DNA from: Cafeteria roenbergensis
Taxonomy: Eukaryota > Sar > Bigyra > Bicosoecida > Cafeteriaceae
Direction: 5' to 3'
DNA: 43,160 nt
NCBI GenBank assembly: GCA_008330645.1
Contig: CM017891.1
Coordinates: 1-43,160, forward strand
Shown here in pieces: positions 1-43,160 of the stretch. The position numbers and the translations under genes are program-made. The first letter of the stretch is position 1. Every line of letters starts with the position of its first letter. The notes beneath the pieces were generated by a model. It had not been told where the DNA came from. It searched no databases and saw nothing but the letters and a program-made list of their open reading frames with translations.

Positions 1-2595
<2,595 letters not shown>

Positions 2596-2618
2596 ATTTT
2601 ATTTTTAATTTTTTTTTT

Positions 2619-4154
2619 TTGTTATTTAAAGGTAAAAAGAATATAAAGAAACCGTGTTTGGAACTTTTATCTTATAACTTACAACACCTTTTTTTTGGTT
2701 GTTATTTTTTTTTTCCTATTTTTTTATTATGTTTGACTTTTATTTGTCAACTTTTTGACTTTAGTATTTCTAAAGTTTATAATATTGTTTTAATGGGAAC
2801 TAGTATTAGTTTTTATTATTGCATTTGATTATTATTAAAATTTTTTGAATCTTCAGATATTTGAGGACTTCCTATAGAGTTTCAAATTGATTTAATTTTA
2901 CATCCTTCATTAAATTATGTTCTTCCTATAGGGGTAGATAGTTTATCTATTTGATTTGTTATTTTGAATCATTTAATTATTTATTTATCTCTTTTATATA
3001 CTTTCTCTACACAAAATAAACAATATGGTTTTATTTATTGTTTACTTTTATTACAATGAGGAATTGGAGGAGCTTTTATGGTATTTGATCTTTTAGGATT
3101 TTTTATTTTTTTTGAATTAACTTTAATTCCTATCTATTTATTAATTTTAATTTATGGTTCTCGTGAACGTAAAATTCGAGCAAGTTATTTAATTTCATTA
3201 TATACTTTATTTGGTTCTATTTTTATGTTTTTTAATATATTTTATTGTTTTGCAAAATTTGGTACAACAAACTTTTTTGTATTGATGACTTTAGATTTTG
3301 CTCCTGAAGACGCAAAATTTTTATGAATTACATTTTTTATTGCTTTTGCAGCAAAAATACCTATGATTCCTTTTCATATTTGATTACCAGAAGCTCATGT
3401 TGAAGCTCCTACTATTGGTTCAGTAATACTGGCTGCTTTACTTTTAAAATTAGGGACCTATGGTATTTTACGCTTTTTATTACATTTATTTCCTGAAGCT
3501 ACATTGTATTTTAGTCCTTTGATTAATGTCTTTGCTTTGATTAGTATTGTATTTACAAGTTTAACTGCAATACGTCAAATTGATTTAAAAAAAATTATTG
3601 CTTATTCTTCTATTGGACATATGAATGTTGTATTATTAGGAATGCTTATTCCTTCTGTAGAAAGCTTAGAAGGGGCTATCTTTCAAATGTTAAGCCATGG
3701 TATTATTGCAGGAGCACTTTTTTTTATTGTGGGGGCTTTTTACCAACGATATAAAGTACGCTCTTTAGAATATTTTGGAGGTTTTATGATAACCGCTCCT
3801 TTATTAGCAACTTTTTTTTTAATTTTTTCGATGGCAAATATTAGTTTTCCAGGAACAAGTAGTTTTATTGGAGAGTTTATGATTTGTTTCGGATTATTTG
3901 AGTATAATAGTTTTGCTGTTATTATAGCTTCTATTAATATGGTTACAGGAGCTGCATATACTTTATGAGCTTTAAATCGTGTTAATTTTGGAAATTTAAA
4001 ATCTCAGTATATTTTAAGTTATGGAGATGTTAATCGTTTAGAATTTTATATTTTTTGTTTATTAGTTACTTTAATGATTTTAATGGGTATTTTTCCTAAT
4101 TTTATTTTAGGAATTTTACATAGTGTTTCTCATTTTTTAGCTTTTACTTTTTAA
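2619..4154 (+). CDS. nad4: NADH dehydrogenase subunit 4
   Basis: Proton-pumping membrane subunit of complex I in the inner membrane. With UGA as Trp the frame runs unbroken for 511 residues, usual for ND4. Recognisable parts are a conserved segment with GVDSLSIWF, the FHIWLPEAHVEAPTIGSV motif, and IAYSSIGHMN. The start is uncertain: there is no in-frame ATG before 2793, and starting there would remove the first membrane helix that homologues have. I use the TTG at 2619; ATT at 2601 and ATA at 2589 or 2592 are also in frame. The spacer to rnl is only about 20-25 bases. Stop TAA; 7 bases separate it from the next gene. Confidence 0.93.
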
Positions 4155-4161
4155 TTAAATT

Positions 4162-5514
4162 ATGTTATCTAAATCTTACGAAACTAAATGATTAAATAAA
4201 ATTACTCGTAAAAATTTAAATAGGTTTTATGACCATTATATTTTAGGTCAAAATATCTTATTAAATGATCTTATTACTTTACAGAATTTAACAAATTCTA
4301 CAGATGTTCAATTTTTTTTAGATAAAACACAAACAAAAAATGATAATTTTCATATAGGTTCAGATTTTGTAGGACCTCAAACATATACTCAATTATTAGA
4401 ATATAACAGTTTTTTATTTTTTGGGTTTGAACCACGTTTTGAAGCAAGTTTATTAAATATTTGTCTTGCGCGTCTTCGTGAAGATAATAATAGTGATATT
4501 TTAAATTATGGATCTGCATTTGAAAATTTTTTTAGTAATGGACATAAAGGATCAAGTTTAAAGAATATTTTAGTTTTATTAGAAGGAAGAGATTCTTTAT
4601 TAAAAGAATATCGTTTTATTAAAGCAACTAAAATATTTTATGGTTCTGAATATAATTCTTTAACTCGTAATATTCAAGTATTAATGAACTTTTTAGCACA
4701 AAAATTTTATACTAAAAGTTCTTTTTTGAGTTCTAATTTAACTACTTTACATTTTTTAGAATTATTTGGAGGTTCGAGTTTTCAAAAATTTGCTGCTAAA
4801 ACAAAAGAAAAATCTCTTGATAGTGTATCTTATACTCTTTCAAGTTGATTTTTAAATAGTAATGTTTCAAAAATGCCAAAAAAACATCCGAAAAATGTTA
4901 TTTCAGATATTTTTGAATTAGGGCTTTATACCAATACTTCTTTTGAAAAAAATGTAGGTTTAGTTACAAAAATGCCTATTACATCTTTTTATGAAAATGA
5001 AGGTTTAAGTTTATCTATTTTTGGTAAAATTAATAAAACACGTAAAGTTTCGTCAATTTCAAATTCAAACTTATATTCAATTCAAATTTGAATTTCTCAG
5101 TTTTATTTTTTTATGTTTGAATTAACGGCTTTATTTTGAAAATGATGAATTTTTGATTTAAAACGTTCTTATAGTTTAGCAGAATTAGAAAATATCGATA
5201 AATTAGAAGTTAAAAAATTTTCACATTTATCTATTAATAATTTTGATGAATTTGGTGATTTAAAAAATGAAGATATCTTCATAAATTTAACTGATTACTT
5301 TTGTTTATTAAATTTATATAATATTAATGCACAAAGTAATATTCACCAATATAAAAAAATGAATTTTGATATTTCTTTTAATAAACAAAAATTATTAAAT
5401 GGATTAAGTACTCCTCAGGTATTTAATTTTTATACTAATAATCTTATTTTAAAACATTCAACTACTATGGTAAATTTATCATATGTTTATTCTTCTAATC
5501 TTTTATTAAAATAA
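4162..5514 (+). CDS. nad11: NADH dehydrogenase subunit 11, second (molybdopterin-oxidoreductase-like) half
   Basis: A 450-residue protein that I assign to the C-terminal domain of the complex I 75-kDa subunit (NuoG/NDUFS1/Nad11). Residues 88-99 read GFEPRFEASLLN, matching the family motif GTNPRFEAPLFN. Residues about 271-284 (MPITSFYENEGLSL) fit the AYTEKSATYVNTEGR region further on. The iron-sulfur domain is absent here and lies at 40271-40885 as a separate gene ending just after its last cluster motif. Together the two give about 654 residues, close to a full Nad11. The sequence is divergent outside the two motifs. It starts at ATG 4162 in an AAATTATG context and ends at TAA. Confidence 0.8.
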
Positions 5515-5526
5515 GAAATAGTTTAC

Positions 5527-5599
5527 GAGCTCATAGTTCAATTGGTAGAACATATCGCTCATAACGGTAATTGTATAGGTTCGATCCCTATTGGGCTTA
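5527..5599 (+). tRNA. trnI(cau): tRNA with CAU anticodon, probably tRNA-Ile(k2CAU)
   Basis: Full cloverleaf: acceptor GAGCTCA pairs with TGGGCTT, T arm ATAGG-TTCGATC-CCTAT, anticodon CAT at 5560-5562. It is one of three CAT tRNAs. The copy at 40183 has initiator features and 6564 looks like elongator Met, so this one is the best candidate for the lysidine-modified isoleucine tRNA that reads AUA, which is used as Ile in these genes. The Met/Ile assignment is inference. Confidence 0.85.
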
Positions 5600-5605
5600 A
5601 ACTCC

Positions 5606-5691
5606 GGAAAGGTGACTGAGTGGTTTAAGGTGTTAGTTTGCTAAACTAAAGTATTGTTTAAGTACCGTGGGTTCGAATCCCATCTTTTCCG
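5606..5691 (+). tRNA. trnS(gcu): tRNA-Ser(GCU)
   Basis: Class II tRNA with a long variable arm. Acceptor GGAAAGG pairs with CTTTTCC, the discriminator is G as in serine tRNAs, and the anticodon loop is TTGCTAA. It lies 6 bases after the preceding tRNA. Confidence 0.95.
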
Positions 5692-5714
5692 AAAAAATTT
5701 TTAGATTATTTTAT

Positions 5715-6530
5715 ATGATGCGTCTAGTACAAACACAAAAACATCCGTTTCACGTTGTAGATTCTAGCCCATGACCGTTATTCACAGCATTAAGTGTTTT
5801 TTTAACTTTTTCTGGTTTAACTTTATATATGCATTTTTATTCTAAAGGAGGATTTATCCTTGCTTTAGGACTTTTTTTTGTAGTAATTTGTGCCTCTTTT
5901 TGATGACGTGATGTTGTTCGTGAGGCTACTTTTGAAGGACAACATACCTCTTTTGTTCGTAATGGTTTAAAAATGGGTATGGTTTTATTTATTATTTCTG
6001 AAGCAATGCTTTTTTTTGCTTTTTTTTGAGGATTCTTTCATGCAAGTTTAAATCCAGTACCTGAGATTGGATGTGTTTGACCTCCTAAAGGTATCGAAGC
6101 ATTAAATCCATTTCATGTACCTTTTTTAAATACTCTTGTATTAGTACATTCTGGAGCAATGGTTACTTGAGCTCACTATAGTGTTTTAGCAGGAAATCGT
6201 CGTGATGCTATTTCTGCTTTAATTTTTACTATTTTATTAGCAGTTTTCTTTACTTTTTTACAAGCTTATGAATATGTAAATGCACCTTTTGGTCTTTCTG
6301 ATAATGTTTATGGTTCTGTATTTTTTATGACTACAGGTTTACATGGTTTTCATGTTATTATTGGAACTCTTTTTTTAGCTGTTTGTTTAATTAGATTAAT
6401 TACTCATCATTTAACAAAAAAAATTCACGTAGGATTTGAAGCAGCAATTTGATATTGACATTTTGTTGATGTTGTTTGAATCTTTGTGTTTATTTTTATT
6501 TATTGATGAGCTTTTCCAGTAGAAGTTTAA
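5715..6530 (+). CDS. cox3: Cytochrome c oxidase subunit 3
   Basis: Seven-helix core subunit of complex IV in the inner membrane. 271 residues, normal for the family. Recognisable are [12 protein letters not shown] at the N-terminus, the conserved [15 protein letters not shown] segment and the C-terminal WYWHFVDVVWIFVF motif. Several Trp codons are TGA, including SPWP and the WYWHF motif. Two adjacent ATG codons (5715 and 5718) could start it; I chose the first. It is flanked by tRNAs, fitting excision-style processing of a long transcript. Confidence 0.98.
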
Positions 6531-6563
6531 TAGCTTAAAATCCGTAATAAGATTTTAAAATAA

Positions 6564-6638
6564 GACAAAATAGCTCAGTTTGGTTAGAGCGGTGGAATCA
6601 TAATCCATAGGTCGTGAGTTCGAGTCTCACTTTTGTCA
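6564..6638 (+). tRNA. trnM(cau): tRNA-Met(CAU), elongator type
   Basis: Acceptor GACAAAA pairs perfectly with TTTTGTC, T arm GTGAG-TTCGAGT-CTCAC, anticodon loop ATCATAA with CAT at 6599-6601. It lacks the three G-C pairs of the initiator anticodon stem, so elongator Met is the likeliest role. Confidence 0.9.
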
Positions 6639-6663
6639 GCTTTTTTTTTTAGATAAATTTAAT

Positions 6664-8217
<1,554 letters not shown>

Positions 8218-8244
8218 TTCTTTAGATATTTTAAATATTGTTTA

Positions 8245-8315
8245 GGTTCCTTCGTCTAATGGTAGGACATTACCTTTTCACGGTAAGAATATGAGTTCAA
8301 TTCTCATAGGAATCA
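8245..8315 (+). tRNA. trnE(uuc): tRNA-Glu(UUC)
   Basis: Acceptor GGTTCCT pairs with AGGAATC, T arm ATGAG-TTCAATT-CTCAT, anticodon TTC at 8277-8279. Confidence 0.96.
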
Positions 8316-8321
8316 GATTTA

Positions 8322-8393
8322 ACAAATATAGATTAATTGGTAAATCAGCTGCCTTCCAAGCAGTAGTTATGGGTTCGATTCCCATTATTTGTA
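8322..8393 (+). tRNA. trnG(ucc): tRNA-Gly(UCC)
   Basis: Acceptor ACAAATA pairs with TATTTGT, T arm ATGGG-TTCGATT-CCCAT, anticodon TCC at 8355-8357. It is the only glycine tRNA I found, so it must read all GGN codons. Confidence 0.96.
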
Positions 8394-8398
8394 TTCAT

Positions 8399-8484
8399 GG
8401 ATAAATGGCTGAGTGGTTTAAGGTGTTAGTTTTGAAAACTAGCGTGTTGTTAAGGCACCGTAGGTTCGAATCCTACTTTATCCG
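8399..8484 (+). tRNA. trnS(uga): tRNA-Ser(UGA)
   Basis: Class II tRNA with a long variable arm, acceptor GGATAAA pairing with TTTATCC, discriminator G, anticodon loop TTTGAAA (TGA). It is followed after 2 bases by cox2. Confidence 0.96.
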
Positions 8485-8486
8485 TT

Positions 8487-9344
8487 ATGTTTTCAAATTC
8501 TTATTTTGATCTTGGAATGGCAAAAGCTTGACAATTCGGATTTCAAATCCCAGCTTCTCCTGTGATGGAAGGTATAGTTAACTTTCATCATGATTTATTT
8601 TTTTTTTTAGTAGTAATCATAGGTTTTGTAGCTTATGTTTTATGAAGAAGTATCGTTCTTTTTAATAGCGATGCTAATAAAGTTCCTTATGTAGTAACTC
8701 ATGCAGCTGCATTAGAAATTATTTGAACTATTTTACCTGCGGTGATTTTAGTTCTTATTGCAATTCCTTCATTTTCTTTATTATATTCGATGGATGAGAT
8801 TGTAGAGCCTTTATTAACTATTAAAGTTATAGGACATCAATGATATTGATCTTATGAGTTCGTAAATCCTTATTATTTATATAAAGATATGTTAAAATTA
8901 CATGGTTTAAGTGATTTATCAAAACAGTTTTTTTCTGATGATAGTGGTTCTGTTATTACTTATGATAGTTATATGATTTCAAATGATGATGCTGTTTCTC
9001 GTGAACAACGTTTATTAGAAGTAGATAATAAACTTTATTTACCAGTAGAAACTAACGTACGTCTTTTAGTTACTTCTGCAGATGTAATCCATTCTTGAGC
9101 AGTTCCTTCTTTAGGGGTAAAAATTGATGCTTGTCCAGGACGTTTAAATCAAACTTCTGTTTTTGTAAAACGCCCAGGAATTTTTTATGGACAATGTTCT
9201 GAAATTTGTGGAGTAAATCACGGATTTATGCCTATTGTAGTTTTTGGTTTAGATTTATTAGGAGATGGTACTTCTTTAGATAGTATTAAAACTGAAGGTG
9301 TTTCTTCACTTTATTTTTTTTTTCTTAAAAAAAAATATGATTAA
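8487..9344 (+). CDS. cox2: Cytochrome c oxidase subunit 2
   Basis: Copper-binding subunit of complex IV that takes electrons from cytochrome c. 285 residues. Two membrane helices come first, then the GHQWYWSYEF aromatic motif. The CuA site is intact: Cys237-Ser-Glu-Ile-Cys241 and His245. About 30 extra, charged residues (about 131-165) separate the YEF motif from the SYM segment, an insertion in the intermembrane-space domain relative to typical COX2. The frame is intact with UGA as Trp. Confidence 0.98.
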
Positions 9345-9360
9345 TTTTTAGATTTTTTAT

Positions 9361-10113
9361 ATGTTTAATTTATTTATTATTATCTTTATTACAAGTTTAA
9401 TTTTAGGTTCTTTAAGTTTATTAGTTTTAATGTTAAATACTATACATTCTTTATTACTTTTATTAGAATTATTTATTATAGGTTCTTTACTATTATTTTT
9501 TTTTAAAGTAGAATTTTTAGGATTAATTTTTTTGATGATATATTTAGGAGCAATTCTTGTTCTTTTTCTTTTTGTAGTAATGATGCTTGATATAAAAACA
9601 ACTGCAGTTCAAAATGATGATTTAAACCAATTTATATTTAAAGGTTTAGGGTTATTTTTTTTTATTCCAGTATTTGTTTGATGAATCTTTGGAGATGTTA
9701 TTTTTTTATCAGCAATGTGACAGTCGTTTGTACAAACTGCAGTTCATTGATCTTTTTCATTATCTATTCTTGACTTTTTTCAATTAATAAATTTTTCATC
9801 AAATTTAGAAGTTGTAGGTTGATATATTTTTGATTTTCAACCGATTTTATTTTTGTTATGTGGTGTTATTTTATATATTGCAATGATAGGAGCTATTGTA
9901 GTTTCAGTAGATAGTCAAATGAATAGTAACCAAAAAATACAAAATGCATTAGTACAGGGGATGCGTCGTGGAAATATTATTTCTTATATGACTTCTCATG
10001 TAGATCAGCGTCATTGAAAAATGATTCCTAAATTACATTGAAGTCCAAATATTGTTCATTACCCAAAACCAAAAGATTTCTTTTGAACATGATTAGGAAA
10101 AAATACATTTTAA
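9361..10113 (+). CDS. nad6: NADH dehydrogenase subunit 6
   Basis: Membrane subunit of complex I, 250 residues, at the long end for the family. Helix 3 carries the conserved pattern seen here as IYLGAILVLFLFVVMML, and late in the protein there is a GAIVVSVD-like membrane segment. The C-terminal 50 residues are hydrophilic and extend beyond the last helix. Starts at ATG 9361 and ends at TAA. Confidence 0.95.
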
Positions 10114-10137
10114 AAAATTTTTAATAGTTTAAAATAA

Positions 10138-10210
10138 GGGTGGTTAGCTCAATTGGTAGAGCATTTCATTTACACTGAAAGGGTTACAAGTTCGAGTCTT
10201 GTACCGCTCA
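10138..10210 (+). tRNA. trnV(uac): tRNA-Val(UAC)
   Basis: Acceptor GGGTGGT pairs with ACCGCTC with two G-U pairs, T arm ACAAG-TTCGAGT-CTTGT, anticodon TAC in the loop TTTACAC. Confidence 0.95.
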
Positions 10211-10231
10211 AAATAATATTATTATTTAAAT

Positions 10232-10534
10232 ATGTTTGGATGATTTAGTATCTCTGATATTTGTATTTTTATAAGTTTATGTTTCATTTTTTTAGCTTTA
10301 ATAGGTTTGTTGATTAACCGTTTAAATATTCTTATTAGTTTAATTTGTATTGAATTAATGTTTTACGGTGTTAATATTTCGTTAATTATTTTTAGTTCTA
10401 TATTAGACGATCAGTTTGGAAGTTCTGCAACACTTTTTATAGTAACAGTAGCTGCTTCTGAATCTGCAATTGCATTAGCATTGCTTGTACGTTTTTTTAG
10501 AGGTTTTAGTGATATTTTTTTAGAAGATTTTTAA
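10232..10534 (+). CDS. nad4L: NADH dehydrogenase subunit 4L
   Basis: Small three-helix membrane subunit of complex I, 100 residues, normal length. The family signature is visible in the last helix as VAASESAIALALLV, with the conserved glutamate in it, and LICIELMFYGVN in the second helix. The first Trp (residue 4) is TGA. It is 4 bases upstream of rpl14. Confidence 0.96.
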
Positions 10535-10538
10535 TAAT

Positions 10539-10913
10539 ATGTTACAACGCGGTTCTGTAGTAGAAATTGTAGATAATTCAGGAGCACGTGTTGGTAAATG
10601 TATTTGTGTTCTAGAAGGATTCTTTAATAAAACTGCCGTAGTAGGTTCTTTAATAGTACTTTCTATTCGTGGTATTCGATCAGGTAGTCGTCGAGTAAAA
10701 GCAGGACAAGTATCTTTAGCTGTAATTGTTCGTACGAAAGCTTGAACTAAATTTAAAGACGGAAGTCAGTCACGTTTTCAACGAAATTGTGCTGTTTTAT
10801 TAACTAGAAAAAAACAAATTTTAGGGACTAAAGTTTTTGGTCCGGTATCGCGACAATTAAGAAAAAAAAAATATTTACGTATTTTATTAGCTTCTGGTTC
10901 TAATTTTTTTTAA
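10539..10913 (+). CDS. rpl14: Ribosomal protein L14
   Basis: Large-subunit ribosomal protein of the mitochondrial matrix, 124 residues, usual length. Typical L14 features: the start MLQRGSVVEIVDNSGAR, then a basic GSRRVKAGQ region and C-terminal GPVSRQLR. It starts 4 bases after nad4L and is followed by rpl5, the classic bacterial order in the S10/spc operon. Confidence 0.96.
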
Positions 10914-10918
10914 TAATT

Positions 10919-11428
10919 ATGAAAAATCTTTCTTTAATTACTAAAGATTTATATTATATAAGTACTTTCAATAAAAAATATTATAATTCTCAAAAAAAAG
11001 AAATTAGTTTTCAAATTAGTTGTCCGTTAATACAAACAGGTTTTCATAAAAAAAATTATTTTAATTTTATTTATTTTTTATTTTTTGTTTCTAATATTAA
11101 ACCAAAATTACGTATAGCAAAAACTAGTAATGCTCTTTTAAAAGTACGTAAAGGTGCTTTAATTGAAACTTTTTTTTCTTTACAAAATTTTCAAGAATTA
11201 AAAACTTTATTTTTTTTTTTAGATTTTAATTCTTATATTAAAGATTTTAAAACTTCAATATATAAAAATTCTTCAATGAATAACTCTTGAAAATTAAAAT
11301 TAGTTATTGAATCAAAAAATTTACATTTTCTTCAATTATTATTAGGACAGTCTTTTTTTTTTCATTTAGTGTTTAAGTTTCCTCACTTATGTAAAAAAAA
11401 ACAACTTTTTTTAATATCAACTTTATAA
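10919..11428 (+). CDS. rpl5: Ribosomal protein L5 (divergent)
   Basis: 169 residues. The assignment rests on the segment KPKLRIAKTSNALLKVRKG (about residues 61-79), which fits the L5 consensus for TGQKPVxTxAKKSIAxFKxREG, on a C-terminal HLVFKFPHL/ISTL segment that fits the FPEI...T end of L5, and on position directly after rpl14 as in bacteria and other protist mtDNAs. The remainder is poorly conserved. It begins at ATG 10919 in an AATTATG context, 5 bases after rpl14. Confidence 0.75.
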
Positions 11429-11431
11429 GTT

Positions 11432-11968
11432 ATGAATTTTTTATTATTAGAAAAAACAGTAAAATTTAAATATTTAAGACATTTTTTTAAAAAAGCAAAT
11501 AATTCATTAGCTCTTTATTTAGTATTAAATCAAAGAAAAAATTTATCTTTATTAAAAACTAAATATAATTTAATGACAATGCAAGTACCTAACCTTTTTT
11601 TGAATTTATTATTAGATAAAAAAAGTAAATTAAAATGAAAGTGATTATCTATTTTACAAGGGATTATTTATCTTTGTGTAAGTTTTGATTATAATTTTAA
11701 TATTTTAAATTTAAAAAGTTTAGTAAATAGCAAAAAAGATTTTTTTATTTTAGGAGGATTTTATCGTAATTTATTTTTATCTTGAGAATCATGAAAATGG
11801 TTTTTAGATAAAATGTCATTATTAGGAGCTTCTTCTCAAAAAGAATTACGTTTTGCTTCGTTAAGTAGTTTTTTATTTAAAGTTATTTACTTTTTATCAT
11901 TTTTTATTTTGATGAATTTATTATACATTAAATTATTATTTAAACAAATAGAAAATTTAGAAATTTAA
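11432..11968 (+). CDS. Unassigned orf178; possible divergent ribosomal protein L10
   Basis: A 178-residue basic protein with one hydrophobic segment near the C-terminus (about residues 149-171). I do not recognise it with confidence. Two hints favour L10: the layout of short hydrophobic strands, with a central ILQGIIYLCVSFDY segment where L10 has its L.G strand and a later FFILGGFYRN segment; and position just upstream of rps12, which echoes the bacterial rplJ...rpsL order. The apparent membrane helix is odd for L10. It starts 3 bases after rpl5 and has the same codon use as its neighbours, so it is very likely a real gene. Confidence 0.75.
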
Positions 11969-11979
11969 TTTAAAAATAT

Positions 11980-12360
11980 ATGGCAACACGTTCACAATTA
12001 ATAGAGAATCAAAGAAAAAAAAAATTTAGGTCTGCAAAAAAAGCTGCTTTACAAGGAAATCCGCAAAAAAAAGGGACTATTGTAAAATTAATTGTTCGTA
12101 GTCCGAAAAAACCTAATTCGGCAAATCGTAAATTAGCTTATGTACGTTTAGTTACAGGGAAAAAAGTTTACGGTTATATTGGAGGAATGGGTAAACACGG
12201 GTTGCAGGAGCATTCAGTTGTTCTAATTCGTGGAGGACGTATTAAAGATTTACCAGGAGTAAAATATCGTTTAATTCATGGAGTTTATGATTTTCCAGGA
12301 ACATCTGGAAGAAGGACTGCTCGTTCTAAATATGGAGCAAAAAGTCCTTTTGTTACTTAA
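11980..12360 (+). CDS. rps12: Ribosomal protein S12
   Basis: Decoding-centre protein of the small subunit, 126 residues, normal length. The signature [17 protein letters not shown] and the later loop [16 protein letters not shown] are intact, so the tRNA-selection loops are conserved. It follows orf178 by 11 bases. rps7, its usual partner downstream, is absent; nad7 takes its place after a 76-base spacer. Confidence 0.98.
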
Positions 12361-12436
12361 ATTCTATTTAAAAAAAGTTGAATTATATAAAATTTTAAAG
12401 TGAGAAAACTTGGACATTTATATTAATTATTAAATT

Positions 12437-13633
12437 ATGTTTATTAAAAGAAAATTAAAAGAAACTGAAATTAAAGATTTTACATTAAATTTTGGTCCGC
12501 AACACCCTGCAGCACATGGTGTTTTACGCCTTATTTTAGAATTAAATGGAGAAACCATTAAAAATGCAGATCCGCATATTGGTTTATTACATAGGGGGAC
12601 TGAAAAATTAATTGAAAATCGTAATTATTTACAAGCTTTACCTTATTTTGATCGTTTAGATTATGTTTCTATGATGGTACAAGAACATGCTTATTCATTA
12701 GCTGTAGAACGTTTATATGGTATAAATATTCCACAACGTGCGCAATGAATTCGAGTTTTATTTTCCGAAATTACACGTATTTTAAATCATTTATTAGCAA
12801 TAGGTTGTCATTCTATGGATGTAGGGGCAATGACTCCATTACTTTGAGGTTTTGAAGAACGTGAAAAATTAATGGAATTTTATGAACGTGTTTCTGGAGC
12901 AAGAATGCATGCCAGTTATATACGCCCAGGAGGAGTTGCACAAGATCTTCCTAGTGGATTTGTAGAAGATGTTTATAGCTTTATTTTAGATTTTTCGGTA
13001 CGTTTAGATGAAATTGAAGAATTATTAACAAATAATCGTATTTGAAAACAACGTTTAGTTAATGTGGGTATTGTAACTGCAAAACAAGCAATTCAAAATG
13101 GATTTAGTGGGGTAATGCTTCGAAGTACAGGAATACCTTGAGATTTACGTCGTAGTCAACCTTATGAAATTTATGATAAAGTACCATTTCGTATTCCTGT
13201 AGGAACTCGTGGTGATTGTTATGATCGTTATTTAATACGTATGCAAGAAATGCGTCAAAGTTTACGTATTATGATGGCATGTTTAAAATATTTACCTGGA
13301 GGATCTATTAAAAGTGATGATAAAAAATTTGTACCACCTTTACGCTGAGAAATGAAAAATTCTATGGAATCTGTAATACATCATTTTAAATATTTTACTG
13401 AAGGGTTTAAAGTACCTGCAGGTCAAACATACGCAGCAGTTGAAGCTCCTAAAGGAGAAATGGGGGTTTTTCTTATTTCAGATGGATCTAATCAACCATT
13501 CCGCTGTAAAATTAAAGCACCTGGTTTTTTCCACTTACAAAATTTACCTGAAATGACAAAACATCATATGATTGCAGATGTTGTTACTATTATCGGGACT
13601 CAAGATATTGTATTTGGAGAAGTTGATCGTTAA
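12437..13633 (+). CDS. nad7: NADH dehydrogenase subunit 7 (49-kDa subunit)
   Basis: Peripheral-arm subunit of complex I that forms the quinone site with its partners. 398 residues, normal. Conserved segments: [12 protein letters not shown] at residues 20-31, [23 protein letters not shown], and the C-terminal end [20 protein letters not shown]. Two Trp codons are TGA, such as in AQWIR and LLWGFEE. It faces nad5 tail-to-tail across 57 bases. Confidence 0.98.
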
Positions 13634-13690
13634 AGCTGTAAGATTTTATTTAAAAAGGATAAAAATTTAAATTTTATAATTTTTGATTAT
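13634..13690. terminator. Convergent spacer between nad7 and nad5
   Basis: 57 bases between the stops of two genes read towards each other. It contains the perfect A/T palindrome AAAATTTAAATTTT (about 13665-13678), followed by more T-rich sequence. Any role in ending transcription from both sides is inference from position; A/T palindromes are expected by chance in DNA this A+T rich. Confidence 0.25.
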
Positions 13691-15718
13691 TTAGTTTATA
13701 CTGAAAAGTATAAACGCACCCAGTGCTATAATATTAATTGCAATAGGTTCTACAAAAATTAAAGAATAATTATTTAATAATATATATGAAATACTAAAAA
13801 TTATTAAAAAACTTAAAGAAATTATTAATAAATAATGAAATAAAAAAGTAAAAGGAAGTCTATTCATACGTGTTGTAATATTATATAAAAGACGATATAA
13901 ACCTTCTGGACCTAAAAATTCAATAATTCCTCTATCTACTTTTTGATAAGTTTGTTTATAACCAAAATTTAAGATATTTTGATTTATTCATTCATTATAA
14001 ATTTTATCAAAAAATCATTTTTTATTTAAAAAAGTGTAAAGAATACGGAAAGTTTTATTTAATTTAATTTTTAAAAATAATGTAGTAAAATAAGTATTTA
14101 ATGTATTGTAAATTAAAAAACTAGAAAATGCTCCTAAAAAAGTAAAAATTAAAGGTAATAATTTTATTAAATTATCTAAATTTTCTAATTCTAAAAAAGT
14201 ATTATTGTCGTATAATCTTCCTATACTAGTTTGTCAGTAGTTAGATGCAAATCCAATAATGAGCTCATTAAAAAGATATCCTGCACAAAATCCTGCAATA
14301 GATAATATAATTAATGGAGCGTTCATTCAAAAACCACTTTCATGGCTTTTTTCAAAATAATTTTTAAACCCTAATGGTTTTTGTAAAAATGTACGTGCAA
14401 GTGAACGTACCGAATAAAAAGCTGTAATAAAAGCTCCTAAAATTCCTAAAGAAAATCCAAAAGAACTTTCTAAGGTTAAAAAAGAAGATCCTGCTTCTAA
14501 AATAGCATCTTTTGAAAAGAATCCTGTTAAAAAAGGAAATCCTATTAAAGATAAAGATCCTATTAATATTACTATAAAAGTAAAGTATAAAAAGTTTTTT
14601 AATCCACCGAATTTACGCATATCTTGTTCATCTTGTAAAGCATGAATTACAGACCCAGCTCCCATAAATAAAGCTGCTTTAAAAAAAGCATGGTTGGTTA
14701 AATGATAAAAAGCTATATCATAGTGGGAAACTCCACAAGCAAAAACCATATAACCTAATTGGCTACAAGTTGAATAAGCAATTACACGTTTTAAATCATT
14801 TTGAACTAATCCTATAGTCCCGGCAATAAAAGCTGTTAAACTTCCTAATATGGTAATAAGAATTCCAATATTAGGACTATATTCAAAAAGATAAAAAGTA
14901 CGACAAATTAAAAAAACTCCTGCAGTAACCATAGTTGCTGCATGAATAAGAGCAGATACTGGTGTAGGTCCTTCCATTGCATCAGGAAGTCAAGTATGTA
15001 ATCCTATTTGTGCTGATTTTCCAACAGCCCCTACAAAAAGTAATAAACTAATTAAAGAAATAGTCTCAAAAGAAAAACTTCCTATATAAGTTAAATAATG
15101 TTGCGAAAAATAGGTAGAAGAAATTTGTAATAAATCATAATCAATTGTTTTAAAAGTAGTAAAAGTTAAAAATAAACCAAGAGCAAGACCAAAATCTCCT
15201 ATTCTATTTACAATCATAGCTTTTAACGCAGCTTTATTTGCTTGTAATCTATGAAATCAAAAATTAATTAATAAATAAGAACATAAACCTACTCCTTCTC
15301 AACCCATAAACATTTGTAATAAATTATTTCCTGTAACTAAGATAAGCATAAAAAAAGTAAAAAAAGAAAGGTAGCTCATAAATCGTTGAACATGTGGATC
15401 TTCTTGCATATATTCTAAAGAATATATATGTACACATGTTGAGATACTAGATACTACTATTAGCATTAAAGCTGTTAAAGAATCAAATAAAAATATTCAT
15501 TTGACATCAAGTAAATTTGAGAATATTCAATAAAAACATTCTACATTAATTGTATTTTGTGATACAATTATTTCAGATAAAATATTAAGTGCAATACATG
15601 TTGTGATCAACATATTTATGATACTTAAAGTAAGGAGGTCTTTTTTATTAAAAAAAAAACTGAAAAAAATTAATGATAAAAAATTAAGTAAAGGTAAAAA
15701 TAATATAAGTAAATACAT
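13691..15718 (-). CDS. nad5: NADH dehydrogenase subunit 5
   Basis: Largest membrane subunit of complex I, 675 residues, usual length. It is the only gene I find on the minus strand. Recognisable are the [17 protein letters not shown] motif, [32 protein letters not shown] (spanning about 14925-15030) and [11 protein letters not shown]. Trp positions such as HTWLP and NFWF are TGA. The start is the ATG complementing 15716-15718, 101 bases from rps13, which is read the other way. The stop TAA is at 13691-13693. The frame is unbroken. Confidence 0.98.
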
Positions 15719-15819
15719 AAAAATTTTGTGTTAGGTCTTTTGTAATAAAGTATATAATATAAAACTAATTATTTGTAGTTTTTCTAAATTTTTTTTATAA
15801 AGTTTAATTATTTTTTGTG
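15719..15819. promoter_or_regulatory. Divergent spacer between nad5 and rps13
   Basis: 101 bases between two genes read away from each other, the only head-to-head junction in the genome. It is A/T rich, with TATATAATATAAA near its middle, and holds no tRNA or convincing ORF. Because nad5 needs its own minus-strand transcript, a promoter is expected here; whether it is bidirectional is inference from layout alone. Confidence 0.35.
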
Positions 15820-16122
15820 ATGTGACTTTATAAAACAAAAAAAAACCTTTTGTATAGTGATGATAATGAAATGAAAATTTCTTTAATAGAAAAACAATGG
15901 TTATTAAAAAAACCTGCTAAATCTATATTTTTAGTCTTACCATCTTTTTTTATTTTTTGTAATAAGCGTTTAAGCTTATTTCGTCTTAAACGTTCAACTC
16001 GTCGTTCTTGTAAAACAGCTATACGCTTTATACGTAGAAATCAAGGGTTTCCTGTACACGGTCAACGTACTTGTTCGAATGGAAAGACTGCAAAAAAAAA
16101 ATTATGAAAAAAAATTAATTAA
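15820..16122 (+). CDS. rps13: Ribosomal protein S13 (N-terminally degenerate)
   Basis: 100 residues against about 120 in typical S13. The C-terminal RNA-binding tail is clear: FIRRNQGFPVHGQRTCSNGKT, with GFPVHGQRT at residues 76-84, equivalent to GLPVRGQRT. The first half does not show the usual helix-hairpin region with its GIG motif. Start is taken at ATG 15820, the only in-frame ATG after a TAA at 15805; the second codon is TGA (Trp). The stop overlaps the rpl2 start as TAATG. Confidence 0.85.
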
Positions 16123-16878
16123 TGTTTTTATCTAAATTAAAATATTTAAAAAAAACAAAAACTAAGTAAAAATCAAAAATCAGGGCGTAATAATTCTGGT
16201 CGTATTACTGTACGTAGACGTGGAGGAGGGCATAAACGCTCTATTCGTATAATAAATTGAACAGGTGAATTAAAAAATTCTTTATTAATAGGAGTATCGT
16301 ATAATCCTATTAAATCGGGGATGCTTTTTCAATTTATTAATAAAGAATCAGGAGAAATCTTTTATCAGCCTGCAACTTCAAAATTTTCGTTATTAGAAGG
16401 ATTAAATTTAAATGATTCTTCTAATTCAGATCATTTTCGTGAGCCGTTAAGTAACTTTAATATTGGAGATTTTTGTAGTCATATAGGATCTTCAAAAATT
16501 AATTATATTAAAGCTTCGGGATCTGTAGGAAAAGTATTACAACGTTATACTTGAATTAAAAATTATATGTTAATTGTTTTACCTTCAGGAGAACAAAAAT
16601 TATTTTTAAAAACTCAATCCGCTGTTAAAGGGGCTAATTTAGGAAATACTAAATTATTTGAAAAATTAAAAATGGCAGGACGTTCTCGTTGATTAAGTAA
16701 ACGCCCTTCTGTACGAGGAGTTGCTATGAATCCTATAGATCATCCTCATGGAGGAGGTGAAGGAAAAACTTCGGGAGGTAGACCTTCAGTAAGTAAATGA
16801 GGTCGTTTAACTAAAAATGTTAAAACTCGTAAAACAAAACGTGCACTTTGACAAATTTTTAGTCGAAAAAAAAAATAA
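16122..16878 (+). CDS. rpl2: Ribosomal protein L2, with an apparent +1 frameshift near its start
   Basis: Peptidyl-transferase-centre protein of the large subunit. From about 16168 the frame is clearly L2: [20 protein letters not shown], then [15 protein letters not shown] near residue 207. This frame has a TAA at 16147 and no start codon between there and the conserved region. An ATG at 16122, overlapping the rps13 stop, opens the neighbouring frame for 15 codons to a TAA at 16167. Moving one base forward anywhere in 16150-16169 joins the two. The A8 run at 16148-16155 suggests one extra A; ribosomal +1 shifting is the alternative. Joined length is about 252 residues. Confidence 0.9.
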
Positions 16879-16883
16879 AGTTT

Positions 16884-17138
16884 ATGCATAAACGTTCAAA
16901 CTGAAAATTTAATTACGTTCATAAAGATTTGTATCAGTTTTTTTTTTTAAATGATAAAAATGTAATTTATAAAACACAAGCTCGAAGTAGTACTATTTTA
17001 CCTTTAATTATGAATATTAATGTAGGAGTACATGATGGTTATACTTTTTTTAAGTTAACCCCTAATGCTTCTATGGTAGGATATAAACTTGGAGAATTCG
17101 TACGTACTCGTCAAGCATTCCGTTATGGGAAAAAATAA
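16884..17138 (+). CDS. rps19: Ribosomal protein S19
   Basis: Small-subunit head protein, 84 residues, usual length. The family signature is present as TQARSSTILPLIM, then the VHDGYTFFKLTPNASMVGYKLGEFVRTR end, where MVGYKLGEF matches MVGHKLGEF. It sits between rpl2 and rps3, the bacterial S10-operon order, with 5- and 10-base spacers. Confidence 0.96.
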
Positions 17139-17148
17139 CTTTTAATTT

Positions 17149-19290
17149 ATGGGAATCAAAGGACAAAAAGTTAACCCCGTAGGATGACGTGTAGGTTTCT
17201 ATAGAAAATGAAAAACTTTATGATATGAAGAAAGTTGAAATTATGGTTTAATGTTAAATAAAACATTACGTATTAATGAATTAATGCAAAGTTTTTTATT
17301 ATATAAGCGTTTACCCGCTTTAAATTGTAATATAATGGTTGCAAATCAAGGGACAGAAAAATTTATTATTCTAGTTTATTTTTATAATTTACGAGAAGAA
17401 GAAACATCTCAAGTAAAAAAACGTCGTAAACGATTAAAAGGAGCTTCTCGTTTTCAATCTGTTCGTATTTTATGAGATTTTGAAAAAAAATATACTCGTA
17501 TAAAAAAACAAAAACGTTTAAAAATTTTTTCTGCATTAAATTCTGCAAAAAATGAAATTTTATTTAATAAAAATTTATTAAAAGATGAAAAAGTAGTTGC
17601 AAAAAGAGTTACTTATAAAGCATTATATTTTCGTACTTTTTCTAGAAGAAAATTACGTCCATTAAAAAAATATACTATTTTATCTAATACTTTTTTAAAA
17701 GATTCATCAAAAATGTTACATCAATTTTTTTTTGAAAAAAAAAAAGAACAATTATTTTTTTTTGAAAATTATTTTTTATATTTTTTTCAAAAAAAAATAA
17801 ATAGTTTTGATACTTCAATGATTACTTATTTAAAAAATTATTGATTATTATTTTTAGAATCTCCTCTATTAGCTTCTTTTTTAGCTTTAAAACATGATGA
17901 AGAATTTATTCCTGATTTTCAGCGAGCAAATACTTTAAATGAATATGATATGACATTATTTTTTTATAATAGTTTATCAATAAGTCAAGGATTAAATATG
18001 GCAGCGTTAATGAAAATTAAACAACAAAAAGAAAATATTAAAGTACTTCCAGTATTTAATGTACAAAACGTTTTACCAAAAAAAAAATTAACTTTAAAAG
18101 CTAATTATTTTCTTAAACGTTTAACAGATTTAAGTTTAATTTTACAAAAAAAGAAAGCAAAAAAAACTGCAGCAGAAATTGCTGAGGAAAATAATAAAAA
18201 AAATTGACGTTTACGTCGTGAATTAAGTTTACATCAAAAATTGATAGGGATTCGTGAATTAGCCATTCAGCGTAAATTTGTACGTTTAAAAATGCTTCCG
18301 TATAAGCAAGTATGAATGACACACTTTAATCCTGTAGTTTTTAAATTTAATAGGTTATCATTGCCTACTTTAGCAGATGCTCATTTTAGATCAAAAATTT
18401 TACGTTTATATTTAGAAAAAATTAGTTATCATATTTATTATTCTTTTCCTTATATTACTTTAGAAGGTATTAGAAAATCTATAGAACTTTCAAAAAAACG
18501 TCGCGCTGAAGCAAAAAAGAAAAAAAAAGAAGATCTTCCATTAAAAAATGTTATTTTACAAAATTTTGGTAAAGATTTACATAATAAAATTCATTTAAGT
18601 AATAAAAAATGATTTTTTTCTTTACAGCATTTACATAATTCTTTACAATTTATTTTACAATCTAAAGTGGATATTTTTTTTATTAATACTCATAGTTTAT
18701 TAAGATATAAAACAAGATTAATCCCTTTAGATGTTAAAGGTTCTATTCGTAAATTAGGGGCTGAGTATTTATGACGCCATACTAAATTACAAAAAATTAA
18801 TACAAATCGTCAATATCAAAAAGTCTTAAAAAATCCTTTTTTAATTGAACGTAGAGGAAAACGCAAAGGACCTTTTTTACGTGATTTTGTTTTATTAATT
18901 CTTATTGCTTTACTTACCCGAAATTTTAAAGTTTTATTAAAATTTATTAATTATCAAACTAAAAATATGTCTAAAACTAAAAGACAAATTCCTTTTATAC
19001 GCTTTTTAATGCGTTTAATAACAAATTTAGCCGGAAGTGTAGTTCGTGTTAAAGGACTTAGAATTCAATTTAAAGGGCGTTTTGATCGTTGAAATAGAAC
19101 AAAATCATTAGTTTTTACTAGTGGAAATATTCCTTTACAGCGTAAAGATGCTGATATAGAATATGGATCATCTCATGGTCTTGTAAAAAAAGGAGTTTAT
19201 GGTATTCGACTTTGAGTTTGATACGGTCGTTATTATCATAAATCTTATAAAAATTTATTTATAAGTTATTGATATTTTAAACGTAACTAA
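17149..19290 (+). CDS. rps3: Ribosomal protein S3, greatly enlarged
   Basis: 713 residues against about 210-240 in bacteria. The N-terminus MGIKGQKVNPVGWRVG is the canonical S3 start. The C-terminal domain is at about residues 625-695: VRVKGLRIQFKGRFDRW, NIPLQRKDADIEYG and GVYGIRLWVWYG. Between them lie about 500 residues that are rich in Lys, Phe and Asn and contain Lys-rich blocks. Codon use is the same as in neighbours and the frame is unbroken, so it is translated rather than an intron or a decaying gene. It keeps its place between rps19 and rpl16. Confidence 0.93.
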
Positions 19291-19293
19291 ATT

Positions 19294-19716
19294 ATGAAAC
19301 ATTTTCCACCAAGAAAAAAATATAAAAAAAATTTTTCTAAACATTTAAGTTTTCGTAAAACAACACAAAATAATGGTTTAGTTTATGGAAATATTGGTTT
19401 ACAAGTTGCTGAATACGGAAAAATTTCTCATTTACGCTTGAACGCTTTAAAAAAAATTTTAACTTTTTCATTACAACGTAAAGGTAAAATTTGATTACGT
19501 GTGTATCCTATGATACCTAAAACAAAAAAGCCTCTTGAAGTACGTATGGGGAAAGGAAAAGGAAATCTTAATTATTGAGAAACTACTATTTTCCCAGGAG
19601 AAGTTTTATTTGAATTAACAACTGTTGATTCTAAAATTGCTATAAATGGACTAAAACAAGTAATGAAACGTTTAGGTCTTAAATCTCGTATTATATATAA
19701 ATATGATCAACTCTAA
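19294..19716 (+). CDS. rpl16: Ribosomal protein L16
   Basis: Large-subunit protein near the peptidyl-transferase centre and A-site tRNA, 140 residues, normal. Conserved are the basic N-terminus MKHFPPRKKYKKNF, the segment RVYPMIPKTKKPLEVRMGKGKG and the end GLKQVMKRLGLKSR. It starts 3 bases after rps3 and its last 14 bases overlap the start of the next reading frame (ATG 19703). Confidence 0.97.
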
Positions 19717-20599
19717 TATTATTTTAACAAAACACCAATATACTACATTATTACCACAAAAATCATTTTTTGTACAAAAATTATTAAATAAAAAAAAAAA
19801 TTCAATTATAAAATCTCAGTTAAATAAAGCTGAATTTATTTATTCAAAATCAAAAAAGGATAGATTTAAAGAAATTTCAAAATTAACTTCTGTTAAATCT
19901 TTAAAGCCTTCTATTACAAATAAATATTTTAAAATTAAATTATTTGGGTATAAAAGATTAGTAAAATCTTTTCTTATTAAAAAAGGAAAATCAAAAAAAT
20001 TTCAAACTTTTACTTATAAATCACATATGTTTTTAAATAAAAGGTATCCACAATTTAGATTAAAAACTCATATTGAAATTTTTTTTAATCGTTATGCTTT
20101 TCCTAAGATTGCAATTGAAAAATATCCTATTTTTCGTAAACGTCGTAGTAAGCGTCCTTACCATACTTATAAGTTATTAGGAACTCATGTAGAACAAAAA
20201 TATATTTTTAATTTTTTTAAAGATCATTTACGTCAAAAACTTCAACGTAATCTTGAAACAAAATTTGAGTCAATTTTTTTAACTTTAGCTTCGAAAAAAA
20301 TAGATTTAAATAGTGTTCAACGAAAAAAAAATAAAAATATGGTTGAAAAATGATATCAGTTCCATCAAGGTCGTTTTCGTTTTTTAGCTAAAGAAAAAAA
20401 AATAAAAAGACAAGAATTTTTGATTAATCATAAAGATAAATTTGATAACCCTCAAAAATTAGCAAAATTAATTGATCCTCAATTTATTCGAAGAACAAAA
20501 ATGACACGAAAAGAATTAAAAAGATTCCGTGAACTTCGTAAACTTGAACGTAATCGTAAATCTTATCCTGAAGTGATTAGTAAACTTTTTAAAATTTAA
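19703..20599 (+). CDS. Unassigned orf298, first part of a large basic reading frame
   Basis: 298 residues, very rich in Lys, Arg and Phe, resembling the expansion segments of rps3 and rps4 in this genome. I recognise no family. The ATG at 19703 overlaps rpl16 by 14 bases. The frame ends at TAA 20597, but coding-like sequence continues directly in the +1 frame (KHPWKRCYESSK...) without a start codon, so this is probably the N-terminal part of one protein with the next feature. The basic composition and position in a ribosomal cluster suggest a ribosomal protein; this is inference. Confidence 0.7.
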
Positions 20600-22668
20600 A
20601 CATCCATGAAAAAGATGTTATGAATCATCTAAAATTTTACCTGATTTTAAAACTTTTATTATTAAAAAAACTCATCATTTTTGAAATAATACCCATGTTA
20701 TTCAAAGAAAAAATTTTGTACATCAAATTAAAACAAGAAAAGCTGATAAAAATAAAGTTCGTAAATTTAATTGATTATTAAAAGGCTATAATTTATATCT
20801 AAACGCTCGTAATGAATTTTCAACAGGACGTTATCGTTATAATACTCATGCTTTAGAAACTAAAGAATATTTAGAAGATACTTTTTTATCTAAACTTCCA
20901 TTATTAAAAAAAAATGAAGATAAATTTTGACGTACTTTAAATAAAATGCCAAGTTTACAAGCAAATTTTTTAAAATCTCGTACAGTTTTATATTATTCTC
21001 GAAAAAAAGAAACTACTCGCGAACATGAATGAGCTTTAAAATATGCTTTTAAACAAACAAATTTAGAGCGTAAAGTTTTTAATAATAGAAAAATAAAATC
21101 TTTAGTTAAACGTATCAAGATTCACCATGCAAATGCGGATAACGATGATTATATTAATATAAATAAAAATGTTTCATATGTAATGTCTCCTACAGAACCT
21201 TCTCATTATATAGGTATAGCTCCGTGAAGAAGTTCGCCTAGTGTTATTTTTGATTTACATATTGATCAAGAATTGCTTAAACATGAAAAAGATTGACGTA
21301 CTGTAGATATTTGACGAAAAGCTTATCAAGAAACTGCTAAATTATATGATATTGCTAGACCTAAATATGCTTTCTGTGTTGCTTTTACTTTTTTTAAATG
21401 AAAAAAATTAATGTTGCAACCTTCTTCGTCTTTATTAAATATGGTTGAAAAGCAAAATTTTAAAGCATCTTCTAATTTTGATATTTTATTATCAAAAATT
21501 TTTTTATTTAATACTTCTGCTTATTTATGACATGGAGCAGTAATTTATCCTACTTTCTTTCCTACTCCTATTTCTCGTAAAATGTTACATAAAACACGTC
21601 CTCATATTATGAAAAATAGAAAACTAGAACGTCATTTACAAAGAATAACATCTTTAAATCGTGATTATATTCTTCCATATACAAAATATAGAGTTAAAGA
21701 TGTCTTTACTTCAAAAAAATTTTTAAATAACTATTTAAAAAAAATAAATTATCTTTGTAATAAATATTCAAAAGTATCAAAAAGTTCTTGTTCTATAGCA
21801 ACTAGTCCTTTTACTTTAAAATTAAAAAATAAAAAAAAAAATAAAATTAATAAAGGAAAAAAAAAATATCTTAGTTATTATAAATCTAGCGAAAAACCTG
21901 TACAAACAACAAGTCGTTGAGCTGATAAAAATAGAATTTTATATGAAGATAAACAAAATTGAACTCATCAACTGTGAAAAAAAACTTTTACTAAAAATTT
22001 TATGTCTCTTTATACACTTTCTATTTCTAGCTATTTAAAAGATCCGTTATTTAGAAATTATAATTGACTTAAAAGACAACGCCAATATTATCGTCGTTTT
22101 CCGAATTTATTAAGAGGGATTTTTTTATATTATAGAGGAGGTAAAAAACGTCATTTTAAAAGAAATAAAGCAGTCATTAAAATACAAGATAAAAAAGTTT
22201 CTAAACAAGAGCCAAGCTTTGAAGAATACTTGATTTCTTCTAACTTTACTGTAGCAGAACCTTATAAATATTTAACATACTTTACAAGTACTTTTAATAA
22301 AAATCATCTTGATATTACTGCTTGACGTTTATTAGAAAAAGAGTTTTTTGCAGAGTGTTTAAAAATCAATAAAAAACCTGTGCTAAGTAATGAAAGAAAA
22401 TTTCGTTTTCAAGCAATTACTGCAAAAACTGGAAGTCATTTTATTACAGCTTTAACTATAAATAAACCTTTTTGAAATTTGACAAATTTTGAAGATTTAA
22501 AAAATAAACCTCAGATTAAAAATTTTTCTGCAGGAAAATTTTCTTATACTGGTTTTATTCGTTCAAATATTTTTTTTTAACGATTTTATTTATAATATTC
22601 CTTCATGTTTAAAAACAGCACTTCCTACTTATAGAAAAAAATTTCCTACTGTTTTTAAAAAAAAATAA
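20598..22668 (+). CDS. Continuation of the large basic reading frame, with a possible S11-like end
   Basis: Open in one frame from 20598 to TAA 22578-22580 (about 660 residues), then coding-like sequence continues +1 for 29 codons to TAA 22666-22668. There is no ATG in frame until about 20946, so it most likely continues orf298; joined, the protein would be about 988 residues. The last part has HFITALTINKPFW followed by FSAGKFSYTGFIRSN, which resembles the NNTIITLTD and SSAGxxGFKGxRKST segments of ribosomal protein S11. The central part of S11 is missing, and the tail NIPSCLKTALPTYRKK only loosely resembles its PHNGCRPPK end. Treat it as unassigned, with S11 as a weak hypothesis. Confidence 0.6.
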
Positions 22669-22717
22669 TTTTGTTTTAAATTTTCAAGTAAAAAGTTGAA
22701 CAAAAGAAAGTTTACAT

Positions 22718-23020
22718 ATGTTTGATAAAACTTTTCAATCGCGATTATCTTTTGGTATTAACAAATTAAATATTAGAATTAAAAGTTTACCTATTCAAAA
22801 AAAGATTACACGACGAACTGTTTTAACTTCGCCTCATGTAAATAAAAATGCTCAGCAACACTTAGACCAAATAAAATATTCAAAAATTTATTTATTAGAG
22901 TGTAATGAAGCGCCTGATTCAAAACAAGTTTTTTCATTAATTTGAAAATTAATTTTTTTAGATTTAAAAGCTAATAGTCTTGAATTAAAGTTTATTTCTT
23001 CTATTAAGAAAAATAAATAA
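22718..23020 (+). CDS. rps10: Ribosomal protein S10
   Basis: 100 residues, typical for S10. Residues 32-47 read RRTVLTSPHVNKNAQQ, the S10 signature (TVLRSPHVxKxSREQF), preceded by a KSLPIQKK strand corresponding to the GPIPLPTK region. Start is ATG 22718, the only ATG after an in-frame stop at 22610. The stop TAA touches tRNA-Pro with no spacer. In many mtDNAs rps10 heads the S10 block; here it sits at the end. Confidence 0.9.
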
Positions 23021-23092
23021 CGGGATATAGCGCAGTGGTAGCGCATTTGTTTTGGGAACAAAAGGTCGTGTGTTCGAATCGCACTATCCCGA
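23021..23092 (+). tRNA. trnP(ugg): tRNA-Pro(UGG)
   Basis: Acceptor CGGGATA pairs perfectly with TATCCCG, T arm GTGTG-TTCGAAT-CGCAC, anticodon loop TTTGGGA. It begins on the base after the rps10 stop and is the first of five tRNAs in a row. Confidence 0.96.
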
Positions 23093-23095
23093 TAT

Positions 23096-23167
23096 TCTCT
23101 AGTAGCTCAGTGGTAGAGCGGATGGCTGTTAACCATTAGGTCGTTGGTTCAAATCCAACCTGGGGAG
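23096..23167 (+). tRNA. trnN(guu): tRNA-Asn(GUU)
   Basis: Acceptor TCTCTAG pairs with CTGGGGA with two G-U pairs, T arm GTTGG-TTCAAAT-CCAAC, anticodon loop CTGTTAA, discriminator G. Confidence 0.95.
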
Positions 23168-23176
23168 TAATTAAAA

Positions 23177-23248
23177 GCATCCTTAGCTCAAAGGAAGAGC
23201 AGCAGCCTTCTAAGTTGACGGTTATAGGTTCGAATCCTATAGGATGTA
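23177..23248 (+). tRNA. trnR(ucu): tRNA-Arg(UCU)
   Basis: Acceptor GCATCCT pairs with AGGATGT, T arm ATAGG-TTCGAAT-CCTAT, anticodon loop CTTCTAA. It reads AGA/AGG only; no tRNA for the frequent CGU arginine codon was found. Confidence 0.95.
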
Positions 23249-23257
23249 ACTTGGTAT

Positions 23258-23340
23258 GAGGCAGTGGCTGAGTGGTTAAAGGCGGTAGACTGTAAATCTA
23301 TTGAATAATTTCTACGTTGGTTCGAATCCAACCTTCCTCA
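23258..23340 (+). tRNA. trnY(gua): tRNA-Tyr(GUA)
   Basis: Long variable arm as in bacterial-type Tyr tRNAs, T arm GTTGG-TTCGAAT-CCAAC, anticodon GTA in CTGTAAA. Acceptor GAGGCAG against CTTCCTC leaves one C-T mismatch at the fifth pair. Confidence 0.93.
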
Positions 23341-23343
23341 AAA

Positions 23344-23415
23344 GCCCGAATAGCTCAGGGGTAGAGCAGAAGACTGAAAATCTTTGTGTCGGTGGTTCAA
23401 GTCCTCCTTTGGGCA
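23344..23415 (+). tRNA. trnF(gaa): tRNA-Phe(GAA)
   Basis: Acceptor GCCCGAA pairs with TTTGGGC with one G-U pair, anticodon GAA in CTGAAAA. It lies 13 bases before nad9. Confidence 0.95.
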
Positions 23416-23428
23416 TTTTTTTTTTTTT

Positions 23429-24061
23429 ATGATAAATTATAATTATATTTTTACTGATATCTTATCACCTTTAAGTTTAAGTTTCAATAATTTTTATTTA
23501 CTGAAAAGTATTTATTATTTCTTATTATGTACTTTATTTCCAGCTCTTTTTGTAGGTCTTTCTAGAAGTGCTGAAATTTTAGTTTATAGTCCTTTAGAAA
23601 TAATACTCCCCGCTAGTGTAACATTAGCATCTTTGAGTCTTTTTCAGTTAGAAAGTCTGGTTGATATAGCATGTGCTGATTATATACAAACTCAAGAACG
23701 TTTTTTATTATTTTATCCTTTATTAAGTCATTCGTTCTCTTTACGTGTAGGTATTGTAACATTAGCTCATGATTTAGAGTGGTTATCATCACTTTGTTCC
23801 ATTTTCCCTAATGCTAATTGAGCTGAAAGGGAAGCTTGAGATATGTTTGGAGTAGGATTTTTAAGTCATCCTGATCTTCGTCGTATTTTAACTGATTATG
23901 GTTTTAAAGGACATCCGTTACGAAAAGATTTCCCCTTATTAGGGTATCTGGAGGTGTCTTTTAATAATTTAGTAGAATTTGTAGAATATTTACCTGTATC
24001 TATAAGTTTATCTCCTCGTATATTCGCCGTTACAAACGAGCTCGCATTTGCGTATTGTTAA
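23429..24061 (+). CDS. nad9: NADH dehydrogenase subunit 9 (30-kDa subunit)
   Basis: Peripheral-arm subunit of complex I on the matrix side, 210 residues. The family signature is at residues 134-141 (REAWDMFG), followed by [24 protein letters not shown], the strongly conserved end of the domain. The start is ATG 23429; an upstream TTG would run into tRNA-Phe. Trp residues in ANWAEREAW are TGA, while EWL uses TGG. Confidence 0.98.
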
Positions 24062-24072
24062 TTAAATAAATT

Positions 24073-26470
24073 ATGTTGTGAACTTTTTTTTGAGAAATAG
24101 AAATGATCTGGTTATTAGTTTTATTTATTTGTTTTAGTTTTTTTGTTGAATTAAAAAGTTCAGCAATAAGCTCTTTATGTTTAATGTTTTTTTTTTGAGT
24201 GCTTTTAGTAACTCAATTATCTTTTTCTTTAAAAGATTTTTTAGTTTTAAGTCCTGGCGAAACTTTATTATTAGATTCTTCAATAATTAATTTTTTTTTT
24301 ACATTTTTATTTTTATTTGTTACTGTATATTTTTGACAAATTTTCTTTTCAAAAATGAATAAAAAAATGGAATTTGCAACTTTAATTTTTTTTATTTTAG
24401 TTTTAGGTTTACTTTTATTTAAAATGAATAATTTTTTAGAAATTTTTGTAGTAATAGAAGCTCTTAGCTTTATAGCTTATATTTTAGCAGGCTTTGAAAA
24501 AGATACAAAAATAGCATCGTCTGTAGGAATACAGTATTTAATTATTGGAAGTATTTCTTCAATTTTTTTAGCGTTATCTTTTATTTTAGTTTATAATCAA
24601 TTTAGTACTACTACTTTTTTAAATTTATTACTAATTAACCTAAATTTTTTTGAAGAACAATTTTTTTCAATAGATAGTGCCTCATTCTTTATTGAAAATA
24701 ACTTAATTTTTTTCAGTATTTTTAATTTAAAAAATATTTATACTTTTATTAAAAATTATTTAATTAAAAGTTTAGCTGTAGTTTCAAGTTTTTTTATAAT
24801 AAATTCTAATAGTATTAAATTAGATAATGAATTTAACTCATTTCCTAATGGAGGTAGCCCTTTTAGTGGCCAATTTAAAAATAATTTTGGTATTTCATTA
24901 GAAGACGCTACAATGATTATGGAAAAAAAAAGTGAACTTTTAGCACAAGAATATTCATCATTATTTTTTGGATGATGAAATTGAAAAACTTGAGTTCACG
25001 GGCAATTTCCAGAAAAAAATTCAGAAGCTTATAATATTTTTTGAAATCTTGTTAAAACAAAAATTAAAGATTTTGATTTTAAATTTTTTTCTGATCGTGA
25101 ATATTTTTTTACTGAAGTTAAAACTTCTTATCTTGAAATTAAAGTTACAGGAGACCTTTGAATGTATGATGGTTTAGATGCTAGTATGCAAGTAGAAAAA
25201 CAAGTAATTAATTTTTTTAATGATTGGTCGGCTAAGCCTGGTATGCTTGACTTAGGTTACAAAGTAAAACATCATTATTCATCAGGAAATCATCCATTCA
25301 CTTATAAATCTTCAGATGAGCTTGTAAATAATGTAGATTCTACCTCTTATATTCTTAATGGAAAAAATTTAGAGTCTAAAGAAGACCTTACTTCTACAGA
25401 AAAAACTAAATCTGAAAATAAAAAAAAAGATAGTGATGATGATGATGGTAGTAATTCTGGAGAGGGATCTTCTTCTAATGAAGAAACTCCATCAGCAGAA
25501 ACTGAAGTAGATACCACTTCAGTAGAAGATACTGTCAATAGTATTGTAGCTGAATTATTTGATTTTAATTGAGAAGTTTTATCAAATAGTTTAGTTTTAA
25601 ATTTAGAACAATGAAATTTTTCTATTTATGGGACCATTATTATTGTTTTAAGTTTTTTAATTGGTACTTTATTTTATAAAATTAAAGGAGCTCCTTTTCA
25701 TATTTGAGCCCCAACTATTTATACTAGAATGCCTACAGGATCTATGGTAGTATTAGTTACTATTTTTACTTTAATTTTTAGTTTATATTTTTTTCAATTA
25801 TTTTTTAAAATTTTTTTATTTATATTCTAATTTCTTTAGTCAATTTTTTATTTTAGGAGGAATTTTATCTTTAATTTTTGGATTTTTAGGAGCTTTTGAT
25901 CAAAAATTATTAAAAAAATTTTTTATTTATAGTTCTATAGGGCATGTAGCTTTCTTATTATTTTCATTTATTGCGCCTTATACTTTCCAAAGTGGAACTA
26001 GTTTACTTATGTATTTATTAATTTATTTAGTTTCAACTTTTTTATTATGGTTTTTAATTACACATAATACAAAAAAAGTTGAATTTTTATCTAATTTATT
26101 AGTTAATATTAAAGAAAATTCTTTATATTTTTTTTTATTTGTTATTATAGTTTTTTCTATGAGTGGTATTCCACCTTTAGCAGGATTTTTTATTAAATTT
26201 GATATACTTTCAATTCTTGCTTTATCTAATGAATTTTTAATTTTATTTACTACTTTATTAATAACTGTAGCAAGTTTTTATTATTATTTAAGATTAGTAA
26301 AAATTTCAAGTTTTGAGAATTTTAAATCATATTTACTCCAATTTTTAAAAATTGAAAATTTTTGAGTTTATATTCGTTTAGTATTTTTATTTGTATTCAT
26401 TATGTTTTTATTATTCTTTCCTATTATTTTTGAACAAAGTTTTTATTACGTACTTTCTTTTATTTTTTAA
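24073..26470 (+). CDS. nad2: NADH dehydrogenase subunit 2, with a large insertion and an apparent +1 frameshift
   Basis: Proton-pumping membrane subunit of complex I. Joined length is about 798 residues against about 490-500 usual. The N-terminal helices run to about residue 180. Residues about 185-510 are an insertion: hydrophilic, with the acidic Ser-rich stretch KKKDSDDDDGSNSGEGSSSN. ND2 then resumes with KIKGAPFHIWAPTIYTRMPTG. The first frame stops at TAA 25828, and ND2 continues in the +1 frame (GAFDQKLLKKFFIYSSIGHVAFLL across about 25888-25960) to TAA 26468. The shift lies within 25775-25830, with a T7 run at 25788-25794. It is either an extra base or +1 ribosomal shifting. Confidence 0.9.
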
Positions 26471-26482
26471 AAAAAGTATAAT

Positions 26483-26553
26483 AGCTATGTAACATATTGG
26501 TAATGTTTAAAATTGCAAATTTTAAAAAAGCAGTTCGATTCTGCTCATAGCTT
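26483..26553 (+). tRNA. trnC(gca): tRNA-Cys(GCA)
   Basis: Acceptor AGCTATG pairs perfectly with CATAGCT, discriminator T (the cysteine identity base), T arm AGCAG-TTCGATT-CTGCT, anticodon loop TTGCAAA. Confidence 0.95.
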
Positions 26554-26557
26554 AAAA

Positions 26558-26630
26558 GGGGATATAGTTCAGTTGGTAGAATAGGTGCTTTGCATGTACT
26601 TGGTCATCGGTTCGAGTCCGATTATCTCCA
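26558..26630 (+). tRNA. trnA(ugc): tRNA-Ala(UGC)
   Basis: Acceptor GGGGATA pairs with TATCTCC with one G-U pair, T arm ATCGG-TTCGAGT-CCGAT, anticodon TGC in TTTGCAT. Confidence 0.95.
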
Positions 26631-26639
26631 ATAATTTTT

Positions 26640-26939
26640 ATGAAAAGTCGTTTGTTTAGAGATAGAAATCTCCGAGTATACGCTAAAAAAAATGAAATTA
26701 AAATTAAAGCTTTACGTTTACTTAGTGAAGACCTCAGCTTACCTTTTGTATTACGTCATAAAATTTTTTTACATTTAACACAAAAGCAAAAGTGAGCTTC
26801 ATTAAATCGCGTAAAAAATCGTTGTCTTATTACTCAACGTTCTCGTGGAGTTTTTCGTTTAACGAAAACTTCACGTTTAGCGTTTAGAAAATTAGCAACC
26901 CAAGGATTATTACCGGGTATTCGCTTAGCCACTTGATAA
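26640..26939 (+). CDS. rps14: Ribosomal protein S14
   Basis: Small-subunit head protein, 99 residues, normal. The C-terminal half carries the signature NRCLITQRSRGVFRLTKTSR followed by FRKLATQGLLPG, as in S14 (RCxxTGRxRGxxRxFxLSRxxFRxxAxxGxLPG). The last Trp is TGA just before TAA. It heads the conserved run rps14-rps8-rpl6-rps2-rps4. Confidence 0.96.
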
Positions 26940-26949
26940 TAAAAAAAAA

Positions 26950-27345
26950 ATGATTTTATTAAACCATTTAATTACTGTTATTAAATTAGCTAAAAAATCA
27001 GGTAATAAAAATATTTTTATTGGTATTAAATCTTCTTTCTTATGTTATGATTTTTTACGTATTTTATTAAGACAAGGTTTTATTAAAAATTTTCGTGAAA
27101 TAAAACAAAAAAGAAAAGAAGGTTACGTTATCGAATTTCGTTTTGATGAACGTGGTAATAATATTATTAAAAATATTCAATTTGTCGCATCAAATCAAGT
27201 TTTTTCTACCGTAAAGATTAGTGCATTATGGAAAAAAGAAAAAGGACAAGGTTTATTTATTCTTTTAACTCCACAAGGTCTTTTAACAGACATTGAAGCT
27301 AGAAATTCTAATGTAGGAGGAAAACTTGTATCTATTATTGTTTAA
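26950..27345 (+). CDS. rps8: Ribosomal protein S8
   Basis: 131 residues, normal. The central FLRILLRQGFIKNFRE matches the S8 segment VLKEEGYIxxF. The C-terminus is typical: GLFILLTPQGLLTDIEARNSNVGG, equivalent to GxxIxSTSxGxMTxxxAxxxxxGG. Start ATG 26950, 10 bases after rps14. Confidence 0.95.
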   Translation: MILLNHLITVIKLAKKSGNKNIFIGIKSSFLCYDFLRILLRQGFIKNFREIKQKRKEGYVIEFRFDERGNNIIKNIQFVASNQVFSTVKISALWKKEKGQGLFILLTPQGLLTDIEARNSNVGGKLVSIIV

Positions 27346-27353
27346 CTATTTAT

Positions 27354-27899
27354 ATGCTTTTATTGAGTGTTAATCGTAAAGAAATATCTTCCAATTTAAG
27401 ATTACATCTTAGTAACAAGCAATGACTTGGTTTTCAAGGTTCATCAAATTTTTTATATTATATTTTTCCAGGAAATATTACTGTAGTTTCTACATTATTT
27501 CAAGATTATTTTTTATTAGATAAAGTTTTTGAAAAGCAACGTTCACAAATTTTAAAAAAAATAAAAAATATTTTTTTAAATATTGAATATAATTATAGTA
27601 TAAAATTAAAAGTTATAGGTGTAGGATATAAAATAGATCCTATGCCTTCTCAAAAAATTTTAAATTTAAAATTAGGATTTAGTCATGAAATTCAATTTCC
27701 TTTAGAATCTGGAATTTTTTGTAAACGTTTAAATGATCGTTCATCTATATATATATTTTCTTCTAACGATCCTCAAACTTTAAAAAATTTTTTAGCTCGT
27801 TTAAAAAAATATCGTCCTGTAGAACCTTATAAAGGAAAAGGACTTCGTTATTTAACTGAAACTATTAAACGTAAAGAAGGTAAAAAAAGTAATTTATAA
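27354..27899 (+). CDS. rpl6: Ribosomal protein L6
   Basis: 181 residues, normal. Conserved are KLKVIGVGYK (L6 consensus xLxGVGYR) followed by LKLGFSHEI, and the C-terminal PVEPYKGKGLRYLTETIKRKEGKK, the usual KPPEPYKGKGIRY...RKxGK end. It lies 8 bases after rps8. Confidence 0.97.
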
Positions 27900-27901
27900 T
27901 T

Positions 27902-28675
27902 ATGAAACGCCTAACAGTTAACCAAGTAAAAGTAAAACAATTTACATATTTAAGAGCACAAATAGGTCATAGACGACGCATTTTAGATAAAACAATGAAT
28001 TCATATGTAGCTGGAAATCAACAAGATATTTCTATTTTAAATAGTATTTTTATACTATGGTCTTGAGAACGAGCTTCTCAAATATTAACACGTGTTTTTT
28101 TATTTAGGCAAAAATTTGTTTTTTTATCTACTAATAAATTTATACCAAATTCATGATTAAATAATTTTTTAGAATGACATTTTCAATTAAAAAATAATAG
28201 ATATCCTCATTTTTTAGGATATGTAGGTACTAATTGATATGGAGGTTTACTTTCTAATTGATCTAAATTATGAGCTTTTGTTTTATTAGTTTTTAAAGAT
28301 TTATTAAAAAAAAAACATGTATCTAAAACACGCCATTTATTAATGAAAAAATTAGCGGGTCGTATTTCTAAAGGAAATCAACCAGCTTTTCCTGATTTTT
28401 TATTTGCATTAACTGCAGATAAAGGTTTATTACATGAATCAGATCTTATACGTTTAGTTTCTGTAGGATTAGTAGATTCAGATAAAAATATGAAATCTGC
28501 AAGTATTTCACTTATAGGAAATGATGATTCATTTTTATTAATAGAATTTATGGTACGTTTAATAGAACAAAGCTTTTTGGTAAGTTCTCGTGAAGAACAT
28601 GAGCTTTTTTACCGTATTTTATTTAAAAAATTAAAAAAATTTATTATATTAAATTATGAGAAAAAATTGATATAA
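27902..28675 (+). CDS. rps2: Ribosomal protein S2
   Basis: 257 residues, normal. S2 features include an N-terminal IGHRRRILDKTMNSYVAG region (GHxxxxWxPxMxxYIYG-like), PAFPDFLFAL near residues 160-169 and LVSVGLVDSDKN, equivalent to PxxAIxDTNxDP. It begins 2 bases after rpl6; its last 20 bases overlap rps4 in another frame. Confidence 0.93.
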
Positions 28676-31600
28676 ACCTCATTTAAAAATAGTATATAAT
28701 GTACAAGATAAAACATTTGTTTCTCGTTTAAATCGTCTTCGTTTTTTTCATGATCGTCGCGTTTTAAAATTTTTGCGTTGACATAAAGGAGATAAAGGAC
28801 GCAAAGTAAGAGGAATTCATAGTTTAAAATGATATAAAATGCGTTATATTTTTGGACTTAAATTTTTTAATTTTTCGTCAAAAAAACGACGTAAAGTAAG
28901 ATTTTATCTTCAAAAAAATTTATACAAAGTTGAATTATATCGTAAAAAAGGGTTTTTAAGTTTTTATAGAAAACTTGATGACTCTAAAATACGCAATTGA
29001 TTTAAACATCAATATAATAAAAGTCGTCAATTTAAAATTATTAATTTTTTTAAAATGTTTGAAACTCGTCTAGATGTTATCAGTTTTAGAATGAAATTAA
29101 CTCCTACTATTTTTTTAGCTAATATGTTTATTAAAACTAGAGGTTTACAAATTAATTACGGTTTAAAAAAAGAACCTAGTTATCGTTTACAAATAGGAGA
29201 TTTGATTAGTTTTGAATCAGATACATTATGACATTTTTTTGCTTCACGTTTTCATAATCAATTATGAAAAAGGTGACATCGTTTAATTGATTTAAATAAA
29301 CAACGTAAAACAACTCGTTTATTAACTTTTCGTGAGTATAATAAAAAAAGTAGTTTACATATTCAAGAGGATCGTTCTTTAATTTTAAATCAAAATTTTA
29401 AAAATTTAGAAAATACTTGAACTTTCTTTATCAATCAAAAACAAACTCGAAATAATAATAATATTAAATTCAATAATTTTAATGATTTACAAGAAAATTT
29501 AATAATAGCTGATAAAAAAACATTAAATGAGTTTGCTATTAATCAGTTATTAGTTAATTTTTCATTAGAAAAGCGTTCTCGTTTATTAATGGATTATAAA
29601 TTATTATTAAAAGAATTTGCGTTTTCAAAACATAAGGTAAAATTAAAAAAAAAGAAATTTTTTTTTTTTTTAGTAAAACATTATATAAAAAATTTTTTTA
29701 ATACAGTTCAAAAAGAACAAGATAAATTAAAACATGTAATTTTTTTTTATAAAAATTACTATAAAAAAAATTTAAAAAAAAATCTTTTAAACAATATTTT
29801 AGGAAAAAATTTTACTTTATTTTTTTTTAAAGAAAAAAATACTTTAGGACTTTTAAAAATTTTTATATTAAATGCTTTAACAAAGTTTTCTTTAATTAAA
29901 AAAACATCATTTTCTTTTTTTTTGAAAAAAGAAAATTCAAAAAATGAACAAAAATTAAATTCGCGTATAAATTACTATACGTCTCAAATTCAAAATGTTA
30001 ATAATTTCTCTTCAAATCTTTTTTTTAAACGTAAAAATTTAAATTCATTATTAGAAAATTCTTTTATTAATTTAGAGAATTTTAAATGATTAGATACTTG
30101 AAGTCAACAAATTTTAGTTTTTTTTAATTTTAATTTTCAATTAAAAACATTATTACAGCGTATTTTTGTATCTTTTATTATAAGAAATGAAACTTATCGT
30201 TTCTTTTTTTTAAAATTTTGGTTAATTTATCGTTCATTTTTAACACGATTTGCTAAATTATTTTTACCTTTAAAAAAATTTTTTCAGTATTTAACACTTT
30301 TAAAACATATTTGTAAATCTACAAATGAAAAAATTTTATCTTCATCCTTTTATAAAGGATTATATTTACGTTTTTTTATACAAAAATTTGAATTAATTTC
30401 AAATTTTGTTTCTCTTATTGAAAATCAAAGTTTTAATTTTAATCAATTTTTTATTTTATTAAAAAATTTTTTAAATCCAATAATTTTTATGAATAATGTT
30501 AATTATTTAAAAAAACATTTTTTATTAACACGTCTTCCTTTTGAAACATTTACTGAAAAATATAATGAAGATCTTCATTTAGTTTTTGAACATGTTATTG
30601 AAGAAAATTTTTTTGATATATTAGCAGATTGAGTTCTTTATACTAATAAACATAATATACATTTTACTATTTTTTGAAATCATTATTGTGATGAACAAAA
30701 AGTTGTTCTTATTGTTTATTTGAAAACTGCGTTAGAACTTAAATATGATTGAAAAGAACTTTTTTTTAAAGATCCATTAAAGATGGATTTAACACATCTT
30801 CATATTTTACAGCCATTTTGTAGAGGATTACATCAAGAATTTTATATGGAATCTACTTTTTTATTAAAAGATTGTTTTGCAATGGAACAGTATTCTTTAC
30901 TTCCTAAAATTAAATTTACTGATTTTTATTTAGATAATGATTTAGAAAATAAAATAATGACAAGTTTTTTAGTAGCACAACAGAATGCAGGTCTTAATGA
31001 AGCAGAAGAACCTCTAACAGAATCTGAAGAAGAAGATGAAGAAGAATTAAAGCAAAAAAAATTAGAAGAAAATAATCAATTAAATGAAGGAGAAAGTTTA
31101 CAAAATTCAGAAGACGAATATGTTGTTTTAAATACTTCAGAAGAAGAAAGATTACAACGAGCTTTTATTTATGAAGAAGAAGAAAAAGATCTGGGTGTTT
31201 TTGAACTTTCAGAAACTTCGGAAACAGAATATGAACATTCTTTTATTGAAAATGAACTTTTAAATACTTCAACTTATAATTGAAAAAAAAAACAACTTTT
31301 TAATATTAATCGAACGAAACTTATAAGTCTTGTTACAAAAAATTTAATTAAAAGTTCATTAATTGAACGTAAATTAGAAAAAAAATATATTGAAAATTTT
31401 GAAGTTTCATTATTTAGTAAAAATTTTAATTATATTTTAAATAATTCTAATGAAACTGCTTTAATTAAAAATTTTGATATTAAAAATAATTTAAAAATTT
31501 TTCTTAAAACTATTCCTTTTAATACTTCTTTTTTAGCGTATACAAATTCTATTAAAAAAAAAGATTTTAATGGAAATATAAATTTACGTTCAAAAACTTA

Positions 31601-33590
31601 TAAAAAGTTTATTTTAAAAGAACAAAAAATTTGAAAACGTTTTAGACGTTTAAAACGACGCCGTAAGTTTCAATTTTTACGTGGGCATAAAAGAAGACGT
31701 CGTTATACATTTAGTCGTTTATTAAAAAAAGTTAAATTTGTTAAAAATCAAAAAATACAAGCAAGAAAACAATTAGGCGTAAAAAAATTAACTAATTTTT
31801 TATTAAAACGTAATTTTATTCGTAATCTTGCGTCATTTAAATTAAATTCATGACGCCGTAAACGTGGAAAAAATTTTTTTAATTTAGTAAATTTTAATAA
31901 AAATATTCAAAAAAATTTATATTTACCTATCCGTCGAATTTATTTTAAAAAACGTTATTTAGTTTCAAAAAAAACAAAACGAAAAAAAAAATTTTTAGTT
32001 AGATCAATTAATTTTAAAACAAATTCTTTTTGACGTAATATTATTAAGTTAATATTATTAAATAATAATAAAAAACATATTAAATCTCAACTTACTAAAA
32101 ATGTATTTTTTATTAAACAAAGTTTTATTATACTTCGTGCTTTACAAAATTTAAAAAAAAAAAATTCTTCATTTAATTTTAAATTTCAACGAACTTTAAA
32201 TAAAAAGCGAACAAAAAAACGTTTATATTTTTTTTTATCTACTCCACGTTTTAGAAAACAAATTTTAAAACAATATCGTAAAGATAAAAAATTCATGAAA
32301 AGTCATAAAAGTTCTACAATAATTATGAATAAAAAAAAATTTTTTTCTCGTTGAAAATGAAAAACTCATTATAAACAACCTCGTAATTGAATTTATTTAA
32401 ATAATACTTTAAGAAATAGAAATAAAAAATTATTTTTTACTTCTAAAGTTAAACAAAATATGTTAGCGCAATTTAACAGTTTATCTAAAAATAAATCAAT
32501 TAAAGATAAAAAAAAAATTAAATTTTCTTCATTTTCTTTTTGACGTAAAAAAAAAAAAAAGAAAGCAAAAGCATGAGTTTCTAATAGAAAATCTAATAGA
32601 CGCTCAAGTAATTTGTATTTACGAACTGTTAAAAGACGTTTCCGTTTTCTTCCTACTCAATTTTCATTCTATAAATTTAATTTTTTTAAACGTAAAAAAA
32701 GTTATAAACGTTTTAGAGGAGTTAAACAATGATGACGCCGTACTATCCGTCCTAAAAAAAAAGAATATAGAGTAGCTTCATTAAAAAGATATCATCAAAA
32801 ATCTTTTAAAAATGTTGTTGCTTTTTCATTAGATACGGATACAAAGCAAACTAATTTAATAAATACTCTGTGAACTTCTCAACAAAATTTAGCGTTAAAA
32901 TTAAAATTTTTAAATAATTTAAAAATAGAAACTCAATTAGATTCTTCATTTTTATTATATCAGCAATTTTATAATTTACAAGCTTTTATTCCAAATTATG
33001 GTTGAAATTTTGATCAAAAAGTAAATGAGGTTCAAGAACTGGAAAACGAGAATTGATTTACTAACCAAGAAAATAATACAAGAAATGAAATTTTTTATAC
33101 AATGTATAAAAAAAATAAAGTATTAAAATCTTTTGATAAACTTTTATTAAATAAATCAGTAAAAATGAAACCTCGTCGTAAACATTCTTTAATGATGCGT
33201 TCAAATTTTTTTAAGTTAAAAAAAAAAGTAAATAATTTTAAAAATCTTCAAAAAAACTTATCGTTTAATATTACTGAAGATAAACTTCGTCGTTACAAAA
33301 AGTATATTTGATATCATCAAAAGTGAATGCGCCGTTCTTCTGTACGTAAACGTTATAAATTTAGAACTAAATTATTACAATTAAATAAAATACGTCGTTT
33401 AAAGAAAAAAAAATTTTTAAATATTAAAACAAAACCTTCATTATTTTTACCTCATTTTTTAGAGTACGACTTTGTGACTTTTAGAGGTGTTATGATTTCT
33501 TTTCCCAAAGTGGAAGCTTCTGTTTTCGGAGGAGCGTCTAATAGTTATTTTTATGGCTTAATCAATTATTATCAACGATTAGGACTTTAA
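28656..33590 (+). CDS. rps4: Ribosomal protein S4, giant form
   Basis: 1644 residues in one unbroken frame with UGA as Trp, against about 200 in bacteria. The S4 RNA-binding domain is at about residues 133-188 (FETRLDVISFRM, LANMFIKTRGLQINYG, RLQIGDLISF). The last 47 residues (about 1598-1644, HFLEYDFVTFRGVMISFPK to LINYYQRLGL) fit the conserved end of mitochondrial S4. About 1400 residues lie between. They comprise a Phe/Asn/Lys-rich part, an acidic Glu-rich tract (about 775-870, bases 30981-31270) and very basic Arg/Lys-rich tracts (about 985-1330). There is no sign of an intron. ATG 28656 overlaps rps2 by 20 bases. Confidence 0.88.
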
Positions 33591-33593
33591 TAA

Positions 33594-33945
<352 letters not shown>

Positions 33946-34141
33946 TATGGTATCTATAGGAGGAGCATGTTTTATTGTATGGGTTATTGGCGTATATGTA
34001 ATGTCCCAATACCTTTAATTCTTATATCAGAGAGTGAAGTTAAAGATTTTTTAACTTGCGAATTTTTAGTATTTTAGTGATTTTTTTGCTTTGTGTTTTT
34101 CACTATAAGAAAATATGAAGCCCTTTATTTTTTAAAGGTTA
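33946..34141 (+). other. Spacer between atp9 and tRNA-Trp, with hairpins and a tiny ORF
   Basis: 196 bases. Just after atp9 is a 23-codon ORF (33947-34018) encoding one hydrophobic segment, MVSIGGACFIVWVIG...; its reality is doubtful. Three hairpins follow: 34037-34044 with 34050-34057 (8 pairs, 5-base loop), 34075-34080 with 34100-34105 (6 pairs), and 34122-34127 with 34133-34138 (6 pairs), the last only 3 bases before tRNA-Trp. It could be an RNA gene, processing signals or untranslated sequence. Confidence 0.35.
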
Positions 34142-34214
34142 AGGAGGATAGTTCAATTGGTAGAGCAGTGGTCTTCAAAATCATCGGTTATGGGTTCAAG
34201 TCCCGTTCCTCTTG
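34142..34214 (+). tRNA. trnW(uca): tRNA-Trp(UCA)
   Basis: Anticodon TCA in the loop CTTCAAA reads both UGA and UGG, which explains the use of UGA as Trp. Acceptor AGGAGGA pairs with TCCTCTT, and discriminator G is the tryptophan identity base. Confidence 0.96.
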
Positions 34215-34233
34215 TCATCGTTTTAATAATAAA

Positions 34234-34307
34234 AGGCTCATAACTCAGTTGGTTAGAGTGCTCGCTTGATAAGCGTGAAGTCAGTAGTTCAAGTCTACTT
34301 GGGCCTA
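34234..34307 (+). tRNA. trnI(gau): tRNA-Ile(GAU)
   Basis: Acceptor AGGCTCA pairs with TGGGCCT, T arm AGTAG-TTCAAGT-CTACT, anticodon loop TTGATAA. It reads AUU and AUC. Confidence 0.96.
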
Positions 34308-34319
34308 TTATATTTATAT

Positions 34320-34697
34320 ATGTATTTTTTTTCTAATTTAGTATATCAAGAAATGTATCAAAAAATGTTTTTATTTATATGTCTTAGTTTTGCACTTAGT
34401 TGCGTATTATTTATAGTTTCTTTATTATTAGCTTCGCACGATCCCTATTATGAAAAAATGACTGCTTATGAGTGTGGTTTTGAACCTTTTCAAGATGCAC
34501 GTAATAAAGTAGATATTCGTTTTTATATCGTAGCTATTTTATTTATTATCTTCGATATTGAAGTAGCTTTCTTAATGCCTTGATTAGTCAATTTTGTTTA
34601 TTTAGGTACTCAAACTTTTTGACTTATGATTTTTTTTTTAGCTATTTTAGCGTTAGGGTTTGCTTACGAAATTGTAAAAGGAGCTTTAGATTGATAA
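34320..34697 (+). CDS. nad3: NADH dehydrogenase subunit 3
   Basis: Membrane subunit of complex I whose first loop lies by the quinone tunnel. 125 residues, normal. The loop motif [15 protein letters not shown], including the conserved Cys, and the [22 protein letters not shown] segment are intact. Start ATG 34320; in-frame sequence upstream belongs to tRNA-Ile. The final Trp is TGA, next to TAA. Confidence 0.98.
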
Positions 34698-34723
34698 GAT
34701 TCATAATCTTATTTATAATTAAA

Positions 34724-34797
34724 GGGTATATAGCTCAGCTTGGTAGAGCACTGGACTTTTAATCCATTGGTCTTGGGTTCGAATCCCAATGTACTCA
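34724..34797 (+). tRNA. trnK(uuu): tRNA-Lys(UUU)
   Basis: Acceptor GGGTATA pairs with TGTACTC with two G-U pairs, T arm TTGGG-TTCGAAT-CCCAA, anticodon loop CTTTTAA. Confidence 0.96.
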
Positions 34798-34807
34798 TCA
34801 TTTTTTA

Positions 34808-34879
34808 GAGAAAATAACTCAATGGTAGAGTGTTAGATTGTCAATCTAAAAGTTGCGGGTTCAAGCCCCGTTTTTCTCG
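34808..34879 (+). tRNA. trnD(guc): tRNA-Asp(GUC)
   Basis: Acceptor GAGAAAA pairs with TTTTCTC, discriminator G as usual for aspartate, T arm GCGGG-TTCAAGC-CCCGT, anticodon GTC. Confidence 0.96.
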
Positions 34880-34888
34880 TAAAACGTA

Positions 34889-34963
34889 GGCGGATATAAC
34901 TCAGTTGGTTAGAGTGTCAGGTTGTGGCTCTGAAAGTCAAGGGTTCAAATCCCTTTATTCGCC
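34889..34963 (+). tRNA. trnH(gug): tRNA-His(GUG)
   Basis: Acceptor GCGGATA pairs with TATTCGC. The extra 5' G (34889) faces discriminator C (34963), the histidine identity pair, encoded in the DNA. Anticodon GTG in TTGTGGC. Confidence 0.96.
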
Positions 34964-34970
34964 CAGAAAG

Positions 34971-35111
34971 TCTCACTTTAATATATAAAAGTGACTTATT
35001 GTTCAAATTTCTTATCAATAAACATGAAGAACATTTTGATTTGTGTTCATTTAAGTGGCCAGTGACGAAAGTATAGTGTAGTATAAAATCTCTTATACTT
35101 TCTGATCATTG
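34971..35111 (+). ncRNA. Structured spacer between tRNA-His and atp8, candidate non-coding RNA
   Basis: Three successive hairpins in a 186-base spacer. The first pairs 34973-34979 with 34988-34994 (7 pairs). The second pairs 35029-35033 with 35044-35048 (5 pairs). The third is large: 35060-35065 with 35106-35111 (6 pairs, one G-U), an internal loop, then 9 perfect pairs of GAAAGTATA (35067-35075) with TATACTTTC (35094-35102). No ORF is convincing. The strength of the third hairpin is above what random A/T-rich sequence would readily give, but I recognise no family. Confidence 0.4.
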
Positions 35112-35149
35112 CGTTTATTAAGTAATTAAAAAATTTAGTTTTCTTTTTT

Positions 35150-35383
35150 ATGCCTCAACTCGATAAAGAATTATTTACTGAATATTTTTTTGTAATCGCT
35201 GTCGTTTTATTAAGTTTACATTCAGATTATTATGTTTCAGAAAATTTTTTACGTTTGAATAGTCAATGATTCTTACACGATTTTTTTACCAAATCGCGTT
35301 TATTATTAAATTATGAAAAACAAGAATTTACTTTTTATGTAGATTTACTTATTGATAAATCTACAGCCATTTTTAAAAAATAA
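35150..35383 (+). CDS. atp8: ATP synthase subunit 8
   Basis: Small F0 stator subunit, 77 residues. The N-terminus begins MPQLDKELF, the hallmark of Atp8, followed by one membrane segment (FFVIAVVLLSL). The hydrophilic C-terminal half is not conserved. It sits 6 bases upstream of atp1, with atp6 following, a functional cluster. Confidence 0.9.
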
Positions 35384-35389
35384 AAATTT

Positions 35390-37195
35390 ATGAAAAAAAT
35401 CAATCAAAACTTAGAAATATTAAAAAACAAAGACCAAGTGAAAAAAACTAAAGTAAAAAAAATTGTAGTACGCCGTAAAAGAAAATATACGGCACAAGTA
35501 GACAAAAAAACTTCTAAAGTTCAACCTGTATTATTAGGTGAAGTTGAAAAAGTTAAAGATGGAGTTGCTTTTGTAACTCGTCTTGGAAACGTTCGTTTTA
35601 GTGAATTAGTTTCTTTTATACCAGCTCCTTCTCGTTTAAAAAGTTTACGTAGTAAAGGAAATAGCAATCTTATCGTTGAAGGTATGGTTGTTGGTATTGA
35701 ACAAGATTATATCTCTGTTATTATTTTTGGAGATGAGCGTTTTGTTAAAGTAGGAGATAGAGTACGTCCTCGTGGTAATATCGTAGCTATTAATGTAGGT
35801 ATCGGTTTATTAGGACGTGTTATTGATCCATTAGGAAATGTTTTAGATGATCCTTCTCGTCCAGTTGAATTAAATAAATCACCTAAAGATGATTTATTTA
35901 GAAATTATTATATTGGACGTGTTGTTACTGGATACTCTAGACCAGTTGAAATCCAAGCTCCTGGTATTATTGTACGTAAAAGTGTAAATAAACCTTTATT
36001 AACTGGATTAAATTGTGTAGATAGTATGGTGCCAATCGGATTAGGACAACGTGAGTTAATTATTGGAGATCGTCAAGTAGGTAAAACTGCTGTGGCTATT
36101 GATATGATTTTAAATCAAGCTTTTTTAAATGAAACTTTAAGAAATTCTTTATTATCATCTGAAGGAGCTGTTGTTAATAAATTATTACCTTCTAAACCTT
36201 GTTATTGTATTTATGTAGGAATTGGACAAAAACAGTCTACAATTGCTCGTATTGCAAAACTTTTAAAAAGACCTCGTACTTTATTTGAACGTAATGTTTC
36301 TACAAAACGTTCTTCTGTATTTAGTGCTTTAAATTATACTATTCTTGTAGCTTCTATTTCTTCAGATTCTGCACCAATTCAATTTTTAGCTCCATATACT
36401 GGATGTACTGTAGGAGAGTTATTTAGAGATTCTGGATCAAATGCAGTTATTGTATATGATGATTTATCTAAACAAGCAGTAGCTTACCGTCAAATGTCTT
36501 TATTATTACGTCGACCTCCAGGACGTGAAGCTTACCCTGGAGATGTATTTTATTTACATTCTCGTTTATTAGAACGTGCAGCACAAATGTCAGATGCTGT
36601 AGGAGGAGGTTCTTTAACTGCACTTCCTATTATTGAAACAATGGCAAATGATGTTTCTGCGTATATTCCAACTAATGTAATTTCTATTACTGATGGTCAA
36701 ATTTTCTTAGAAACTGAATTATTTAATCAAGGGATCCGTCCTGCAATTAATGTTGGTTTATCTGTAAGCCGTGTTGGATCTGCAGCACAATTTAAACCTA
36801 TGAAACAAATTGCTGGTACTCTTAAATTAGAATTAGCACAATATCGTGAAGTTATGGAATTTGCGAAATTTGGGGCAAGTTTAGATGCTGAAACCAAACG
36901 TCAATTAAATAGAGGAGCGAGACTTGTAGAATTATTAAAACAAGGACAATATGTACCTTTAGAAGTATCTGTTCAAATCGTATTTGTATTTTTAGGTATT
37001 TCTGGTCTTTTAGATGGACGTAAACTTGAAAACCTTGGACAGTTAAAAGCTGTTTTACGTTCTTATTTACGTCAAAATTATAAAGGAATGGTAACAAGTT
37101 CAAATTATTTGCAAACTGCAAATCAAATTGATCTTAATTTTAAAAAATTAGTGGTTAACGATACTCTTTACGTATTAGCTACAAATAATTTTTAA
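35390..37195 (+). CDS. atp1: ATP synthase F1 subunit alpha
   Basis: Non-catalytic nucleotide-binding subunit of F1. 601 residues against about 510 usual. The P-loop GDRQVGKT is at residues 226-233, followed by [45 protein letters not shown] (an invariant block, about 36450-36550) and the alpha-subunit end region. Extra length comes from a basic N-terminus of about 45 residues, a segment after the P-loop helix ([18 protein letters not shown]) and another after IARIAKLL. Presence in mtDNA is seen in oomycetes, jakobids and plants but not in ochrophyte algae such as diatoms. Confidence 0.98.
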
Positions 37196-37201
37196 TAAAA
37201 T

Positions 37202-38332
37202 ATGTTAAATCTTTTATTAAATAATTTTAATTTTTTATTTAGTCCTTTTGAAGGTTTTAAAATTGCTTCTTGAAATCAAAATATTTTTACTTTAAATGAA
37301 GATATTTTTTTTTTTAATGAGCCTTTATGATTATGAAATGTAAGTTCTTCTGTAAGTTCAAGTTTTTTAAACGATCTTATTTGATTTGTAAGTAATGATG
37401 GTTTATTAATTTCATTAGCTATTTTTATTCTTTTTTTTGTAAGTTTCCAATTTTTTGGTTCTGATAAAAGCAGTACTGATAGCTCTACTTTTTCTGAAGT
37501 TCTTATTATTTTTTTAATTTTAATTACCTTTACTTTTTTAGGTCAAAGTTTATTTTTTTATAGCCAAATTTTAGAAGGGAATTCTTTAATTCTTTCTTCG
37601 GCAGTAACTGAATCTTTTTTCTTAGATTTTTTTTTTAATAAAGATTTATGAGGATTTTTTTTAATTCTTTTATTCTTTTTTTTATTATCTAGTGGTTCGT
37701 TATCAAATTTAACTTTATTTCCTAAAGGAGATTTAGATCATTTTTCTAACAGTTTTTATACATTTAGTTTAGATTTATTTTCTAGTACTCTTGAATTACG
37801 TACTGAAAAAGAAGTTCAAAATTTTCAAGAATTCTTTTGAAAAGTAAATGCTATTTTTGGGTTTATTTTTTTAGCAAATTCTATAGGGATGATTCCTTTT
37901 TCTACTACAATTACTAGTAACTTAACTAATACTTTTTTTATTGCATTCACAGTATTTTTTGTAGTAATTGGAACTATGGTTTTTGAAAAAGGTTTTACTC
38001 ACTTTCTTGAATTATTTTTACCTTCAGGAACTCCTTTAGGATTAATTCCTATTTTAGTTCCTCTTGAATTATTTTCTTATTCTTTCCGTTTAGTAAGTCT
38101 TTCTGTACGTTTATTTGCAAATATGTTTGCAGGGCATACTCTTATGAAAGTATTTTCTGGATTTAGTTGATCTTTACTTTTAGTAGGGGGATCTTTTACT
38201 TTAATCCATTATTTACCAGTATTAATTCTTTTTGCGTTAACTTTATTAGAATTAGGGGTTGCTGCTATTCAATCTTACGTTTTTGCAGTTTTAAGTTTAT
38301 TGTATATTCGCGATATTTTTGCGGGGCATTAA
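37202..38332 (+). CDS. atp6: ATP synthase subunit a, enlarged
   Basis: F0 proton-channel subunit. 376 residues against about 250. The start has the familiar SPFEGFKI motif. A region of about 125 residues (about 90-215) with two added hydrophobic segments and a hydrophilic stretch then precedes the normal core. The core includes ANSIGMIPFS and LVSLSVRLFANMFAGHTL, which carries the essential arginine near residue 303; the protein ends in IQSYVFAVLSLLYIRD. The frame is intact with UGA as Trp, and it is 6 bases after atp1. Confidence 0.97.
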
Positions 38333-38351
38333 TTTTATTTTTAATGTATCC

Positions 38352-38423
38352 TGGAGTATAGCCAAGAGGAAAGGCATCAGTTTTTGATACTGATATGCAA
38401 AGGTTCGAATCCTTTTACTCCAA
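38352..38423 (+). tRNA. trnQ(uug): tRNA-Gln(UUG)
   Basis: Acceptor TGGAGTA pairs perfectly with TACTCCA, T arm AAAGG-TTCGAAT-CCTTT, anticodon TTG in TTTTGAT. Confidence 0.95.
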
Positions 38424-38457
38424 ATTTTAAGATTTTTAAGCAAAGAGTTTTCTTTAT

Positions 38458-40112
38458 AGAATTAAATGGGTTTGATCCTGGCTCAGAGTGAACGCTTATG
38501 GTATGCTTTACACATGCAAGTTTAATGAAAAAAAAAATAAAATTACTGATTTTTTTAATCTTATTTTTTTATTATAGCGAACGGGTGAGTAAAAACTTTT
38601 TTTTACCAATCAATTTAAGAAATTCGTGCAATATGAAAATCTTAAATAAAAAAATTTTTTTAGGAAAATTTGTAAAAGACTATATGTTGTTGGTTGATGA
38701 AAAAAGAAAGTATTAGGTTGTTGGTTTTCCAAGCCGAAGATGCTTAGTTGGTCTGAGAGGATGTACAACCACATTGGGACTGAGACAAGGCCCTGACTTT
38801 TAAAGGCTGCAGTGGGGAATATTGGACAATGAGAGAAATCTTGATCCAGCAAAATCAGATGGTAGGACGCCGACACAAGAAGGCTGTAAGAGTATTCAGG
38901 CGAGGTTGTAAATATCTAATAAAAAAAAAGATGATGACTTTTTTTTAGAATAGTCCCGGTAAACTTCGTGCCAGCAGCCGCGGTAATACGAAGGGGGCAA
39001 GCGTTATTCAAAAAAACTGGGCGTAAAGGGCTTTTAGATGGTATAAAGAGAGTTATTAGCTAAAGTTCTTAATTAAGGTAAGAATTGTCTAATAAAACAT
39101 TTAAACTTTGAGTAGCAAGTGGATAGGATTTATTTTTTTAGTTGAGGTGGCATTCGTCTATAAAAAAAGGAGGATCTTGGGTGAAAACATCCTATTGTTT
39201 GCGTACTGACGTCAATAAAGCAAAAGCATAGGGAGCAAACAGGATTAGATATCCTGGTAGTCTATGCCCTGACCGATGGGTATTAAAAAATTAATGTGTT
39301 TTTATAATTAACGTGTAAATACTTCGCCTGGGGACTACGGTCGCAAGACTAAAACTCAAAGGAATTGACGGGGGCTCTTTACAAACGGTGGAGCATGTGG
39401 TTTAATCTGATAATCCGCGTAAAACCTTACCAGTTCTAACTCGGTGTTGCATGGCTGTCGTCAGCCCGTGTTGTGAAATGTAGTGCTTGGGCATTCAACG
39501 GGCAAGACCCTCAATAAAATTTTATATAAATTTTAGAAAGATAGTTTAAGGAGGAGTGATTATTCTTTGGGAATCAAAGGGTTATTTGCGTAAAAGCTTA
39601 TAATTTAGAATCCCTATTTTAAAAAAGTAAGTAGTACTTGCTTTAACAAAATTGTGAAAAATGTTTACTCTTGCTTCTAAGGAAATGAGGTTGAAGTCAA
39701 GTCGTCATGGCTCTTCGAACTGGGCTACACATGTGCTACAATGATTATTACAAAATATAAAATTTTTTTTATGAAGTGAAACAGTGATGAAATTTTTTTA
39801 AAAATAATCTTAGTACGGAGTATAAACTGCAACTCGTTTATATGAAGTAGGAATCGTTAGTAATCGTGAATCAGAACGTTACGGTGAATAGACTTAGGGT
39901 CGTGTACACACCGCCCGTCACGTCAGGGGAGTAAAATTGGCCTGAACATTCAATACTATTTTTTTAAGGAAAATTTTATATTCTTAATACTATAAAGGTT
40001 TTAAGTGGTATATTTAAATTTTCAACTTGAATTTTTAGTTTGGTGGAGGGACGATTTTGTGACCGTGATGAAGTCGTAACAAGGTAATCGTAAGGGAACT
40101 TGCGGTTGGAAA
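38458..40112 (+). rRNA. rns: Small subunit ribosomal RNA
   Basis: Mitochondrial 16S-like rRNA. Conserved blocks: GGGTTTGATCCTGGCTCAG near 38468, the 530 loop GTGCCAGCAGCCGCGGTAAT at about 38969, the 790 loop GGATTAGATATCCTGGTAG near 39242, AAAGGAATTGACGGGGG near 39357, TGTACACACCGCCCGTCA near 39903, and GAAGTCGTAACAAGGTAA near 40069. The 3' end follows GCGGTTGGA without the CCTCC anti-Shine-Dalgarno sequence. Some variable regions are shortened. Ends are uncertain by about 10 bases. Confidence 0.96.
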
Positions 40113-40182
40113 GAACTATATATATTTTTTTTATTTTTATTTTTGTAAGAGTATCTTATAAAAATTTTATTTTTTTATTTTT

Positions 40183-40249
40183 CGCGGTGCAGATGGTCAC
40201 GTCTGGGCTCATAACCCGGGACGTGAAGGTTCGATTCCTTCCACCGCGC
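40183..40249 (+). tRNA. trnfM(cau): tRNA-fMet(CAU), initiator, with a shortened D arm
   Basis: Acceptor CGCGGTG pairs with CACCGCG, T arm GAAGG-TTCGATT-CCTTC, anticodon loop CTCATAA on a stem with three consecutive G-C pairs (GGG/CCC), the initiator hallmark. Only 13 bases lie between the acceptor and anticodon stems instead of about 19-22, so the D arm is reduced or rearranged. Confidence 0.88.
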
Positions 40250-40270
40250 TATATTAAAATTTTATTTATT

Positions 40271-40885
40271 ATGGCTTTTTATAATTTGAAAAACTATTCA
40301 AAAAAAACAAAATCTTTAACTATTTTACAAAAATTTTTACGTATTAGTGGAGAAGCAATTCCACGTTTTTGTTATTATCAATTTTTACCTGTAGCAGGAA
40401 ATTGTCGTATGTGTCTTGTTGATGTGAAAGGGAGCCCTAAGCCTATAGTAGCTTGTGCGTCTCCTTATGCACCTTCTATGCGAATTAATGTTGAAAGTCC
40501 ATTAACGCAAAAAGCACGTGAAAGTGTGCTTGAATTTCTTTTATTAAATCATCCTTTAGATTGTTTTATTTGTGATCAAGGAGGAGAATGTGATCTTCAA
40601 GAAAATTCACAAAAATATGGTTCGGATAAAAGTCGTAATTTTCGATATATGCGCCGCGCTGTAAAAAATAAAAATTTAGGTTTTATTATTAAGACTGAAA
40701 TGAATCGTTGTATTCATTGTGAAGGTTGTACTCGTTTTTATTCTGTTATGACAGGAAAACCATTATTAGGGACTCTCGGCCGTGGTTGACGTACTGAAAT
40801 AGATACTTATTTTAATAGCTTTTTATTATCAGAATTGTCAGGAAATTTGGCAGATAGATGTCCTGTAGGATATTCGTATATTTAA
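40271..40885 (+). CDS. nad11: NADH dehydrogenase subunit 11, first (iron-sulfur) half
   Basis: 204 residues, the electron-carrying N-terminal part of the complex I 75-kDa subunit. Ligands for three clusters are visible: Cys residues of FCYYQFLPVAGNCRMC and VACAS for the [2Fe-2S] centre; HPLDCFICDQGGEC (His plus three Cys); and RCIHCEGC with the later DRCPVG for a [4Fe-4S] centre. The protein stops six codons after that last motif, where the complete protein would enter its second domain; that domain is encoded at 4162-5514. It is next to nad1, 3 bases away. Confidence 0.96.
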
Positions 40886-40888
40886 ATT

Positions 40889-41899
40889 ATGTTTTTTTGA
40901 ATTTTAAAACAGATATTATATTTTTTAGCATTAATTATTTTTGTTCTTTTAAGTGTAGCGTTTTATGTTTTATTAGAACGTCAAATTTTAGGGCATGTTA
41001 CTCGTCGTCAAGGTCCTAGTACCGTAGGTATTTTTGGGTTGTTACAAACAATTGCTGATGCTTTAAAGTTATTAGCAAAAGAAAGTGTATTTCCTCGTAG
41101 TATTAATACTATTGTTTTTCTTTTTGCTCCTATATTTACATGTGGACTTGCACTTGCAAATTGAGTAGTTATTCCATTCGGAAATGGTTGAGCAATTGCT
41201 GATTTTAATTTAGGTGTTTTATATCTTTTAGCATTATCTTCATTAAGTGTTCATTCTATTATAATGGCAGGGTGATCAAGTAATTCTAAATATGCTTTTT
41301 TAGGAGCTTTACGTTCTGCAGCTCAAATGATTTCTTATGAAATTGCAATGGGGTTAATATTACTTTCTGTTATTTTATTAAGTCAGTCTTTAAATTTAAC
41401 CGATATTGTGATGGCTCAGTATAATGTATGATTTTTTATTCCTTTATTTCCTTTATTTTTAATGTTTTTAATTTGTATTTTAGCAGAAACAAATCGTCAT
41501 CCTTTTGATCTTCCTGAGGCAGAAGCTGAACTTGTTTCAGGATATAATGTAGAATATTCCGCTGTAGGTTTTGTATTATTTTTTTTAGCCGAGTATAATA
41601 ATATTATTATGATGTCAGCTTTTACTGCTATTTTATTCTTAGGAGGGTGAAATGTACCTTTTTATTCATTTTGATTCTTTGGTGATGGTATTTTACGTAA
41701 CATTTTTGAATCTTATTTATGACCTTCTCTTTTTTTTAGTATAAAAACTATTCTTGTAATGATTTTTTTTGTTATTATTCGTACTGCTTTACCTCGTTAT
41801 AGATATGATCAGTTAATGCGTTTAGGGTGAAAAATTTTTTTACCATTAGCTTTAGCTTTTTTAATTATTTATTTGAGTATTTTAAAATTATTTTGATAA
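40889..41899 (+). CDS. nad1: NADH dehydrogenase subunit 1
   Basis: Membrane subunit of complex I at the junction with the quinone site. 336 residues, normal. Conserved are [32 protein letters not shown] and the loop [28 protein letters not shown] (about 41475-41560), which line the quinone channel. The last Trp is TGA before TAA. Start ATG 40889 in an AAATTATG context. Confidence 0.98.
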
Positions 41900-41937
41900 C
41901 TTTTTAGACTATTTTTATTTGAAATTTTTACTATCTT

Positions 41938-43077
41938 ATGCAATCTATTATGTTAAGATTAAGACAAAATTCTTTATTTAATGTGTATGTTAACCACGCA
42001 GAGTGATATCCATCACCTGCGAATTTAAATTATTTTTGAGGGTTTGGTTCAATTGCTCTAGGAGTACTTGTTTCTCAAATTGTCAGTGGAGTTTTACTTG
42101 CAATGCATTATAACGCTAATATTAATTTAGCTTTTAATGATGTAGAGCATATTATGCGTGATGTTGTAGGAGGAGATGGTCTTCGCTACTTACACGCAAA
42201 TGGAGCTTCGATGTTTTTCATTTCTGTATATGTTCATATTGGACGTGGACTTTTTTATGGATCTTATTTTTATCCTAGAATTACTTTATGATATTCAGGA
42301 GTAATTTTATTCTTTTTAATGATGGCAGCAGGATTTTTAGGATATGTTCTTCCTTGAGGACAAATGAGTTTTTGAGGAGCTACTGTTATCACTAATTTTT
42401 TTTCTGCAATTCCAGTTGTAGGAGGAGCTATCGTTGAATGATTATGAGGAGGGTTTTCTGTAGATCAACCTACTTTAAATCGTTTTTTTAGTTTACATTT
42501 TTTAATTCCTTTTTTACTTGCAGGGGTAGCTATTATTCATATTGCTTTATTACATGAGCATGGTTCTAATAACCCTTTAGGTATTAATGAAAATATTAAA
42601 AAAATCCCTTTTTTAACTTATTATGGAATTAAAGATTTATTTGGTATTATGCTTTTTATTGTTTTTTTTGTATATTTTTTAGTGAACTGTCCTAATTTAT
42701 TAGGTCATGCTGATAACTATATCGAAGCTTTACCTTTAGTAACTCCAGCTCATATTGTACCAGAATGGTATTTTTTACCTTTTTATGCTATTTTACGTAC
42801 AATTCCTGATAAATTAGGTGGAGTTATTGCAATGGTTGTTGCTATTCTTATTTTATTGTCTCTTCCGTTTTTAGATACTTCTAAAATTCGTTCAGGACTT
42901 TTTAAACCATTACATTTTATTAATTTTATTCTTTTTATTTGTGTAACATTATGTTTAGGATGATTAGGACAATCTGTTGTAGAATTTCCTTTTAGTAATC
43001 TTTCTGAAGTTGTTACTATTTTATATTTTTTTTATTTTATATCACATTTCCGTTTAACTACTCAGTACGTTAAATAA
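41938..43077 (+). CDS. cob: Cytochrome b
   Basis: Core subunit of complex III, holding hemes bL and bH and both quinone sites. 379 residues, normal. Recognisable are [12 protein letters not shown], the heme-binding segments [19 protein letters not shown] and [29 protein letters not shown], and the Qo-site [18 protein letters not shown]. The PEW Trp is TGG while most others are TGA. It ends 9 bases before tRNA-Leu. Confidence 0.99.
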
Positions 43078-43086
43078 AAAGGTTTT

Positions 43087-43160
43087 GCTCTCTTGGTGGA
43101 ATAGGTAGACACAGTAGACTTAAAATCTATAAATTATCGGTTCAAGTCCGATAGAGAGTA
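43087..43160 (+). tRNA. trnL(uaa): tRNA-Leu(UAA)
   Basis: Acceptor GCTCTCT pairs with AGAGAGT, T arm ATCGG-TTCAAGT-CCGAT, anticodon TAA in CTTAAAA. Its discriminator A is the last base of the window, so in the circle it abuts rnl directly. It is the only leucine tRNA found and reads UUA/UUG. Confidence 0.95.

Follow-up and report, generated by a model that had tools for sequence, protein, structure and literature searches.

The window analysed here, the whole stretch of 43,160 nucleotides, is the 43 kb mitochondrial genome of Cafeteria roenbergensis. Within this mtDNA, rps4, the gene for the small-subunit protein uS4m, occupies a single open reading frame of giant size, as a sequence-only reading of this DNA had proposed. 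Its start lies 20 nt inside the end of the rps2 ORF, so that the two genes overlap. The genes at the locus and the parts of the rps4 product are as follows.

27902..28675, + strand: rps2, adjoining rps4 upstream (Pfam Ribosomal_S2, E 1.3e-15)
28656..33590, + strand: rps4 ORF (uS4m), 1,644 codons in table 4, ATG start
28656..28919, + strand: N-terminal part ahead of the detectable S4 core, residues 1-88
28920..29216, + strand: uS4 core with the S4 RNA-binding motif, residues 89-187 (profiles, hhalign, phmmer)
29238..30065, + strand: insert, Lys/Asn/Leu/Phe-rich part, residues 195-470 (composition)
30066..30965, + strand: insert, more hydrophobic part, residues 471-770 (composition)
30966..31280, + strand: insert, acidic tract, residues 771-875 (29% Glu, pI 4.05)
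31281..33440, + strand: insert, very basic part, residues 876-1595 (pI 11.6, net charge +184)
33441..33587, + strand: candidate uS4 C-terminus, residues 1596-1644 (LPHFLEYD...FP motif at about 1598-1619)

The frame is open under code 4 (TGA read as Trp) only. Its Trp codons comprise 29 TGA and 1 TGG, and the rest of the genome is alike in this respect (TGA:TGG of 81:3 in 18 training genes). The predicted product has a mass of 202 kDa and a pI of 10.4, and the gene is about eight times the length of bacterial S4.

The S4 domain that had been recognised in the first 190 residues is present. A custom profile built from 19 of 20 bacterial S4 sequences (L097 was left out) matched the core with 34 bits, at an E of 4e-12 when four targets were searched, and aligned rps4 residues 89-187 with bacterial S4 positions 46-143, while hhalign placed residues 91-188 on S4 positions 48-144 (E 1.5e-8, probability 95.5%). 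The bacterial counterpart of residues 1-88 is about 45 residues long. All 14 phmmer matches in the PDB at E <= 1 were S4 proteins, the best with an E of 0.00099. The Pfam S4 family matched residues 138-184 under its cut-off (E 0.0083), and an NCBIfam scan of the ORF returned nothing at E <= 1, the cut-off of the full-length model TIGR01017 not being reached. The NCBIfam miss is expected because the two S4 parts stand 1,400 residues apart; it lowers the case for uS4 membership of the ORF without excluding it. Yeast and plant uS4m also match the bacterial profile partially and with low scores.

Between the core and the C-terminus lies an insert of about 1,400 residues without a stop, although stops make up 9.8% of the codons in the other two frames of the + strand. 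Base composition puts the probability that 1,400 codons remain open at about 1e-54, and open runs in 1,000 second-order Markov copies reached 210 codons at most. Synonymous codon log-odds are positive in all six insert segments, and the true frame is the best of six in all eight segments of rps4, stops being dropped in the other five frames. The insert is in-frame coding sequence. These observations bear on the alternative that the insert is excised at the RNA level, by an intron-like or other process, so that a short S4 is made. The confinement of S4-like sequence to the two ends of rps4 agrees with such an excision, but the frame is never interrupted, every insert segment has the codon use of a gene, Rfam finds no group I or group II intron core in rps4 (a single miRNA-family row at E 0.58 is far below its gathering score), and no introns are reported for Cafileria mtDNA (PMC6723347). 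We therefore regard RNA excision as very improbable. Protein splicing, proposed earlier as another alternative, would require the insert to be an intein. The bracketed arrangement alone speaks for it, and the Pfam matches contain no intein splicing domain and no homing endonuclease, either in the whole ORF (E <= 1) or in six tiles (E <= 5), leaving this alternative scarcely credible.

The last 47 residues had been read as the usual S4 terminus. Their place agrees with this reading, and the score is weak: hhalign gave an E of 0.068 and a probability of 0.8%, and the C-terminus found no uS4 in the PDB at E <= 10. Against shuffled sequences the motif ranked 6 of 2,001 with the bacterial profile and 1 of 5,001 with the bacterial profile plus the plant tail. 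When the proteins of this genome were cut into 637 windows, the C-terminal windows of rps4 scored highest with the former profile, and they also led the 381 scored of 637 when the plant tail was added. With the plant tail alone, 91 of 5,000 shuffles equalled the score of the C-terminus, and an N-terminal stretch of rps4 outscored it (34 vs 33). The segment has a GC content of 32% compared with about 19% in the insert, and its synonymous log-odds are slightly negative (-0.107). The C-terminal S4 tail is thus a candidate, weakly shown, that stands in the right position and whose homology by itself is weak.

Another alternative is that the ORF is decaying and no longer a working uS4m, and that a nuclear or unrelated protein substitutes for it. 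Core matches under the Pfam cut-off and the lack of any in NCBIfam would fit such decay. However, the 1,644 codons contain no stop, and among the PF00163 and PF01479 matches in the 36.3 Mb nuclear assembly there is no mitochondrial uS4; the matches are RPS9-like, IMP3-like and, judged by eye, RsuA-like. The search was made exon by exon in an assembly that may be incomplete, with only the best candidates scored, and as a control it recovered a nuclear uS5 of bacterial/mitochondrial type. Decay therefore retains only a very slight chance, somewhat below that of RNA excision, and the rps4 ORF is, as far as the sequences searched can tell, the sole uS4m gene found in the cell, with no nuclear substitute detected.

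The composition of the insert changes along its length. Residues 471-770 have a net charge of +4, a pI of 8.7 and a GRAVY of 0.06, whereas the acidic tract that follows carries a net charge of -27. Both this Glu-rich tract, noted earlier at about residues 775-870, and the basic tracts noted alongside it were borne out. Single-sequence AlphaFold2 gave a poor model overall, with a mean pLDDT of 46 for residues 471-775 and 38 for residues 1-205, and with the first 60 residues of 471-770 helical at pLDDT 75-82. These predictions are uninformative because the S4 core, which served as an internal positive control, failed too.

The distinct composition of residues 471-770 as compared with the rest of rps4 could suggest that a separate gene was fused in frame into rps4 and that the insert has a non-ribosomal activity. 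A PF00521-like match (type IIA topoisomerase A subunit) at residues ~619-739 favours this alternative. The match is sub-threshold, with E values of 0.00087 in the first tile and 0.00022 in a trimmed tile, and with scores of 16.3-20.6 bits in four tiles, where the cut-off is 31 bits. None of ten control tiles (nine shuffled and one reversed) had a match below E 0.1, and a profile of nuclear and viral topo II ranked the same region as the top window of the genome's proteins. This profile contained five sequences, drawn from the genome's own topo II and from nine viral-contig loci, three of which were included (the others had no anchor). On the other side, PF00521 is absent from the whole-ORF Pfam scan at E <= 1, and with the five-sequence profile 7 shuffles out of 2,000 scored above the trimmed tile and 14 above the full tile, the shuffles being made from the 305-residue tile for the 167-residue comparison as well. 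A mixed topoisomerase profile scored 2,275 of 5,000 shuffles above the match, the profile labelled toweuk kept one of five eukaryotic or viral sequences and makes a weak sub-test, and bacterial gyrase/topo IV profiles (16 loci, of which 11 passed the first filter and 9 entered the profile) gave no support. The topoisomerase-like region has no match in NCBIfam, the two insert parts tested have none in the PDB, and the nuclear genome holds no copy of the insert. A topoisomerase domain in the insert is unproven and the match, weakly supported by the nuclear and viral profile and not by the bacterial one, is probably due to chance; gene fusion as a whole appears quite unlikely.

Searches of the viral contigs, the nuclear genome, the plasmids and the genome contigs gave no relative of the insert, and the other proteins of this genome include no paralogue (one chance-level row, E 0.99). 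In the viral contigs, no relatives of the N-terminal 195 residues of rps4, of atp1 or of nad7 were confirmed. Four cox1 loci are present there, of which three have only cox1 and cox2 in common with Cafeteria mtDNA and the fourth (L008, with eight tRNAs) only cox1, and none shows a sign of stramenopile mtDNA. The viral contigs also contain three rps12 loci that are 45-50% identical. Searching the genome contigs with P0001 confirmed no relative; among the best 80 of 594 cox1 matches there, the sources are proteobacteria plus one Chloroflexi MAG, with at most four mitochondrial-type genes per locus.

Extra sequence in uS4m is known from other mitochondria. Fungal uS4m, which is nuclear-encoded, also extends beyond the S4 core (yeast Nam9, 486 aa; PDB 6yw5 chain DD, 453 aa, which we take to be the Neurospora protein) and remains below one third of the length of Cafeteria rps4. 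In the 60 of 115 matches listed, no uS4m is longer than 486 aa. Plant uS4m, which is mitochondrion-encoded, resembles the Cafeteria protein in having a core, an insert and a P-x-x-[YF]LE motif (PDB 6xyw chain Bc; 9evs chain C, Brassica oleracea; 362 aa). Its profile match to the core stops at residue 158 and its tail motif is placed at around residue 315 of 362, so that the insertion point is common to both. The plant insert, of about 155 residues, has no detectable sequence likeness to that of Cafeteria, and the plant protein, unlike Cafeteria rps4, has an extra tail beyond the C-terminal motif. Part of plant uS4m contributes to the body protuberance, which is situated at the mRNA entrance (PMC12672651).

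Blastocystis and Proteromonas MRO rps4 are the nearest likeness, being the same gene, from Opalozoa, oversized and very AT-rich. According to their description, rps4 measures 2,769-3,219 bp in Blastocystis and 1,473 bp in Proteromonas, has a dN/dS of 0.199 in Blastocystis, and has no nuclear copy in the Blastocystis genomes that those authors searched; it lacks a start codon in several Blastocystis subtypes, unlike the ATG-initiated Cafeteria gene (PMC5203790). In Blastocystis ST1, rps4 cDNA amplification failed while nad7 worked, and the rps4 primers failed on genomic DNA too (PMC5203790). With 1,644 codons in mtDNA, far above 200 codons, Cafeteria rps4 belongs with these genes, is about 1.5 times as long as the longest Blastocystis rps4 (PMC5203790), and is the longest known to us among the long Opalozoan rps4 genes. 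Since shorter oversized genes are known in related protists, it is the extreme of a known trend and not a new kind. That homologues might carry the two ends as separate genes is disfavoured, as the long Blastocystis and Proteromonas genes were published as single reading frames (PMC5203790). The length of Cafeteria rps4 was not discussed in the sources covered by a non-exhaustive literature search, partly seen as extracts, and the main text of the Cafileria paper does not contain 'rps4' (PMC6723347).

The long single Opalozoan ORFs, though silent on the mature protein (PMC5203790), speak against a further alternative, in which one precursor is cut by mitochondrial proteases, with the acidic or basic tracts as cut regions, into S4 core, insert and small C-terminal pieces that remain together or act separately. 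The abrupt composition shifts at ~770 and ~875 would suit such processing, and Tetrahymena uS3m is functional when assembled from separately encoded pieces (PMC7326499). No positive sign of processing is seen in rps4, and we consider proteolytic maturation unlikely, if less so than gene fusion.

The genome contains a second enlarged small-subunit gene:

17149..19290, + strand: rps3, expanded too, 713 aa

Its product has the uS3 N-terminus at residues 5-50 and the C-terminal domain at about 608-698, with ~550 residues between them.

We infer that rps4 is the sole uS4m gene of the cell and an Opalozoan extreme, whose insert loops out from the S4 fold and probably adds mass near the mRNA entry (probability of about 0.6). 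The uS4 core and the short C-terminal tail appear to bracket the insert at a position where the bacterial S4 linker has ~15-20 residues. As the C-terminal end of bacterial S4 folds back to meet the core, the insert should exit and re-enter the fold as one large loop. The product would be a single mature chain, most likely built into the small subunit as a whole, with the S4 core docking on the small-subunit rRNA at its 5' domain. The long basic stretches, together with the helical and acidic middle, would spread across rRNA and neighbouring proteins. The insert would thus buttress the region near the mRNA entry, where the uS3m encoded in this mtDNA is expanded as well, and would take to an extreme the extension by which uS4m helps to form the body protuberance in plants.

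More tentatively, it is possible that the ~172 kDa insert permanently forms an arm of the mitoribosome which, with the expanded uS3m, makes a largely mtDNA-encoded platform around the mRNA entry for the capture of AT-rich mRNAs. Lineage-specific proteins are known to account for most of the mass that mitoribosomes have gained; if this arm exists, extra ribosome mass would instead lie inside one mtDNA-encoded core protein and not in many imported ones, and to our knowledge no universal ribosomal protein family would have a larger member. The expectation that the product ranks among the largest ribosomal proteins known is reasonable, as it has more codons (1,644) than ciliate (Tetrahymena) mS78 has modelled residues (1,509; PMC7326499) and is longer than the 486 aa uS4m mentioned above. 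That giant small-subunit protein likewise builds new mass, but mS78 is mitochondria-specific (PMC7326499) whereas Cafeteria rps4 is a universal ribosomal protein with an insert. Cafeteria rps4 allows drift, as tolerated low-complexity expansion in AT-rich mtDNA, to be tested against construction of a structural arm, and bears on the question of why Opalozoa have a long version of this gene in particular. Cafeteria is grown in culture (PMC6972860), which makes purification of its ribosomes feasible. The small-subunit rRNA gene of this genome fits the bacterial model end to end, and this full length argues against the insert replacing a lost rRNA domain.

Translation table 4, with TGA as tryptophan, leaves the rps4 frame (28656-33590, + strand) uninterrupted over 1,644 codons, which bears out the giant gene proposed in the sequence-only reading. 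The predicted protein is of 202 kDa with a pI of 10.4, and about 1,400 of its residues form an insert which takes the place of the approximately 15-20-residue linker of bacterial S4. The insert (approximately codons 195-1595) has 19% G+C and zero stops, while 9.8% of the codons are stops in the other two forward frames. From base composition alone, 1,400 codons would stay open by chance with a probability of about 1e-54, and the longest open run among 1,000 second-order Markov copies is 210 codons. A synonymous-codon score trained on 18 other genes of the window (4,991 codons) is above zero in 6/6 insert segments, with values per codon of 0.10 to 0.17, compared to 0.13 to 0.19 for rps3 and the orphan frames ORF298 and ORF683, and the true frame is top of the six in 8/8 rps4 segments when stops are dropped from the other five. 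Given the open frame, the chance estimates and the gene-like codon score, the insert is therefore coding sequence, neither intron nor spacer, and the stretch between the two ends is unbroken, as had been claimed. The final 49 codons score -0.107, yet this is the highest of the six frames. Their G+C is clearly higher (32%; 33441-33587, + strand) and their third positions are unlike the rest of the gene.

A uS4 core is clearly recognizable by profile comparison within the first 190 residues, where an S4 domain had been expected. Residues 89-187 align to positions 46-143 of a bacterial S4 profile (34 bits), and hhalign pairs residues 91-188 with bacterial S4 48-144 (E 1.5e-8, 95.5%). All 14 PDB sequences found by phmmer at E <= 1 are S4 (14/14, top E 0.00099), the second-ranked being the mitochondrial S4 of 6xyw, which we take to be from Arabidopsis. 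The Pfam S4 model matches under its cut-off, and the NCBIfam scan of the protein gave no match.

A bacterial C-terminal S4 profile, run over 637 segments cut from 33 of the window's proteins or ORFs, places those at the C-terminus of this protein highest. With the same profile the last 90 residues are sixth of 2,001 including shuffles, and with a plant mitochondrial tail added the C-terminus is first of 5,001. The hhalign probability of the tail is 0.8%, and uS4 is absent from its PDB matches at E <= 10. When the plant tail alone serves as reference, the score is equalled by 91/5,000 shuffles and slightly exceeded by a stretch near the N-terminus of this protein. Because the match sits at the protein end and spans the P-x-x-[YF]LE-D...P pattern of bacteria and plants, the tail is probably a genuine S4 C-terminus, albeit a weaker case than the core. 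The S4-type terminus suggested earlier is supported by position and profile rank but not by hhalign or the PDB.

The insert comprises four parts:
residues 195-470: Lys/Asn/Leu/Phe-rich
residues 471-770: more hydrophobic, small net charge
residues 771-875: acidic tract, net -27
residues 876-1595: long, basic, net +184

The last two correspond to the Glu-rich tract (about 775-870) and the basic tracts noticed earlier. No relatives of the insert were found in the other proteins of the window, the nuclear genome, plasmids or prokaryotic contigs, nor in viral contigs queried with the N-terminal part of the protein only. A PDB search with two insert parts gave no match. Within the insert, no Pfam family reaches its cut-off and no Rfam family its gathering score, with one miRNA-family row at E 0.58.

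At about residues 619-739 (30510-30872, + strand), Pfam scans of four tiles, segments of the protein run singly, match the A subunit of type IIA topoisomerases with scores under the cut-off (E 0.0045 to 0.00022). The match is absent from the list when the whole ORF is scanned against Pfam, and 0/10 shuffled or reversed control tiles gave a match below E 0.1. With a nuclear and viral topoisomerase II profile, 7/2,000 shuffles beat the tile trimmed around the match and 14 beat the full tile, which is weak support, and bacterial topoisomerase profiles give none. A relationship of this stretch to topoisomerase, suggested by profile similarity, is unproven. Nuclear contigs C16 and C70 carry two distinct genes (loci L126-L129) that match type IIA topoisomerases and, on inspection by eye, look eukaryotic.

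S4-family models were also run over the nuclear contigs of the assembly (36,303,456 bases, 167 contigs), which may be incomplete. They recovered an RPS9-like protein, the cytosolic uS4 (top PDB E 2e-62), an IMP3-like protein (top E 3.5e-44) and a third match which, by eye, is presumably an RsuA-type pseudouridine synthase; a mitochondrial uS4 was not found among the matches in this possibly incomplete assembly. A control search for uS5 in the same contigs yielded two copies, one of cytosolic appearance by eye and another that is matched in the PDB by bacterial S5 and by mitochondrial uS5.

Cafeteria burkhardae is the newer name of what was called C. roenbergensis, a bicosoecid within Opalozoa. 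Long rps4 genes are described in PMC5203790 for Blastocystis (2,769-3,219 bp) and Proteromonas (1,473 bp), both shorter than the 1,644 codons of Cafeteria. In the same account of Blastocystis, the dN/dS is 0.199, a nuclear copy was not found by the authors and they argue for a functional gene; the start codon is missing in some subtypes, and the transcript was not amplified with primers that failed on genomic DNA as well. PMC9656049 gives an rps4 Ka/Ks of 0.23 for Cepedea/Proteromonas, termed relaxed relative to other genes. Other mitochondrial genes also carry large in-frame inserts, one being of 380 residues in Euplotes cox1 (PMC2779199). The Cafeteria gene is the longest case we have met of a known Opalozoan trend, striking in size but of a kind already known.

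A second ribosomal protein gene of the window is greatly enlarged:
17149-19290, + strand: rps3 (uS3m), 713 codons

Its uS3 N-terminus (residues 5-50) and C-terminal domain (about 608-698) are separated by about 550 unmatched residues, while the remaining nameable ribosomal proteins, mostly identified by eye, have 100-257 aa. The small-subunit rRNA gene (1,662 nt) matches the bacterial model end to end; in approximately the first half of the model, one loop is 24 nt longer and one helix end about 20 nt shorter, which we take to be the tip of helix 16 and the end of helix 17, respectively. This argues against the insert being a substitute for a lost rRNA domain. In plants, as described in PMC12672651, the mRNA entry channel is formed mostly by uS3m, uS4m and uS5m, and part of uS4m, together with uS5m extensions, helps to build the body protuberance. 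The enlarged uS3m, these plant roles and the rRNA match lead us to favour a reading in which the insert would loop out as a structural arm on the small-subunit body near mRNA entry. The sequence-only reading, which had placed a major added mass there, is partly supported in its interpretation and confirmed in its observation.

The window is a complete mitochondrial genome, with large and small rRNA genes, 21 tRNA genes and respiratory and ribosomal protein genes, with TGA read as tryptophan. Gene names were mostly assigned by eye, except for rps2, rps3 and, weakly, rps10, which are Pfam-based. The order is rps8, rpl6, rps2, rps4, atp9 (rps8, rpl6 and atp9 named by eye), with a gap before atp9:
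33591-33717, + strand: rps4-atp9 gap, 127 nt

In the predicted fold of the gap, one stem encloses another, the inner one being CCUUGUG/CACGAGG. No Rfam family matches the gap at E <= 5, and its fold is not notably stabler than those of shuffles (z -0.77; 39/200 equally stable). Two further ORFs presumably make up nad2:
24073-25830, + strand: first nad2-like ORF
26009-26470, + strand: second nad2-like ORF

The first carries a long hydrophilic Asp/Ser/Glu-rich insert ahead of its final membrane stretch. Four orphan ORFs complete the list:
19703-20599, + strand: ORF298, 298 aa
20529-22580, + strand: ORF683, 683 aa
10919-11428, + strand: ORF169, 169 aa
11432-11968, + strand: ORF178, 178 aa

None has a Pfam family above cut-off; ORF298 and ORF683 overlap each other and are located between rpl16 and rps10. 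According to PMC6723347, the gene set of Cafeteria mtDNA equals that of Cafileria apart from rpl5, with four orphan ORF regions. ORF169, ORF178, ORF298 and ORF683 would fit this count, as expected if rps4 is already annotated under that name.
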